Of a stretch of DNA of 64,000 bases, positions 1 through 64,000 are shown piece by piece. Location: the NCBI GenBank assembly GCA_017640505.1, contig JAEPQO010000001.1:1752625-1816624 (forward strand), in the 5' to 3' direction. Source of the DNA: Rhodospirillales bacterium (GTDB lineage: Bacteria; Pseudomonadota; Alphaproteobacteria; Rhodospirillales; Casp-alpha2). Within the stretch, counting starts at the first letter, position 1. Each line of letters starts with the position of its first letter. The translations under genes were made by a program, and so were the position numbers. The notes beneath the pieces are model-generated. The model saw only the letters and a program-made list of their open reading frames with translations. It ran no database searches and had not been told where the DNA came from.

Positions 1-822
1 GTGGTCGAGGGTGACACGGTGATCGACGTGCATGCCTCAGATGCGGCGCTGCCGGCAACCATGACCGCGCTGCTGGCGGGCGGTGACGATGCGCTTGCCA
101 AGGTGAAAGACGCGGTCGCGGACGCCCCGGAGGGGGCGCGTCACGCGCTCGCTGGCGTGAAGCCCGCGCTGCCGATCGAACGGCCCGGCAAGTTCGTCTG
201 CGTCGGTCTGAATTATGCCGCGCACGCCAGGGAAGGCGGTCACGACATCCCGGAATATCCGTCGCTGTTTCCGCGCTGGGCGACGTCGCTGGTCGCAGCA
301 AACCAGCCGGTGGTCCGCCCGAACGTGTCCGACAAGTTCGATTACGAGGTGGAACTGACCATCGTCATCGGCAAGGGCGGACGCGCGATTGCCGAGGAAG
401 ACGCGCTCGATCACGTGTTCGGCTATACCATCTTCAACGACGTCTCAGTACGCGATTACCAGCGCAAGACCAAGCAGTGGACGCAGGGCAAGAACTTCGA
501 CGGCACCGGCCCGCTGGGTCCCTTGGTGGTCACGCCCGAGGATCTGCCGCCGGGCGCGTCGGGGCTTCGCATCACGAGCCGGGTCAACGGCGAGACGCGC
601 CAGGATTCCAATACCGCCGACATGATTTTCCCGACGGCGAAAATCATCGCCATCCTGTCCGAGTTCATGACGCTGGAACCCGGCGACGTGATCGCGACCG
701 GCACGCCGTCGGGCGTCGCCCACGCCATGACGCCGCCCGGCTGGATGAAACCCGGCGACACCGTCGAGGCCGAGATCGAGGGCATCGGTATTCTCAGCAA
801 TCCGGTCGTGCAGGAGGGGTAG
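1..822 (+). CDS. Fumarylacetoacetate hydrolase (FAH) family protein, 5' truncated by window edge
   Basis: The FAH superfamily comprises metal-dependent C-C hydrolases or decarboxylases of aromatic and keto-acid catabolism. The visible 273 residues carry the whole catalytic fold: the N-terminal FVCVGLNY strand, the metal-binding acidic motif DYEVEL (residues 114-119, E116 and E118), a downstream FND segment and the C-terminal GDVIATGTPSGV loop. The reading frame is open to base 1 and begins with VEGDTVIDV, which in relatives lies about 15-20 residues inside the protein. The GTG at base 1 is therefore probably not the true start. The substrate cannot be read from the sequence; acylpyruvate or ureidoglycolate-type hydrolases are alternatives within the family. 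Confidence 0.88.
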   Translation: MVEGDTVIDVHASDAALPATMTALLAGGDDALAKVKDAVADAPEGARHALAGVKPALPIERPGKFVCVGLNYAAHAREGGHDIPEYPSLFPRWATSLVAANQPVVRPNVSDKFDYEVELTIVIGKGGRAIAEEDALDHVFGYTIFNDVSVRDYQRKTKQWTQGKNFDGTGPLGPLVVTPEDLPPGASGLRITSRVNGETRQDSNTADMIFPTAKIIAILSEFMTLEPGDVIATGTPSGVAHAMTPPGWMKPGDTVEAEIEGIGILSNPVVQEG

Positions 823-837
823 GCGCCGCCGCCGCGG

Positions 838-2094
838 CTACTTCCCGACGATCAGGCCGTCGGCGAGGGATTGCCGCGCGGCGCGGAGGGCCGGCACCAG
901 TCCGGCCAGGGCGCCGCCGATGATCGCGCCCGCCACCAGTAGCCATTCCGTTGGCGTTGGCGCGATCCGCGACAGAAACAGTCCGTACGTCGCCCCGATC
1001 CAGTCGGCGAGCAGGGCATAGATCACCGTGACGGCGGCAAGGCCGAGCCCGGCGCCGGCTGCGGAAAGCGCGGATGCCTCGATCACCAGCAGCAATGCGA
1101 TATGGCGGGGCCCGGCGCCGACGGCACGCAAAATCGCCATCTCGCGGCGGCGTTCGTTCAGACCCGCCAGCAGCATGGTCATCATGCCGAGGAACGCACT
1201 GACAAGGACGCAGACGGAGACCGCCCGGAGCGCCGTTTCCGCGACCGAGACGGTCGACCATAGTTCGTGCATCGCAACGCCCGGCAGGATCGCCATCAGC
1301 GCTTCGCCCCGGTAATTGTTGATGTCCCGCTGCAACGAGAATATCGACGTTTTCGACTTCAGACCGACCATGTAGGCCGTGATCGAGCGCGGCTTCAGCT
1401 CGAGCGTGCGTAACCCATCCGCGTCCAGTTCACGCCCCGCCGCGCGCTTGGCCGGACCGAAATCGATGTGGATCGCTTCAAGCGCGGCAAGACTGACGTG
1501 GATCGTGCGGTCGACCGGTGTGCCGGTCCGGGCGAGGATGCCCGACACCGCGAACGGCAGATTGTCGTGCTTGTTGATGCCGCCGCCGAGACCGTGTTCG
1601 ATCACGAGATCGCTGCCGACGGTGTAGCCGAGCGCGTCGGCGACTTCGGCGCCGACGACGACGTCGAACAGGTCGTCGAACGGTTTGCCGTCCGCCATGC
1701 CCAGGCGGCGGCCATCGGCATATCGGTAGTGTTCGAAATAGGATGACGTGGTGCCGAGGACGCGGTAGCCCCGGTGCGAGTCGCCGAGCGCCAACGGGAT
1801 CGTCCACGCGACGCGCCGGTCGGCGGCAAAGTCGGCATGGCTTTTCCAGCTGATGTTGCTGGTCGCATTGCCGATGCGGAAGACGCTGTAAAGCAGGAGC
1901 TGAACCGACCCCGTGCGCGCGCCGACGATCAGGTCGGTGCCTGAAACGGTGTTGGCGAAGCTGGACCGGGCATCGTGGCGCAGCCGGTCGACGCCGAGCA
2001 CCAGCAGGACGCTGACGGCGATCGAAAAGATGGTCAGGATGACCGTCCACCGGCGGCTCAGAAGACTGCGGATCGAGAGGGTGCCGAGGTTCAT
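838..2094 (-). CDS. ABC transporter permease, FtsX/MacB type
   Basis: This 418-residue membrane protein has one N-terminal transmembrane helix (about residues 15-35), a large periplasmic domain to about residue 270, and three further helices in the C-terminal third. That is the FtsX/MacB-type permease layout. Its start codon overlaps the stop of the ATPase gene by four bases (ATGA), so the two are translationally coupled and form one transporter. With the upstream DUF2796 and DUF3299 proteins this resembles the zinc-regulated Zrg-type uptake cassettes known from Vibrio and relatives. Metal transport is an inference from that context; FtsX-type permeases more usually act as mechanotransmitters or lipoprotein movers. 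Confidence 0.85.
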   Translation of the reverse strand: MNLGTLSIRSLLSRRWTVILTIFSIAVSVLLVLGVDRLRHDARSSFANTVSGTDLIVGARTGSVQLLLYSVFRIGNATSNISWKSHADFAADRRVAWTIPLALGDSHRGYRVLGTTSSYFEHYRYADGRRLGMADGKPFDDLFDVVVGAEVADALGYTVGSDLVIEHGLGGGINKHDNLPFAVSGILARTGTPVDRTIHVSLAALEAIHIDFGPAKRAAGRELDADGLRTLELKPRSITAYMVGLKSKTSIFSLQRDINNYRGEALMAILPGVAMHELWSTVSVAETALRAVSVCVLVSAFLGMMTMLLAGLNERRREMAILRAVGAGPRHIALLLVIEASALSAAGAGLGLAAVTVIYALLADWIGATYGLFLSRIAPTPTEWLLVAGAIIGGALAGLVPALRAARQSLADGLIVGK

Positions 2095-2798
2095 GAGATC
2101 GGCTCCCCGGAGAGCGCCCGGGCGTTCAGGCTGGTCATGTCGATCCGGTGATCGAAGAAAGGGAACAATGCTTCGTCGTGACTGACCACGATCAACGTTG
2201 CGCCGCAGTCGCGGCAGGCGTTGGACACAAGATCGATGAACGATTGCCGGTTGGCGGCATCAAGAGCGGAGGTCGGTTCGTCGGCGATGACCAGTCCCGG
2301 ATTGCCGATCAGCGCCCGCGCCGCGGCAACGCGCTGCTGTTGGCCGATACTGAGTGCGTCGACGCGCCGGGACCCGAACGTGTCCGGTGCCAGGCCAAGG
2401 GATGTAAGCAGGCGATGCGCCTGTTCCGTGATGCCTCCCGCACCGGCGGCACGGTCCCGCCGCGCCGCGGAGAACGTGCACGCCAGCATGACGTTCTCGG
2501 TAACGCTCAGATACGGGATCAGGTTGAACATCTGGAAAATGACGCCGATGTGGTCGGCGCGGAAGGCATCGCGTGCAGCGGCGCTTAGAGTGCGCATATC
2601 CGTATTCAGGATTTCGACGTTGCCGCTATTCGGCAGGGTAATGCCGCTTAGGATATTGAGCAGCGACGTCTTGCCGCTGCCGCTCGGTCCCGTGATAAGG
2701 ACCTGCGCGCCGTCGGCGATCTCCAGTTCGGGAATGTCCAGCACGGCCGGGCCGCCGGGCGACCAGCGGAATGCAAGGTTGTCGATCCGGACGGCCAC
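2091..2798 (-). CDS. ABC transporter ATP-binding protein
   Basis: All nucleotide-binding motifs are present: Walker A GPSGSGKTS, a Q-loop in IFQMFNL, the signature LSIGQQQR, Walker B LVIADEP followed by the D-loop SALD, and an H-loop in VVSHD. It belongs to the LolD/MacB-like class that partners FtsX-type permeases. The frame stays open to 2861, but that would overlap the DUF2796 gene by 52 bases. The GTG at 2798, twelve bases after the DUF2796 stop and just before the first conserved strand (VRIDNLAF), is preferred, giving about 235 residues. No good ribosome binding site is visible, consistent with coupling to the upstream gene. Confidence 0.85.
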   Translation of the reverse strand: MAVRIDNLAFRWSPGGPAVLDIPELEIADGAQVLITGPSGSGKTSLLNILSGITLPNSGNVEILNTDMRTLSAAARDAFRADHIGVIFQMFNLIPYLSVTENVMLACTFSAARRDRAAGAGGITEQAHRLLTSLGLAPDTFGSRRVDALSIGQQQRVAAARALIGNPGLVIADEPTSALDAANRQSFIDLVSNACRDCGATLIVVSHDEALFPFFDHRIDMTSLNARALSGEPIS

Positions 2799-2809
2799 GT
2801 GGACGGCGC

Positions 2810-3394
2810 TCAGAAGGCCAGAAGGAAGCGGTTGTCCGACGGCGTCAGTTCCTTGGCCCATTGGCCCTTGGCGGTGACGGCCTGCACGTCGACTTCCTCG
2901 AGGCTCGGGAACAGCACGAAAAGCTTGACCTCGATGTCCTTGAGGGCGTCCGGCGTGGCGCAGGTGAACTCGTAGATCGCGCCGAAGTCGCCATGGCCGG
3001 CTTCATGCTCGGCCTCGTGTCTGTTTTCGTTGGCATGACCGTGCGCTTCCGTTTCCTCGACGAGGCTGCTCTCGGCGTGCGCTTCGACGACCGCGCAGCC
3101 CGCGGCGGCGGGCAGGACGAAGACGTTGGCGGCATTTTCCAGCTTTTCGAGCGCTTCATGGACGGCTTGGGCATCCTTGTCGCTCTCCGCCTTGTGTTCG
3201 AAGCCGACGACATCGGCGCCGGGCAACGTCAGTTCCATGATCACGTCATTGCCTTCGACGACGACGTTCAGCGCGCCCGCGCCGTGCACATGGGCGCCTG
3301 GGGCATTGGGCTCGCCGCTGGCCGACGCCGCGCCGGCGATACCGATGGCGGCGGCCGCCACCAGCCCGGTAAAGAATTTCGATTTACTGTTCAT
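2810..3394 (-). CDS. DUF2796 / ZrgA-like periplasmic protein, probable zinc binding
   Basis: This is a 194-residue secreted protein with a signal peptide (about residues 1-26, ending ASASG). The mature start carries AHVHGAG, typical of DUF2796/ZrgA. A His/Glu-rich tract (about residues 115-137, including HGHAN and HEAEHEAGHG) can chelate divalent metal and usually sits between two beta domains in this family. ZrgA of Vibrio cholerae is a zinc-regulated periplasmic component of a zinc uptake system, and the gene order with an ATPase, permease and DUF3299 protein supports the same role here. The gene overlaps the DUF3299 gene by 11 bases. No clear Zur box was recognised upstream of the operon. 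Confidence 0.85.
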   Translation of the reverse strand: MNSKSKFFTGLVAAAAIGIAGAASASGEPNAPGAHVHGAGALNVVVEGNDVIMELTLPGADVVGFEHKAESDKDAQAVHEALEKLENAANVFVLPAAAGCAVVEAHAESSLVEETEAHGHANENRHEAEHEAGHGDFGAIYEFTCATPDALKDIEVKLFVLFPSLEEVDVQAVTAKGQWAKELTPSDNRFLLAF

Positions 3395-4067
3395 AGGGCG
3401 CGATCCTCATACCTTTCATGGTGTATCCGGTCTCGATCTCGGCGCTGCCGTCGACGAGGCTGAGTTCCTCGGTGGCCGGTTTCGCCGACAGTTCGCCCGT
3501 GATCCAGACGGGCGCATATATGTCTTCGACCTTGTACGGGGTGTCCAGGTGCACGACCACCAGCTGGTTGGGCGGCGGCGGCGGGCTGTGAATACAGGCG
3601 CCGACATAGGGCACCAGCAGGAACTTGTTGACGGCCTTGCCGGTAAATTCGAGCGGCAGGGCATAGCCCGGCATGCGCACCAGCTTGCCGTCGAGGCTGG
3701 CGACGATCTCGCGACCCTGCGCCGCGACCGCTTTGCGAAACGCCTTGTCCTCTGTCAGAAGCGCATCGATGTCGAGGCCCTTTGCCGTCAGTTTCGCCGT
3801 CAGTTCATCGGCGTACTCGGCATTGGCATCGGTCTTGTCGATGTAACCGAGTTTGATCTGCTGTCGAATGTCGGCGATGAGCCCGAGCTCGATCTTGTCG
3901 TCGATATCGAGCTTGTCGAACGGATCCGGGATCGGTGCGCTCCATGGCACCAGGTCGTCCCAGGTGATCTCGCGCGGCGTCTCCGCCAGGGCGGGCACGG
4001 CCGCACACAGCGGGGCCGCCGCGAGCAAAAGGCAGAACGCCACGAACTTATGCGCTTGTGTCTTCAT
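3384..4067 (-). CDS. DUF3299 domain secreted protein
   Basis: The ATG at 4067 gives 227 residues with a clean signal peptide (MKTQAHKF then a hydrophobic stretch ending at ALAE). The frame extends to 4310, but the extra 81 residues lack signal-peptide or domain character and run antisense to the neighbouring gene. The C-terminal half has the family hallmark VGACIHSPPPPPNQ followed by LVVV, plus a Leu/Phe-rich segment. DUF3299 proteins are periplasmic or lipoproteins of unknown function that repeatedly neighbour DUF2796 and FtsX-type ABC genes. This is the first gene of the putative metal cassette, and its promoter must lie within 4068-4181, shared with the divergent gene. Confidence 0.83.
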   Translation of the reverse strand: MKTQAHKFVAFCLLLAAAPLCAAVPALAETPREITWDDLVPWSAPIPDPFDKLDIDDKIELGLIADIRQQIKLGYIDKTDANAEYADELTAKLTAKGLDIDALLTEDKAFRKAVAAQGREIVASLDGKLVRMPGYALPLEFTGKAVNKFLLVPYVGACIHSPPPPPNQLVVVHLDTPYKVEDIYAPVWITGELSAKPATEELSLVDGSAEIETGYTMKGMRIAPYEQ

Positions 4068-4181
4068 CGAATGCGGTCCACTGCTTTGTGTTCTCGGTAT
4101 TCCGGCGCCGGGACGCAAAATAGCATATGGTGCACCAAACGTACCACGGCAACGATCAACATTCAGTGAAAGTCCCCGCGC

Positions 4182-4970
4182 ATGCTGCTCGAAGCCATCC
4201 AGTACCTGACGACGCCGTGTCCTTGGGCCTATCGCCGCATGGGCTACCTTAAGGAGCTGATCGCGACCGAGGCCCGGTGGCGGCGTTGCCGGGCGGCATG
4301 GCAGCCGCATCTGGACCGCTCAAGGGCCGTCATCGCCAAGGCCGCCGACGCCACGGCCGGCGCGGACAAGGCCGTGATTATCGGCGCCGGCATGCTTGCC
4401 GACGTGCCGCTCGGCATGCTGGCGAAGAAATTCCGCAAGGTTGAGCTGGTCGACGTCTGTTTCTCGAAGCGGACGCGGCGGATCGTCTGGCCGCAACCGC
4501 ACATCGACCTCAGGACCTGTGACGTGACCGGCGTCGCCGATGCCCTGGCCAGGGGAGAGTTGCCGGTTCCCGGCGAGGGAGGGGGGCTGTCGCTGGCGGA
4601 TGCGGATCTGGTCGTCTCCGCCAATGTGCTGTCGCAACTGCCGCTGGTGCCGCTCGCTTACCTGAGGAAAACGCAGCCGCATCTGGATGATGCCAGCCTC
4701 GATACGTTGGCCGAGGGCATGATCCGACACCATCTGGCGTTGCTGGAAACCTGCCCGGGCACGGTCTGTCTGGTGACCGAGGTCGAGCGCCAGCGTCGCG
4801 ACGGCGACCGCCTGATCGAGAGCGAAGACCCGCTCAGGGGCGTCATGCCGGACCGCCCGGGTGACGAATGGGTGTGGGATATCGCGCCCCGCTACGAGGT
4901 CTCGCCAGACTATGAAATCCGCAATCGGGTCCGTGGCCTCATGTGGCAGGGAAGTGAACCCGGGGTCTGA
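4182..4970 (+). CDS. Hypothetical protein with methyltransferase-like Rossmann segment
   Basis: This 262-residue soluble protein has no assigned family that I recognise. It contains KAVIIGAGMLADVPLGMLA (about residues 63-81), which looks like the glycine-rich SAM-binding motif I of class I methyltransferases. It is followed by KVELVDV with an acidic residue at the end of the second strand, and by ADLVVSANVLSQLPLVPL, which resembles motif IV. Substrate and pathway are unknown. It is transcribed away from the metal cassette and stands 48 bases before the YqaA gene, with which it may be co-transcribed. A function linked to metal uptake is possible but unsupported. Confidence 0.7.
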   Translation: MLLEAIQYLTTPCPWAYRRMGYLKELIATEARWRRCRAAWQPHLDRSRAVIAKAADATAGADKAVIIGAGMLADVPLGMLAKKFRKVELVDVCFSKRTRRIVWPQPHIDLRTCDVTGVADALARGELPVPGEGGGLSLADADLVVSANVLSQLPLVPLAYLRKTQPHLDDASLDTLAEGMIRHHLALLETCPGTVCLVTEVERQRRDGDRLIESEDPLRGVMPDRPGDEWVWDIAPRYEVSPDYEIRNRVRGLMWQGSEPGV

Positions 4971-5018
4971 GTTGCCGTTCGGGCTGGCCATGATCGGCAA
5001 GCATCCCTACGTTGAGGT

Positions 5019-5456
5019 ATGCTCGATCTTGGCGTTTACGGCGGTCTGTTCGGTGTTGCGTTCCTGGCCGCGACGATCCTGCCGGCGCAGTCGGAAATTG
5101 GGCTGGTCGCGCTGATCCTCAACGACGAACATTCCATCCCGATCCTGATTGCCGTCGCCAGCGCCGGCAACACGCTGGGCGCGGTGGTCAACTGGGCCAT
5201 CGGGCGCGGCGTCGAACGCTTTCACGACAAAAAGTGGTTCCCGGCGTCGCCCAAACAGCTCGACCGCGCGACCGGGTGGTATCACAAGTACGGGCGGTGG
5301 AGCCTTTTGCTGAGCTGGGCGCCGTTCGTCGGCGATCCGCTGACGCTCGCCGCCGGGGTGCTGCGCGAGCCGTTGCTGTCGTTTTTCCTGCTGGTGGCGT
5401 TCGCCAAGACGGCGCGTTACATCGTCACCGCGGCCATCACGTTGCACTGGGTGTGA
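5019..5456 (+). CDS. YqaA-family small membrane protein (DedA/SNARE-associated superfamily)
   Basis: This 145-residue polytopic inner-membrane protein matches YqaA-type members of the DedA/VTT superfamily. It has an N-terminal hydrophobic stretch with PAQSEIGL, a GNTLGAVVNWAIGR motif near residue 50, and a C-terminal re-entrant and helix region around LSWAPFVGDPLTLAAG. DedA proteins are implicated in undecaprenyl phosphate or phospholipid flipping; the role of YqaA members is not established. Start is ATG 5019, with TGAGG just upstream. The gene is followed immediately by an extragenic repeat that separates it from the convergent soxG. Confidence 0.82.
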   Translation: MLDLGVYGGLFGVAFLAATILPAQSEIGLVALILNDEHSIPILIAVASAGNTLGAVVNWAIGRGVERFHDKKWFPASPKQLDRATGWYHKYGRWSLLLSWAPFVGDPLTLAAGVLREPLLSFFLLVAFAKTARYIVTAAITLHWV

Positions 5457-5463
5457 GTGCTTA

Positions 5464-5572
5464 CCCCCTCACCTAACCTCTCCCCCTGGAAGGGGGAGAG
5501 GGATCAGTGCGGAAATTGTTGCGGCAGGGTCCCTCTCCCCAAGCTTGCTGGGGGAGAGGACAGGTGAGGGGG
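5464..5572. repeat. Extragenic inverted repeat family A, copy 1
   Basis: The outer arms CCCCCTCACCT and AGGTGAGGGGG enclose two inner hairpins built on CTCTCCCCC / GGGGGAGAG. The element lies between the convergent YqaA and soxG genes and abuts the soxG stop codon. It probably folds in either orientation and may act as a bidirectional mRNA end. Confidence 0.85.
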
Positions 5573-6205
5573 TCACCCCACCTTCAGACCGTATTCCTGC
5601 GACGCGTCTTCGAGCCAGGTCCAGAGATAGGTCGCGAAGCTGCGGAGCGGGTAGAGCTCGTAGGTCGGATCGCCGTTCCGGGCCGCCGCCGTCTGCGTCA
5701 TCATGACGGCGACCTTGGAGACGATCGTCTGCGCCGACTGGCCGGGGCCGAACACCGATGGGTGCAGGTCGAGCGAGCAACCCTTCTGCAGCACCTCGCG
5801 GGCGCGCGGGCCCGAGATCTCGATGCAGGTGCGGGCCTGCGTCGAGTCGGTGACGGCGGCGTGCAGGCCGTCCGTCTTGAGGTTTTTCCAGAGCGCCTTC
5901 ATGGCCCGGTCCGCGCCCTGCGGCGACGTGATCACCAGCCACTCGTCGGGGCCCAGCCACATGATGCGGGTCGTGTTGGCCTTGCCGGCGACGGTGTTGG
6001 CATCGACCGGCGGCGAGAGCTTGACGGCTTTCTGCACCGCGTCGACGAACGCGCTGTCGGCGGCGTCGCCGCGGATGTTGATGAGACCCCGGTAGGGGAT
6101 TTCCTTCATCACCACGCCGGTGCCGGAAATATCCGCTTCCTCGTGCGCGCGGGCATCGAGGTGCAGATGCGCGAGCGGGCTTCTCAGGCGATAGGTATCA
6201 ACCAT
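5573..6205 (-). CDS. soxG: Sarcosine oxidase gamma subunit
   Basis: SoxG is the smallest fold-bearing subunit of heterotetrameric sarcosine oxidase, which oxidatively demethylates sarcosine to glycine, passing the methyl group to tetrahydrofolate or releasing formaldehyde with hydrogen peroxide. The 210-residue protein begins MVDTYRLRSPLAHLHL, a typical SoxG start, and shows the GCV_T-like core (MWLGPDEWLVI, SGPRAREVLQKGCSLDLHP). ATG 6205 is chosen rather than the open extension to 6283, because it gives an 8-base overlap with soxA and the conserved N-terminus. It is the last gene of the operon. Confidence 0.93.
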   Translation of the reverse strand: MVDTYRLRSPLAHLHLDARAHEEADISGTGVVMKEIPYRGLINIRGDAADSAFVDAVQKAVKLSPPVDANTVAGKANTTRIMWLGPDEWLVITSPQGADRAMKALWKNLKTDGLHAAVTDSTQARTCIEISGPRAREVLQKGCSLDLHPSVFGPGQSAQTIVSKVAVMMTQTAAARNGDPTYELYPLRSFATYLWTWLEDASQEYGLKVG

Positions 6206-9200
6206 TGAGGCGGCTCCCTTCCGGATCGTAGAAAACGGGCTCGACGATTTCGCAGGCCACCGTTTTGTCGCCCGTCGGTACATAGACCGTGTCGCCCTTG
6301 CGGCCCCTGCCGTTCTTGACCAGTGCCAGCGCGATGGAATGGCCGAGCGCGGCGGACCAATAGCTCGACGTCACGTGGCCGATCATATCCATCGGCGGCT
6401 GCGGCCGCGTTTCGGCAACGATCTGGCCGCCTTCGGGCAGCACTTCTTCCGGGTCCGCGGTGCGCAGCCCGACGAGGTGCTTGCGGTCGGGACGCGCGGT
6501 GTCCTCGCGCGACAGCGAACGTTTGCCGATGAAGTCGGGCTTCTTTGATGACACGATCCAGTCCATGCCGAGATCGATCGGCGTGATGGTGCCGTCGGTT
6601 TCCTGGCCGACGATGATGAAGCCCTTCTCGGCGCGCAGCACGTGCATCGTTTCCGTGCCGAACGGCGTGATGCCGTACTTCTCGCCGGCGTTCATGACGT
6701 CGGTCCAGAGCGAAAGGCCGCACGATGCCGGCACGTTGATCTCATACGAAAGCTCGCCGGTGAAGCTGATCCGGTACACCCGCGCCGGAATGCCGCCGAC
6801 GGTGCCGTCCTGCCACGACATGAACGGGAACGCGTCGTTATCCAGATCGATGTCCGTGGTGAATTCGGACAGAAGATCGCGCGCATTCGGCCCCGCGAGT
6901 TGCAGCGTCGCGAACTGTTCGGTGACGGAGGTGAGGTAGACCTTGAGGTCGGGCCATTCGGTCTGCAGCCATTCCTCGAGCCACGCCATGACGCGCGGCG
7001 CGCCGCCGGACGTGGTGGTCATCAGGTAGTGGTTCTCACCGAGGCACGACGTCACGCCGTCATCCATGACCATCCCGTCCTCGCCCAGCATCAGGCCATA
7101 ACGGCACCTGCCGGGTGCCAGCTTGAGCCATGCGTTGGTATAGACGCGGTTGAGGAACTCGGCCGCGTCCGGGCCCTGAATGTCGATCTTGCCGAGCGTC
7201 GTCGCGTCGAGCATGCCGACGGCGTTCCGGACCGCGAGGCATTCGCGGCTGACCGCGTCCTGCATGCTTTCGCCATCGGCCGGGTAATACCACGGACGCC
7301 GCCACTGACCGACGTCTTCCCACAGGCAACCCGCCTGTTCATGCCAGTCGTGCATCGGCGTGCGGCGGATCGGATCGAAGAATTCGCCGACCGCGCGGCC
7401 CGCCAGCGCGCCCATGGTGACGGGCGAATAGGGCGGGCGGAACGTGGTCGTGCCTGTTTGCGGAATGGTCTGGCCGAGCGCCGCGGAGAGGATCGCATGC
7501 CCCGGGATGTTGCCGGTTTTGCCCTGGTCGGTGGCCATGCCGAGCGTGGTGTAGCGCTTGGCGTGCTCGACCGAGCGGTAGCCCTCGCGCGCCGCCAGTT
7601 GCACGTCGGCGACGGTGACGTCGTTCTGCTGATCGAGATAGTGCTTGCCGCGCTGTCCCGCCGGTTTCGTTGTCGGGATGTACCAGATCGTGCGCCAGGG
7701 CGTCTCGTCGACGTCGGAATTTGCCGTCGGCACGGCCGGACGCTTCTTGGCCGTCATGCCGAGGTGCGACGCCGCGTCGATGCCGGCGAAGTCGCCTTCG
7801 TTGAGCGCCTGGGCGAGCGAAAAGCTGCCGTTGGCGGCGCCGCAGCAGGCTTCGGCCTGAAGCGTGTCGCCGGGGACGAACACGCCGTCCTCGTCGCGCC
7901 AGGTGTTCTTGCCCGCCGAATGGCTGTGCAGGTGCACGACGGGGTTCCAGCCGCCGCTTGAGCCGACGGTGTCGCAGGAAATGGTGCGCGACGTGCCGGT
8001 AACGCCGTCGGCTTCGTCATTGAGCTTCATAACCTCGATGCCGCGCACCCGCTTGGTGCCGAGCACGCCGGTGATCGCCGAATTGTCGATGACCTCGATG
8101 CCGGCTTCGATGGCCTGCGTGACCAGTTCGCCGGACGGGTCCTTGCGCACGTCGACGACCGCGGCGACGACACAGCCCGCGGCCTTGAGATCGAGCGCCG
8201 AGCGGTAGGCATCGTCATTGTTGGTGAAGATCACGTGACGCTTGCCGGGGCTGACGCCGTAGCGGTTCACGTAGGCCCGGAGCGCGCCCGCCAGCATGCA
8301 GCCGGGGCGGTCGTTGTCGCTATAGATCAGCGGCCGTTCGATGGCGCCGGTCGCCAGGATCACGCGCTTGGCGCGGACGCGCCAGACCCGCTGTCGGGTG
8401 CGGTCGTCCTGACCGAAGGCGACGTTCTCGGACCGGTTCTGGATGAGCCCCAGGAAGTTGTGATCGTAATAGCCGAACGCGGTCGTGTGCTTGAGGATCG
8501 TGACGTCCGGGTTGGCCATCAGTTCGCTTTCGACGTCGGCGACCCAGTCCATGGCCGGTTTGCCGTCGATCTCGAAGCGCTCGTTCAAGAGCTGGCCGCC
8601 CAGTTCCGTCTGTTCATCGACGAGCATCACGCGCGCCCCGGTGGCCGCCGCCGCACGCGCCGCGGCCAGCCCCGACGGGCCCGCGCCGACGACGACGACG
8701 TCGGCATGTGCATTCATCTTGTCGTAGGTATCCACGTCCGGCACCTCGGGCGATTTGCCGAGGCCCGCGGCGCGGCGGATAAAGTGCTCGTACACCTTCC
8801 AGCCCGACACCGGCCACATGAAGGTCTTGTAGTAGAACCCGGCCGGCAGGATGCGGTGGAACAGGCTGTTGACCGCCATCACATCGTAGGTCGGCGACGG
8901 CCAGCAGTTGACGCTCGACGCATCGAGTCCGTCGTAAAGCGGCACGCGCGTCGCCAGCATGTTGGAGATCGTGCTGGCCCCGCGCTCAAGCTGCACCAGC
9001 GCGTTGGGTTCTTCGGTGCCCGCCGTCACGATGCCGCGCGGGCGGTGGTACTTGAAGCTGCGGCCGACCAGCATGACGCCGTTGGCCAAGAGCGCCGATG
9101 CGAGCGTGTCGCCCCGATAGCCGCTCATCAGCTTGCCGTTGAAATAGAAATCGATCTGCTGCGAGCGGTCGATGCGCCCGCCGTCGTGAAGGCGATGGGT

Positions 9201-9209
9201 CTGGCTCAT
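6198..9209 (-). CDS. soxA: Sarcosine oxidase alpha subunit
   Basis: Full length at 1003 residues. From the N-terminus: a ferredoxin-like Fer2_4 domain (residues ~10-100, YFNGKLMSGYRGDTLASALL), a Rossmann FAD/NAD domain with VVVVGAGPSGLAAARAAAA (~170-190), a SoxA middle region with Cys-containing CCGAANGSFSLAQA, and a C-terminal aminomethyltransferase (GCV_T) domain from about residue 600 that binds folate. The alpha subunit relays electrons and channels the methylene group to tetrahydrofolate. The start overlaps soxD (ATGA) and the end overlaps soxG. Confidence 0.96.
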   Translation of the reverse strand: MSQTHRLHDGGRIDRSQQIDFYFNGKLMSGYRGDTLASALLANGVMLVGRSFKYHRPRGIVTAGTEEPNALVQLERGASTISNMLATRVPLYDGLDASSVNCWPSPTYDVMAVNSLFHRILPAGFYYKTFMWPVSGWKVYEHFIRRAAGLGKSPEVPDVDTYDKMNAHADVVVVGAGPSGLAAARAAAATGARVMLVDEQTELGGQLLNERFEIDGKPAMDWVADVESELMANPDVTILKHTTAFGYYDHNFLGLIQNRSENVAFGQDDRTRQRVWRVRAKRVILATGAIERPLIYSDNDRPGCMLAGALRAYVNRYGVSPGKRHVIFTNNDDAYRSALDLKAAGCVVAAVVDVRKDPSGELVTQAIEAGIEVIDNSAITGVLGTKRVRGIEVMKLNDEADGVTGTSRTISCDTVGSSGGWNPVVHLHSHSAGKNTWRDEDGVFVPGDTLQAEACCGAANGSFSLAQALNEGDFAGIDAASHLGMTAKKRPAVPTANSDVDETPWRTIWYIPTTKPAGQRGKHYLDQQNDVTVADVQLAAREGYRSVEHAKRYTTLGMATDQGKTGNIPGHAILSAALGQTIPQTGTTTFRPPYSPVTMGALAGRAVGEFFDPIRRTPMHDWHEQAGCLWEDVGQWRRPWYYPADGESMQDAVSRECLAVRNAVGMLDATTLGKIDIQGPDAAEFLNRVYTNAWLKLAPGRCRYGLMLGEDGMVMDDGVTSCLGENHYLMTTTSGGAPRVMAWLEEWLQTEWPDLKVYLTSVTEQFATLQLAGPNARDLLSEFTTDIDLDNDAFPFMSWQDGTVGGIPARVYRISFTGELSYEINVPASCGLSLWTDVMNAGEKYGITPFGTETMHVLRAEKGFIIVGQETDGTITPIDLGMDWIVSSKKPDFIGKRSLSREDTARPDRKHLVGLRTADPEEVLPEGGQIVAETRPQPPMDMIGHVTSSYWSAALGHSIALALVKNGRGRKGDTVYVPTGDKTVACEIVEPVFYDPEGSRLNG

Positions 9210-9514
9210 GATTTCTTCTTCCCATCGATCATGTCGCGGATTTCCTTGGGCGGCTGTTCGCCCATCAGGTAGACCGCGAGGACTTCGTTGGTATGCGTGT
9301 TGCGCGCCATGTTGAACCAGCGCCGGCAGCCCGCCGTGTGCACCCAGCGTTCAAGGTGCACGCCCTTGGTGTTCTTGCGCATGAACAGGTAATCGGCCCA
9401 TTCGGCATCCGACAGGTTCTCCGGGTTTTCCGGGCGCGCGATGTGCGCTTCGTGGCCGTAGGAAAATTCCTTTTCCTCGCGTTCGCCGCAGAAGGGACAG
9501 TTAATAAGAAACAT
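9206..9514 (-). CDS. soxD: Sarcosine oxidase delta subunit
   Basis: This 102-residue zinc-binding subunit has the family pattern: CPFCGERE at the N-terminus (Cys6 and Cys9), a His in EAHIARP, and the distal HTAGCRRWFN cysteine that completes the zinc site. It stabilises the SoxABDG heterotetramer. It begins 11 bases after soxB with a GGGGGA-type ribosome binding site and overlaps soxA by four bases. Confidence 0.95.
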   Translation of the reverse strand: MFLINCPFCGEREEKEFSYGHEAHIARPENPENLSDAEWADYLFMRKNTKGVHLERWVHTAGCRRWFNMARNTHTNEVLAVYLMGEQPPKEIRDMIDGKKKS

Positions 9515-9525
9515 TTATAATCCCC

Positions 9526-10776
9526 CTAGTGCGCCACGCCGGCGGCGCCGTGCTCATCGATCAGGAAGCCGTTGACGAAGCGGTCCAGCGAGAACGCGGC
9601 GTTCAGTTTGTGCGGCTCGTCGCGCGCGATGGTGTGCGCGAACACCCAGCCGGATCCCGGCGTCGCCTTGAAGCCGCCGGTGCCCCAGCCGCAGTTGAAA
9701 TAAAGACCGTCGACCGGCGTCTTCGAAATGATCGGGCTCGCGTCCGGGCAGGTATCGACGATGCCGCCCCACTGGCGCATCAGGCGCATGCGGCTGAACA
9801 GCGGGAACAGCTCGCAGACCGCCGCGATCTGGTCTTCGATGATGTGCAAGCTGCCGCGCTGCGAATAGCTGTTGTGCGCGTCGATCCCGGCGCCCAGCAC
9901 CAGTTCGCCCTTGTCCGATTGCGACACGTAGCAGTGTACCGCGCCCGACATGACGACGACGTCGATGATCGGCTTCACCGGGTCGGAGACCATCGCCTGC
10001 AGCGGGTGGCTTTCGATCGGCATGCGGAAACCGGCCATGTCCGACATCACCGTGCAGTGACCGGCGACGACGACGCCGACTTTCTTGGCCTTGATCTGGC
10101 CGCGCGATGTCTGCACGCCGGTGATCTTGCCTTTGTCGATATCGAAGCCCGTGACCTCGCAGTTCTGGATGATGTCGACGCCGCGCGCGTCCGACGCCCG
10201 CGCCAGACCCCACGCCACCGCGTCGTGGCGCGCGGTGCCGCCGCGCGGCTGAAAGCTGGAACCCAGCACCGGATAGCGGATCGTCGGATCGAGGTTGATG
10301 ATCGGCACCAGTTTCTTGATCTCGGCGGGGCTCAGGTATTCGCCGTCGATGCCGTTGAGCTTATTGGCATAGACGCGACGCTTGGTGTCGCGCACGTCGC
10401 CGAGCGAGTGCGCCAGGTTCAGCACGCCGCGCTGGCTGAGCATGATGTTGTAGTTGATGTCCTGGCTCAGGCCTTCGTAGAGCTGCAGCGATTTCTCGTA
10501 AAGATGCGCGCTCTCGTCCCACAGGTAGTTGGACCGGATGATGGTCGTGTTGCGGCCGGTGTTGCCGCCGCCGAGCCAGCCTTTTTCCAGCACCGCGACA
10601 TTGGTGATGCCGTGTTCCTTGGCGAGGTAGTAGGCGGTTGCCAGGCCGTGCCCGCCGCCGCCGACGATGACGACGTCGTATTCCGGTTTTGGATCGGGCG
10701 AACGCCATGCCTGCTGCCAGTCGCGGTGGTAGCCCATCGCGTTGCGAAGCAGACTGAAGATCGAATATTTCGTCAT
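9526..10776 (-). CDS. soxB: Sarcosine oxidase beta subunit
   Basis: This 416-residue flavoprotein carries the catalytic site of the heterotetramer. The dinucleotide-binding motif [18 protein letters not shown] is at residues 35-52, and the covalent FMN attachment histidine expected in this subunit corresponds to H184 in [12 protein letters not shown]. The C-terminal [17 protein letters not shown] segment is the usual DAO-fold signature. It is the first gene of soxB-soxD-soxA-soxG, the usual order for this operon. Folate-processing partners (glyA, purU, folD) are absent from the window, and no adjacent GlxA-type activator was found. Confidence 0.96.
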
Positions 10777-11073
10777 GTTGAACCCTGCCTACCCGCCGCC
10801 CTGAAGCCGTTTTGTCGACCCGGTGCGGCCGTCCTTCCCGCGCACATCCGGCGCGGCGTTGGATACCACGCTAGATGCCCTCCTTTCCCATCGTCAAGGC
10901 GCGGCGTCTGTCCGTTTTGCGACGCCGATCCTCACTTTTACGACCAAGCATGTTGGCCGGACCACGCGGGCCGGTTGTGATCAAGCTGTGACGCCGACAT
11001 ATTGTCGTTCCCTTGCAAGTCGCCACCAGATAATGTGCGGGAAATCGCGAGAGTCGAGGCGTAAGAGAGAAAG
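10777..11073. other. Intergenic region upstream of soxB and the lipoprotein gene
   Basis: This 297-base divergent spacer must hold promoters for both the sox operon and the rightward lipoprotein gene. No convincing -35/-10 pair, operator palindrome or small gene could be singled out. Its right half is less GC-rich than the sox genes. Confidence 0.5.
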
Positions 11074-12006
11074 TTGGCACGTTCGAGCAACCCGAAGCCC
11101 GCCGGTTTGACGGTACGTTTTCTTGGTACGGCAGTTCTTGTTGTCGCTGGTGTTGCCTTATCTGCATGTACATCTCCGCAGTATCCCGACCCGCCCCGGT
11201 ACACGAGAAAGAACATCCCTGAAAAATATTGGACGTCGTTCAACGAACTTTGTGAGAAAGAGCGGGCGTCCGTGATCCACAGAAGGGCTGAAGGGGTCAG
11301 GGTTATCGCAGGCAGAGCCCGTGATCGTGGAACACCCGGCCATATGAATGATGAAGGATGCGGCTTCATATGCGAGGGCGCGCTATTAGAGTACGCTTAC
11401 GACGCCTATCAGACGTATGCGGACCCGACACGTTACCGGTTCTCGAAAACGGGCGAACTGTTGGAGATCCGTTTCGGTGACAGTTGGTCAAAATATCATC
11501 AACGGTCTCACATCCAGCCTGATTGGCCCGAACGGATGTTCAAGCATCAAGGGTTGACGGGCTGGGGCGCGCATGAATTCTGGCTGACCTATTGGGGGCA
11601 CCCGAACTGTTTCAAGCGGTTGAGGGATTACGACAGGAAAAAGTTTCTCAATGCGAACGGCAAACGGGTTGAGAAGTTTGTTCTCGACGCGCCAATCATG
11701 TGTATCGCGTCGAAGAAGATCCCGGAGATTACGGCAAAGTACGAAGTGCGCTCATCTATATATCATACTTCGAGAAAGGTGTTTGACCTCAAGGCGTTTT
11801 CCACCTTTTTCCATAGGCAAATCATAGAACGGAATTCGGGCGAGGTGTTGGCTGAGAAAAAACGCTTTTCGCAAATGCTGACCGGCCCGGGAACGGCTTC
11901 ACGCTGGAGAAACAAGCCAAGCCGGTGGTGTTGGCTCCCAAAAGAGGCGCGGTTCAAGACCAATGAGGTCCTGATCCCACCAGCGACATACAAGGAAGGG
12001 CAGTAA
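11074..12006 (+). CDS. Hypothetical lipoprotein, AT-richer than its neighbours
   Basis: The 310-residue product has a lipoprotein signal: a basic N-terminus, a hydrophobic stretch to VVAGVALSACTS, and lipobox LSAC with Cys at about residue 32. The chosen start is TTG at 11074, preceded by AAGAGAGAAAG as a ribosome binding site. No ATG lies nearer that would keep the signal peptide. The mature part is rich in aromatic and basic residues (YWTSFNELCEKERASV; HEFWLTYWGHPNCFKRL) and has several cysteines (NDEGCGFICEG) that could form disulfides. I do not recognise the family. Base composition and codon use are more AT-rich than the flanks, suggesting recent acquisition. The downstream Sel1 gene starts 5 bases after its stop. 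Confidence 0.75.
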   Translation: MARSSNPKPAGLTVRFLGTAVLVVAGVALSACTSPQYPDPPRYTRKNIPEKYWTSFNELCEKERASVIHRRAEGVRVIAGRARDRGTPGHMNDEGCGFICEGALLEYAYDAYQTYADPTRYRFSKTGELLEIRFGDSWSKYHQRSHIQPDWPERMFKHQGLTGWGAHEFWLTYWGHPNCFKRLRDYDRKKFLNANGKRVEKFVLDAPIMCIASKKIPEITAKYEVRSSIYHTSRKVFDLKAFSTFFHRQIIERNSGEVLAEKKRFSQMLTGPGTASRWRNKPSRWCWLPKEARFKTNEVLIPPATYKEGQ

Positions 12007-12010
12007 CGGC

Positions 12011-13207
12011 ATGTGCTCTTCACGTGTCTTGTTCGGTGTCTTTCTCGCCGTGGCGATGTCGCTTGCGGGGGCGATTTCCGTGCAGGCCCAGGACGGCGGC
12101 ATGGATCTCGACATCATCAAGGATTTGCCGCCCGCCGGTGACGGCGTCCCCGGTACCGCGCCGTCGGCGGACGTCAATCCGCTCGACCGGGATTTCGCGA
12201 CCGCGCTCGATGCCTTTCGCGAGCGCGACTACGGTGCCGCGCGCGACATGTGGTCGGACCTGACCGATGCCGGGCACGGGCTCAGCATGCATAACCTCGC
12301 CGTCCTGATGTGGCGCGGGCAGGGCGGGCCGCGCGAACGCGACCAGGCGCTGGAACTGTTCCGCAACGCCGGCCAAAACGACGTCGCGCAGTCGCTGCAC
12401 GCGCTTGGCGTGCTTTCGCTCAGGGGCGCCGGTGTGCCGCCCGACCCGGCGGAAGCGGTCAGGTATTTCGAAGCCGCTTCAAGTCTCGACCATGCGCCGT
12501 CGACCTACAACCTCGCGCTGGCGCACCTGAAGGGGATCGGTGGTGCGGGCGACAAAACCCTCGGCATGGAGTTGATGACGGCGGCGGCGGAAGGCGGGCT
12601 GGCCCGCGCGCAGTACGATCTCGGCACGCTGCTGTACAACGGCACCTACGGCGACGTCGACAAGGATGCGGCGCGGGTATGGTTCGAGCGCGCCGCCGAC
12701 AATGGCGATGCGTTCGGTTACTACAATCTGGCGCTGATGCAGTTCGCCGGCGAGGGCGGCCCGGCCGATGCGGAACTGGCCGTGATCAACCTGACCGAAG
12801 CCGCCGAAATGGGCGCGGTGCCCGCGCAGGTGAAACTCGCGCACCTGATGGCGACCGGCGAGGCGGGCGTCGAGAAGGACCTGGCGGGCGCCTATGTCTG
12901 GTTCACCGTTGCCGGTGCCTTCGGTGCCGAGAACGCGCTCCTGAACGCGAAGCGGATCGCTCAGAGATTATCGGAAGGTCAACTCAAACGCGCCAAGCAG
13001 GCAGCCGCCAGTTTCACGCCCAAGAAACCGCCCGCGCCCGAAGCGGCGGCGGATACGGCGACGGATGCGGCGCCCGATGCGCCGGTGAGCAGCACCTGGT
13101 CGCCGCCCAATGAAAGCATGGACAACACACCCGCCGCCCCCGGCGCGGGGACATATTCCGACAAGGATGCAAAAGCAGCGGAAGATCTCCTGAAGACGCT
13201 GCAATAG
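12011..13207 (+). CDS. Sel1-repeat (SLR) exported protein
   Basis: The 398-residue protein has a signal peptide (MCSSRVLFGVFLAVAMSLAG, cleavage after VQAQ). It is followed by about six Sel1-like helical repeats between residues 55 and 320, each with the A-x-x-x-L-G-x-x-Y pattern, for example ARAQYDLGTLLYNGTYG and APSTYNLALAHLKGIGG. The C-terminal 70 residues are a low-complexity Ala/Pro/Asp tail. SLR proteins are scaffolds for protein-protein contact at the envelope. Partners are unknown. Eighteen bases separate it from the AsmA-like gene, so the two are likely co-transcribed. Confidence 0.85.
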   Translation: MCSSRVLFGVFLAVAMSLAGAISVQAQDGGMDLDIIKDLPPAGDGVPGTAPSADVNPLDRDFATALDAFRERDYGAARDMWSDLTDAGHGLSMHNLAVLMWRGQGGPRERDQALELFRNAGQNDVAQSLHALGVLSLRGAGVPPDPAEAVRYFEAASSLDHAPSTYNLALAHLKGIGGAGDKTLGMELMTAAAEGGLARAQYDLGTLLYNGTYGDVDKDAARVWFERAADNGDAFGYYNLALMQFAGEGGPADAELAVINLTEAAEMGAVPAQVKLAHLMATGEAGVEKDLAGAYVWFTVAGAFGAENALLNAKRIAQRLSEGQLKRAKQAAASFTPKKPPAPEAAADTATDAAPDAPVSSTWSPPNESMDNTPAAPGAGTYSDKDAKAAEDLLKTLQ

Positions 13208-13224
13208 GAAGAACGGATAGATAA

Positions 13225-13815
13225 ATGCTTGGATTTCTGGCCAGGACCTTCAAATTCGCGCTCAAGGCGGCGGTCGTCATCGCCGGGATTGCGGTCGTCA
13301 TCTCCTACGCGCGGCTCAGCGAATTCGGCGACATGCGCAAGGCATTGATCGACAAGATCATGAATTCCTATGCCGGGCGCATCGCCATCGACGGCGAGAT
13401 CGATCTCAATCTCGCCTTCCCGCCGAGCGTCTCCATCGAAGGCGTCAGGATCAAGAATGCCAAGTGGGGCACGCGCCCCGACATGCTGACCGCGCAGCGT
13501 GTCGTCGCCGAGGTCGACCTGATCCCGCTTTTGCAGGGCGACATGGCGGTGCCGCGATTGCGCATGATCGGCGTCGACATCGTCGTCGAGACCAGGAAGG
13601 ACGGCACCACCAACTGGGACGAACTGAACGAGTTCGATACCGCCGCCGGGCCGGGCGGGCCCGCCGCGCCGATGATCCTGCCGCAGGTCGGCGGTACCGC
13701 GGTCAGTGTCGCGGGCGGCACGCTGACCATTGTTAACGCCGCGCTGCCGGCGCCGACGGTGCTGTCGCTGTCGGGCGGCAGCATCGAGTCCGGCATTCTT
13801 ATTCCGTGCCTGTAA
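13225..13815 (+). CDS. Short AsmA-family N-terminal domain protein
   Basis: The 196 residues match only the beginning of AsmA-type proteins. There is a membrane anchor (KFALKAAVVIAGIAVVISY), then the conserved start of the beta-rich lipid-transport fold (IDGEIDLNLAFPPSVSIEGVRI... and LTAQRVVAEVDLIPLLQGD) and an NWDELN motif. AsmA family members are normally 500 to more than 1000 residues and form a bridge-like lipid conduit in the periplasm. Here the frame ends at SGILIPCL just after the first module. It may be a truncated gene or a genuine mini-AsmA, and the sequence downstream to the next gene is only 25 bases, so the lost part is not nearby. Confidence 0.75.
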   Translation: MLGFLARTFKFALKAAVVIAGIAVVISYARLSEFGDMRKALIDKIMNSYAGRIAIDGEIDLNLAFPPSVSIEGVRIKNAKWGTRPDMLTAQRVVAEVDLIPLLQGDMAVPRLRMIGVDIVVETRKDGTTNWDELNEFDTAAGPGGPAAPMILPQVGGTAVSVAGGTLTIVNAALPAPTVLSLSGGSIESGILIPCL

Positions 13816-13840
13816 GTGAACGAAACGAACGGAGGAATCC

Positions 13841-14419
13841 ATGAACGCATCATCCGACGCGCCCATCAGCCGCTTCCCGGTGCCGAAGCTCGAAGACATG
13901 CCGGATGACATCCGCGACCGCATCGAAGCGGTGCAGGAGAAATCCGGCTTCATCCCCAACGTGTTCCTCGTGTTGGCGCACCGGCCCGACGAGTTCCGCG
14001 CCTTCTTTGCCTATCACGACGCGCTGATGGAAAAGCCCGGCAACCTGACCAAGGCCGAGCGCGAGATGATCGTCGTCGCCACCAGCGCCGCCAACGAGTG
14101 CCAGTACTGCGTCATCGCGCATGGTGCGATCCTGCGTATCCGCGCCAAGAACCCGCTGATCGCCGACCAGGTCGCGACGAACTACCGCAAGGCCGACATC
14201 ACGCCGCGCCAGAAGGCGATGCTCGACTTCGCGATGAAGGTGTCGGCGTCGGCACAGCAGGTCGGCGAGGCGGATTTCGACATCTTGAAAGCGCACGGCT
14301 TCGACGAGGACGACATCTGGGACATCGCCGGCATCTCGGCGTTCTTCGGCATGTCGAACCGCATGGCCAACGTCACCTCCATGCGGCCCAACGACGAGTT
14401 CTATTCACTGGGGCGGTGA
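13841..14419 (+). CDS. Peroxidase-related enzyme, AhpD/carboxymuconolactone decarboxylase-like
   Basis: This 192-residue soluble protein belongs to the AhpD-like fold. The redox motif is in ANECQYCVIAHGA (Cys-x-x-Cys followed by His four residues later), as in the uncharacterized peroxidase-related subfamily. The preceding helix KAEREMIVVATSAA is also typical. Such proteins reduce peroxides using the CxxC pair, though the physiological donor is usually unknown. A GGAGG ribosome binding site lies just before ATG 13841. The gene is followed by a family A extragenic repeat. Confidence 0.88.
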   Translation: MNASSDAPISRFPVPKLEDMPDDIRDRIEAVQEKSGFIPNVFLVLAHRPDEFRAFFAYHDALMEKPGNLTKAEREMIVVATSAANECQYCVIAHGAILRIRAKNPLIADQVATNYRKADITPRQKAMLDFAMKVSASAQQVGEADFDILKAHGFDEDDIWDIAGISAFFGMSNRMANVTSMRPNDEFYSLGR

Positions 14420-14453
14420 AGGCTGTGGGCGAACATTCATGCAGAGTTGGGGT

Positions 14454-14553
14454 CCCCCTCACCTGTCCTCTCCCCCGGTCCGGGGAAGAGGGACCCAGAC
14501 GCGACAGTCAAATTCCTCTCCCCCACGTGTGGGGGAGAGGCTGGGTGAGGGGG
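14454..14553. repeat. Extragenic inverted repeat family A, copy 2
   Basis: It has the same outer arms as the other copies (CCCCCTCACCT at the left, GGTGAGGGGG at the right) and inner CTCTCCCCC / GGGGGAGAG hairpins. This copy is more diverged in the centre. It lies after the AhpD-like gene. Confidence 0.85.
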
Positions 14554-14648
14554 CAAGTCATCCGGGCGGCGTTGGCGGTCCCACTTGATCCCGTTCGCCA
14601 AACGGGCGTAGCATTAAATCCTGAACTTGATTGATGGAGGATCAGGCC

Positions 14649-14828
14649 GTGAAGCAGTTATGTCTTGCCGTCGCCGTTGTTGCTCTGTTCGGGTTCTCGC
14701 TCGCCGGCCAGGCCGTGGCCGCTGGTACCGGCTCGACGCCGAAACCGTCGAGCACGCCTTTTGAGCCCACCGATTACAGCTCGCCCTGGGGCGGCGAAGG
14801 TTGCTCGAAACCATCGCCGACGTCGTAA
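14649..14828 (+). CDS. Small exported peptide, unknown function
   Basis: A 59-residue frame starts at GTG 14649, with GGAGG eight bases upstream. Starts at ATG 14634 or TTG 14631 would place that GGAGG inside the gene. The product has a typical signal peptide (KQLCLAVAVVALFGFSLAG, cleavage after AVA) and a short Ser/Pro/Thr/Gly-rich mature tail ending SKPSPTS. No family is recognised. The good ribosome binding site and signal peptide argue for a real gene, but the mature region is low complexity. Confidence 0.5.
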   Translation: MKQLCLAVAVVALFGFSLAGQAVAAGTGSTPKPSSTPFEPTDYSSPWGGEGCSKPSPTS

Positions 14829-14895
14829 CCGTCTCGCAGACCATTGCGATGCCGTGCCGGCACGTCCCGCTCGGGTGCGTCGCCGTGCCTGCGTC

Positions 14896-14930
14896 AAAAA
14901 AATGAGCCCCTCCCGGGAGGGGAGGAGCTC
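14896..14930 (-). terminator. Rho-independent terminator for the 51-aa minus-strand gene
   Basis: Read on the minus strand, a perfect CCCCTCCCGGGAGGGG palindrome flanked by GAG/CTC is followed by a run of seven T. It lies about 60 bases after the stop of the small gene at 14993-15148. Confidence 0.75.
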
Positions 14931-14992
14931 AGTTCAGGGTAGACTCGCTACAGGGGGGTGCAGGAGGCAGGGTGGCCTTGCGGCCGGATCGT

Positions 14993-15148
14993 TTAGCCGT
15001 TCGGCCCGAGGCTGGGACGAAGTCGGCTGAAGGCGTTGCGCATGGCCTGGGCCCGGAGGCGGCGGCCTTCGCGAACGGCGTGCTCCACTTCACCGTTGGT
15101 GAAGATGCTGTCGCTTCGCGCGTTACCTGTCATGTTGTCGCTGTACAT
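14993..15148 (-). CDS. Small basic protein of 51 residues, unknown function
   Basis: Reading the minus strand gives ATG at 15148, preceded by GAAAGGA nine bases upstream, and a TAA at 14993. The product begins MYSDNMTGNARSDSIF and continues as a highly basic helix (VEHAVREGRRLRAQAMRNAF), ending LGPNG. It has no signal peptide or cysteine. The arginine-rich amphipathic helix recalls the short DUF1127-type RNA-associated proteins of alphaproteobacteria, but the match is too weak to assign. The gene has its own ribosome binding site and a strong downstream terminator, which supports a genuine transcription unit. Confidence 0.65.
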   Translation of the reverse strand: MYSDNMTGNARSDSIFTNGEVEHAVREGRRLRAQAMRNAFSRLRPSLGPNG

Positions 15149-15292
15149 TACGAGCGTCCTTTCAAATCATGGGCGGGGAAACCGTGAGGTTTTCGTCCCG
15201 CGCTGTTGAAAAGAACCTAAGCGATGTCCGAAAAAAGAATAATGCCCAAAAAAAGACTATGTTTCGTGAAGTAAATTCACTAATATCCCCGC

Positions 15293-16204
15293 ATGGACAG
15301 ATTCGGAGAAATGGAAACCTTCGCCAGGGTGGTGGAAAGCGGCAGCTTTTCGCGCGCCGCGCGCGACCTGCACATGACGCCGTCGGCCGTCTCGAAGATG
15401 ATCGGCCGGCTCGAGGACCGGCTCGGCGTACGCCTTCTGAGCCGGACCACGCGAAAGCTCAGCCTGACCGAGGAGGGCCGCGCCTTTTATCAGCGCGTCA
15501 CGCCGATCCTGGCCGAGGTCGAGGAAGCGGAGGAAACGGTTTCGCTGTCGACCGCCGAGGCGCGCGGCGTGCTCAAGGTCAACACGTCGACGGCGTTCGG
15601 CCAGTATCAGGTCGTGCCGCTGATCCCGAACATGCTCGAGAAATATCCCAACCTTCAGGTGCAGCTGACCATGACGGACAGCATCGTCAACCTGGTCGAG
15701 GAGGGCTTCGACGTCTCGATCCGCATCGGCACGCTGACCGACTCGTCGCTGATCGCGCGCAAGCTCGGCACCGCACACCGGGTGCTGGTGGCGTCGCCCG
15801 ATTACCTGAAACGCCGCGGCACGCCGACGTGCCCGAACGATCTGAAGGAACACGAATGCCTCAAGCTGAGCATTCCGACGTCGCTTAACAAATGGGAATT
15901 CATCATGGACGACGGCCCCTCGACGGTCGAGGTATCGGGCCGCTTCGAGGCCGACAACGCGATTGCGCTGCACGAGGCGGCGCTGGCCGGGCTCGGCCTG
16001 TTCCGTGCGGCGACGTTCGTGGTCGGCGACGATATCAAGGCCGGCCGGCTCGTGCCGGTGCTGCAGAAATTCGAAATTTCCGGCGACCCGGGGATTTTCG
16101 CGGTGTGGCCGCACAACCGGAATCTGTCGGCGAAAGTCCGCGCATTCGTCGATATACTGGTCGACGCCTTCAGTCCGATTCCACCCTGGGAGCGCGACAA
16201 CTGA
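15293..16204 (+). CDS. LysR-family transcriptional regulator
   Basis: This 303-residue LTTR has the N-terminal winged HTH in residues 1-60 (MDRFGEMETFARVVESGSFS, then PSAVSKMIGRLEDRLGVRLL). The periplasmic-binding-protein-like effector domain spans about 90-295 and includes YLKRRGTP. It is closest in style to the CrgA/AaeR/DmlR branch. These usually control a neighbouring gene; the candidates are the RND pump downstream on the same strand or the small genes upstream. The effector is unknown. Confidence 0.92.
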   Translation: MDRFGEMETFARVVESGSFSRAARDLHMTPSAVSKMIGRLEDRLGVRLLSRTTRKLSLTEEGRAFYQRVTPILAEVEEAEETVSLSTAEARGVLKVNTSTAFGQYQVVPLIPNMLEKYPNLQVQLTMTDSIVNLVEEGFDVSIRIGTLTDSSLIARKLGTAHRVLVASPDYLKRRGTPTCPNDLKEHECLKLSIPTSLNKWEFIMDDGPSTVEVSGRFEADNAIALHEAALAGLGLFRAATFVVGDDIKAGRLVPVLQKFEISGDPGIFAVWPHNRNLSAKVRAFVDILVDAFSPIPPWERDN

Positions 16205-16224
16205 GACGGCGGTCAGGCCGTCTC
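16203..16224 (+). terminator. Stem-loop at the end of the LysR gene
   Basis: GAGACGGC and GCCGTCTC form a perfect 8-bp stem with a 6-base loop, starting within the LysR stop codon. No T-run follows, so it is a stability hairpin or weak terminator rather than a classic intrinsic terminator. Confidence 0.45.
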
Positions 16225-16387
16225 GAAGGACGGGACGCTGTGTCCGAATAGTCGCACGCCGGCGCCGATTTGCCGTAAAGCATTGCTGCGTTGCAAAATA
16301 TTCAGTGGTTTCTCGGGCGTGAAATGCTATCTAGCGCGAGCATTTAATGACCCATGAATACAAACCCGCGTGCGGGCGGAGAGCACG

Positions 16388-17584
16388 ATGAACAAGATCA
16401 GTTCGAATTCGCCGGTCGACGGTCCCGCGCCGGATGCCGCCGCAACCCATGACGCGACGCCCGCCAAATCGTCCGGCATGAAGCGGTCGTTCCTGCTGGC
16501 CGTGGTTCTGACCGTCATTGCGGTGGCGTGGATCGCGTCCGGCATGCTTGGCGAAAATGCCGAGGTCGCGCATGAAACTGTGGCCGAGCGCAATGCGCAC
16601 GAGTCCGAGACGATCAGGGTCCGGGTCGCCGATTTCACCGCCGTCGATCATCCGCGCACGCTGATCGTCACCGGCCGCACCAACGCCATCAAGGACGCCG
16701 AGATCAAGGCCGAGACCGCCGGCCAGGTCGTCGCACGTCCGGCCCGCAAGGGCACGGTTGTCGAAAAGGGCACGGTGTTGCTGGAACTCGCCATGGACGA
16801 CCGCGCCGCGCGCCTGCGTGAAGCCGAAGCCCGGGTCGGCGTCGCCAGGATCACCTATGAAGCGTCCAAGGACCTGCAGCGCAAGCAGTTCGAATCGCAG
16901 ATCAAGCTGGCCGAGAGCAATGCCGAGCTTGCCGCCGCCGAGGCCGCGCTGGCGGCGATCCGGCTCGACATTCAGCGCACCAAGATCCGCGCACCGATCG
17001 ACGGATTCATCGACCAGTTGCTGCCCGGGCCGGGCGACTATGTCTCGGCCGGTGAACAGGTGGCGATGGTGCTCGACCTCGACCCGATGCGGGTCATCGT
17101 GCATGTGACGGAACGTGACGTCGACTATCTGAAAGTCGACGATCTGGCGACGATCCGCCTGCCGTCGGGCCGCGAGATCGGCGGCACGGTGCATTACATT
17201 TCGCGCACCGCCAACGAGGTGACCCGCGCCTACCGAGTCGACATCTGGGTCGATAACCCGGATGCGTCGCTGCCGTCCGGCATGACCGCCGAGGTACGGC
17301 TCAACGGCGGCTCGCGCAAGGCGCACCAGATTCCTTCATCCGCGCTGACGCTGAACGATCTCGGCCAGCTGGGCGTGCGCACCGTGGTCGGCGGCGACAC
17401 CGTCAGCTTCCAGCCGGTGAAGCTGCTCGACGATGCGCCCGACGGCGCCTGGGTTGCGGGCCTGCCCGATCAGGTCACGGTGATTACCGTCGGCCAGGAA
17501 TTCGTCGTCGACGGCCAGAAGGTGACGCCGTCCCGAGGCGATGCGGGTGCGGCCAGCGAACCGAAGGCCGACGGGAACTCCTGA
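16388..17584 (+). CDS. RND efflux periplasmic adaptor (membrane fusion protein)
   Basis: Starting at ATG 16388 the product is 398 residues. It has an N-terminal membrane anchor (FLLAVVLTVIAVAWIASG, ~residues 31-48), a lipoyl/barrel-sandwich half AGQVVARPARKGTVVEKGT, a short coiled-coil hairpin rich in Ala/Glu (~130-190), the second lipoyl half TKIRAPIDGFIDQLL, and a beta-barrel domain (VIVHVTERDVDYL). This is the HlyD/AcrA family adaptor that links an RND pump to an outer-membrane channel. The permease gene begins one base after its stop. No TolC-like gene is adjacent, so the outer-membrane partner must be elsewhere. Confidence 0.92.
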   Translation: MNKISSNSPVDGPAPDAAATHDATPAKSSGMKRSFLLAVVLTVIAVAWIASGMLGENAEVAHETVAERNAHESETIRVRVADFTAVDHPRTLIVTGRTNAIKDAEIKAETAGQVVARPARKGTVVEKGTVLLELAMDDRAARLREAEARVGVARITYEASKDLQRKQFESQIKLAESNAELAAAEAALAAIRLDIQRTKIRAPIDGFIDQLLPGPGDYVSAGEQVAMVLDLDPMRVIVHVTERDVDYLKVDDLATIRLPSGREIGGTVHYISRTANEVTRAYRVDIWVDNPDASLPSGMTAEVRLNGGSRKAHQIPSSALTLNDLGQLGVRTVVGGDTVSFQPVKLLDDAPDGAWVAGLPDQVTVITVGQEFVVDGQKVTPSRGDAGAASEPKADGNS

Positions 17585-17585
17585 C

Positions 17586-20500
17586 ATGAACGCGCTGATC
17601 GAAGCCGCCGTCAGCCACAGCCGCACGGTGCTCGGCGGGCTGGTGCTGATCCTGATCACGGGCGCCGTCGCCTTTAACGACATCCCCAAGGAAGCGGATC
17701 CCGACGTCAACATTCCGATCATCTATGTCTCCATGTCGCACGAGGGCATCTCGCCCGAGGATGCGGAGCGTCTGCTGATCCGGCCCATGGAGCAGGAACT
17801 GCGTTCGCTCGAGGGCGTCAAGGAGATGCGCTCCAAGGCCTACGAGGGCGGCGCTAACGTGACGCTCGAATTCGACGCCGGGTTCGACGCCGACGAGGCG
17901 TTGAGCGACGTCCGTGAAAAGGTCGATCTGGCGAAGCCGGAATTGCCGTCCGAATCGGACGAACCGGAAGTGCACGAGGTGAACTTCTCGCTGTTCCCGG
18001 TCCTTGTGGTGACGCTTTCCGGCAACGTGCCGGAGCGCACGCTGCAGCGTCTCGCGCGCGACCTGCGTGACGAGATCGAAGGCATTTCCATGGTCCTCAA
18101 GGCCGAGATCGCGGGCGACCGCGAGGAACTGGTCGAGGTCCTGATCGATCCGGTCGCGGTCGAAAGCTATGGCCTGTCGCCGACCGAGACGGTCGCCAGC
18201 GTGTCGAGCTCCAACCTGCTGGTCGCCGCCGGCGCGCAGGACACGGGCCAGGGCCGCTTCGCCGTCAAGGTGCCGGGCCTGTTCGAAACCGTCGAAGACA
18301 TCGCGTCGATGCCGGTCAAGGTGGATGGAGACAGTGCCATCGTGCTGGGCGACATCGCCGAGATCCGCCGCGGCTTCAAGGACCCGACGACGTTCGCCCG
18401 CGTCGACGGCCATCCGGCGGTGGCGCTGGAGGTATCCAAGCGCACCGGCCAGAATATCATCGAGACGGTCGAGGCCGTGCGCCGCGTCGTCGAGGCCGAG
18501 CGCCAGAGCTGGACCGACACGATGCGCGATTCCATCAGCGTCGAATACCTGCAGGACAAGTCCGACGACATCCGGCTGATGCTGACCGACCTGCAGAACA
18601 ACGTGCTGTCGGCGATCCTGCTGGTGATGGTGATCGTGGTCGCGGCACTGGGCCTGCGTACGGCAGGGCTGGTCGGTATCGCCATTCCGGGGTCGTTCCT
18701 GACGGCGATCCTGGTGCTCTATTCCGTCGGCATGACGGTCAACATCGTGGTGCTGTTCAGTCTTATCCTGGCCGTCGGCATGCTCGTCGACGGGGCCATC
18801 GTGGTGACCGAGTACGCGGACCGCAAGATGACCGAGGGCGAGAGCAAGCGCGTCGCCTATACCCTCGCCGCAAAGCGCATGGCGTGGCCGATCATCGCGT
18901 CGACGGCCACCACGCTGGCGGCGTTCCTGCCGCTGGTGTTCTGGCCGGGGGTTGTCGGCGAGTTCATGAAGTTCCTGCCGATCACGCTGCTGATGACGCT
19001 CAGCGCATCGCTGGCGATGGCGCTCATCTTCGTGCCGACGCTGGGCGCGCAGATCGGTAAGCCGGGCGGTGCCGTCGACCCGGACCTGATGCGCGAACTC
19101 GCCGGCTCGTCGACCTTCCGGACCGACCACCTGAGCGGCATCACGGGGGCTTACGTCCGTATTCTCGATGCCGCGCTGCGCCACCCGGTGAAAATCCTGC
19201 TGGCCGCGGTCGTGCTGCTGGTCGGCGTGCAGGTGGTTTACGGCAAGTTCGGCAAGGGCGTCGAATTCTTCCCCGAGGTCGAACCGGAACTCGCCAAGCT
19301 GCAGGTGCGCGCACGCGGCAACCTTTCGGTCTGGGAGCAGTACGACCTGATGAAGGTGGTCGAAAGCCGCATCCTCGATGTGCACGGAATCCGCGACATC
19401 TACACCCGTGTCGGCAAGAACGAACAGTCGGAAGACGCGGAAGACATCATCGGTGAAATGACGCTCGAGTTCGAGGAATGGGACCAGCGCCGCAAGGCCT
19501 CGGTGATCCTCGCCGAGGTCAACGAGAAGACGCGCGACATCGCCGGGATCTTCGTCGACCGCCGCACCCAGGAAGCCGGGCCGCCGGTCGGCAAGGACGT
19601 GCAGGTCGAACTTTCGAGCCGCAACGTGGAACTGCTGGAGCCGGCCATTGCCAAACTGCGTGCGTATATCGAAAACGACGGCGAATTCGAGAACATCGAG
19701 GACAGCCGCCCGCTGCCGGGTATTGAGTTCGAGATCAACGTCGACCGCGCCCAGGCGGCGAAGTACGACGCCAACATCGAGATCGTTGGCCGTGCCATTC
19801 AGTTGACGACCAACGGGCTAAAGCTGGGCGAATACCGCCCCGACGATTCCGATGACGAAATCGACGTCCGCGCGCGCTACCCGGAACGGTTCCGCACGCT
19901 GGACGAGCTGCAGCAGATCAGGATCGCGACGCGTGACAACCAGTCGGTGCCGATCGCCAACTTCGTCGACGTCAAGGCGAAGCAGAAGACCGGCACGCTG
20001 AACCGTACCGACACGCGCCGCGTGATGTCGGTGAAGGCGGACGTGATCGAAGGCGTGCTCGTCGACAACAAGGTCAAGCAGGTCGAGAAGTGGATCGCCG
20101 AAGCCGGCCTCGACCCGCGCATCACGGTGCGCTTCAAGGGCGAGGACGAGGAACAGAAGAAGGCGCAGGCGTTCCTGGTCAAGGCTTTCGGCATCGCGCT
20201 GTTCCTCATGGCGCTGATCCTGGTAACCCAGTTCAACAGCTTCTACTCGGCGTTCCTGATCCTCAGCGCCGTCGTCATGTCGACCATCGGTGTCTTCATC
20301 GGCCTGTTGCTGATCGGCCAGCCGTTCGGTGTGGTGATGAGCGGCATCGGCGTGATCGCGCTGGCCGGGATCGTGGTCAACAACAACATCGTGCTGATCG
20401 ACACCTTCGACCGCCTTAAGGAAGAGTCGGGATCGGTCCGCGACGCGATCCTCAAGACCGGCGCACAGCGTCTGCGTCCGGTGCTGCTGACCACGGTGAC

Positions 20501-20741
20501 GACCATCCTCGGCCTGATGCCGATGGTGCTCAGGGTCAACATCGATTTCGTGAACCGGAGCGTCAACTTCGGTGCACCGTCGACGCAGTGGTGGACGCAG
20601 CTGTCCACGGCCATCGTCTTCGGCCTCGCCTTCGCGACCGTGCTGACGCTGATCGTCACGCCGTCCGCGTTGATGCTGCGCGGCAACGTTGCCGCCTGGC
20701 GCGCGCGCCGCCGGGAACGGAAACAGGCCCAGTTGGCCTGA
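17586..20741 (+). CDS. RND efflux transporter permease (AcrB/MdtB-like)
   Basis: The product is 1051 residues from ATG 17586, which stands one base after the adaptor stop; the longer open frame overlaps the adaptor and is rejected. It has the typical duplicated RND architecture: TM1 near residues 12-30, a large porter loop, TM2-6 (about 330-500), a second loop and TM8-12 (about 850-1020). The helix LAVGMLVDGAIVVTEYAD carries the acidic residue of the proton relay. The substrate cannot be inferred; the sequence is of the HAE1/CusA-distant type without the Met cluster of metal exporters. The gene is followed directly by a family A repeat. Confidence 0.93.
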   Translation: MNALIEAAVSHSRTVLGGLVLILITGAVAFNDIPKEADPDVNIPIIYVSMSHEGISPEDAERLLIRPMEQELRSLEGVKEMRSKAYEGGANVTLEFDAGFDADEALSDVREKVDLAKPELPSESDEPEVHEVNFSLFPVLVVTLSGNVPERTLQRLARDLRDEIEGISMVLKAEIAGDREELVEVLIDPVAVESYGLSPTETVASVSSSNLLVAAGAQDTGQGRFAVKVPGLFETVEDIASMPVKVDGDSAIVLGDIAEIRRGFKDPTTFARVDGHPAVALEVSKRTGQNIIETVEAVRRVVEAERQSWTDTMRDSISVEYLQDKSDDIRLMLTDLQNNVLSAILLVMVIVVAALGLRTAGLVGIAIPGSFLTAILVLYSVGMTVNIVVLFSLILAVGMLVDGAIVVTEYADRKMTEGESKRVAYTLAAKRMAWPIIASTATTLAAFLPLVFWPGVVGEFMKFLPITLLMTLSASLAMALIFVPTLGAQIGKPGGAVDPDLMRELAGSSTFRTDHLSGITGAYVRILDAALRHPVKILLAAVVLLVGVQVVYGKFGKGVEFFPEVEPELAKLQVRARGNLSVWEQYDLMKVVESRILDVHGIRDIYTRVGKNEQSEDAEDIIGEMTLEFEEWDQRRKASVILAEVNEKTRDIAGIFVDRRTQEAGPPVGKDVQVELSSRNVELLEPAIAKLRAYIENDGEFENIEDSRPLPGIEFEINVDRAQAAKYDANIEIVGRAIQLTTNGLKLGEYRPDDSDDEIDVRARYPERFRTLDELQQIRIATRDNQSVPIANFVDVKAKQKTGTLNRTDTRRVMSVKADVIEGVLVDNKVKQVEKWIAEAGLDPRITVRFKGEDEEQKKAQAFLVKAFGIALFLMALILVTQFNSFYSAFLILSAVVMSTIGVFIGLLLIGQPFGVVMSGIGVIALAGIVVNNNIVLIDTFDRLKEESGSVRDAILKTGAQRLRPVLLTTVTTILGLMPMVLRVNIDFVNRSVNFGAPSTQWWTQLSTAIVFGLAFATVLTLIVTPSALMLRGNVAAWRARRRERKQAQLA

Positions 20742-20849
20742 CCCCCTCACCTAACCTCTCCCCCTGAAAGGGGGAGAGGGATTACGCGTGGCATTTGATC
20801 CGAGAGTCCCTCTCCACCACGCATGTGGGGGAGAGGACAGGTGAGGGGG
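20742..20849. repeat. Extragenic inverted repeat family A, copy 3
   Basis: It begins immediately after the RND permease stop codon with CCCCCTCACCT and ends with AGGTGAGGGGG. Internal hairpins are CTCTCCCCC / GGGGGAGAG and CTCTCCACC / GGGGAGAG. It sits between convergent genes (RND permease and pssA). Confidence 0.85.
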
Positions 20850-20893
20850 ATTGGCGTGGTGTATGCGCCCTCAGGCGCGGGTTGGTCGCGCCC

Positions 20894-21760
20894 TCACGCC
20901 CGCGGCTGGGAAATCTCGTTCTCGCCGTCGTCGTCATCGTCCTCGATCTCGTGCTCGTCCTCCGGCGGCAGGCCGGCGGCATCGCGTGCCTGCAGGCGCT
21001 TGTAACGGCGGATCGACACCGGGATCAGGCAGAGATAAAGGATCAGGATCGCCGCCAGCGTCCACCACGGCGCCGACATGACGAACGTCACGCCGACGGC
21101 GATGGTGATCATCACCGGCAGGAACCAGGCGCGCGGAATGCGCGACGTCTTGAACGAGAACGTCGGGATCGTCGAGATCAGAAGCGCGCCGGATGCCAGT
21201 TCCCAGATCGCGACCGTGCCCGGATTACGGAAGAAATCGTCACCCAGGTTGAGCGACATAATCAGCGGCAGCAGCACGATGCCGGCGCCGGCGGGTGCCG
21301 GGACGCCGGTGAAGAACTGGCCCGCCCATTTCGGCTTGTCGGGATCTTCGAGCGCGACGTTGAAGCGCGCCAGCCGCAGGCCGCAGCACATGGCGAACAG
21401 CATGCAGACGAGCCAGCCCCAGCGGCCGGCGTCCTGCATCGCCCACAGGTAAAGGATCAGCGCCGGGCAGACGCCGAAGCAGACGAAATCGGAAAGCGAG
21501 TCCAGTTCGGCGCCGAACTTGCTGGCGCCCTTGAGCAGTCTGGCGACGCGGCCGTCGAGGGCGTCGAGGAGCGCGGCCACGGCGACCGCCATGGCAGCGA
21601 ATTCCCACTGGTCCTGAAGCGCGAAACGCACCGACGTCAGGCCCGAGGCCAGCCCCATCAACGTCAGCACGTTGGGGATGAGCTTGTTCAAGCTCATGAC
21701 ACGGATGCCGCGCGGCTTCGGCGGCGTTCCCGTCTCGGGCTGTTGCGACGTTTCGTCCAT
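20894..21760 (-). CDS. pssA: CDP-diacylglycerol--serine O-phosphatidyltransferase
   Basis: The 288-residue integral membrane enzyme condenses CDP-diacylglycerol with serine to make phosphatidylserine. It has the CDP-alcohol phosphotransferase signature from D-G-x2-A-R through G-x3-D-x3-D (DGRVARLLKGASKFGAEL then DSLSD), with several transmembrane helices and a long acidic cytosolic tail (EDEHEIEDDDDDGENE). The start codon follows the psd stop with no gap, so synthase and decarboxylase are made together as the two-step route to phosphatidylethanolamine. Confidence 0.95.
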   Translation of the reverse strand: MDETSQQPETGTPPKPRGIRVMSLNKLIPNVLTLMGLASGLTSVRFALQDQWEFAAMAVAVAALLDALDGRVARLLKGASKFGAELDSLSDFVCFGVCPALILYLWAMQDAGRWGWLVCMLFAMCCGLRLARFNVALEDPDKPKWAGQFFTGVPAPAGAGIVLLPLIMSLNLGDDFFRNPGTVAIWELASGALLISTIPTFSFKTSRIPRAWFLPVMITIAVGVTFVMSAPWWTLAAILILYLCLIPVSIRRYKRLQARDAAGLPPEDEHEIEDDDDDGENEISQPRA

Positions 21761-22447
21761 CTAGCGGACCTCGCCTTTCAGCGGTTCTCCGGACCGTTTC
21801 AGGTCGGCGATCACGGTCTCGCCCGCGATCGTCGTCTGACCTTCGATCACCAGCGGCTGCACGCCGTCCGGCAGGTAGATGTCGACCCGGGACCCGAAGC
21901 GGATCAGGCCGAAGCGTTCTCCCGCCTGCAGCGGTGCGCCGACGTCAACGTAACACAGGATGCGCCGGGCCACGAGACCGGCGATCTGGACGAAGGCGAT
22001 CTCGGTGCCGTCGTCGTTCTTGACCTTGAGCGACATGCGCTCGTTGAACTCGCTCGCCTTGTCTAGCGAGGCGTTGAAAAAGCGCCCGGGGCGGTAGTGC
22101 TTGGCGCTGACGATGCCGCTGATCGGCGAGCGGTTCACGTGCACGTTGAACACGTTCATGAAGACCGCGACCCGGGTCATCGGCTCGGAGCCCATGTCCA
22201 GTTCCGGCGGCGGCGGCGCCTTGATCACCGACTGCACGACGCCGTCGGCGGGGCAGATCACGAGATCGTCGCCCGTCGGCGTAATGCGGTCCGGGTCACG
22301 GAAGAAGTATACGCACCAGGCGGTCAGAAGGCCGCCGACGACACCGGCGGGTTCCCACCATGCGTATAGAAATAGCGCGGCAATCGCGAAGATCGCGATA
22401 AAGGGGTATCCCGCTTTGTTGATCGGGACGAGGACGATTTTCAGCAA
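21761..22447 (-). CDS. psd: Phosphatidylserine decarboxylase proenzyme
   Basis: The 228-residue product is of the short, soluble-type Psd class with an N-terminal hydrophobic segment (residues ~8-45). The self-cleavage site that generates the pyruvoyl group is [10 protein letters not shown] near the C-terminus (Gly-Ser). Upstream [12 protein letters not shown] is the family motif with the key histidine. The start codon is TTG at 22447, with AAGGAG seven bases upstream; no ATG is available in frame at that point. It is the first gene of psd-pssA. Confidence 0.95.
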
Positions 22448-22475
22448 AACCCGGCTCCTTAGGCGTCGTCAGCTG

Positions 22476-23504
22476 TCAGTTGACGTTGGGAATCTCAAAA
22501 ACCTGACCCGGGTATATCAAATCCGGATCGATAATCCGACCCTTGTTGGCTTCGAAGATCTGAGTATAGGAAAAACCGGATCCGTACACACGCCTGGCGA
22601 TCCGCCACAGCGAATTGCCCGGCTGCACCAGCACATATGTGCCTTCGGCCATGGTTTTCAGGTCCTCGGCGCGGGAGAACGGATATTCCACCCGGGCGAT
22701 GACCTTGCCGCCGTCGCCGACCTGATCGGCGCGCAGCGTATACAGGCCGGGCGGGATCAGTTTGTCGGGGCGTGCCACCCACTGGCCGTCGTCGCCGGCA
22801 ATCACGCGCGATATCAACTCGCCGTCGAGATAAAGCTGTACCGTCGCGCCCTTGGGCGCGCCGCCGCCGACGATCACGTTGCCCTTGGTGTCGTAATCCA
22901 GCGTGTCGATGGTCAGCGGGAACTGCGAACGGTCGACGGGCCCCGCCGGGTTCTGCACGATCTTGGTCGGCGCGTTGGCGGCCTTGGGGAACTTGAGCAC
23001 CATCGCATTCTGCTGCTTTGGTTCGCCTTCGGCCGAAGCTTCGCCGGTGGCGCGTTCCGGCACGGCGATGACCACGTCCTCGCTGGAGGCAATCTCCTTG
23101 CCGTCCTTGAGAATGGCCTGCAGCGACAGTTGTTTCGATCCGGGCTGGAGCGGCGTATCCGGGATAAAGACCCATTCGCCGCGCTCGTCGGCCTTGACCT
23201 TGCCGATCACCGTGTCGCCGTCGAGGATCCGGACCTCGCTCATCGGCGGCGCCTTGCCGGCAATCACGGTGTCGCCCTCCGGGTTGACGCGGATCACATC
23301 GAAAGACGGCGCCCGCGCGCTGGAAACGTCGGGTTCCGGCTGCTGTGCGGCGGCCGGGCTTTCCGGCTCGCCGGTTTTGGCTTCGGCGGTGGCTTCCGGC
23401 TCCGTGGCGGTGATTTCCTCGCGCCACGCGAATTCGTTCAGCCCGATCGCGGCTGCGATGGCGGCGAGACCCAATAGAACAAGCAGGATCGGTGTTTTGG
23501 ACAT
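22476..23504 (-). CDS. LysM-domain envelope protein
   Basis: Starting at ATG 23504 the product is 342 residues. It has an N-terminal membrane anchor (PILLVLLGLAAIAAAIGL), a Glu/Ala/Pro-rich linker, two Ig-like beta repeats with a VIAGKAPP / IVGGGAPKGATVQLYLDG pattern, and a C-terminal LysM domain (VQPGNSLWRIARRVYG then YTQIFEANKGRIIDPDLIYP). LysM binds peptidoglycan, so this is a cell-wall associated protein. The open frame extends to 24161, but that part is antisense to the cytochrome gene. It ends 28 bases before psd and may be co-transcribed with it. Confidence 0.88.
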   Translation of the reverse strand: MSKTPILLVLLGLAAIAAAIGLNEFAWREEITATEPEATAEAKTGEPESPAAAQQPEPDVSSARAPSFDVIRVNPEGDTVIAGKAPPMSEVRILDGDTVIGKVKADERGEWVFIPDTPLQPGSKQLSLQAILKDGKEIASSEDVVIAVPERATGEASAEGEPKQQNAMVLKFPKAANAPTKIVQNPAGPVDRSQFPLTIDTLDYDTKGNVIVGGGAPKGATVQLYLDGELISRVIAGDDGQWVARPDKLIPPGLYTLRADQVGDGGKVIARVEYPFSRAEDLKTMAEGTYVLVQPGNSLWRIARRVYGSGFSYTQIFEANKGRIIDPDLIYPGQVFEIPNVN

Positions 23505-23654
23505 CGATATCTGATTGCCACATTTACGCGTGCCATTAAAGAAATAGATGCAGATCGAGGGCATTAAGAGAAGCCCGTTAACATTAACTTGATTGGACGT
23601 TCCGGCGCTTTGCGGCAAGCTGGGCGGAGTGGGGACAACGAACCGAGGGTGAAA

Positions 23655-24341
23655 ATGGCTGATCGTGAGACTGAAAATACGAGAGAAACCGGCGCCGGTG
23701 CCTATGTCTGGGACCTGCCGACACGGCTGTTTCACTGGAGTTTTCTGGCGGCCGTGGCGACATCGCTGTTCACCGCCGAGTTCGGCCCGATGGACATCCA
23801 TCTCATTTCCGGCCATGTCGTGCTGGCGCTTCTCGTGTTCCGGATCGCATGGGGATTCGCGGGCGGACGCCACGCGCGCTTCGCCAGTTTCATAAAAGGT
23901 CCGGCGAAAGTCATGGGCTATGCCCGCAAGACGATGTCGGACGGCGTCTCGGCGCACCTCGGCCACAATCCGATGGGCGGTTGGTCGGTGGTGGCGATGC
24001 TGGCCGCGCTGGTGACGCAGGTGGCATCGGGTCTCTATGCCAACGACGATATCCTGACCGAAGGGCCGCTCGCCGGCACGGTCTCGAAATCGACCAGCGA
24101 TCTGCTCACAGAAGTCCACGAGATCAGCGGCAATGTCGTCTATGCGCTGATCGCGCTGCACCTGGCGGCCGTGTTCTATTACACCTTCAAGGGGCAGGGG
24201 ATCATCGGCACCATGATTACCGGCCGCTCGCTGGATATCGATGCCGCGGGTGCCGAGGGCGGCGCCGAGGGCTCGCTCAGCCGGGCGATCATGATCGCCG
24301 CGGTCGCGGCCGGCATCGCGTACGCCGTGATGAACTATTGA
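23655..24341 (+). CDS. Cytochrome b561-type membrane protein
   Basis: The 228-residue protein has four transmembrane helices with histidines placed as in bacterial cytochrome b561/Ni-Fe hydrogenase b-type subunits: WDLPTRLFHWSF in helix 1, LISGHVVLALLVFRIAWG in helix 2, and EISGNVVYALIALHLAAVFYY near helix 4. It binds b-type haem and shuttles electrons between quinone and a soluble partner. ATG 23655 is chosen, with GAGGGTG upstream. The diheme-binding context and the cytochrome c' gene nearby (26159-26617) are suggestive of a shared partner but not proof. Confidence 0.88.
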   Translation: MADRETENTRETGAGAYVWDLPTRLFHWSFLAAVATSLFTAEFGPMDIHLISGHVVLALLVFRIAWGFAGGRHARFASFIKGPAKVMGYARKTMSDGVSAHLGHNPMGGWSVVAMLAALVTQVASGLYANDDILTEGPLAGTVSKSTSDLLTEVHEISGNVVYALIALHLAAVFYYTFKGQGIIGTMITGRSLDIDAAGAEGGAEGSLSRAIMIAAVAAGIAYAVMNY

Positions 24342-24376
24342 GCCGGTTTCCGGCGTCGCCGGCGGGGCAGGATATT

Positions 24377-24399
24377 TTTATGTTGCAATGCAACATAAA
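24377..24399. promoter_or_regulatory. 23-bp perfect palindrome upstream of the SulP gene
   Basis: Arms of 11 bases (TTTATGTTGCA / TGCAACATAAA) surround a single central A, with no mismatch. It ends about 52 bases before the SulP start and 36 bases after the cytochrome b561 stop, where a promoter operator is expected. No T-run follows, so it is not an intrinsic terminator. It is likely a dimeric repressor or activator site; the regulator is not identifiable from this window. Confidence 0.7.
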
Positions 24400-24451
24400 T
24401 GCTTTACCAAGGCCGCAACTGATATTCATCTGACATCGAAACGGAACACAC

Positions 24452-26056
24452 GTGGCCAACTCCATGCTGGCGACCCTTGCGGGTCGCTTTTCATTTGCGG
24501 ACCGGGCGGAACGGCTTACGCCGCTGAAACCCGGCCTTATCAAGACCGAAATCCTCGCCGGCCTGACCGTCGCGCTGGCGATGGTGCCCGAAGCCGTGGC
24601 GTTTTCCTTCGTCGCCGGCGTGCACCCGCTGGTCGGGCTTTACGCCGCCTTCATCGTCGGCCTGGTGACGGCGCTGATCGGCGGACGGCCCGGCATGATT
24701 TCGGGCGCGACGGGCGCGCTTGCCGTCGTCATGGTATCGCTGGTGGCGACGCACGGCGTCGAATACCTGTTCGCGACGGTGGTCCTCATGGGGATCATGC
24801 AGATCGCTGCCGGCATGTTGCATCTCGGCAAGTTCATCCGCCTCGTGCCGCATCCGGTCATGCTCGGATTCGTCAACGGTCTCGCGATCATCATTTTTCT
24901 GGCGCAGATGTCGCAGTTTCAGGTGATGGGGCCGGACGGCGCCCGCGTCTGGATGAGCGGCATGCCGCTAGCGACGATGCTGGGTCTCGTCGCGCTGACC
25001 ATGGCGATTATCTGGCTGATGCCGAAAGTCACGCGTGCGGTGCCCGCGCCGCTGGCGGCCATCGCCATCGTCGCCGGTGTCGTCATTGCTTTCGGGATCG
25101 ATGTGCCGCGCGTCGGCGATATGGCGTCGATCCAGGGCGGACTGCCGTCGCTGCACCTGCCGATGGTGCCGCTGACGCTGGAAACGCTGACGATCATTTT
25201 ACCGTATGCGCTGATCCTCGCGGCCATCGGTCTGATCGAAAGCCTGCTGACGCTGAACCTCGTCGGTGAAATCACGCGCCAGCGCGGCGGTGCGTCGCAG
25301 GAATGCATTGCGCAGGGTATCGCCAATACGGTGACCGGGATGTTCGGCGGCATGGGCGGTTGCGCGATGATCGGCCAGTCGATGATCAACGTGAAATCCG
25401 GTGGCCGTTACCGTCTCTCCGGGATCGCCGCGGCGCTGTTCCTGCTTACCTTTATCCTCGTCGCCTCGGGCCTGATCGAGGAAATCCCGCTCGCAGCCCT
25501 GGTCGGCGTCATGTTCATGGTGGTCATCGGCACGTTCGCCTGGCAGAGCATCACGATTCTGCGCAAGATCCCGATGACCGACGCGTTCGTCATGTTGCTG
25601 GTGACCGCGGTCACCGTCATCAGCGATCTCGCGGTCGCCGTTGTCGTCGGCGTCATCGTGTCGGCGCTGGCATACGCCTGGAACAACGCCAAGCGCATTC
25701 ACGCCAGAACGCACCGGACACCCGAAGGCGCCAAGGTCTATGGGATCGAGGGGCCGCTGTTCTTCGGCTCCGTTGACGGGTTCGCCGAGATTTTCGACCC
25801 GGCGGAGGATCCGGCGCTGGTCATCGTCGATTTCATGAACAGCCGCGTCGTTGACCAGTCGGCACTGCAGGCGATCGAGGCGCTGGCGTCAAAATACGAG
25901 GCCGAGGGCAAGAACCTGCAGCTCCGGCATCTGTCGCGGGACTGCCACCGGCTGCTGAACCGGGCCGGCCAATTGATGGTCGATTCCGACGACGACCCGG
26001 ACTACGGCGTTGCCGTCGACTACAACGTCAGGACGGGCATTCTCGGCGGTCACTAG
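24452..26056 (+). CDS. SulP-family inorganic anion transporter with STAS domain
   Basis: The 534-residue protein has the SLC26/SulP fold: about 12-14 hydrophobic helices from residue 30 to 420 (GLTVALAMVPEAVAFSFVAG in TM1, a FGGMGGCAMIGQSMINVKSGG loop) and a C-terminal cytosolic STAS domain (residues ~440-534, LVIVDFMNSRVVDQSAL). Family members move sulfate, bicarbonate or dicarboxylates with Na+ or H+. The start is GTG 24452, with in-frame ATG 24464 as the alternative; neither has a strong ribosome binding site. The palindrome just upstream is probably its operator. Confidence 0.92.
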   Translation: MANSMLATLAGRFSFADRAERLTPLKPGLIKTEILAGLTVALAMVPEAVAFSFVAGVHPLVGLYAAFIVGLVTALIGGRPGMISGATGALAVVMVSLVATHGVEYLFATVVLMGIMQIAAGMLHLGKFIRLVPHPVMLGFVNGLAIIIFLAQMSQFQVMGPDGARVWMSGMPLATMLGLVALTMAIIWLMPKVTRAVPAPLAAIAIVAGVVIAFGIDVPRVGDMASIQGGLPSLHLPMVPLTLETLTIILPYALILAAIGLIESLLTLNLVGEITRQRGGASQECIAQGIANTVTGMFGGMGGCAMIGQSMINVKSGGRYRLSGIAAALFLLTFILVASGLIEEIPLAALVGVMFMVVIGTFAWQSITILRKIPMTDAFVMLLVTAVTVISDLAVAVVVGVIVSALAYAWNNAKRIHARTHRTPEGAKVYGIEGPLFFGSVDGFAEIFDPAEDPALVIVDFMNSRVVDQSALQAIEALASKYEAEGKNLQLRHLSRDCHRLLNRAGQLMVDSDDDPDYGVAVDYNVRTGILGGH

Positions 26057-26070
26057 GGACACACCCATGC

Positions 26071-26140
26071 CGTCACCCCGGCGCAAGCCGGGGTCCAGAA
26101 ATACCGTTGCTCTGGATCCCGGCTTGCGCCGGAATGACGG
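26071..26140. repeat. Extragenic palindrome family B, copy 1
   Basis: CGTCACCCCGGCGCAAGCCG and its near-complement CGGCTTGCGCCGGAATGACG form a long imperfect stem with a GTCCAG/CTGGAT inner stem. It lies after the SulP gene, convergent with cytochrome c'. This is the GTCATTCCGGC-type repeat widespread in alphaproteobacterial intergenic DNA. Confidence 0.85.
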
Positions 26141-26158
26141 GTTAATGGGGGAGGGGAA

Positions 26159-26617
26159 TCAGCTCTTTTCGCGGAAGTTGTCGTGGCATGCCTTGCAGGC
26201 ATTCTTGCCGAGACCGCCGAGTGCCGCGCCGATGGCGCCCTTGTCACCCGACTTCGCGGCTTCGGCCAGCTGGTTGGCGTGTTCGATGAAGGCCATGGTG
26301 ACTTTCTTGAACTCTTCCGGCTTTTCCCAGACATCCATTTTGGCTTCGGTCTTGCCGTCCATCATGCTGGACCCTTCGGGGAACGCGGTCGAGGTCGCCT
26401 GCGCGAGGCCGGCCATGGCGCTGGCGTGCGCGGCAACGTCCTTCATGTCGCCGGCCTGACCTTTGACGATCAGCGAGATCGACTTCATGTGGCCGCCGAC
26501 GGCCTTCATCACGGATTTACGGTACTCGATGGCTTCCTCACCGGCGAACGCGGTGCCCGTCGCCGTGATCAGCACGCCTGCGGCAAGTGCCGGAAAAAGG
26601 ATCTTCTTGAAACTCAT
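26159..26617 (-). CDS. Cytochrome c' (c-556 type)
   Basis: The 152-residue precursor has a signal peptide (MSFKKILFPALAAGVLITAT, cleavage after AFAG) and a four-helix bundle with the haem-binding CKACH near the C-terminus (residues ~143-147). The N-terminal EEAIEYRKSVMKAVGGHMK matches the family. Cytochromes c' bind NO or act as periplasmic electron carriers. The ribosome binding site AAGGAG is well placed before ATG 26617. Transcription is divergent from the LOG gene. Confidence 0.92.
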   Translation of the reverse strand: MSFKKILFPALAAGVLITATGTAFAGEEAIEYRKSVMKAVGGHMKSISLIVKGQAGDMKDVAAHASAMAGLAQATSTAFPEGSSMMDGKTEAKMDVWEKPEEFKKVTMAFIEHANQLAEAAKSGDKGAIGAALGGLGKNACKACHDNFREKS

Positions 26618-26770
26618 CTTCTCTCACTCCTTGGCAATCGGTTCTTGGGCAATCAGGGTATCTGTCGACGTATCTATCGACTGGCGGCGCTATACCGATT
26701 GCGCTAAGTATGGGGCCACCATCGGCGGATAATATATCTGCTGAGCGTAAAATCCACGTATCACACTATT

Positions 26771-27388
26771 GTGAACGCGACCGACGGAGCACACGCGACC
26801 GCCATGACCATGCCGTCTTCCATCGCCGTTTTCTGCGGGTCCAAGCCGGGGCACGACCCCGCGCAGATGGAAGCCGCGCAGGCGCTCGGCCGCGGCATGG
26901 CGACGCGCGGTATCCGGCTCGTCTATGGCGGCGGTCGGGTCGGTCTGATGGGGGCTGTCGCCGACGCCGTGCAGAAAGCGGGCGGCAAGGTGACGGGCGT
27001 GATCCCAGAGTTCCTGATGAAGCGCGAGGTCGGCAATTCGAACGTCGACGAACTGGAAGTCACCGACAGCATGCACAGCCGCAAGCGGCGCATGTTCGAG
27101 CTTTCGGATGCCTTCGTCTCGCTCGCGGGCGGGCTCGGCACGCTCGACGAGACCGTCGAGATCATCACCTGGAAGCAGCTTCACCTGCATTCGAAACCGA
27201 TCGTTATCATCAGTGTCGACGGGTATTGGGATTTCATGAAATCCGCCACCCAGGATTTCATGGACGCCGGGTTCGCCTATGCCAGCGACGCCGACCTGTT
27301 CGAGATCGTGCCAAGCGTCGACGCCGCCTTCGATGCACTGGAAAAGGCGGCGCCGGATGCCGGCGGCGGGCAGGAGCACCGGCTGTGA
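26771..27388 (+). CDS. LOG-family nucleoside 5'-monophosphate phosphoribohydrolase (TIGR00730)
   Basis: The 205-residue Rossmann-like protein carries the LOG hallmarks: IAVFCGSKPG near the start, YGGGRVGLMGAVADAV, and the catalytic GGLGTLDETVE with the glutamate that hydrolyses the N-glycosidic bond of (cytokinin) riboside monophosphates. The usual PGG of the second motif reads AGG here. The start is GTG 26771 or ATG 26804 (MTMPSS); the first conserved strand begins just after the latter, so 26804 is plausible. The stop overlaps the start of the oxygenase gene (GTGA). Confidence 0.88.
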   Translation: MNATDGAHATAMTMPSSIAVFCGSKPGHDPAQMEAAQALGRGMATRGIRLVYGGGRVGLMGAVADAVQKAGGKVTGVIPEFLMKREVGNSNVDELEVTDSMHSRKRRMFELSDAFVSLAGGLGTLDETVEIITWKQLHLHSKPIVIISVDGYWDFMKSATQDFMDAGFAYASDADLFEIVPSVDAAFDALEKAAPDAGGGQEHRL

Positions 27389-28365
27389 CGCGCCCGATCC
27401 CGACCGTCGATCTGCGCCTGCCGGATGCAGAGGCCGCGGCCGCCGTCGATGCGGCATGCCGCGAGGCGGGCTTTTTCTATGTCACCGGACACGACGTGGC
27501 GCCGGCGCTGACGCAGGCCACGTTCGACGCCATGGCGGCGTTCTTTGCGGCGGCGCCGGATTTCAAGGAACGCTATCACATCCGTCACTCGCACCCGCAC
27601 CAGCGGGGTTACGTGCCGCTTTACGAGGAACACCTGGGCGAGGATGCGGCGCGCGACTGCAAGGAAAGCTTCGACCTCGGCGTCGACCGGGCGCCGGATC
27701 ATCCCGACGTCGTCGCCGGCAAGCCTTTCGCCGCGCCGAACGTATGGCCGGACCTGGACGGCTTCCGGGAAACGGTCGAGGCGTATCATGCGGCGATGAT
27801 CGCGCTCGGCGACCGGCTGGTACGCCTGACCGCAATCGGCCTCGGCCTCGACGCGGACTATTTCGACGAAGCCATGAGCGATCCGGTCGCGAACCTCAGG
27901 CTGCTGCATTACCCCGCCCGGTCCCGGCCCGATGACATGACAGGCTGCGGCGCGCATACGGATTACGGGTTCCTGACGGTGCTCGCGCAGGACGATGTCG
28001 GCGGGCTCGAGATCGAGGGTGATGGCGGCGCATGGATTTACATCCCGCCCGTGGAAGGCGGCTTTGTCGTCAACCTGGGCGATCTGCTGACGCGCTGGAC
28101 GGCGGGGCTTTACCGGGCGCGTCGGCACCGTGTCACGGGCATGTCCGACCGGGCGCGCTACTCGATCCCGTATTTCCTCGATCCCAACGTCGACGCGATG
28201 ATCGAGACGGTGCCGACCTGCCGCCATCTGCCGGGCGCGGACGCCGAGCCGGTGTCGGCAGGCGCGTTCCTGCAGAGCCGCTTCGACGACACCTTCAGTT
28301 ACCGCGAAAAGGCACCCGCCCCCCTTGCCAGCGAGGGGCCCGAACCGTATGTTGCGCCGCAATAA
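27385..28365 (+). CDS. 2-oxoglutarate/Fe(II)-dependent oxygenase, isopenicillin N synthase family
   Basis: The 326-residue product has an N-terminal DIOX_N region (PTVDLRLPD...AGFFYVTGHDV) and a jelly-roll 2OG-FeII_Oxy domain. The iron ligands are the HxD of CGAHTDYGFLTVLAQ, and the distal histidine lies in RARRHRVTG. The following arginine/serine motif RYSIPYF binds the 2-oxoglutarate carboxylate. GTG 27385 overlaps the LOG stop by four bases; the longer open frame upstream is antisense-like and rejected. This subfamily hydroxylates diverse small molecules, including uracil/thymine-type or amino-acid substrates. Coupling to LOG hints at nucleotide or purine-derivative metabolism, as inference only. 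Confidence 0.9.
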   Translation: MTRPIPTVDLRLPDAEAAAAVDAACREAGFFYVTGHDVAPALTQATFDAMAAFFAAAPDFKERYHIRHSHPHQRGYVPLYEEHLGEDAARDCKESFDLGVDRAPDHPDVVAGKPFAAPNVWPDLDGFRETVEAYHAAMIALGDRLVRLTAIGLGLDADYFDEAMSDPVANLRLLHYPARSRPDDMTGCGAHTDYGFLTVLAQDDVGGLEIEGDGGAWIYIPPVEGGFVVNLGDLLTRWTAGLYRARRHRVTGMSDRARYSIPYFLDPNVDAMIETVPTCRHLPGADAEPVSAGAFLQSRFDDTFSYREKAPAPLASEGPEPYVAPQ

Positions 28366-28425
28366 ACGCGGGGTAACGGCACCGCCTGCCTGAGCGGCCG
28401 GCGCCAAGGTCAGGAGTAGCAGCCC

Positions 28426-29646
28426 ATGTCGAAGATCAATGTCAAAAACCCGATCGTCGAGCTCGATGGCGACGAGATGACCCGGATCATCTGGGAATTC
28501 ATCAAGGACAAGCTGATCCTGCCGTACCTGCATGTCGACCTGAAGTACTACGATCTCGGCATCGAAAAGCGCGACGAGACCGACGATCAGATCACCATAG
28601 ATGCGGCCAATGCGATCAAGGAGCATGGTGTTGGCGTCAAGTGCGCGACCATCACGCCGGACGAACAGCGGGTCGAGGAATTTGGCCTCAAGAAGATGTG
28701 GCGCTCGCCGAACGGGACGATCCGCAACATCCTCGGCGGCACCGTGTTCCGCCAGCCGATCATCTGCAAGAACGTGCCGCGCCTGGTGCCGGGCTGGACC
28801 AAGCCCATCGTCATCGGCCGTCATGCGTTCGGCGACCAGTACCGCGCCACCGACTTCCTGTTCCCGGGCAAGGGCAAGCTGATCATGCGCTTCGAGCCGG
28901 AAGACGGTTCCGACGCCATCGAGCGCGAGGTGTTCGACGCCCCCAGCGCCGGCGTCGCCATGGGCATGTATAACCTGGACGCAAGCATCAAGGGCTTCGC
29001 GCGGTCGTGCATGAACTATGCGCTGGGCCTCAATTGGCCGCTGTATCTGTCGACCAAGAACACGATCCTCAAGGCCTACGACGGGCGCTTCAAGGACCTG
29101 TTCGAAGAAGTCTACGAGACCGAGTTCAAGGACGCGTTCGCGAAAGCCGGCATCACCTATCAGCACCGCCTGATCGACGACATGGTGGCCTGCGCGCTCA
29201 AATGGGAAGGCGGCTTCGTCTGGGCCTGCAAGAACTACGACGGCGACGTGCAGTCCGATACGGTGGCGCAGGGCTTCGGGTCCTTGGGCCTGATGACGTC
29301 GGTGCTGCTGACGCCGGACGGCAAGACGGTCGAGGCCGAGGCCGCGCACGGCACGGTCACGCGCCACTACAGACAGCACCAGCAGGGCAAGGAAACTTCG
29401 ACCAACCCGATCGCCTCGATCTTCGCCTGGACCCGCGCGCTCAGCTACCGCGGCCAGTTCGACGATACGCCCGAGGTGACGCAGTTTGCCCAGACCCTCG
29501 AAAAGGTCTGCATCGACAGCGTCGAAGCGGGCGCCATGACCAAGGACCTGGCACTGCTCGTCGGCCCGGATCAGGGCTGGATGACGACGCAGCAGTTCCT
29601 CGCCAAGCTCGACGACAACCTCAAGGCCGAGATGGACAAGGGCTGA
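28426..29646 (+). CDS. icd: NADP-dependent isocitrate dehydrogenase, dimeric (eukaryote-like) type
   Basis: The 406-residue enzyme oxidatively decarboxylates isocitrate to 2-oxoglutarate. It starts [20 protein letters not shown], the classical N-terminus of the homodimeric NADP type, and has the substrate-binding serine/arginine loop [12 protein letters not shown], the metal-binding [11 protein letters not shown] and the NADP segment [12 protein letters not shown] clear AGGAG precedes ATG 28426. A second, unrelated isocitrate dehydrogenase lies 3 kb downstream. Confidence 0.96.
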
Positions 29647-29671
29647 GGCTCGTCCGCTTCCTCGACATCTC

Positions 29672-29780
29672 CCCCCTCACCCAACCTCTCCCCCTTGGAG
29701 GGGGAGAGGGATGAGTGCGTTCGAAATTTCGTCAGGGTCCCTCTCCACCACGCGCGTGGGGGAGAGGACAGGTGAGGGGG
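29672..29780. repeat. Extragenic inverted repeat family A, copy 4
   Basis: CCCCCTCACCC at the left and AGGTGAGGGGG at the right enclose CTCTCCCCC / GGGGGAGAG hairpins. It lies after icd, before the diheme cytochrome gene. Confidence 0.85.
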
Positions 29781-29860
29781 CTTTGGCCTTCTCACGCAAC
29801 AAACGATTTAAGCGACGCCCGTGCATCTGCTAAAATGGCATTCTCAAGTGGTGGAAGACC

Positions 29861-30733
29861 ATGCGCGCCTTATTCGCCCTGTTGATGACATCGCTGATCG
29901 TGACCGCCCCGTTGCCGCACGCGCGGGCAGCGGAGATGGACGATTATGTTGCCGAGGCGGAAACGGTGCTGCAGCGGCTGCGCGGCGAAATGATGCAGGA
30001 AATGGTCAACGCCCAGCAAAAGGGCCCGGCAGCCGCCATCGACGTCTGCCGTCACCTGGCCCCCGAGATCAACGCGAAAATCGAACAAGAAACCGGCTGG
30101 ACGCTCCGGCGCACCGGGCTCCGCGTACGCAATCCGGCGAACGCGCCCATCGACGACGAGGAAGCCTTAATGCGCTCGTTCGAGCTCAAGGCCATGGCCG
30201 GTCAGCCGCCGCAACTGCTGCGCACGGCACGGATTATCGAACGCGATGGCGAAAAGGTGTTTCACCTGATCCAGGCGGTGCCGATGTTCGATACCTGCCT
30301 CGGCTGTCACGGGTCCGACATCGACCCGGCGACGCTGACGCGGATCAAGGAACTCTACCCCGACGACAACGCCACCGGGTATGCGGTCGGCGACATCCGG
30401 GGTGCGTTCTCGCTCTATAAGCCCGTTGATGCGTTCGCCACGAGCCGGCCGGCGGGACCGGTGACGCTGGCCTCGCTCGGCTACAAACCGACACGTGATC
30501 CCGCCGCCAAGGGCGATGCGACGGTCGGCGAGGGACTTTACAAGCGCTATTGCGAGAACTGCCACGCGCCGGCCGATCTGGCGCGCCACGTCTTTCCCGA
30601 TCCGGAAAAGAAACCCGACGCCGAGGTGTGCAAATTCCTCGGTACCCACGGCATGACCAAGGGGCAGCAAGACTGCGACGTGACGGCGTATCTCAAGGAC
30701 ATCGCCCGCTTCCTTGAGGCGCATGGTAATTGA
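29861..30733 (+). CDS. Periplasmic diheme protein: DUF3365 (Tll0287-like) sensor domain plus cytochrome c
   Basis: The 290-residue exported protein has a signal peptide ending at ARAAEM. Residues ~40-195 form a DUF3365/Tll0287-like domain with a c-type haem site CLGCH, within the typical context FDTCLGCHG and a C-terminal GYAVGDIRGAFSL strand. Residues ~200-290 form a small cytochrome c domain with CENCH and a later cysteine pair (VCKFLGTHGMTKGQQDCD). DUF3365 domains occur in redox or PAS-like haem sensors. The fusion with a second haem suggests a periplasmic electron-transfer or redox-sensing role. Two extragenic repeats isolate it as a single-gene unit. Confidence 0.85.
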   Translation: MRALFALLMTSLIVTAPLPHARAAEMDDYVAEAETVLQRLRGEMMQEMVNAQQKGPAAAIDVCRHLAPEINAKIEQETGWTLRRTGLRVRNPANAPIDDEEALMRSFELKAMAGQPPQLLRTARIIERDGEKVFHLIQAVPMFDTCLGCHGSDIDPATLTRIKELYPDDNATGYAVGDIRGAFSLYKPVDAFATSRPAGPVTLASLGYKPTRDPAAKGDATVGEGLYKRYCENCHAPADLARHVFPDPEKKPDAEVCKFLGTHGMTKGQQDCDVTAYLKDIARFLEAHGN

Positions 30734-30767
30734 CCGGCAAATCTTTCACTTCGTCACTTCAATGCTT

Positions 30768-30876
30768 CCCCCTCACCTAACCTCTCCCCCTTCGAAGGGG
30801 GAGAGGGATTAGAGCTGGCCCTTGAACCGAGAGTCCCTCTCCACCACGCGCGTGGGGGAGAGGACAGGTGAGGGGG
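30768..30876. repeat. Extragenic inverted repeat family A, copy 5
   Basis: It is nearly identical to copies 3 and 4, with outer CCCCCTCACCT / AGGTGAGGGGG arms and a central GAGAGTCCCTCTCCACCACG segment. It lies after the diheme cytochrome gene. Confidence 0.85.
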
Positions 30877-30947
30877 CTTTTGCGCACCTTTAATCTCCGC
30901 CAAGATGTCCCCATCAAAAAACAAGACGTCACTTAGGGGAAACAATC

Positions 30948-31748
30948 ATGACAGGCAGACTGGAAGGTAAGGTCGCGATCATCACGGGCGCGGGATGCGT
31001 CGGGCCGGGCTGGGGCAACGGGCGCGCGGAATGTGTCCGCTTCGCCCAGGAAGGGGCGAAGATCTTCGCCGTCGATCTCAAGGCCGAGGCAATGGACGAA
31101 ACGCTGGAAAAGGTCGCCGACTTCGGCGGCGAGATCGAGACGCATCTCTGCGACGTCACCGACAAGGAACAGGTGGACGCCATGGTCGCGGCGTGCATCG
31201 AACGCTTCGGACGCGTCGATATCCTGATCAACAACGTGGGCGGGTCGGCCCGCGGGGGCCCGGTCGAGATGGACGAGGCAACGTGGGACGGCCAGATGGC
31301 CTATAACCTGAAATCGGTCTACCTGTGCTGCAAGGCGGTGCTGCCGCATATGGAAGCGCAGGGTTCGGGCGTCATCATCAACACGTCATCGTCGGCGGGG
31401 CTGCGCTGGACCGGCGTGCCGCAATCGGCCTACGCGGCGGCGAAGGCCGGGATCATCCAGTTCTCGAAGGTGCTGGCCGTGCAGTACGCACCCCAGGGCA
31501 TCCGGGTCTGCACCGTGGTGCCGGGGCAGATGCACACGCCGATGGTGGCGGCCAGGCTGGCCGGTCAGCACGCCGGCGGCGACGTCGAGGGATTGCTTAA
31601 AAAGCGTCAGTCGCGTATTCCGCTCGGCTTCATGGGCGATGGGCGCGACATCGCCAACGCGGCGCTGTTCCTGTGCTCGGACGAGGCGCGTTTCATCACC
31701 GGGACGGAGCTTGTGGTCGACGGCGGCATGACGGCGCGGTGCGATTAG
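30948..31748 (+). CDS. Short-chain dehydrogenase/reductase (SDR)
   Basis: The 266-residue classical SDR has the cofactor motif ITGAGCVGPGWGNGR (TGxxxGxG, slightly expanded), INNVGGSARGG (NNxG equivalent), the catalytic serine in NTSSSAGL and the YxxxK of YAAAKAG, ending in GTELVVDGGMTAR. The acidic residue after the second strand (FAVDLKAE) suggests NAD rather than NADP preference. The substrate is unknown. The gene is bracketed by family A repeats and stands alone. Confidence 0.92.
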   Translation: MTGRLEGKVAIITGAGCVGPGWGNGRAECVRFAQEGAKIFAVDLKAEAMDETLEKVADFGGEIETHLCDVTDKEQVDAMVAACIERFGRVDILINNVGGSARGGPVEMDEATWDGQMAYNLKSVYLCCKAVLPHMEAQGSGVIINTSSSAGLRWTGVPQSAYAAAKAGIIQFSKVLAVQYAPQGIRVCTVVPGQMHTPMVAARLAGQHAGGDVEGLLKKRQSRIPLGFMGDGRDIANAALFLCSDEARFITGTELVVDGGMTARCD

Positions 31749-31756
31749 GGGGCGTT

Positions 31757-31859
31757 GCCCCTCATCCTGTCCTTCTCCCTATGGGAGAAGGGACTCACGT
31801 AGCACGGTCCCTCTCCCTGGGGAGAGGGTGGTGCGCGTTAGCGCGCCGGGTGAGGGGGC
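31757..31859. repeat. Extragenic inverted repeat family A, copy 6 (variant)
   Basis: This is a diverged copy: GCCCCTCATCCTGTCC, CTTCTCCCTATGGGAGAAGG and CCCTCTCCCTGGGGAGAGGG hairpins, a GCGCGTTAGCGCGC stem, and a terminal GGGTGAGGGGGC. It sits between the convergent SDR and rhodanese genes. Confidence 0.75.
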
Positions 31860-31867
31860 TCAAAAAG

Positions 31868-32398
31868 TCAGGACGTCGGCTTCTGCCGGTTCCACGGCAT
31901 CATCATGATGACGGTCGCCAGCGCGCAGGTACCGGTCAGGCCCGCGAACAGCAGGCCTAGACCGATGGCGCCCAGCACATAGGGCGCAAATGTCATGCCC
32001 ATCCCAGCGAGCACGGCAAACAGGACGATCAGGGTGCCGACGGTGATCTGCACCTGGCGCGGCACGCTGAGGGCGCCGCTGCCGGCCTGCGAGCCGATCA
32101 CGGGCAGACCGCTCGACTGCCACGCGTTGAGGCCGCCTTCGAGGAGGCGTGCATTCTTGAGCCCGGCGCTTTCGATTGTGTCGCAGGCGCGGGCCGTGCG
32201 GGCGCCCGACGTGCAGTAGAAAATGGCGTGCTTGTCATCAAGGACCGATACGAGTGCAGAGTCGATCCGCGCGTTGGGGACAAGGATCGCGCCCGGGACG
32301 TGCCCCTGCGCGAATTCGGCTTCGCTGCGGATATCGAAGAGCAGCGCTTTATGATCCTGTAACAGGGCGTTGGCCTGTTCCGGTGCAATGTGTTCCAT
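31868..32398 (-). CDS. Rhodanese-DUF2892 membrane protein (YgaP-like)
   Basis: The 176-residue product has an N-terminal rhodanese domain (residues ~1-105; DIRSEAEFAQGHVPGA, active-site loop FYCTSGARTARAC with the persulfide cysteine) and a C-terminal DUF2892 pair of transmembrane helices (TVGTLIVLFAVLAGMGM and GLLFAGLTGTCALATVIMMM). YgaP-type proteins carry sulfur at the inner membrane and often lie under BigR/ArsR control. Upstream, at 32405-32450, the sequence is unusually AT-rich and contains ATTATATAAT, a possible promoter or operator. Confidence 0.92.
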   Translation of the reverse strand: MEHIAPEQANALLQDHKALLFDIRSEAEFAQGHVPGAILVPNARIDSALVSVLDDKHAIFYCTSGARTARACDTIESAGLKNARLLEGGLNAWQSSGLPVIGSQAGSGALSVPRQVQITVGTLIVLFAVLAGMGMTFAPYVLGAIGLGLLFAGLTGTCALATVIMMMPWNRQKPTS

Positions 32399-32404
32399 GG
32401 GTGG

Positions 32405-34853
<2,449 letters not shown>

Positions 34854-34871
34854 GAAACAAGAACGCGCAGA

Positions 34872-34904
34872 AAACCCGGCATCCTCGGATGCCGGGTTTT
34901 TTAT
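34872..34904 (+). terminator. Intrinsic terminator of the monomeric IDH gene
   Basis: The hairpin AACCCGGCATCC / GGATGCCGGGTT has a TC loop and is followed by TTTTTTATT. It is the clearest rho-independent terminator on the plus strand in this window. Confidence 0.92.
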
Positions 34905-34951
34905 TGCGTGGTTCCTGCCGCTTTGGAAATAAACCTCCATTTCCTTCAGAT

Positions 34952-35524
34952 ATGTACTACAAGAATAAGCAGTTAATCGACGTGCTCTGGGGGAGACGGG
35001 TGGACTACGCATCGCAGATACGGCGGCTCGGGGGGGCGCCGGAACATATCGAATTTGTCGAATTTCTAGCATCACGCATGAAAGGGTCGGCATGGCCCGA
35101 CTTCGCAACGCTGGACCTGATGGAGGTGCCGCGTCTGGTGCCGCATATCTGGGTCGTCGACGGCCGGGAAGGGACCGCCCGGGGGCTGAAGGTTTTGTTT
35201 TCGGGCACCGAGATCGACCGCCGCTTCGGGCGTAATCTGATGGGGGAGTACCTGCAACCCGGTTACGCCGAGCATTACTCGCACGAAGCCTTCAATGCCT
35301 ATGCGTCGGTGTTTACCGACAAGCGTCCGGTCTATGTCGAACGTTCGGACTACTACCCCGGTGTCGAGCCGCAAATGGAGCGCCGCATCAAGGTCGTCGT
35401 GTTCCCGTGCTCCAGCGACGGCGAGACAATTGACTTCTCGATCGGCCTGACTAAATTCGAAAAAACCAGGGCGAACATGCTGGCCGAGCCGGTGATCGTG
35501 CAGCTGGAGCCGCCTACCCCTTGA
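34952..35524 (+). CDS. PAS-domain protein (PAS_5-like), unknown signal
   Basis: The 190-residue product from ATG 34952 is a single PAS-like domain of the short kind common in Rhodospirillales. It has a FATLDLMEVPRLVPHIWVVD segment, a GLKVLFSGTEIDRRFGRNLMG core and a C-terminal strand VVVFPCSSDGETIDFSIG. It has no output domain or membrane segment, so it would act by protein contact or ligand binding. An in-frame start at 34889 would fall within the preceding terminator and is rejected. It overlaps the convergent dinB by 11 bases. Confidence 0.8.
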   Translation: MYYKNKQLIDVLWGRRVDYASQIRRLGGAPEHIEFVEFLASRMKGSAWPDFATLDLMEVPRLVPHIWVVDGREGTARGLKVLFSGTEIDRRFGRNLMGEYLQPGYAEHYSHEAFNAYASVFTDKRPVYVERSDYYPGVEPQMERRIKVVVFPCSSDGETIDFSIGLTKFEKTRANMLAEPVIVQLEPPTP

Positions 35525-36776
35525 ACCCGCGGCCCTTGCCGATGGCCTTGTCGCCGAACTTGGCGCGCACCGCGTCGATGGCGTCGGCGACCTTGACCCG
35601 TTTGCCACGGTCCGGATCGGCGAGGTCTGGCTGATCCGCCTGATCGGCCGGCAACAGGCGTTCGGCGCCGACCCCGATCAGGCGATAGAGTTTCTTGCCG
35701 TCGGCTTCGCCCATCAGCAGGGCTTCGGCGGCATTGTATATTTCGTCGGCGAGCTTGGTCGGCCCGGGCAATTTGCGCGACCGGGTGACGAGCTTGAAGT
35801 CGGCGGATTTCAGTTTCAGCTGCACGCCGTCGCAGGCATACCCGGCGCGGCCCAGGCGCCGCGCCACTTTCTCGGCGAGCCCCCAGAGCGTGACCTTGAG
35901 CGCGTCGGGGTCGGCGACGTCGTCCTCGAACGTGGTCTCGGCGGAGATCGACTTGGTGACACTTTCCGGATCGACGCTGCGCACGTCCTTACCTTCCGAG
36001 AACCGCTTCAGGCGCGTGCCGATGGCGCCGTACCGAGCGACCAGTTCGGCCTCGTCGTATTTATGCAGATCGCCGACCTTGGCGATGCCGTCGTATTCCA
36101 GCTTTTTTCGGAGCGCGCGGCCGACACCCCAGAGAATCCCGACCGGCTTTTCGGCCAGGAAGGTGACGGCTTCCTCGCGGCCGATGGCGGCGAAGCCGCG
36201 CGGCTTGTCGAGGTCGGAGGCGAGCTTGGCGAGGAACTTGTTGTAACTGAGGCCGATGGAAACGTTGATGCCGATCTCGTCCTCGATCCGCTTGGCGAGT
36301 TTGACCAGTGTCGCCGCGGGTGCGCCATGGTGCAGGCGGCGCGTGCCGGACAGGTCGAGGAACGCCTCGTCGATGGAAATCGGCTCGACCATCGGTGTGA
36401 CGCTCTGCATCAGGTCGCGGACCTGGTGGCCGACGTCGCGGTATTTTTCCATGTTGGGGCGGATGACGACGGCATCGGGGCACGCCTTTAGCGCCTTGAA
36501 CATGGGCATGGCGGACCTGATTCCGTAAATCCTGGCGATATAGCAGCATGCCGAGACGACACCCCGCCGGCCGCCGCCGACAATCACCGGTTTGCCGCGG
36601 ATGTCCGGGTTGTCGCGCTTCTCGACCGAGGCGTAGAACGCGTCGCAGTCCATGTGCGCGATTTCGAGGTCGAGCAGCTCCGGATGGGAAAAAAACCGCG
36701 TGCCGCCGCAGTTCGGGCACGTGGGATCGGGGGGCGTATCGAAGATATCCGCGCAATCGCGGCAGATCGCGCTCAT
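35514..36776 (-). CDS. dinB: DNA polymerase IV (Y family)
   Basis: The 420-residue translesion polymerase has the palm motifs IAHMDCDAFYASVEKRDNP (first catalytic aspartates) and SIDEAFLDLSG (second), fingers with the GLSYNKFLAKLASD helix-hairpin-helix, and a little-finger domain from about residue 245. It carries an N-terminal extension with CRDC and CPNCGG that looks like a zinc ribbon, seen in alphaproteobacterial DinB. A C-terminal tail includes basic residues (KGRGFKG). It is convergent with the PAS gene. No LexA box was identified upstream. Confidence 0.95.
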   Translation of the reverse strand: MSAICRDCADIFDTPPDPTCPNCGGTRFFSHPELLDLEIAHMDCDAFYASVEKRDNPDIRGKPVIVGGGRRGVVSACCYIARIYGIRSAMPMFKALKACPDAVVIRPNMEKYRDVGHQVRDLMQSVTPMVEPISIDEAFLDLSGTRRLHHGAPAATLVKLAKRIEDEIGINVSIGLSYNKFLAKLASDLDKPRGFAAIGREEAVTFLAEKPVGILWGVGRALRKKLEYDGIAKVGDLHKYDEAELVARYGAIGTRLKRFSEGKDVRSVDPESVTKSISAETTFEDDVADPDALKVTLWGLAEKVARRLGRAGYACDGVQLKLKSADFKLVTRSRKLPGPTKLADEIYNAAEALLMGEADGKKLYRLIGVGAERLLPADQADQPDLADPDRGKRVKVADAIDAVRAKFGDKAIGKGRGFKG

Positions 36777-36900
36777 TTCCCGGCCCTTATAGGTGCAGGA
36801 GGCGACGCATTATAATTGCTGCAGATTCCGCTCATGGATACTATGATATCAAAGAGTTAAGGGAAGTGCGCACGTACTTTGACGCGGCAAAAATGAATTA

Positions 36901-37464
36901 ATGTCTGATATCGCAACATTGGTCGAGGAAGAACCGGACGAGCTTCGACAGGCAAACCTTCAAATCCGGCAGATGGAACAGACCGTTTTCGCGCTCCGCG
37001 AGGAACTGGAACGTCTGCAGGTCGAGAAGGAACAGGCGGTCCAGGACGCGGTCTCGAACAACGTCGACGAGATCAAGCAGCTGAAGGAAACGATCCAGGC
37101 GCTGCGCGACGAACTGGAAGATCACAGGATGAGCGCGGAAGCGCGCGTCCAGGAAGCGATCTCGAACTCGGCGAGCGAGATCAAGCAGCTCAAGGAAACC
37201 TCGCAGGCACTGCGCGACGAGATGGAGCGGCTTCAGGTCGAAAAGGCGGATGCGGTGCAGGACGCGACCCGGGCGGGCCAGGACGAGATCCGCCAGTTGA
37301 AGGAAACGGTCGCATCGCTTCGCGATGAGCTTGAAACGATGCGTTTTGATGGTATCGAGAAGCTGCAGGAACAGGAACGGGTTGCGCGCGACGAACTGGG
37401 GCAGTTGCAACAGACCATCGTCGAAATGCGCAACGAATTGGAGACGATAAAGAGTGGCCAGTAA
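36901..37464 (+). CDS. Coiled-coil protein coupled to the downstream adenylate cyclase
   Basis: The 187-residue protein is almost entirely heptad coiled coil. It has an internal repeat, EIKQLKET-x-x-ALRDE-x-E, that occurs at least three times (residues ~58-80, ~93-115, ~133-155), spaced by about 37 residues, with VQDA/VQEA before each. No catalytic motif or membrane segment is present. It overlaps the cyclase start by 11 bases, so the two are translationally coupled and probably stoichiometric. The role may be to dimerise or localise the cyclase. The repeats are nearly identical at the DNA level in places, which suggests duplication. Confidence 0.75.
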   Translation: MSDIATLVEEEPDELRQANLQIRQMEQTVFALREELERLQVEKEQAVQDAVSNNVDEIKQLKETIQALRDELEDHRMSAEARVQEAISNSASEIKQLKETSQALRDEMERLQVEKADAVQDATRAGQDEIRQLKETVASLRDELETMRFDGIEKLQEQERVARDELGQLQQTIVEMRNELETIKSGQ

Positions 37465-39967
37465 CATTCGGGTCAAGGCAGGAGCAAGACGCGCCGGCGC
37501 GCGGCGTGGCACGACGCAGGCCGCGGGCGAGGCACAGGCGCCGCAAGCGGAGACCGAGAACGCGCCCGCCGCTGCCGGGCAGGCCCCGGCCCCGAAGCCG
37601 TCGCGTCCGGTGCCCCCGGTCCGCGCCAACAAACGCAGCGCCGCGAGCGATGCCGCCGAATCGGATGGTGGTGACGAGGGCGGGCGCATCAGCCGCATGG
37701 ACAAGCTGCGCCAGGCCGACCGCAAACTGAAACAGGCGGAAATGCTGCTGAACGTGTCGCGGCGCGTGGCGGCCATCGAGAGCCTGGATGAAGTGCTGGA
37801 AACCATGGTCGAGATGACGACCTGGGAACTGCAGGCGGAACGCGGCACGCTGTTCCTCAACGACCCCGTCACCGACGAGCTTTACTCCCGTTTCGCGCAG
37901 GGCAACTTCCAGCGCGAAATCCGTATCATGAACAATTCCGGTATCGCCGGTGCGGTATTCCAGTCGGGCGAGGGGCTGATCATCCTCGACGCCTATTCCG
38001 ATGACCGCTTCAACCGGACCGTCGACGAACAGACCGGCTTCGTCACCAAGTCGATCCTGTGCGCGCCGGTCAAGACGGTGAAGGGCGACCTGATCGGCGT
38101 CATCCAGATGCTGAACAAGAAGAAGGGCGAGTTCACCGACGACGATCTGGCGCTTCTGGAAGCCATGACGACACAGGCGTCGGTCGCACTGCAGTCGACG
38201 CAGTTCGTCGAGAAGATGAAGAAGTCGCGGGAACAGGAGCTGGAATTCCTCGACATCGTCACCGATGTCACGTCGGACCTGGAACTGGGTTCGCTGCTGG
38301 CCAAGGTCATGACCGAGGCGACACGCATGTTGAGCGCGGATCGCGGTACGCTGTTCATCAACGACGAAAAGACCAACGAACTGTTCTCGCGCGTTGCCAT
38401 GGGCGAGAGCATCGGCGAGATCAGGCTTCCGAATACCGCCGGGATCGCCGGCGCGGTGTTCACGTCCGGCAAGTCCGTGAATATCCCGTACGCCTATGCC
38501 GATCTGCGCTTCAATCCGGCCTTCGACAAGCAGACGGGCTACTTTACCCGCTCGATGCTGGCGATCCCCGTCACCAACAAGGACGGCAAGGTCATCGGCG
38601 TGACGCAGGTGCTGAACAAACGGGGCGGGCCGTTCTCGGACGAGGACGAAGCGCGCCTCAAGGCATTTACATCGCAAATCGCCATCGCGCTCGAGAACGC
38701 AAAGCTCTTCGAAGACGTTCAGAACATGAAGAACTACAACGAGAGCATGCTGGAATCGATGACCAACGCCGTCGTCACGCTCGACGAGGACGGCAAGATC
38801 GTGACCTGCAACGCGGCCGGGCTGCGTATTCTGCGGATCAAGGCGGCGGATATCATCGACAAGGTCGCCGAAGAGGTCTTCGTCGACGAGAACGCGTGGC
38901 TGATGGAGCAGGCCGCCGAGGTCGACGAATCCGGCGAGGGCGACATCAAGATGGACGCCGAAATCGTCGTCGGCGACGGCGAGGTCGAGAAACGCGAGAA
39001 AATCAACTGTAACGTCACCTGCCTGCCGCTGCTCAGCCCCGAGGATAAGAAGCTCGGCGTCATGTTCATGATCGAGGATATCTCCTCGGAAAAGCGGATG
39101 AAATCGACCATGTCGCGCTACATGGACCCGGGGCTTGCCGATCAGCTCATGGCCGGCGGCGACGATGCGCTGGGCGGCCGGTCGCTCGAGGCGACGGTGC
39201 TGTTCTCGGACGTGCGGTCGTTCACGACGATCACCGAAAGCCTTGGCCCGCAGGGCACCGTGCAGATGCTGAACGAGTATTTCACCATCATGGTGGAATG
39301 CATTTCCCGCGAAGGCGGTATGCTCGACAAGTTCATCGGCGATGCGATCATGGCCGGTTTCGGCGTGCCGCTGCCGCACGACGACGACGAGGACCGCGCG
39401 GTGCGGGCCGGGATCTCGATGATCCGCGAGCTTTGGGAGTGGAACAAGGAGCGCGAGGCCAAGGGCGAGATGCCGATCGACATGGGCCTCGGTCTGAACA
39501 CCGACAACGTGGTGACGGGTAATATCGGCTCGCCCAAGCGGATGGACTACACCATGATCGGTGACGGCGTGAACCTGGCGGCGCGGCTCGAATCGGCGTG
39601 CAAACAGTACGCCGCCCGCATTCTGATCAGCGACCTGACCTATAAGAAACTCAAGGGCACCTACCGAATCCGCGATATCGACCGGGTCATCGTGAAGGGC
39701 AAGACCAAGCCCGTCGAAATCTATGAGGTGCTGGATTATCACTCGGAAGAAACGTTCCCGAACCTCATGGAGGTCGTGAACAACTTCAAGGGTGCGCGCG
39801 GGCATTACAACAACGGCGACTGGGACAAGGCAATGGCGCTTTTCAACGAGTGCCTGAAGGCGAATCCCAGTGACAAGCTGGCGCAAATCTACATCGAACG
39901 GTGCGAAGCCCTGAAGGCGGAACCGCCCGAGGACTGGGACGGCGTCTTTGTCATGACGTCAAAATAA
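37454..39967 (+). CDS. GAF-GAF-PAS class III adenylate cyclase
   Basis: The 837-residue cytosolic protein has a basic Pro/Ala-rich N-terminal tail (1-80), GAF1 (~110-255; ERGTLFLNDPVTDELYSR), GAF2 (~285-430; DRGTLFINDEKTNELFSR), a PAS domain (~435-555), and a class III cyclase domain (~570-735). The cyclase has metal-binding LFSDVRSFTTI, the base-selecting lysine in DKFIGDAIMAGFG and the GDGVNLAARLE motif. A TPR-like C-terminal stretch follows (GHYNNGDWDKAMALFNECL). GTG 37454 is used because it overlaps the coiled-coil gene. The tandem GAFs suggest allosteric control by cNMP or other small ligands. The lysine favours ATP, making cAMP the likely product. Confidence 0.92.
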   Translation: MASNIRVKAGARRAGARRGTTQAAGEAQAPQAETENAPAAAGQAPAPKPSRPVPPVRANKRSAASDAAESDGGDEGGRISRMDKLRQADRKLKQAEMLLNVSRRVAAIESLDEVLETMVEMTTWELQAERGTLFLNDPVTDELYSRFAQGNFQREIRIMNNSGIAGAVFQSGEGLIILDAYSDDRFNRTVDEQTGFVTKSILCAPVKTVKGDLIGVIQMLNKKKGEFTDDDLALLEAMTTQASVALQSTQFVEKMKKSREQELEFLDIVTDVTSDLELGSLLAKVMTEATRMLSADRGTLFINDEKTNELFSRVAMGESIGEIRLPNTAGIAGAVFTSGKSVNIPYAYADLRFNPAFDKQTGYFTRSMLAIPVTNKDGKVIGVTQVLNKRGGPFSDEDEARLKAFTSQIAIALENAKLFEDVQNMKNYNESMLESMTNAVVTLDEDGKIVTCNAAGLRILRIKAADIIDKVAEEVFVDENAWLMEQAAEVDESGEGDIKMDAEIVVGDGEVEKREKINCNVTCLPLLSPEDKKLGVMFMIEDISSEKRMKSTMSRYMDPGLADQLMAGGDDALGGRSLEATVLFSDVRSFTTITESLGPQGTVQMLNEYFTIMVECISREGGMLDKFIGDAIMAGFGVPLPHDDDEDRAVRAGISMIRELWEWNKEREAKGEMPIDMGLGLNTDNVVTGNIGSPKRMDYTMIGDGVNLAARLESACKQYAARILISDLTYKKLKGTYRIRDIDRVIVKGKTKPVEIYEVLDYHSEETFPNLMEVVNNFKGARGHYNNGDWDKAMALFNECLKANPSDKLAQIYIERCEALKAEPPEDWDGVFVMTSK

Positions 39968-40057
39968 TCCCTAGTTTAATCGTAATCGTAAAATACACTT
40001 TTAAGTCGCGCGCATTTGTGGAATCTTTTCTGATCAATTTCCCGAAGAGGTTGACGA

Positions 40058-40327
40058 ATGAATGCGCGAATGGAAACGCGGAACATCATGATTGCCAAAA
40101 GGCGGACGACGATCCGCCTGGAAACGGCGGTGTGGGACGCGTTGGACGAGATCTGCGACAAGGAAGATATGTCGCGCCATGAACTTTGCACGCGGATTGA
40201 CAGTGCGCGCAGCGAGGCGAATCGTGCGCAGGCGGTGCGGGCGACCGTGATCAATTATTTCCGGCTTGCCGCCGCTTCCGGCGTCGGGATGCAGGATGCC
40301 GTCGGGCGCGCCTTGCAGGGGATCTGA
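40058..40327 (+). CDS. Ribbon-helix-helix domain protein
   Basis: The 89-residue product contains an RHH_4-type fold: KRRTTIRLETAVWDALDEIC as the beta strand and first helix, then SRHELCTRIDSARSEAN and a terminal helix. Proteins of this type in alphaproteobacteria are putative DNA-binding regulators of unknown targets. It sits after the cyclase with 90 bases of AT-rich spacer that likely carry its own promoter. No toxin gene is adjacent, so antitoxin function is not supported. Confidence 0.82.
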   Translation: MNARMETRNIMIAKRRTTIRLETAVWDALDEICDKEDMSRHELCTRIDSARSEANRAQAVRATVINYFRLAAASGVGMQDAVGRALQGI

Positions 40328-40347
40328 GCTTCGGCCCGTTCTCGGCT

Positions 40348-40914
40348 TCAGGCCGACGCCTTGTCATTTCCTTCGTAAAATTCCGGCCACCGTCGTTTGA
40401 CGACCGGGCTCGTCGCCGCCAGTGCGTGGCACGTGTCGAGCGTCGACGGACGTTTGCCGTCGGCAGGTCCTTTCTCGCGTTCCCGCCGGGCCGGGATCAC
40501 GGCCTGAAACGCCGTCACGGGCAGGGGCCCCAGAACTAGGTCCGAAATATGCGTGCAGCCCTTGGTGCGGCCGAGACGTTCAAACACGTTCTTGCGCCAG
40601 CCCTGGCCGATCTTCAGCCCGGCGAGCTTGGAATAGTCGGGGGCGATATCGCCGCACATGTTGAAAGGGGCGGATTCGGTGACCGCCTCCGCTTCCTGGA
40701 CAACGAGGTCCTCGTCGATTGTCAGGCGCACGCGCATCTGGTGGACGGCCTCGCCGGCGGCGATATGTCCACGGTCCTGATTGTCGAACGAGTATGACTT
40801 GGTGTCGGTGATGACACCTTCGATATCCCAAAGCCCGTCATCACGCTGATACGCGTCGCAGCGGATCTGGCGGGTATGGATATGTTTACGCTTGGCGGCT
40901 TTCGAGAGCGGCAT
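40348..40914 (-). CDS. DUF2889 domain protein
   Basis: The 188-residue product from ATG 40914 (AAGGAG six bases upstream) shows the DUF2889 pattern: HTRQIRCDAYQRDDGLWDIE, then VHQMRVRLTIDEDLVV, APFNMCGDIAPDY and GCTHISDLVL. The family is uncharacterised and is often found near degradation or iron-sulfur genes. The in-frame extension upstream to 40965 is rejected because of this ribosome binding site. It lies just beyond the chemoreceptor terminator. Confidence 0.85.
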   Translation of the reverse strand: MPLSKAAKRKHIHTRQIRCDAYQRDDGLWDIEGVITDTKSYSFDNQDRGHIAAGEAVHQMRVRLTIDEDLVVQEAEAVTESAPFNMCGDIAPDYSKLAGLKIGQGWRKNVFERLGRTKGCTHISDLVLGPLPVTAFQAVIPARREREKGPADGKRPSTLDTCHALAATSPVVKRRWPEFYEGNDKASA

Positions 40915-41000
40915 ATGTGTCTCCTTGCATGGACCGCTTAACAGGTTGTTGACCCCGTTATACATGTCCGGCCCGGGCGAGGCGATACGAACGGTGACAA

Positions 41001-41030
41001 AAAGAAACGCGGGGCCACTGGGGCCCCGCG
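41001..41030 (-). terminator. Intrinsic terminator of the chemoreceptor gene
   Basis: Read on the minus strand, CGCGGGGCC and GGCCCCGCG form a perfect 9-bp stem with a 5-base loop, followed by TTTCTTTTT. It lies 36 bases after the stop codon of the chemoreceptor gene. Confidence 0.85.
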
Positions 41031-41065
41031 ATCTATTGGCAAGAGACGGGCTGGGCGGCTGTGGC

Positions 41066-44000
41066 TCAGACCTTCTTCACGTTGTCGAGGTAGGCTTTCA
41101 CGTCGCCGTCGAGCGTCGTTGCCTGTTTGGTCAGTTCCTCGGATGCTTTCACCACGTCGTTGGTCCGCGTCAGGGTGCCCTCGGAGGATTCCCGGACCTG
41201 GCCGATCATACCGGCGACCTGCTTGTTGCGGTCGGCGGCGACCGATGCGTTGCGGGCGATTTCCTTCGTGGCGGCGGCCTGTTCCTCGACCGCGCTGGAT
41301 GCCGAGGCGGCATACTCGTCGACACTCGTGATCACGGTCGCAATCTCGGCGATCATCGATGCCGCTTCGCCGACGGCGTCGTGGATCGAGGTGATCTGAC
41401 GCTCGATTTCCTGCGTTGCGTTGGAGGTCTGTGCGGCGAGATTTTTCACCTCGTTGGCGACGACGGCGAAACCGGCACCGGCTTCGCCCGCGCGGTTGGC
41501 CTCGATCGTCGCGTTGAGGGCGAGCAGGTTGGTTTTCTCGGCGATTTCCTCGATCAGGCCGACGACTTCGCGTACCTTGGTTGCCGCCTCGACGAGAGAT
41601 TCGACCTTGCTGCTGGCGTCGGCTGCCTGCGACGACGCCACGTTCGCCTGCTTGGACGTGCCCGCCACCTGTTCGCTGACTTCCTGGACCGACGCCGTCA
41701 GCTGTTCCGCGGCCGCGGCGACGCTTTCGATGCTTTCCTGGCTTTCGCGGGACGACGTCGCCATGGTTTCCGACTGCTCGCTCGTCGCGCGCGCGTCCTC
41801 GGCCATGCTGTCGGCGGTGTAGCGGAGCTCCGTTGCGGCCGACGAGACCGTTTCCAGCACGATGGAGATCTCCTGTTCGAACTTGGCATTGAGCTCGGCG
41901 AGCTGCTGGGCGCGGGCTTCCGCCGCATCCTTCTCGCGCTGCTCGCGTTCGCGCTCGGCGCGGTCGGCCTCGGCCTGGCGTTGCGCTTCGGTTTCCTTGG
42001 CGCGGGCCTGTTCCTCGGCCTGCTTCTTATGTTCCGCCTCAAGGCGGACGCGTTCGATGGCGTTTTCCTTGAAGACGCGAACGGCCCCGGCCATCTTGCC
42101 GATCTCGTCACCGCGCTCGCGGTAGCCGACCGGCGCTTCCAGATCGCCGTCGGCAAGCCGCAGCATTGAACCTGTCATGTCGGTAATCGGCTTGGAGACG
42201 CTTCTGGCCGCGAAATAGCCGACGGCGGCCACGCCGATGGTGCCGACCAGGGCCAGCATCAGCATCAGGCTCTGCAACTTGTTGGCAGCCGAGAATGCCT
42301 CGTCGACGGCCATATCCGCGAGCAGCGCCCATTTGATGCCGAAAATCGAAATCGGCGCGTACGCGGCCAGGACCTCATGGCCGGTATGATCGGTCAGCGT
42401 TTCCGTGCCGGTTTCGCCGTTCAGCGCCCGTTCCACGGCGACGTTCTTGATGCTGCCGGTTTCCGGGTTGGCGAACGAGGCCACGACGGAGTGTTTTTCC
42501 GGATCCAGGTAGGAGTCGGAGCGCATCAGGTAGTCGCTGCCGACAAGAAAAGTCTCGCCGGTTTCGCCCATGCCTTCGCGTTGTTGCATGACCTTGTTGA
42601 TTTCGGTGATCGGTGTTTGCAGGGCGACGATCATCTTTACCTCGTCGTTCTGCACGAACGGCTGCGCCATGAAAGCGGCGGGTTCGTTGTTGGTCGGCGC
42701 ATAGGGCGCGAAATCGGCGATTCCGAACACCTTGGTCTGCAATACCTCGCCGATCAGCTGGCCGAGGCCGCTGTCCTTGTAGGGACCGGTCAGCATGTTG
42801 GTCTGGTAGTCCGCTTCCTGGGTGACCGAATAGAAGACGTACCCGTCCGGGTTTAGCAGGAACAGATCGTAATATCCGGTGTCACCGAGATATTTGGCGT
42901 AGAAATCCTTCTCGTCGCCATCGCTTTTCGGCACGAAGGCTTCGGCCACGTCGATCTCGGCGATAACGGCCCACGTGGTGTCGCCGATTTCCAGCGGGGT
43001 GTACGCCGACAGAACCGGCTTGCCCTGGTAGTCGATGATGATCTTGGTATCGGTTTCGCCGGCCAGCGCGGCCTTGGACGCCGCCGTGTCGACCTTGCCT
43101 TTTTCGGGATTACGGAACGATGCCGCGACCGAGTAATTGAACGGGTCGTGGTAGGAGTCCGAACGCATCAGGTTATCCTGGCCGACAAGATAGGTCGCGC
43201 CCGATTGACCGAGCCCGGCCCGTTCGTTCATGACGTCGTTGATGCGGTTGATCGGCATCTGGAAGATCAGGACGCCGCGTTTCTCGTCGCCCTCGAACAC
43301 CGGTGAGGCGATGAAACTGGACGGCGCGTTGTAGGCCGGGCCGTACTTGGCGTAATCGGCGAACAGGACCGCGTCACGGTCGTCCAGGTCACGCGCCTTG
43401 CGGAACAGATCGCCGAGCGGGCCTTCCGCCCACGGGCCGTTGTCGAGCGACGTGCCGAAGTCGACGTTCTTGAAGACGGAATAGACGATGCGGCCGGATT
43501 CGCTGTCGACCAGCATGATGTCGTAGAAGCCGAACTTTTCCTTGAACTGGCGGATCGACGGATGGATTTCGGCATGCGTCGCGCTGTAGATGGAGGAATC
43601 GTCGGCCCGGTCGAGGCTGTGTTTGTCACCCACGAAGTAGGGGTTCTTGGCGAGGTAGAAATACTGCATCGCCACGGCCTGCGGGCTAAGGGCGTCGACG
43701 ATCGGGTCGGTGTCGATCGTCTGGCCTTCGGTCGCCGATTCGTACTCGTACGCATACTGCTCGGCGTAATAGGTCCGGATCTCGTCGCGCATCTCGGCGA
43801 CCTCGCCGTCGAAGATGTCGTTCTCCAGCATGAACATCGCGCTTTCAGACTTTAACGCGTTCACGGCGTTGATGACCATGGTACTGTTCGACATGGTCAG
43901 TACCTGGTCATGGATCGTCAGGTAGTAGTTGCGGATCGCGCGCTTCTTGATTTCGCGGACCGCCGTCAGTTTTTCAAACGCTTCGTCCTGGATCGCGCCG

Positions 44001-44281
44001 ACCGTATTGACCAGCGTGTTCATGTCCGCGCGCTGACGTGCGAACAGATCTTCGATCTGGGCTTTCTTGAGGCTACGCGCACTTTCGAGCTGCTTGAACG
44101 AAGCATCTTTGAGCGCCGTGCTGCTGGAATTCAGTGCCGTTATGCCGACGGCCAGGAACGGGATCAGGCCGACCGCGAGGAACAGGGCGATAAGCTTGGG
44201 TTTGAGACTGAGCGCGCTCAACGGGTTCTGCATCTTTCCTCCAGACTTTGGCGCGTTCTTTTTGTCTTCCAGCGACGACAT
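41066..44281 (-). CDS. Methyl-accepting chemotaxis protein with duplicated sensor module
   Basis: At 1071 residues it is about twice the usual length. An N-terminal TM ([20 protein letters not shown], ~31-50) is followed by a very large periplasmic region to about residue 700 that contains two homologous Cache-like modules. The motif [16 protein letters not shown] in the first recurs as [16 protein letters not shown] in the second, each preceded by YDIMLVD / YDLFLLN and followed by a membrane-proximal strand. A second TM ([17 protein letters not shown]), HAMP, coiled coil and signalling domain (tip [20 protein letters not shown]) complete it. No other chemotaxis gene is nearby. Confidence 0.94.
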
Positions 44282-44581
44282 GGAAAGCCACCTCTATATT
44301 TGCCAACCGGTTTTTCAGGGCCTGGTCGGGGCTGTGCAACTATAGGTTAAGTCGATGAACGTAACAGCCGGGTCGCCAAGCGAATTGGGCGTATACTGCG
44401 ACAATACGGGGGCGCGGCGCACCTTATGGTATGTAAATTTTTGTAAGTGCCCTGTAAAACGGTGTCATTATTTTACTTTTCTAGACAACTTTGACGTTCA
44501 CCCCGGCAAATGAGTCTCATTAGTCGACCAAAGCGAATGGCAATCTGCTTGTATCGGCGGCGCGGGCGGCATATATTTACC
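44282..44581. other. Intergenic spacer between divergent chemoreceptor and acyl-CoA mutase operon
   Basis: About 300 bases hold no open reading frame that could be supported. The middle (44420-44500) is AT-rich, for example GTAAATTTTTGTAAG and TTATTTTACTTTTCTAGAC, and probably contains promoters for one or both units. No sigma-specific box is clear. Confidence 0.45.
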
Positions 44582-44597
44582 AAACAAACGTTTGTTT
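44582..44597. promoter_or_regulatory. 16-bp perfect palindrome, probable TetR operator
   Basis: AAACAAACGTTTGTTT is a perfect inverted repeat of two 8-base arms. It ends 14 bases before the ATG of the TetR gene, the usual position for autoregulation. TetR-family regulators of acyl-CoA metabolism often bind CAAACG-type palindromes. The site would control the whole four-gene operon. Confidence 0.75.
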
Positions 44598-44611
44598 AAT
44601 GCAGCGGCAAG

Positions 44612-45238
44612 GTGGATGCCATGGACGGACAGGCAACTGTCGACAACGAGACATCGAAGCCACGCGTCAATAATCGCCGCCACGGCGTCCTCGACGCGGC
44701 CGCTTACCGTTTCCGCCGCCAGGGGTTCGCGGCGACGACGATGCGCGACATCGCCGCCGACGCCGGCATGCTCGCGGGTTCGCTCTATTACCATTTCAAA
44801 TCGAAGACGGCGCTTCTGATTGCCGTCCACGAGGAAGGCGTGCGCCGTATCGCCGATGCGGTCGATGCCGCCGTTGCCGCCGCCGACCCGGCTGACCCCT
44901 GGCAGCGACTGGAAAATGCGCTCGCCGCTCATCTGGCGAGTCTTCTCGACGGCGGTGATTACGCGCAGGTCGTGATCCGCGATCTGCCGGCAGACAAACC
45001 GGAACTGCGCGCGACGCTGATCGAACTGCGCGACGACTACGAGCAGCGCTTCCGCGTACTGGTCGATGCCCTGCCGCTCAGCCGGCCTGCCGATGCGGGG
45101 TGGGTGCGGCTGATGCTCTTGGGCGCCGCCAACTGGTCCAAGACATGGTACCGGCCGGACGGTGCCGGGCCGGCAGAAATCGCCGCCAATTTCGTTCGCA
45201 TTATCAAACACGGTGAAACATCGGGAACGACATCATGA
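44612..45238 (+). CDS. TetR/AcrR-family transcriptional regulator
   Basis: The 208-residue protein has the TetR N-terminal HTH (GVLDAAAYRFRRQGFAATTM, RDIAADAGMLAGSLYYHFKS, residues ~26-70) and a helical ligand domain. It is the first gene of the operon, and its stop overlaps the start of the B12-binding gene (ATGA), so it is co-expressed with the enzymes and probably represses the operon until an acyl-CoA ligand binds. Start 44612 gives MDAMDG; ATG 44621 is an alternative. The upstream palindrome is its likely site. Confidence 0.92.
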   Translation: MDAMDGQATVDNETSKPRVNNRRHGVLDAAAYRFRRQGFAATTMRDIAADAGMLAGSLYYHFKSKTALLIAVHEEGVRRIADAVDAAVAAADPADPWQRLENALAAHLASLLDGGDYAQVVIRDLPADKPELRATLIELRDDYEQRFRVLVDALPLSRPADAGWVRLMLLGAANWSKTWYRPDGAGPAEIAANFVRIIKHGETSGTTS

Positions 45239-45702
45239 ACACGACACAGGAAACGCACAGCCCGGTTATTCCGGCGGCCATCGCGGGCCTTGCCCGTCCG
45301 CCCAAGGTCATGGTGACCAAGATCGGCCTCGACGGTCACGATAGGGGTTCGCGCCTCGTCGCGTCGTTCCTGCGCGATGCGGGCATGGAGGTGATCTACA
45401 CCGGCCCCTGGCAGCAGGTCGAAACCGTCGTCAACCAGGCGGCACAGGAAGACGTCGACTGCATCGGCGTGTCGTCGCTGGCGACCGACCACCTGCTGGT
45501 GCCGAAACTGATGAAGGCGCTCAAGGCCGCCGGGCTCGACGACGTGATCGTGATCGTCGGCGGCATCGTGCCGGACGAGGACGAGAAAATGCTGATGGCC
45601 GAAGGCGTCGCCCGGGTGTTTCATCCGGGATGCTCGCAGCAGGACATCGTCGGCGGCATCGCCGACCTGATCGTCGAACGCCGCAAGACACTGGGAGAAT
45701 AA
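45235..45702 (+). CDS. B12-binding small subunit of an acyl-CoA mutase
   Basis: The 155-residue product is a stand-alone cobalamin-binding domain of the methylmalonyl-CoA mutase C-terminal type. The DxHxxG motif that supplies the lower-ligand histidine reads [10 protein letters not shown] (residues ~32-41), followed by [11 protein letters not shown] and [11 protein letters not shown], the other B12-contacting loops. Relatives IcmB and HcmB have about 136 residues; this one has an extra ~20-residue N-terminal tail. It pairs with the large subunit gene two bases downstream to form a split mutase. Confidence 0.93.
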
Positions 45703-45704
45703 GA

Positions 45705-47387
45705 ATGTCCGAGAATGGTAAGAACACGAAGATGGGACAGGACTTCGAAGCGGCGCGCGACACCTGGCGCGAGGCCTACGAAGGCCGGCTGCCGAACGAG
45801 AAGCCGCGCTTCAACCGCTCCGGCATCGAGGTCAAGCCGCTCTATACGCCCGAAGACTGGTCGCCCGACGACTACCTGCCCGATCTCGGTTTTCCGGGCG
45901 ATGCACCGTTCACACGCGGCATCTATCCGACCATGCACCGCGGCCGGTCGTGGACGCAGCGCCAGCTGATCGGTCTCGCCACGCCGGAAGACTACAACGC
46001 GCGCATGCGCCGCATCGTCGACAGTGGTGCCACCGCGCTCAGCATGATCCCCTGCAATTCGGTCTATCGCGGCTATGACATCGACGAGGTCGATATCGAA
46101 ATCCTCGGTACCTGCGGCACCACGATCAACACCATGGAAGACATGGAAACGTGCCTCGCAGGTGTGCCGATCGGCGACATGTCGGTGGCGTTGAACGACC
46201 CGTCGCCGTTTACGCTGCTGGCGTTCCTGCTGGGTGTCGCCAAGCGCCGTGACATTCCGTGGTCACGCATTTCCGGCACGTCGAACCAGAGCGATTACAT
46301 CTCGCACTATGTCGCCAACCACATGTTCTTCCGTCTTGCCCTCGACGGGGCCCGGCGCGTGTTCGTCGATCACGTGCAGTTCGCGAACGAACAGCTGCCG
46401 CGCTGGAACCCGGTCTCGGTCGTCGGTCAGCACATGCAGCAGTCCGGTGCGACCCCGGCCGAAGCAATGGCGTTCACGCTTGCGTCCGCGATCCAGTACG
46501 CCGAGGACTGCCAGGCGCGCGGCCTCGATGTCGATGCGTTCCTGCCGCGCTTTACGTTCTTCTTCGACATTTCCATCAGCTTCTTCGAGGAGATCGCCAA
46601 GTTCCGTGCCGGTCGCCGCATCTGGGCCCGGCTCGCGAAGGAACGCCTCGGCGCGACCGATCCGCGGGCATGGCGTTTCAAGTTCCATGCCCAGACGTCG
46701 GGCGTGGACCTGACGCGCCAGCAGCCGCTCAACAACATCGCGCGCACCACGGCGCAGGCGATCGCCGGTATTCTCGGCGGGCTGCAGTCGATGCACACCG
46801 ACGCCTACGACGAGGTGCTGTCGACACCGACCGAGGCGGCGGCCAAGATCGCCATCCAGACGCAGAACATCCTGCGCGAAGAAGCGGGCCTGACGGACGT
46901 CATCGATCCGCTCGGCGGGTCCTATTACGTCGAGGCGCTGACCGACCAGATGGAAGAAAAGATCATGGCCGCGTTCGACGAAATCGATGCCGCGGGCGGC
47001 ATGTTCCAGGCCGTCGCCAAGGGTCTCGTGCAGGAAAAACTCGGCGAGTCCTCGATGGCCTTCCAGCGCCGCGTCGAAAGCGGCGAACAGACGGTCGTCG
47101 GCGTCAACGCCTACCAGGACGACGAGGACGTGCCGGTGACGCCGCTGGAGCGTCCGTCCCGCGAAGCGATGGAGCAGCAGGTCGCCAAGCTCAAGACGTT
47201 CAAGGCCGAACGCTCCAACGCGGACGTCGAAAAAGCGCTCGACGCCATGGCGCGCGCCTGCGCCGACGAGAACGACAACGTCTTCCAGCGTCTTGTCGAG
47301 GCCGCCGAAGCCGGGGCCACGCATGGTGAAATGTGCGCCTGTCTGCGCCGCGAGCTGGGCTTCGGCCAGCCGCTGATCGCGGCCTGA
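45705..47387 (+). CDS. Acyl-CoA mutase large subunit, substrate unknown
   Basis: The 560-residue TIM-barrel protein is the size of IcmA/HcmA (about 562-566) and lacks a B12 domain. It has [17 protein letters not shown] (residues 74-90), FHAQTSG and [17 protein letters not shown], all typical of methylmalonyl-CoA mutase-family large subunits. Substrate-determining positions differ from characterised enzymes: Leu88 lies where MCM has Tyr, ICM Phe and HCM Ile. Residues SMIPC (113-117) replace SVAFD/STDFD, and Asn205 takes the place of the carboxylate-binding Arg (MCM) or Gln (ICM/HCM). It likely rearranges a different acyl-CoA. No MeaB-like chaperone gene is adjacent. ATG 45705 follows the small-subunit stop. 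Confidence 0.9.
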
Positions 47388-47392
47388 CGCCG

Positions 47393-47827
47393 ATGGATGC
47401 GAATTCGAACAAACGCGCGTGGGTCGAAAAGATGCTGGCCCGCGACCGGACGGCGGCCTTTCTGGGGGTCGAGGTCGTGGACGCGGCGCCGGGGCTGCTC
47501 GATCTTCGTATGACGGTGGCCGACGCGCACCTCAATTTCCTCAACTGGGGGCACGGCGGGATCATCTTCACGCTCGCCGATACCGCCTTCGGCATGGCGT
47601 CGAATACCTACGACAAGGTTTCCGTCGGCATCGACGCGCATATCGCGTACCTGTCCGGTGTCAGGGCGGGTGACGTGATCGAGGCCCGGGCGCGGGAGGT
47701 GTCCCGCACGCGCCGCAAGGCGGTCTACCGCGTCGACGTGGTCCGGCCCGCCGACGACACCGATATCGCGGCGTTCACCGGCACCGTGTTCGTGACCGAG
47801 CAAGACTTGGCCGAGCTGAATCTCTGA
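47393..47827 (+). CDS. PaaI-like hotdog-fold acyl-CoA thioesterase
   Basis: From ATG 47393 the product is 144 residues with the hotdog fold: FLGVEVVDAAPGLLDLRM, the central-helix motif NWGHGGIIFTLADTAFGMAS with the HGG..D-type catalytic acid, and a SVGIDAHIAYLSGVRAGD strand. It resembles PaaI, which hydrolyses aromatic or hydroxylated acyl-CoA. It starts five bases after the mutase stop and is the last gene of the operon. It probably removes a dead-end or side-product CoA ester, or releases the product. Confidence 0.9.
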   Translation: MDANSNKRAWVEKMLARDRTAAFLGVEVVDAAPGLLDLRMTVADAHLNFLNWGHGGIIFTLADTAFGMASNTYDKVSVGIDAHIAYLSGVRAGDVIEARAREVSRTRRKAVYRVDVVRPADDTDIAAFTGTVFVTEQDLAELNL

Positions 47828-47839
47828 ACAGAAAGAGAG

Positions 47840-47909
47840 CGTCATTCCGGCGAAGGCCGGAATCCAGAGAGCCATAAGCACTGGACCCCGGCCTCCGCCG
47901 GGGTGACGG
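47840..47909. repeat. Extragenic palindrome family B, copy 2
   Basis: CGTCATTCCGGCGAAGGCCG and CGGCCTCCGCCGGGGTGACG form a long imperfect stem with an inner TCCAG/CTGGA. It lies between the thioesterase and the convergent EamA gene. Confidence 0.85.
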
Positions 47910-47919
47910 ACAAGGGAAT

Positions 47920-48804
47920 CTATGCCGCTTCCTTGCGCCGGCGTTCGCGGTAGATGGTATAGAGTCCGCTGGCGACAACCACCGAGGCGCCGACGACGGT
48001 CCAGAAGTCGGGCAGGTTGTCGAAGAAGATGTAGCCGATGACCGTGGCGAAGACCAAAAGCGTGTAGTTGAACGGCTGCAGCGTCGAGGCGGGGGCAACT
48101 TCCAGCGCCTTGATCAGCAGGAAATGCCCCGCTGCCGCCGTGAACGACAGGCAGATCAGCCACATCCAGTCCGTCAGTGTCGGATCGATCCAGTAGAACG
48201 GGCCGAGGCAGGTCATCACGACGGCGCCGATGACGGCCATGTAAACGGTCGATGTCTCGCCGTCGTCGTACTTGGCGACCATGCGGGTCATGACGTTGTA
48301 GCCGGCAAACATCAGCGCCGTGACGAGGGCTAGCAGCACGCCGGGCTGCAATTCGATGATGCCCGGGCGAATGATGATCAGCACGCCGACGAAGCCGGCA
48401 AAGACGGCGCCCCAGCGCCGGATGCCGACCGGTTCGCCCAGGAACAGCGCGGCGATGGCCGTGACCATCAGCGGGAATGTCGCCAGCAGCGCGTGCATCT
48501 CGGCCAGGGACATGTAGCGGATGGTGATGATGAACATCGCGATCTCGGCGACGATCAGCAACGAGCGCGCCACCTGCAGCCACGGTGCCCGGCTGCGGAG
48601 CGCGAAACGCAGCGGCCGCTTGCGGGCCGAGAAGGCGAGGGCAAAGACGGCATAGAAGACGAACCGGACCCACAGGATCTGGGGCGCCGAATAGGTCTCG
48701 GCCAGCGTCTTGGTAATTGCGTCCTGGGTCGCGAAAATAAACATCGCCGAGACCACGAGCGTGATCCCGAACGTCGCATTGTCCTGGCGCGCATCCGTAT
48801 TCAT
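47920..48804 (-). CDS. EamA-family (DMT) transporter
   Basis: The 294-residue integral membrane protein has ten predicted helices in two EamA repeats, with the N-terminal ITLVVSAMFIFATQDAITK and the GEPVGIRRWGAVFAGFVGVLII motif ending the first repeat. DMT members export amino acids, sugars or metabolites. The cargo cannot be assigned. It is convergent with the mutase operon and separated from it by a repeat. Confidence 0.92.
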   Translation of the reverse strand: MNTDARQDNATFGITLVVSAMFIFATQDAITKTLAETYSAPQILWVRFVFYAVFALAFSARKRPLRFALRSRAPWLQVARSLLIVAEIAMFIITIRYMSLAEMHALLATFPLMVTAIAALFLGEPVGIRRWGAVFAGFVGVLIIIRPGIIELQPGVLLALVTALMFAGYNVMTRMVAKYDDGETSTVYMAVIGAVVMTCLGPFYWIDPTLTDWMWLICLSFTAAAGHFLLIKALEVAPASTLQPFNYTLLVFATVIGYIFFDNLPDFWTVVGASVVVASGLYTIYRERRRKEAA

Positions 48805-48894
48805 ACGCGCCGATTAAGGCATATGGCTAAGAATGGGAAGGTTTATTGCGTCATGGCAGCCATGCGCGGTGCCACCTCTTCTCGGTATTCCGTC

Positions 48895-48970
48895 TCCCTG
48901 AACTTGATTCAGGGGCCATAACACTTTCAGAGGTGTGGACCGCTTATGGGTCCTGAATTGAATTCAGGAC
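48895..48970. repeat. Pair of short inverted repeats (family C)
   Basis: CCTGAACTTGATTCAGG and TCCTGAATTGAATTCAGGA flank about 35 bases. Both share the CCTGAA...TTCAGG core of a common alphaproteobacterial mobile palindrome. They lie in the 190-base gap between the EamA and CBS genes. Confidence 0.7.
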
Positions 48971-48994
48971 GACGAAGGCTGTTGCCTGTTTTGA

Positions 48995-49441
48995 CTAAGC
49001 GCCGTAACGATCGCCGAACACGAATGCCTCGGTCTCGCGGATGCTTTCTTCGAGCTGCTCCTTGACCGAATTGAACAGGTCGCGCACCGAGACCACGGCG
49101 ACACATTTATCGCCGTCGACCACCGGCAGGTGCCGGTAGTTCCGCGTCTGCATCAGCTCGAGCGCGTCCGACGGGCTGTCGCCCGGGGCCAGCGTATCTG
49201 GGTTGGAGGTCATGATGTCGGCGATTTTGGTCGCGGCCGGATCTTTACCTTCGGCCGTGGCGCGAAACACCACGTCACGTTCCGTAACGATGCCGCTGAG
49301 CTTGCCGTCCGCGTCGACGACGATCAGTGCCGCGATATGCTTGTCGCGCATGATCTTGGCCGCATCGAGAACGGTATCCGAAGCCGTTACGCTGGCAACA
49401 TCGACCGGTTGCACAATGTCGGGAACGATTTTTCGCGCCAT
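48995..49441 (-). CDS. CBS-domain pair protein
   Basis: From ATG 49441 (GGAGG seven bases upstream) the product is 148 residues containing two CBS motifs: ASDTVLDAAKIMRDKHIAAL with GIVTERDVVFR, then PGDSPSDALELMQTRNYRHLP with VVSVRDLFNSV. Such stand-alone pairs bind adenine nucleotides or SAM and regulate partner enzymes or respond to energy state. No catalytic domain is present. The partner is unknown. The gene is probably monocistronic. Confidence 0.9.
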   Translation of the reverse strand: MARKIVPDIVQPVDVASVTASDTVLDAAKIMRDKHIAALIVVDADGKLSGIVTERDVVFRATAEGKDPAATKIADIMTSNPDTLAPGDSPSDALELMQTRNYRHLPVVDGDKCVAVVSVRDLFNSVKEQLEESIRETEAFVFGDRYGA

Positions 49442-49577
49442 CTTGGTCCTCCCATCATCCGGCGGCCGCAAAAGACTCCCCCGTTTTCACGCCCTGCGGC
49501 CACGTTACCAGTCTACGTTAACCGAATTCGGAGTTGAAGAGTAAATCGGAAAAGGCCGGCGAGAGCCCATTTAACCC

Positions 49578-50867
49578 TTAATTTTCAGGGTCTTCGACGT
49601 TTTCCGGGTCATCCTCGTTCGGCGGGGTGACACGAATCCTGGTTATCTGGTTACTCTGTCTGCCGACGATGTCGAAGCGGAATTCATGGAACATGAAACT
49701 CTGCCCGACCTCGGGAATCCGCCGGCTTTCGTGCAGTACCAGACCGGCAATCGTCGATGCCTCCTCGTCCGGCAGGTCCCATTCGTATTCGCGGTTGAGG
49801 TCGCGCAGCGTGACCGTGCCGTCGATCAGGTAGCTGCCGTCGGCCTGTGCTGCGACGCCAGTGACCTCGACGTCGTGTTCGTCGTCGATGTCGCCGACGA
49901 TCTCCTCGATGATGTCTTCCAGGGTCACGACGCCCATGTTGGAGCCGTATTCGTCGATGACCAGCGCGAAATGCTCGCGGCGGTTCCGGAAGGCCTGAAG
50001 CTGATCGAGCAGGAGCGTCTGCTCGGGAATGAACCACGGCGCCGTCGAAATGCTCATGATATCGAGGTCCTTGGAATCGCCGCCAAGGCGCATCACTTCG
50101 CGCAGCAGGGCCTTGGCGTGCAGCACGCCGACGATGTTCTCCGGGTCGTCCTTCCACAGCGGAATGCGGGTGTAGGGGCTTTCCAGCACCTGGCGCACGA
50201 TTTCCTCAGACGGCAGCGAGGCGTCGATGGCGACCACGTTGCGCCGGTGCGTCATGATTTCCTCGACCTGCACCTCGGTCAGTTCCAGCACCGAGCGCAG
50301 CATGTCGCGTTCCTGCTTTACCGTCGGTTCGTCGCCGTCGTGGAGCTCGATCGCGCCGCGCAGTTCTTCCTCGGCCGCTTCCCGGTCGCCCTCCGCGGTC
50401 GGGCCGGCGCCCAGCAATAGCAGCAACTGTCGGACGATGGCGTTGATGGTCAGCGTGATCGGCGCCAGCACGACGATGACGGGCTTGATGATCGGCGCGA
50501 CGAAAAGCGCCATGCGGTTGGCGTTCCGGATCGCATAGGTCTTCGGCAGGATTTCCGAGAAGATCAGGATCAGCATGGTCATGACCACGGTCGCGAAGGC
50601 GACGCCGTTGTCGCCGAACAACTGGATCAACAGGCTGGTGGCGAGCGCGGAGGCGAGAATGTTCACCAGGTTGTTGCCGAGCAGGATGGCGCCGATCAGG
50701 CGCTCCTTGTCCTCGTGCATCTCGTTGACCAGGTTCGCTCGTTTGTCGCCGCTTTGTTCAAGCTGGTGCATGACGTGCTTGGACGCCGCGGTCAGTGCGG
50801 TTTCCGAGCCCGAGAAAAACCCGGACAGCACCAGAAGTACAAAAATTGCGAGGCCGATTTCCAACAT
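49578..50867 (-). CDS. HlyC/CorC-family transporter (DUF21-CBS-CorC_HlyC)
   Basis: The 429-residue protein has an N-terminal DUF21/CNNM membrane domain (three or four helices, residues 1-180; LLVLSGFFSGSETALTAASK), a CBS pair (~200-330; EIMTHRRNVVAIDAS, FALVIDEYGSNMGVVT) and a C-terminal CorC_HlyC domain (~345-420). Family members export or control Mg2+/Co2+ or act in haemolysin-type transport. It is followed by a short acidic tail. It lies 69 bases after the aroB end on the same strand, so it may be transcribed from the aroKB unit. Confidence 0.93.
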   Translation of the reverse strand: MLEIGLAIFVLLVLSGFFSGSETALTAASKHVMHQLEQSGDKRANLVNEMHEDKERLIGAILLGNNLVNILASALATSLLIQLFGDNGVAFATVVMTMLILIFSEILPKTYAIRNANRMALFVAPIIKPVIVVLAPITLTINAIVRQLLLLLGAGPTAEGDREAAEEELRGAIELHDGDEPTVKQERDMLRSVLELTEVQVEEIMTHRRNVVAIDASLPSEEIVRQVLESPYTRIPLWKDDPENIVGVLHAKALLREVMRLGGDSKDLDIMSISTAPWFIPEQTLLLDQLQAFRNRREHFALVIDEYGSNMGVVTLEDIIEEIVGDIDDEHDVEVTGVAAQADGSYLIDGTVTLRDLNREYEWDLPDEEASTIAGLVLHESRRIPEVGQSFMFHEFRFDIVGRQSNQITRIRVTPPNEDDPENVEDPEN

Positions 50868-50936
50868 CGTAAGTCCTTACCTTTATGGAAAAGGGAAATG
50901 GCGGTACGTGCCGCCTGTTGCCGCCATCATAGTGTG

Positions 50937-52070
50937 CTAGCGGGCGTCGTTGATATAACTTTCCAGTACGGTCGCAACCGTACCCGGATCGACATCGTTG
51001 GCGACGAACGAATTGCCGATGCCGCGTGCGAGGATGAACGTCAGCTTGCCGTCCTGGGTTTTCTTGTCGCGTCCCATGTGTTCCAGCAGCACGTCCGCCG
51101 TCCAGTTGCCGCCGGCGAGGCCGCGGATATCCGTCGGCAGCCCGACATCTTCCAGGTGTGCCTTCAGTACATCGCGATCGGTTTCCGAGATCATGGCAAG
51201 GCGGACGGAAAGGTCGAGCGCCATCACCATGCCGATGGCGACCGCTTCGCCGTGTTTGAGCTTGTCTTCGAACCCGACCTGCGCTTCGAGCGCATGGGCA
51301 AAGGTATGTCCGAGGTTGAGAAGCGCGCGCAGGCCCGCCTCGCGTTCGTCCGCGGCGACGATCTCGGCCTTGTTGGCGCATGACCTGAGCACCGCCTCGC
51401 GACGGGCGGCGGCATCGCCGTCGAGAATTCTGCGGCCGTTGGTTTGCAGCCAGTCGAAGAATTCGCGGTCGTTGATGACGCCGTACTTGACCACCTCGGC
51501 ATACCCGCAAAGCCGCTCACGCATCGGCAGCGTGTTCAGCGTCAGGGTATCGGCGATCACGGCACGCGGCTGATGAAAGGCGCCGATAAGGTTCTTGCCG
51601 TAGCGCGTGTCGATGCCGGTCTTGCCGCCGACGGAACTGTCGACCTGCGCCAGCAGCGTGGTGGGGATCTGAACGAAGTCGACGCCGCGCATGACGACGG
51701 CGGCCGCGAAACCGGTCAGGTCGCCGACGACGCCGCCACCCAGCGCGACCAGCGTCGTCTTACGGTCGATGTTGTTGGCAAGCAGGTCGTCCAGCAGCTC
51801 TTCAAGGTGCTGCATGCTCTTGGTGTGCTCGCCCGGCGGCAGCACGACCGCGCGGTGGCGGATGCCCGCCTCGTCGAGCGATTTTTCGAGCGGGCCCAGC
51901 CAGTCCGGCGCCACGTTTTCGTCGGTGACGATGACGACGCGCGGCGCCCGGAGAATGTCTTTCAGAATCGTGCCGGCACGTCCGATGGCGCCGTCGCCGA
52001 CATGGATGTCGTAACTGCGATCGCCCATCGGCACATGCAGGATCTCAATTCCGTCGCTGGCGAGGCTCAT
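50937..52070 (-). CDS. aroB: 3-dehydroquinate synthase
   Basis: The 377-residue enzyme closes the ring of DAHP to form 3-dehydroquinate, the second step of the shikimate pathway. It has the NAD-binding VALGGGVVGDLTGFAAA, the metal and substrate site GKNLIGAFHQPRAV, and the zinc-ligand histidines in LNLGHTFAHALE and KHGEAVAIGM. The start overlaps the aroK stop by four bases (ATGA), the classical aroKB arrangement. Confidence 0.97.
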   Translation of the reverse strand: MSLASDGIEILHVPMGDRSYDIHVGDGAIGRAGTILKDILRAPRVVIVTDENVAPDWLGPLEKSLDEAGIRHRAVVLPPGEHTKSMQHLEELLDDLLANNIDRKTTLVALGGGVVGDLTGFAAAVVMRGVDFVQIPTTLLAQVDSSVGGKTGIDTRYGKNLIGAFHQPRAVIADTLTLNTLPMRERLCGYAEVVKYGVINDREFFDWLQTNGRRILDGDAAARREAVLRSCANKAEIVAADEREAGLRALLNLGHTFAHALEAQVGFEDKLKHGEAVAIGMVMALDLSVRLAMISETDRDVLKAHLEDVGLPTDIRGLAGGNWTADVLLEHMGRDKKTQDGKLTFILARGIGNSFVANDVDPGTVATVLESYINDAR

Positions 52071-52660
52071 GATGTTTTGTCCGAGGTGGCGCTTTCTTTC
52101 AGCGCGTCGATGGCCTTCTGCAATGTCTTTTCCAGTCCTTCGTTGCCGGTGTCGATCGTGATGTCGGCCTCGGCGTAGACGGGATAGCGTTGCTCGGCAA
52201 GGTCCTTGAGGGTCTGCAGCGGATCCTCGTTGGCCAGCAGCGGGCGGTTCTTGGCCCGCTTGGTGCGCTGATAGAGTACTTCCGGGTCGGCGCGCAGCCA
52301 GACCGAGATCGCGTGCGATTTGACCTGTTCGCGGGTTGCAGGGTCCATGAACGCGCCGCCGCCGGTGGCGATGATGCTGGGGCCGGCCTGCAACAGGCGG
52401 TGGATGACCCGGCGCTCACAGTCACGGAATGCCGGTTCGCCGTACACTTCGAAAATATCGCGGACTTCGCATCCCGCGGCTTCCTCGACCTCGTTGTCGG
52501 AATCGAGAAACGGCAGGGCCAACGATTCGGCCAATTTACGCCCGACGCATGATTTTCCCGCGCCCATCAGCCCGACAAGCACGATCGGACGGTCGATCCG
52601 GGGTCGATCGTCGGCATTTCCGTTTTCGCTTGTCGGCGCTAGGGCCATGAAATCAATCAC
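52067..52660 (-). CDS. aroK: Shikimate kinase
   Basis: The 197-residue kinase phosphorylates shikimate to shikimate-3-phosphate. It has Walker A GLMGAGKSCVGRKLA (~residues 30-44), the shikimate-binding DSDNEVE and the GGGAFMD loop, plus lid arginines in KRAKNRPLL. The start is ATG 52660; ATG 52648 is an equally possible in-frame start just inside. It is coupled to aroB. The upstream 200 bases, shared with the divergent small gene at 52871, should hold the promoter. Confidence 0.95.
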   Translation of the reverse strand: MIDFMALAPTSENGNADDRPRIDRPIVLVGLMGAGKSCVGRKLAESLALPFLDSDNEVEEAAGCEVRDIFEVYGEPAFRDCERRVIHRLLQAGPSIIATGGGAFMDPATREQVKSHAISVWLRADPEVLYQRTKRAKNRPLLANEDPLQTLKDLAEQRYPVYAEADITIDTGNEGLEKTLQKAIDALKESATSDKTS

Positions 52661-52870
52661 TTTTCCAAATTACAGACGCGTCGGTCAGCCGTATTCGGCG
52701 GGGGCTGCCCGTTGAAAGGGGAAGGGCCTGCCGATAGACTGACGATGCATCGGCAAAAATTTGCCACAGTCCTCGGCGAGCATCAATTACAGGATCGATT
52801 GTTCCAATGTTTTCAATTTTCTCGCCGCTGCGTATCTGCATCGGCCGGATGGAACGGGTAACGGGTTTTC

Positions 52871-53011
52871 ATGGGTAAATTGACGGTTTTCATTCTTGTT
52901 TTATTGCTGCTCGGCGCCGGCGGTGGCGCGGCATTTCTGGCGACGTGGGAAATCCCCGCGCCGGTCAGCAATGTGGAGAAGGTTTTGCCGAATGACCAGT
53001 TCCCGCGTTGA
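52871..53011 (+). CDS. Single-TM small protein (46 residues)
   Basis: ATG 52871 opens a 46-codon frame ending in TGA at 53009-53011. The product is one transmembrane helix (TVFILVLLLLGAGGGAAFLA) followed by a short tail (TWEIPAPVSNVEKVLPND). The frame is followed without a gap by the exported protein gene, which starts at 52992 inside its last codons. The tail resembles the anchor peptides of small bitopic membrane proteins. A partner role with the 661-residue neighbour is likely from the overlap, but the family is not recognised. Confidence 0.65.
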   Translation: MGKLTVFILVLLLLGAGGGAAFLATWEIPAPVSNVEKVLPNDQFPR

Positions 53012-54977
53012 CCGCTGGATTTTCTTCGCCGCCCTGATTGCGCTCGGGTATGGCGCAGACGCGCAGGCACAGGCCACGGGCGCGCCGGCCGAACTGACCG
53101 CGCCGCGATCCCTGCAACCGCCGACGGGCGAACAGCCGGGTGATGCAGGTACGCCGGCGGCCGGCGACGACGCGCAGGCAAGCGGGCCGCGCCGCCTCGT
53201 GCCGTCCGGTCAGGCCGCGCCCAGCGAGGCCGAGAGCAGGGCCGAGAAACGCGCACGGCTTCTGGGTCTGTCCGGCAAATCCGGCATCCAGGTTGACGGC
53301 CTGACCGAGATTGACGACGAGTCCGTCGGTGTGCTGACACAGGGCAACGGCGGTTTCGGTCTCGAAATGTGGAAGGGCATGACCCGTGCCGAGTCGGTTT
53401 CGCTCGTCGATGCACTGCCCAAACGTCTGTCATCGGCCGCACTCCGCGAAGCTGCGTCGATGCTGTTGCTGAGCCGCGCCAAGGCGCCGGTCGCCGTGAC
53501 GGACGACGCGCCGAGCCTGCTTTCGGCCCGGGCCCGGGCGCTGATCGACATGGGCGATGTCCAGAATGCGGAGCTTTTGCTCGCCGCGGCCCCCCGCCAG
53601 GGGCGGCCGTCCGGGCTCGATGTCGTCGACGCCAAGATTCAAATTCTCAAGTTCGATAACGCCCGCGCTTGTGGTCTGGCGCGTAACAGCGCCGCCAAAT
53701 CGAATGACGATTTCTGGCAGCGGCTGCGGGTCTACTGTGATGCGCTCGACGGCAAAGCCGACAGCGTGAATTTCGGGCTGTCGCTGCTCCGGGAAATCTC
53801 CGGTGACGACCAGGCCCTGGTGCTGCTGGCCGACGCCGTCGTTTCCAAGTCGCCGATCCTGCTTGAGAGTGTCGAGAAACCGACCCCGATCCATGTCGCG
53901 CTGAGCAGGGCGGCCAAGGTCCAATTGCCGCCGAACGTGTCCGAGAGCGAGGATCCGCTGGTGCTGTATGCCGCGGCGCTGGCACCGAATCTGACGATCG
54001 GTTCCCGGATCGAGGCGGCCGAGCGCGCCATCCCGATGGGCGCGGCGCCGGCGGCGGAGCTGCGCCGGCTTTACCAGCAGGTGACGTTCGCCGAAGAAGA
54101 TTTGTCCAACGCCTTGACCCGTGCCCAGGAAATCGGCGGTGCGGCGGCGCGGGCACTACTGTACCAGGCGGCGGCGAAGCAGAACATTCCCTCGGCGCGG
54201 GCCGAGATCATCTCTGCTGCGTTTGATGTCGCACGCGAAGATAAGCGTTACATGGCGGCGGTGCAGGCGTTCCGTCCGCTGATCGATCGTCTGCCGCCGA
54301 GCCCGGAAATGGTATGGTTCGCGCTGACCGGGGTGCGCGCTTATCTGACGCTGGGCGATGTGGTCGGCACCGACCGCTGGCTGGCCTTGCTCAGGGCCAG
54401 CGCGACCGTGCGCGACGAGCAGAAACTGGCACTGGCGCGGGTGCGCCCGCTGGCCCGGCTGTTGGGCGCCGGCGACAAGTCGGTCAGCCTGGAAACGGTG
54501 ATCGGTGACTGGCGTGCATCGCTGCAGGACGCGGATACGCCCGGTGTCTCGTCACTGCGCGCGCTGGTGAACGGCATGTTCATGGCGGTCGGCGAGGACC
54601 TGCCGGAGAAAGCCTGGGACGGAGTTGCCGCCGGTGCGCCGAAAAACCAGGTCATGCCGTCGCCGGTTGTCTGGTTCATGTTCCGCGACAGCATGCGCGC
54701 CGTTGCCAAGGAGATGACGGCCGACAAGCCGATGGTCATCGGATCGGCGGGCCTGAGCGGCGTGACCCGTGTCGCGCAGAACGGCAGCGAAGACCGGGAG
54801 ATCCCGCCGGGCGCCGCGAAGCCGGCACTGTATGCGCTGCAGGCGGTCGGCAATGCCGCCCCGGGTGAGCAGGGCGTCAGCGTCGTCTACGAGGTGGTGG
54901 CGGCGTTCCGTGCGCTGGGCATGGAACATACGGCGCGGAAACTTGCGCTGGAGACGGTTCTCGCCGCCGGGCTTTGA
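52992..54977 (+). CDS. Hypothetical exported protein of 661 residues
   Basis: From ATG 52992 the product has a signal peptide (MTSSRVDRWIFFAALIALGY, cleavage after AQA), a Pro/Thr/Ala-rich linker to about residue 80, and then about 570 residues of predicted helical repeats with TPR/SLR-like character (for example SARARALIDMGDVQNAELLL and EDKRYMAAVQAFRPLIDRLP). No catalytic motif was seen. It overlaps the small membrane protein gene and precedes xerD by 15 bases, so the three are probably one transcription unit. Its role may be in the envelope or cell division, but that is inference from context only. Confidence 0.75.
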   Translation: MTSSRVDRWIFFAALIALGYGADAQAQATGAPAELTAPRSLQPPTGEQPGDAGTPAAGDDAQASGPRRLVPSGQAAPSEAESRAEKRARLLGLSGKSGIQVDGLTEIDDESVGVLTQGNGGFGLEMWKGMTRAESVSLVDALPKRLSSAALREAASMLLLSRAKAPVAVTDDAPSLLSARARALIDMGDVQNAELLLAAAPRQGRPSGLDVVDAKIQILKFDNARACGLARNSAAKSNDDFWQRLRVYCDALDGKADSVNFGLSLLREISGDDQALVLLADAVVSKSPILLESVEKPTPIHVALSRAAKVQLPPNVSESEDPLVLYAAALAPNLTIGSRIEAAERAIPMGAAPAAELRRLYQQVTFAEEDLSNALTRAQEIGGAAARALLYQAAAKQNIPSARAEIISAAFDVAREDKRYMAAVQAFRPLIDRLPPSPEMVWFALTGVRAYLTLGDVVGTDRWLALLRASATVRDEQKLALARVRPLARLLGAGDKSVSLETVIGDWRASLQDADTPGVSSLRALVNGMFMAVGEDLPEKAWDGVAAGAPKNQVMPSPVVWFMFRDSMRAVAKEMTADKPMVIGSAGLSGVTRVAQNGSEDREIPPGAAKPALYALQAVGNAAPGEQGVSVVYEVVAAFRALGMEHTARKLALETVLAAGL

Positions 54978-54992
54978 TACGGGAGTGGCGTT

Positions 54993-55916
<924 letters not shown>

Positions 55917-55939
55917 CAGCTAATTAACCGCCCGGCGCG

Positions 55940-55968
55940 TTGACAGGGGCGGGTCTGGACTCTATCTC
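55940..55968 (+). promoter_or_regulatory. Candidate sigma-70 promoter upstream of secA
   Basis: TTGACA is followed after exactly 17 bases by TATCTC, giving a perfect -35 and a moderate -10. It lies about 72 bases before the secA start and 24 bases after the xerD stop. The downstream hairpin at 55985 would then be in the secA leader. Confidence 0.5.
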
Positions 55969-55984
55969 TTTGGCAATCATTTAA

Positions 55985-56013
55985 GGGCCGCAGACCGCGC
56001 GGCCCGCCTTTTT
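55985..56013 (+). terminator. Hairpin with T-run between xerD and secA
   Basis: GGGCCGC and GCGGCCC form a perfect 7-bp stem (loop AGACCGC), followed by GCCTTTTTCG. It may terminate the xerD transcript, or act as an attenuator if the candidate promoter at 55940 is used. Confidence 0.6.
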
Positions 56014-56039
56014 CGCGCTCGGCGCATCCGGAGCCTCGT

Positions 56040-58769
<2,730 letters not shown>

Positions 58770-58806
58770 GGGCTCTCGCCCTTTCAACCCATTAGAGAAT
58801 GATGTT

Positions 58807-58920
58807 TCCCGGGCTGGGCGCGTACAGCGCGCAAAGACCCGGGACCTATTTCGCCATTGCACTCGTGCTGCCATGGGTTCCGGATCGTGCCTGCGGCCCG
58901 TCCGGGAAATGACGAGGCGA
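58807..58920. repeat. Degenerate extragenic palindrome after secA
   Basis: TTTCCCGGGC and GACCCGGGAC arms surround a GCGCGTACAGCGCGC stem. A second CCGTCCGGGAAATGACG end lies near 58916. It resembles the CCCGGG-type palindromes scattered in alphaproteobacterial intergenic DNA. The left boundary of the AT-rich island follows directly. Confidence 0.6.
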
Positions 58921-58979
58921 TAGCGGGCGAAGCCAACTCGAGATTTTAACAACATAGGAATATGTGCTTATCTACGCGA

Positions 58980-58997
58980 GCATAGGATTTTCTATGC
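58980..58997. promoter_or_regulatory. Short inverted repeat upstream of the GNAT-PIN gene
   Basis: GCATAG and CTATGC flank GATTTT, 28 bases before the start of the GNAT-PIN gene at 59025. The surrounding sequence is AT-rich (GAATATGTGCTTATC). It is a candidate operator for self-regulation of the island; it is short, so confidence is low. Confidence 0.4.
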
Positions 58998-59024
58998 GAC
59001 CGCAGATTACTATTTGGCGCAACT

Positions 59025-60383
59025 ATGACCCCGCCGACCGAACAATTATCGATTGGTTCCTTTCGAATTCTGACAGCCAATTCGGACGTGGCGCCGTATG
59101 TCGAGCGCGTCCAGAAAAACGCGGATTCAGAACGCAACGCTTTTGGCTTTCTTAATCCAAATGCCTACCGACAAGCGGCTGCACAAGGGAAGTTGTTCGT
59201 AGCAATCGACAATGACGAACAGTTAGTCGCGCACTTGATGTTTGGCGGAGTGTATCCATTCGGGAAAGTGTTTCAGATTTATTGCATTCCGGAATTTCGT
59301 ATGAGCGGCATCGCTTCGGCGTTAATGGAAACGTTAATCGACCATTTCTCCAAGCTCGGCTTTTTGAGTGTTTCTGCCAGGGTTGCGAGCGATCTGGATG
59401 CCGCAAATACGTTTTATGGCCGCCTGGGTTTCTCTCACATAAAAACTGTGCCCGGAGGGCAAACGAAAAAGCGATGGATTAATATCAGAGTCCGTGAGTT
59501 GAATACCCCGTCATTGTTCAGCCTTTTCGAAAACAATGACGATGAAGTGCAAAACAATTTGATGATACCGAGTAGCTTCGACGCTGAAGATCGGATTTAT
59601 GCCATCGATCTCAATGTATTTTTTGATGTGGGAAAAAGGAGGTCGAACGAAAAAGATGCAGGCAAAGTGATAGCAGCTGTAATGAGAGGCGATATCAAAG
59701 GTGTTATCACTCAGGAGTTTGTTGAAGAGTTAGAACGAAGCACAGGTAATTTTCGTCACGATCCGTTTCTCGCGTTAGCCCAGAGGCTACGTGTCCTTCC
59801 AGCTCCAAAAAAGGCCACGTCGCTAGCGAATATCGAGTCTCAACTTGCTACGTCTATATTCCCGCATCGGAGTGGAACATCAGAGTTAAGTCCTCAAGAA
59901 CAATCTGATGTTCGGCATCTGTCGATTGCGATTCATCATAAAATTGACGGGTTTATAACAAGTGACCAAGCAATTCTCCGATCTCAAGCGAAATTAAGAG
60001 AATTGTATGGCTTAGACCTACTTGCCCCCTCCGATTTTTCTGACGACGCCGATATCACGAGTAAGTCTGGTGGAATCTACGAGTTTCAGGATGAGAGTTT
60101 CTCTCAATTATTCTTGGAGCCGCTTAGTTCAGAAAATTTGGATAGCGTGATGCAGTTTCTTGCCGAACAGGGCGAGAACGATGCTGCTGCCAAGCTCAAG
60201 CTTGACCCATCTAATCCGCTAAAAGAGCAGAACACCCTTCTTGTTTGGAGCGGGAAGCGACTAATTGCATTCAGTTGCTGGCGTTTGTCGAAATCGTCAC
60301 TACGGTCGGCTGATATCAGACTCAACAGTCATGAATGTAGAGGAACTCCCCTCAGATATCCGACGAATGGGTGTTGTAAATGA
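59025..60383 (+). CDS. GNAT acetyltransferase-PIN domain fusion, C-terminus frameshifted
   Basis: The 452-residue product joins an N-terminal GNAT fold (residues ~10-155) with the acetyl-CoA loop FRMSGIASALM (R92, G95, A97) to a PIN-like nuclease domain (~188-335). The PIN acids can be placed at D195 (YAIDLNVFF), E231-E235 (EFVEEL), D295 (SDVRHL) and D314 (FITSDQA). After residue ~350 a further segment, LLVWSGKRLIAFSCW, looks like the start of another acetyltransferase or beta domain, but the frame then runs into unrelated ECRGTPLRYPTNGCCK. The gene is much more AT-rich than secA and accA on either side. Activity against RNA is inferred from the PIN acids only. Confidence 0.75.
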   Translation: MTPPTEQLSIGSFRILTANSDVAPYVERVQKNADSERNAFGFLNPNAYRQAAAQGKLFVAIDNDEQLVAHLMFGGVYPFGKVFQIYCIPEFRMSGIASALMETLIDHFSKLGFLSVSARVASDLDAANTFYGRLGFSHIKTVPGGQTKKRWINIRVRELNTPSLFSLFENNDDEVQNNLMIPSSFDAEDRIYAIDLNVFFDVGKRRSNEKDAGKVIAAVMRGDIKGVITQEFVEELERSTGNFRHDPFLALAQRLRVLPAPKKATSLANIESQLATSIFPHRSGTSELSPQEQSDVRHLSIAIHHKIDGFITSDQAILRSQAKLRELYGLDLLAPSDFSDDADITSKSGGIYEFQDESFSQLFLEPLSSENLDSVMQFLAEQGENDAAAKLKLDPSNPLKEQNTLLVWSGKRLIAFSCWRLSKSSLRSADIRLNSHECRGTPLRYPTNGCCK

Positions 60384-60582
60384 AGAAAGTATGAAATCTA
60401 TCGGAAAACGCATGACCAAACTTGTCACACATTTCGATAATATATTGGTAATCAAACGCCACGTAAGTTTAGAGCGGCTTAGAGAGCTGGGGTGTGATGC
60501 TGGGACAAACTTTATATCTGCGACGGAAATACGACATGACCAATTGGATCAAGTTTTGATGGAAGGACTAAGCTATGAGTGA
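60331..60582 (+). pseudogene. Displaced C-terminal fragment of the GNAT-PIN protein
   Basis: A +1 frame relative to the GNAT-PIN gene gives an 83-residue product from ATG 60331, whose body (LVTHFDNILVIKRHVSLERL, RELGCDAGTNFISA) looks like the end of a larger domain rather than a free-standing protein. It overlaps the last 53 bases of the upstream frame and ends in an 8-base overlap with the ASCH gene. The simplest reading is that an internal deletion or frameshift near 60320-60340 separated it from the parent gene. A small independent gene is the alternative. Confidence 0.5.
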
Positions 60583-61018
60583 TGAGCAGAACATTCTGAT
60601 CTCCGTCGAAGAGCGCCATACATTAAAAATGCTGGCCGGTGCAAAAACGGTGGAGTTGCGTCGCAAACCGCTCAACATTGATCCAGGCACCCGAGTGTGG
60701 ATATACAGCAAGCTTCCTCGTGGGCAGATTCACGCATTTGCAACAGCCAGAGACGTCGTCTCGGGGCCGCCTGCAGAAATTTGGTCGCATTATGGAACAA
60801 TGGCGTGCGTTTCGAAACGGGAGTTTGATACGTACTTTGACGATCTACAGACTGGATACGCAATAATATTGGAGGATGTTGCCCCTTTGTCTCCGGGGCT
60901 AGCACTTGCAACTATTAGAGAGACGGTTTCTCGCTTCCAGCCACCTCAATTTTTTAAAAGGCTATCTAACGATGGCCCGGAATTGCAGTTGTTCCAAACT
61001 GCTTTAGCCCAAGCTTAA
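60575..61018 (+). CDS. ASCH-domain protein (PUA-like superfamily)
   Basis: The 147-residue protein opens with ILISVEERHTLKMLAGAKTV, including the ASCH pattern G22-x-K24-x2-E27-x-R29 (LAGAKTVELRRKP), then WIYSKLPRGQIHAFATARDV, a beta-barrel strand pair. ASCH domains share the PUA-like fold and are implicated in RNA or modified-nucleotide binding; some cleave RNA or hydrolyse acetylcytidine. It overlaps the upstream fragment by eight bases, so the island is one coupled unit. Its stop lies four bases from the convergent accA stop, leaving no room for a terminator. Confidence 0.8.
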   Translation: MSDEQNILISVEERHTLKMLAGAKTVELRRKPLNIDPGTRVWIYSKLPRGQIHAFATARDVVSGPPAEIWSHYGTMACVSKREFDTYFDDLQTGYAIILEDVAPLSPGLALATIRETVSRFQPPQFFKRLSNDGPELQLFQTALAQA

Positions 61019-61022
61019 TTCC

Positions 61023-61976
61023 CTAAAGCCCCTGGGAGCCCATTTCCAGGAATTTCTGGCGGCGGCGGCTTCTGAGCTCGGCGCCCGGGATTTTCGCTAA
61101 ATCATCAAGATGCTGCTCGATCACGTCCGCCGTGCGCATGATGGCGGCGAGCGGTTCGCGGTGTGCGCCGCCCAGCGGTTCGGACACGATCTGGTCGATG
61201 ACGCCGAGCTTCAAAAGGTCCTGCGACGTCAGGCGGAGCGCCTCGGCGGCATCCGATGCCTTGTCGGAATCGCGCCACAGGATCGATGCGCAGCCTTCCG
61301 GCGAGATCACCGAATAGATGGAGTGTTCGAGCATCAGCACCTTGTCGGCGACGGCAAGCGCGATGGCGCCGCCGGAGCCGCCTTCGCCGATGACGACGCT
61401 GACGAACGGCGCACGCACCGAAATGCAGGTTTCGATGGAGCGCGCGATGGCTTCCGCCTGGCCGCGGGCCTCGGCATCGACGCCGGGATAGGCGCCGGGC
61501 GTGTCGACCAGCGAAATCAGCGGGATTTTGAAGCGGTCGGCGAGCTGCATCAGGCGCTGCGCCTTGCGGTAACCCTCGGGCCGGGCCATGCCGAAGTTGT
61601 GGCGGATACGGGATTCCGTGGTGTCGCCCTTTTCGTTGCCGATGACGACCACCGAGCGGCCGCGGAAGCGGCCGAGACCGCCGATGATGGCGTTGTCCTC
61701 GGCGAACGCGCGGTCACCGGCGAGCGGCGTGAAATCGTCGATCAGGGTGTCGATGTAAGCCTTGGCGTGCGGCCGGCCCTGGTGGCGCGCAACCTGCGCC
61801 TTCTGCCACGGCGACAGCTTGGCATAGGTCTGCGTCAGGAGCCGGTGAACCTTCTCCTGAAGACGGCCGACCTCGTCGGCGATATTGACCTCGCCCTCGC
61901 TCGAAAGGTGCTTCAGCTCCTCGATCTTGCTTTCAAGATCGGCGATGGGCTTTTCGAAATCCAGATATGCCTGCAT
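61023..61976 (-). CDS. accA: Acetyl-CoA carboxylase carboxyltransferase subunit alpha
   Basis: The 317-residue subunit from ATG 61976 matches E. coli AccA (319). With AccD it transfers CO2 from biotin carboxyl carrier protein to acetyl-CoA, the first step of fatty-acid synthesis. It begins MQAYLDFEKPIADLESKIEE and has the carboxyltransferase core PLISLVDTPGAYPGVDAEAR, GEGGSGGAIALAVAD and SVISPEGCASILW. The open extension to 62114 includes repeated Asp/Pro/Ser codons from the tandem repeat downstream of the neighbouring gene and is rejected. Confidence 0.97.
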   Translation of the reverse strand: MQAYLDFEKPIADLESKIEELKHLSSEGEVNIADEVGRLQEKVHRLLTQTYAKLSPWQKAQVARHQGRPHAKAYIDTLIDDFTPLAGDRAFAEDNAIIGGLGRFRGRSVVVIGNEKGDTTESRIRHNFGMARPEGYRKAQRLMQLADRFKIPLISLVDTPGAYPGVDAEARGQAEAIARSIETCISVRAPFVSVVIGEGGSGGAIALAVADKVLMLEHSIYSVISPEGCASILWRDSDKASDAAEALRLTSQDLLKLGVIDQIVSEPLGGAHREPLAAIMRTADVIEQHLDDLAKIPGAELRSRRRQKFLEMGSQGL

Positions 61977-62051
61977 GCCTGCGTGAATACCATTTACCGA
62001 TGCGCTTGGCGAGACAGCCTCGCAATTATTTCTACTCCGGCGATTGCCAGA

Positions 62052-62087
62052 CGGATCACTTGGCGGATCACTTGGCGGATCACTTCC
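62052..62087. repeat. 12-bp tandem repeat, three copies, at the stop of malyl-CoA lyase
   Basis: CGGATCACTTGG occurs twice in a row and a third time as CGGATCACTTCC. Read on the minus strand this triplicates the segment AAGTGATCCGCC that contains the TGA stop of the malyl-CoA lyase gene. The extra copies fall in the 103-base gap before accA. Confidence 0.92.
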
Positions 62088-63057
62088 CGGCCAGCTGTTC
62101 CGCCATGTCGACAAGGACGCGCGCCTGCTTGATCGACGCGTAATCGATCAGCTTGCCGTCCAGTGCAACCGCGCCACGGCCTTCCTTTTCCGCCGCGTCC
62201 ATCGCTTCGAGGATGCGCTTGGCCTGGGCCACGTCCTCGTCGGAGGGGCTGAACACGGTATTCGCCAGCTCGATCTGCGATGGATGGATTGCCCACTTGC
62301 CTTCGCAGCCCAGCACGGCGGCGCGCTTCGCCTGCGCGATGTAGCCGTCCGGATCCTTGAAGTCGCCGAACGGGCCGTCGATCGGGCGCAGGCCGTTGGC
62401 GCGCGCCGCAACCACCATCTGCGTGATCGGGTAGTGCCACATGTCGCCCCAGTAGGTCTCGCGCTCGCCGTTCTCCAGCGGATCGGTGAGCACGTAATAG
62501 TCCTTGTTCGGGCCGCCGATGTTGGTGGTGCGTGCCTTGGTCGAGGCGGCGTAGTCGGCGACGCCGAAGTGCAGGCTCTCGTTGCGCGGCGACGCGGCGG
62601 CAATCTCGTGTATGTTCTGCATGCCGAGCGCGGTTTCGATGATCATCTCGAAGCCGATGCGGTTCTTGAACCCCTTGGCCATTTCGATCTGGGTCACCAG
62701 CATGTCGATGGCGTAAATATCCGCCGCCGTGCCGGCTTTCGGGATCATGATCAGGTCCAGCTTGTCGCCGGCGCCTTCGACCACTTCGATGACGTCCTTG
62801 TAGCAGTAATGCGTATCGAGCCCGTTGATGCGGACGGATACCGTCTTGCCGGACCAGTCGAGGTCGTTCAGCGCCTCGACGATGTTCTTGCGCGCCTGCG
62901 GCTTGTCGTCGGGGGCGACGGCATCCTCGAGATCGAGGAAAATCACGTCCGACGCGCTTTCCGCGGCTTTCTGCAGGAATTTGGTGCTGGAGCCGGGAAC
63001 GGCCAGTTCGGAACGGTTAAGGCGGGCAGGCGCCTCTTCGACGATGGTGAAGCTCAT
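62080..63057 (-). CDS. mcl: L-malyl-CoA lyase (HpcH/HpaI/CitE family), serine-cycle type
   Basis: The 325-residue product begins MSFTIVEEAPARLNRSELAV and contains DVIFLDLEDAVAPDDKPQAR, SVRINGLDTHYCYKDV and GPFGDFKDPDGY. These closely resemble malyl-CoA/beta-methylmalyl-CoA lyases such as MclA of Methylorubrum and Mcl1 of Rhodobacter. The Mg-binding acids are in IFLDLEDAV and the GFEMIIETALGM strand. It cleaves malyl-CoA to acetyl-CoA and glyoxylate (serine cycle) or beta-methylmalyl-CoA (ethylmalonyl-CoA pathway). No neighbouring mtkAB or mcd gene is in the window. Its stop region is triplicated by the tandem repeat. Confidence 0.92.
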   Translation of the reverse strand: MSFTIVEEAPARLNRSELAVPGSSTKFLQKAAESASDVIFLDLEDAVAPDDKPQARKNIVEALNDLDWSGKTVSVRINGLDTHYCYKDVIEVVEGAGDKLDLIMIPKAGTAADIYAIDMLVTQIEMAKGFKNRIGFEMIIETALGMQNIHEIAAASPRNESLHFGVADYAASTKARTTNIGGPNKDYYVLTDPLENGERETYWGDMWHYPITQMVVAARANGLRPIDGPFGDFKDPDGYIAQAKRAAVLGCEGKWAIHPSQIELANTVFSPSDEDVAQAKRILEAMDAAEKEGRGAVALDGKLIDYASIKQARVLVDMAEQLAGK

Positions 63058-63138
63058 GATCGCATCCTGTAACTGAATTTAGCAGGTGCAACATGACCAA
63101 CGCAGCGCGTGCTGGCAAGACTTTGGATGGGCTCGGCG

Positions 63139-63170
63139 GAAAAAACGGGCCGGTCCTTCTGGACCGGCCG
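63139..63170 (-). terminator. Intrinsic terminator of the 92-aa membrane protein gene
   Basis: Read on the minus strand, GGCCGGTCC and GGACCGGCC form a perfect 9-bp stem with loop AGAA, followed by CGTTTTTTCC. It lies about 50 bases after the stop of the gene at 63219-63497. Confidence 0.9.
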
Positions 63171-63218
63171 AGTTGGAGTGTGTGGAGAGTGTGGTAATCC
63201 CCCAAGAGAACTTGTTGA

Positions 63219-63497
63219 TCAGGCGAAGGATTCGCCGGATTGCTGTCGGTCCTGCGCTTCCAGATGGCGTTCGACCTCGGCCAACGCTTCCTGGTCGCGC
63301 ACTTTCTGCATCATCTGCTGTTTGCGCTTAAGCTCGCGGCGGACGGCATCCTCGTACATGAGCTTTTTGGCCTGGCGGCGGCGTTTCAGTTCCGCGGTTT
63401 CGCGGATGGCGACGTAGATGCAGACGATGACGCCGACGACGAAGGCGATGCCGAGAGCGGTCAATTTGATGAATTCGGGATCCTTGAAAAAGTCCAT
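63219..63497 (-). CDS. Small bitopic membrane protein with coiled-coil tail
   Basis: The 92-residue product has one transmembrane helix (LTALGIAFVVGVIVCIYVAI, ~residues 12-31) followed by a highly charged cytosolic helix (RETAELKRRRQAKKLMYEDA ... RKQQMMQKVRDQEALAEVE) that should form a coiled coil. No family or function is recognised. It has its own downstream terminator and stands as a single-gene unit. The upstream 225-base gap, shared divergently with the isomerase gene, holds no other supported gene, only a GC-rich palindrome CCCCGCGGGG near 63647. Confidence 0.75.
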   Translation of the reverse strand: MDFFKDPEFIKLTALGIAFVVGVIVCIYVAIRETAELKRRRQAKKLMYEDAVRRELKRKQQMMQKVRDQEALAEVERHLEAQDRQQSGESFA

Positions 63498-63722
63498 AGC
63501 TCCACGCTCCTGATTATTTGTTTGTGGGCGCTTGTGCGTCCTGATCTGGGAGCAGTATGGCGGCGCTAGATTACAGGCATTTTTCGATACGGATTCATTT
63601 GTTTTCAGTTTGTATCATCATGTTAAAAAGAGGGCCGCGCTTGCCCCGCGGGGCCTAAGAATGCTTAATCGCCGTCAACTGGCCCGACGCGGGCCGAACG
63701 GAACCCCATGCAGGAGATTGTC

Positions 63723-64000
63723 ATGCTCATTCGTAAGATTGCCGCTGGTTTGGCCACGTCGCTGGTGATTGCCGCGGTGACTGTCCCCGTGACGGCAAAC
63801 GACGACCCGGTCGTCGCCACCGTCAACGGCAAGGATATCCTGCGCTCGCACCTGTTGCAGGCACACGAAAACCTGCCGCCGGAGTACAAGCAGGTCCCGC
63901 TGGAACAGATCTATCCGATGCTGCTGACGAGCCTGATCGATTCAAAGCTGGTTGCGCAGGACGCCAAGGCGCGGAAGTTGGACGAAGAAGCCGAATTCAA
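63723..64000 (+). CDS. SurA/parvulin-type peptidyl-prolyl isomerase, 3' truncated by window edge
   Basis: ATG 63723, with AGGAG nine bases upstream, opens a frame that runs to the window end (92 full codons). The N-terminus is a signal peptide (KIAAGLATSLVIAAVTVPVT, cleavage after TAND). It is followed by DDPVVATVNGKDILRSHLL and a QIYPMLLTSLIDSKLVAQDA helix, the typical N-terminal SurA_N-like chaperone region of PrsA/parvulin foldases. The catalytic rotamase domain lies beyond the window. It would fold outer-membrane or periplasmic proteins. Confidence 0.8.
   Translation, partial: MLIRKIAAGLATSLVIAAVTVPVTANDDPVVATVNGKDILRSHLLQAHENLPPEYKQVPLEQIYPMLLTSLIDSKLVAQDAKARKLDEEAEF

Follow-up and report, generated by a model that had tools for sequence, protein, structure and literature searches.

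Organization of the operon

The window analyzed here, a 64,000-nucleotide stretch of a Rhodospirillales genome, contains a compact row of four genes that encode a TetR-family regulator, the small and large subunits of a cobalamin-dependent acyl-CoA mutase, and a PaaI-like thioesterase (Table 1). By ORF coordinates, the tetR and small-subunit genes overlap by 4 bases, and gaps of 2 and 5 bases separate the small-subunit gene from the large-subunit gene and the latter from the PaaI gene, respectively. The large (PF01642) and small (PF02310) subunits are separate proteins, as in mutases of the pivalyl-CoA/isovaleryl-CoA (PCM) type. ORF coordinates and Pfam searches agree with an earlier sequence-only reading on the identity of the four genes, the 560-residue length of the large subunit, and the spacing. 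Neither a MeaB gene nor an acyl-CoA ligase or leucine-type gene adjoins the operon in the window.

Table 1. Features of the mutase operon, in window coordinates
Feature	Position	Strand	Description
Perfect palindrome AAACAAACGTTTGTTT	44582..44597	.	Likely TetR operator (predicted); before tetR
TetR-family regulator	44612..45238	+	PF00440, PF17932 (TetR_N/TetR_C_24); start GTG 44612 or in-frame ATG 44621
Small cobalamin-binding subunit	45235..45702	+	155 aa; DGHDRG at residues 33-38; Pfam B12-binding
Large subunit, putative PCM-type acyl-CoA mutase	45705..47387	+	560 aa; Pfam MM_CoA_mutase, 572.7 bits
PaaI-like hotdog thioesterase	47393..47827	+	144 aa; Pfam 4HBT; TIGR02286 108.9 bits (cut-off 118.9)
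Leu88 codon	45966..45968	+	Aligns with P. shermanii MCM Tyr89, HCM Ile90, IcmF Phe598
SMIPC, residues 113-117	46041..46055	+	SVAFD/STDFD in MCM/HCM
TSNQSD, residues 192-197	46278..46295	+	MCM has TIQND; window motif one residue longer
Asn205 codon	46317..46319	+	Aligns with MCM Arg207, HCM Gln208, IcmF Gln742
Gln242 codon	46428..46430	+	Aligns with MCM Tyr243; adjoins conserved His243 (MCM His244)

The palindrome is likely the operator of the TetR protein. When up to 2 mismatches were allowed, it matched the window once and none of 100 shuffles, and the window's genome has a single copy of its 12-base core. Among 68 distinct regions upstream of tetR, 39 contain a similar palindrome, compared with a shuffle mean of 0.25.

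Active-site residues of the large subunit

Alignment with methylmalonyl-CoA mutase (MCM), 2-hydroxyisobutyryl-CoA mutase (HCM), and the fused isobutyryl-CoA mutase IcmF recovered Leu88, Ile115 (aligned with HCM Asp117), Asn205, and the SMIPC segment, all of which had been called from the sequence, along with the absence of both the carboxylate-binding Arg of MCM and the hydroxyl-binding Asp of HCM. Additional changes that the earlier reading had missed are the replacement of MCM Tyr243 by Gln242, of TIQND by TSNQSD, of AFD by IPC, and of the Glu of LKE by His201. Chain numbers in this alignment are shifted by 11 for HCM and by 1 for 5req (a Y89F mutant by its PDB title, with Phe standing in the Tyr89 column); IcmF positions were counted by hand, given a shift of 20 that was taken to be a tag.

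These residues separate the window protein from the mutases with solved structures, as the earlier reading had held for MCM, HCM, and isobutyryl-CoA mutase. MCM (PDB 2xij, 1req) has the same fold and the equivalent of His243 (His244 in MCM, a catalytic residue), but its Tyr89, Arg207, and Tyr243 are all replaced, identity to the human enzyme is 35%, and the two belong to separate clades; with Leu88 and Asn205 in place of Tyr89 and Arg207, assignment to MCM was rejected. HCM (PDB 4r3u), the best solved-structure match (397.7 bits), likewise has a separate large subunit, the same fold, and the His243 equivalent; however, it is 37% identical, falls in a separate clade, and carries Ile90, Asp117, and Gln208 where the window protein has Leu88, Ile115, and Asn205, so that this candidate was rejected as well. 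IcmF (PDB 4xc6, 5cjw) differs in its fused G-protein domain and in Phe598 and Gln742, where the clade has Leu and Asn, and isobutyryl-CoA mutase/IcmF was discarded because these residues (Phe80 and Gln198 in the former) are not matched. An AlphaFold model of the large subunit had a mean pLDDT of 69.9, with residues 64-91 below 50, and overlaid loosely on 4r3u (rmsd 17.6, TM 0.74); given these values, the model confirms the fold but does not place the side chains, that of Leu88 being the least certain.

Among 109 aligned clade rows, Leu88 is present in 107 of 107 readable rows, Asn205 in 108 (the lone exception, L101, has Leu), and Gln242 in all 109, with Ile, Leu, or Cys at position 115 in 97, 11, and 1 rows. 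Because 80 of these rows were retrieved by patterns that include Gln242 and TSNQSD, they were not counted for those two features; in the remaining 29 rows, Leu88 occurs in 28 of 28 readable rows, Asn205 and Gln242 in 29 each, and position 115 is Ile in 23, Leu in 5, and Cys in 1. His243 and the DGHDRG motif are retained. Conservation across the clade excludes chance and rules out a peculiarity of a single sequence; judged from the alignment, the unusual active site is not unique, being common to a large bacterial clade.

Phylogeny and comparison with Xanthobacter autotrophicus Py2

When 297 genomes of the order were searched, 21 of them, counting the one that holds the window, were found to encode a large subunit 63-100% identical to the window protein; the next match among those listed is 41% identical. 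A relative is encoded in 286 pattern-matching stretches, of which 80 (62-88% identical) were kept, their record titles spanning several phyla and denoting mostly metagenome-assembled genomes (MAGs). For the tree, 131 rows were reduced to 110 by dropping L027, L028, L140_1, L142_1, L137, and any rows that did not differ within the stretch compared. The clade, whose 89 rows are set off by a branch with support of 100, stands apart from MCM and HCM, and was retained when the tree was rebuilt without the rows for IcmF and ethylmalonyl-CoA mutase (ECM)-like proteins. Both trees carry a long-branch warning, and the placement of the ECM-like and IcmF rows on their long branches is unsure; one ECM-like row (L003, so called by its shape), with the residues Tyr and Arg, lies outside the clade on such a branch.

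Within the same clade (support 100), in a different subclade from the window protein, falls Xaut_5043, which together with Xaut_5044 we take to be the pivalyl-CoA/isovaleryl-CoA mutase of Xanthobacter autotrophicus Py2. A mutase of this kind from Xanthobacter was reportedly described by Kitanishi et al. in J Biol Chem in 2015; our literature search found no paper on the native PCM enzyme and none naming Xaut_5043/5044. In the papers found, "pivalyl-CoA" is mentioned for IcmF or solely in reference titles.

Xaut_5043 is 67% identical to the window large subunit, and Leu88, Asn205, and Gln242 are common to both. The two differ at positions 115 (Leu in Xaut_5043, Ile in the window protein) and 118 (Cys and Asn), and around position 115 Xaut_5043 reads SLLPCCSGFRGID where the window protein has another 13-letter stretch. 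The operons are alike in their split subunits, upstream TetR gene, and downstream PaaI gene. The Xanthobacter row is TetR-small-large-MeaB-PaaI, however, with a MeaB gene (Xaut_5042) that has no counterpart in the window operon, and is followed by acyl-CoA ligase and ABC transporter genes that are absent beside the latter. The sequence-only reading held that the specificity residues match no characterized enzyme, a claim that is most likely wrong: its list omitted pivalyl-CoA mutase, and Xaut_5043 has Leu, Leu, and Asn at the three positions. The tree bears out a place outside the MCM and HCM clades but groups the protein with Xaut_5043 and, if the latter is indeed the described mutase, within a characterized clade.

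Gene neighborhoods

The lack of an adjacent MeaB gene, noted earlier for the window, extends to 12 of 13 loci with room in its own order (one has MeaB), but MeaB is common in relatives elsewhere, occurring in 55 of the 75 genome_contigs loci that leave room for it and on 6 of 6 plasmids. Of 101 loci overall, 65 have MeaB, which in 23 is fused to a PaaI thioesterase; a lack of MeaB was rejected as a system-wide trait. The 88 loci that extend 1.9 kb or more downstream comprise 24 with MeaB only, 23 with the MeaB-PaaI fusion, 10 with both apart, 22 with PaaI only, and 9 with neither. A gene was counted when a single tblastn stretch covered 40% or more of the query, and several loci are near-copies or represent the same genome in two collections; MeaB is somewhat undercounted, since one locus scored as PaaI only (L077) has MeaB matches in two shorter pieces. 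The window's genome has three MeaB-domain genes elsewhere, one of them inside IcmF. A single literature search turned up no description of a MeaB-PaaI thioesterase fusion. The fusion in relatives hints that PaaI acts in connection with the mutase and its chaperone, and it offers a link between cofactor loading and ester hydrolysis that can be tested; the earlier proposal that the thioesterase handles the mutase product gained no direct support.

A cluster resembling isovaleryl-CoA breakdown genes (Mcc type) lies beside the operon in just 3 of 101 loci. On Pseudosulfitobacter and Sulfitobacter plasmids, which represent one arrangement given that their large subunits are 98.7% identical, genes for a carboxyltransferase, a crotonase, a biotin carboxylase, and an acyl-CoA dehydrogenase come after the operon; in a Ramlibacter MAG, similar carboxylase and dehydrogenase matches lie within ~8 kb downstream on the other strand. 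Neither of two acyl-CoA dehydrogenases tested reaches any NCBIfam cut-off, the plasmid enzyme scoring 32.4 bits, compared with 545 for the isovaleryl-CoA dehydrogenase model. The window's genome has a cluster of this kind away from the operon, which includes an HMG-CoA lyase scoring 460.9 bits (cut-off 246). Relatives of Xaut_5039, an acyl-CoA synthetase of Xanthobacter, lie near the operon in 15/80, 3/6, and 0/15 loci, and some loci adjoin acyl-CoA synthetase, branched-chain-type ABC transporter, acyl-CoA dehydrogenase, thiolase, and reductase genes.

Discussion

Taken from sequence comparison, the operon probably encodes a split AdoCbl-dependent acyl-CoA mutase of the PCM type, although 67% identity to Xaut_5043 does not fix the substrate. 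Quaternary carbons block beta-oxidation, and the operon probably helps to use acids with such a hard-to-degrade carbon, because its clade includes Xaut_5043, taken here to be PCM. We infer that the acyl-CoA used as substrate would have a quaternary carbon in the alpha position, like pivalyl-CoA and its close analogues, and that radical 1,2-migration of the CoA-carbonyl group would yield a beta-branched acyl-CoA, isovaleryl-CoA or an analogue, to be oxidized by leucine-degradation-type enzymes encoded elsewhere in the genome. The bulky aliphatic acyl group suggested earlier is plausible. Leu88, Asn205, and Gln242 stand where other mutases have polar or aromatic residues, some of them binding carboxylate or hydroxyl groups, and would leave space for methyl groups; the F598A mutant of IcmF reportedly has raised pivalyl activity. 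Structures of IcmF with pivalyl-CoA and isovaleryl-CoA exist, by their PDB titles, and two papers indicate that IcmF accepts both (PMC10481361, PMC9974510). Such rearrangements had been proposed for pivalic acid degradation, according to one paper (PMC2847961). TetR probably regulates the operon alone via the upstream palindrome, with acyl-CoA releasing it, and PaaI probably releases CoA from stalled or wrong esters. The window's family has probably lost the operon's own MeaB, whose function would probably fall to one of the two MeaB proteins encoded elsewhere in free-standing form.

It is quite possible, if short of probable, that the clade acts on larger quaternary-carbon acyl-CoAs, such as those of gem-dimethyl acids from terpenoids or naphthenic acids, with pivalyl-CoA as one accepted substrate; this overlaps with the PCM reading and does not exclude it. 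The wide distribution of the clade (286 stretches, with several phyla among the 80 kept), the varied neighboring genes, and the smaller residues at 88 and 205, which by alignment would widen the pocket, are consistent with larger substrates, but neighborhoods vary between subclades, and the residues of the active site vary too little to reveal substrates particular to a subclade. A reaction that is truly new and unlike that of PCM, as originally proposed, appears improbable: the window protein and Xaut_5043 belong to different subclades, one third of their residues differ, and Ile115 is Leu in the latter, but most clade-marking substrate-facing residues are the same, as are the operon partners except MeaB. 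That the alignment mis-scored a methylmalonyl-CoA, hydroxyisobutyryl-CoA, isobutyryl-CoA, or ethylmalonyl-CoA mutase is very hard to credit despite the common fold and the match to HCM, considering the fully supported separation from MCM and HCM, the missing equivalents of Arg207, Asp117, and Tyr243, and the canonical MCM, ECM-like protein, and IcmF that the genome already encodes.

The PCM-type reading could be part of a broader scheme, advanced here tentatively and on balance unlikely, in which the clade forms a widespread, little-noticed quaternary-carbon route that isomerizes 2,2-dimethylacyl-CoAs from natural gem-dimethyl compounds, and PaaI serves the mutase and its chaperone as a built-in partner that rescues CoA, fused in many Betaproteobacteria to MeaB, where it replaces part of the MeaB C-terminal region. 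If so, MeaB-PaaI would join IcmF as a second kind of B12 chaperone fusion. The present comparison corrects the earlier claim that the specificity is an orphan one, and, if of the PCM type, the operon would mark bacteria able to attack quaternary carbons, among them many uncultured lineages.

Operon organization and protein families

The plus strand of the window carries a compact four-gene operon for a TetR regulator, the small cobalamin-binding and large subunits of an acyl-CoA mutase and a PaaI-like hotdog thioesterase; the genes and spacing proposed by the sequence-only reading were confirmed (coordinates in the table), and the operon is real and well conserved. The four products were assigned to the TetR, B12-binding, MM_CoA_mutase and 4HBT/PaaI families using Pfam and NCBIfam, with the large subunit scoring far under the NCBIfam equivalog cut-offs for methylmalonyl-CoA mutase (MCM; 449 vs 876 bits) and the fused isobutyryl-CoA mutase IcmF (233 vs 1500 bits). 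A GC-rich short palindromic repeat lies 3' of the operon (window 47842-47865) and recurs with 3 mismatches at 26114-26137; across the genome its pattern, ATTCCNGCNNANGCNGGAAT, matches 8 times on the forward and 11 times on the reverse strand, three places being counted on each, and the reversed control gave no match.

Features of the operon in the window and of a related fused gene
Feature	Location	Strand	Remark
Palindrome AAACAAACGTTTGTTT	44582-44597		Perfect, 16 bases; 14 bases 5' of the GTG start of tetR
TetR	44612-45238	+	4-base overlap with small subunit
Small cobalamin-binding subunit	45235-45702	+	2-base gap to large subunit
Large subunit	45705-47387	+	5-base gap to thioesterase gene
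PaaI-like thioesterase	47393-47827	+	Last gene of operon
MeaB-PaaI fusion	L140:13688-14875		Adjoins mutase; further examples at L072, L087 and L120 (L, homologous loci)

Active-site residues

Leu88, Ile115 and Asn205 of the large subunit were borne out by alignment; their counterparts are Tyr89 and Arg207 in MCM, Ile90, Asp117 and Gln208 in 2-hydroxyisobutyryl-CoA mutase (HCM) and Phe598 and Gln742 in IcmF, positions being matched by motif and offset as the chain numbers of these sequences are shifted. Further changes are Gln at MCM Tyr243, TSNQSD for TIQND (one residue longer) and IPC for AFD. The large subunit retains the His equivalent to MCM His244, beside the Gln, and the small subunit its DGHDRG motif.

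Across 109 aligned clade rows, which take in the window, loci present more than once and 80 rows fetched with the patterns VGQHMQQ and GTSNQSD[YF], Leu88 occurs in 107/107 readable rows, Asn205 in 108 and Gln242 in all, and position 115 is Ile in 97, Leu in 11 and Cys in one. The pattern-fetched rows were excluded as evidence for those motifs; among the 29 others, Gln242 and Asn205 are invariant (29/29 each), as is Leu88 (28/28 readable). In an AlphaFold model of the large subunit (mean pLDDT 69.9; too loose to judge side chains), closest to HCM 4r3u (TM 0.74, rmsd 17.6), then MCM and IcmF, the residues Ile115 and Gln242 and the TSNQSD loop lie at the ends of predicted strands or just past them, a modelled placement consistent with the substrate cavity of the barrel; Leu88 falls in a low-confidence stretch.

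Extent of the clade

Within the window's own order, 21 of the 297 genomes (the window's own included) match the large subunit at 63-100% identity, two of them partially, and the next of the matches listed reaches at most 41% (search cut at E 1e-100). Six plasmid records match at 62-67%, with the next-highest at 42.7% among the 40 listed of 427 matching records. Of 417 pattern matches in genome contigs, 286 encode a relative; the 80 best of these, 62-88% identical, were kept. In both trees (110 and 108 rows), a branch with a support of 100 separates the 89 clade rows from six MCM-type and six HCM-type rows, which were assigned by residues and tree place and include two (MCM) and one (HCM) structure-backed members.

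The mutases encoded on three haloarchaeal plasmids (L145, L146, L147) are about 565 residues long, carry Phe and Gln at the two key positions and form a separate group beside HCM. A Sphingobium sp. YC-XJ3 plasmid (L142) bears two operon copies (10914-14624 and 21251-24962) with transposase genes in between, a sign of recent duplication.

Probable relationship to pivalyl-CoA/isovaleryl-CoA mutase

The best plasmid match to the large subunit is Xaut_5043 of Xanthobacter autotrophicus Py2, with Leu, Leu, Asn and Gln at positions 88, 115, 205 and 242. Its gene row runs Xaut_5045 (TetR), 5044 (small subunit), 5043 (large subunit), 5042 (MeaB, the mutase chaperone GTPase; NCBIfam TIGR00750, 292.6 bits) and 5041 (PaaI; 129.4 bits vs a cut-off of 118.9), followed by ligase and ABC transporter genes. 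Kitanishi, Cracan and Banerjee reportedly characterised a native pivalyl-CoA/isovaleryl-CoA mutase (PCM) from this strain in 2015, and we take Xaut_5043/5044 to be its tags. If this identity is right, the claim that the residues match no characterised enzyme fails, with Xaut_5043 lying in the window protein's clade. Xaut_5021, the other PF01642 protein on the Xanthobacter plasmid, was considered as the PCM and rejected because it clusters with HCM and carries that enzyme's residues. As judged from sequence, the window operon is most likely a PCM-type member that is without its MeaB.

The IcmF variant F598A is reported to gain pivalyl activity. A search of a limited collection of papers found no text on the native PCM. 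Passages of two papers describe IcmF as interconverting pivalyl- and isovaleryl-CoA (PMC10481361, PMC9974510). Separately, the Xanthobacter plasmid pXAUT01 carries a second split mutase row, of HCM type (L144:4612-9139; Xaut_5018-5021), about 20 kb away.

Metabolic gene context

Downstream of the operon on Pseudosulfitobacter and Sulfitobacter plasmids lie genes for a TetR regulator, a carboxyltransferase, a crotonase, a biotin carboxylase and an acyl-CoA dehydrogenase; because the large subunits of these plasmids share 98.7% identity, they count as one arrangement. We infer that the carboxylase, crotonase and dehydrogenase genes form a route from isovaleryl-CoA to HMG-CoA; these roles are putative because the carboxylase and dehydrogenase parts match no NCBIfam model over its cut-off. 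In a Ramlibacter MAG (L123), carboxyltransferase, biotin carboxylase and dehydrogenase matches lie on the opposite strand, no more than about 8 kb downstream; the remaining loci of the 101 have no leucine-type carboxylase (Mcc) match in reach.

Another contig of the window's genome encodes such a set: a biotin carboxylase, a crotonase, a carboxyltransferase and an acyl-CoA dehydrogenase (54% and 37% identical, respectively, to their plasmid counterparts) and an HMG-CoA lyase over its cut-off. The genome's other mutases are a canonical MCM, an ECM-like mutase (ECM, ethylmalonyl-CoA mutase) and IcmF, with one cobalamin adenosyltransferase. Branched-chain-type ABC transporters (two or more genes) occur near the operon at 6/80 genome loci, 3/6 plasmids and 1/15 own-order loci.

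MeaB, PaaI and their fusion

The window's genome has three MeaB-domain genes, one inside IcmF; the free-standing products are 50% and 38% identical to Xaut_5042, the former being nearer (61%) to the MeaB of the HCM-type operon. The 101 loci, which include several repeats of one genome from two collections, comprise 32 with MeaB only, 23 with MeaB and PaaI fused in a single open frame, 10 with both apart, 27 with PaaI only (chiefly from the window's own order) and nine with neither, the counting rule missing a MeaB in pieces at L077; the 88 with at least 1.9 kb downstream give 24, 23, 10, 22 and nine, respectively.

By record title, 19 fusions are betaproteobacterial, two come from gammaproteobacterial MAGs and one each from a Propionibacterium and a Desulfovibrionaceae MAG, the last two placed among Betaproteobacteria in the tree. 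The Diaphorobacter sp. HDW4B fusion, annotated as MeaB only, contains PF03308 (18-242) and PF03061 (300-370); its PF03308 match stops at position 234 of the 273-position model, against 257 and 269 for two MeaBs that are not fused. Together with the separate PaaI gene in the window, the fusion suggests that the thioesterase is part of the mutase system. A passage of PMC10481361 calls IcmF the notable exception among otherwise free-standing chaperones.

Regulation

The palindrome 5' of tetR is the sole such site in the window (the search listing it on both strands), and its 12-base core occurs once in the genome (98.55% complete). Of 68 distinct upstream regions, 39 have a related palindrome with AAAC-like and GTTT-like arms before tetR and 29 lack it; 100 shuffles that preserve base composition only gave a mean of 0.25 and a maximum of 2, under a rule set after the sites had been seen. 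Given the unique core and the related palindromes, TetR probably controls this operon alone through a putative operator.

New here are how large the clade is, the leucine-type clusters to which it is occasionally linked, the fusion of MeaB with PaaI and a putative dedicated operator.
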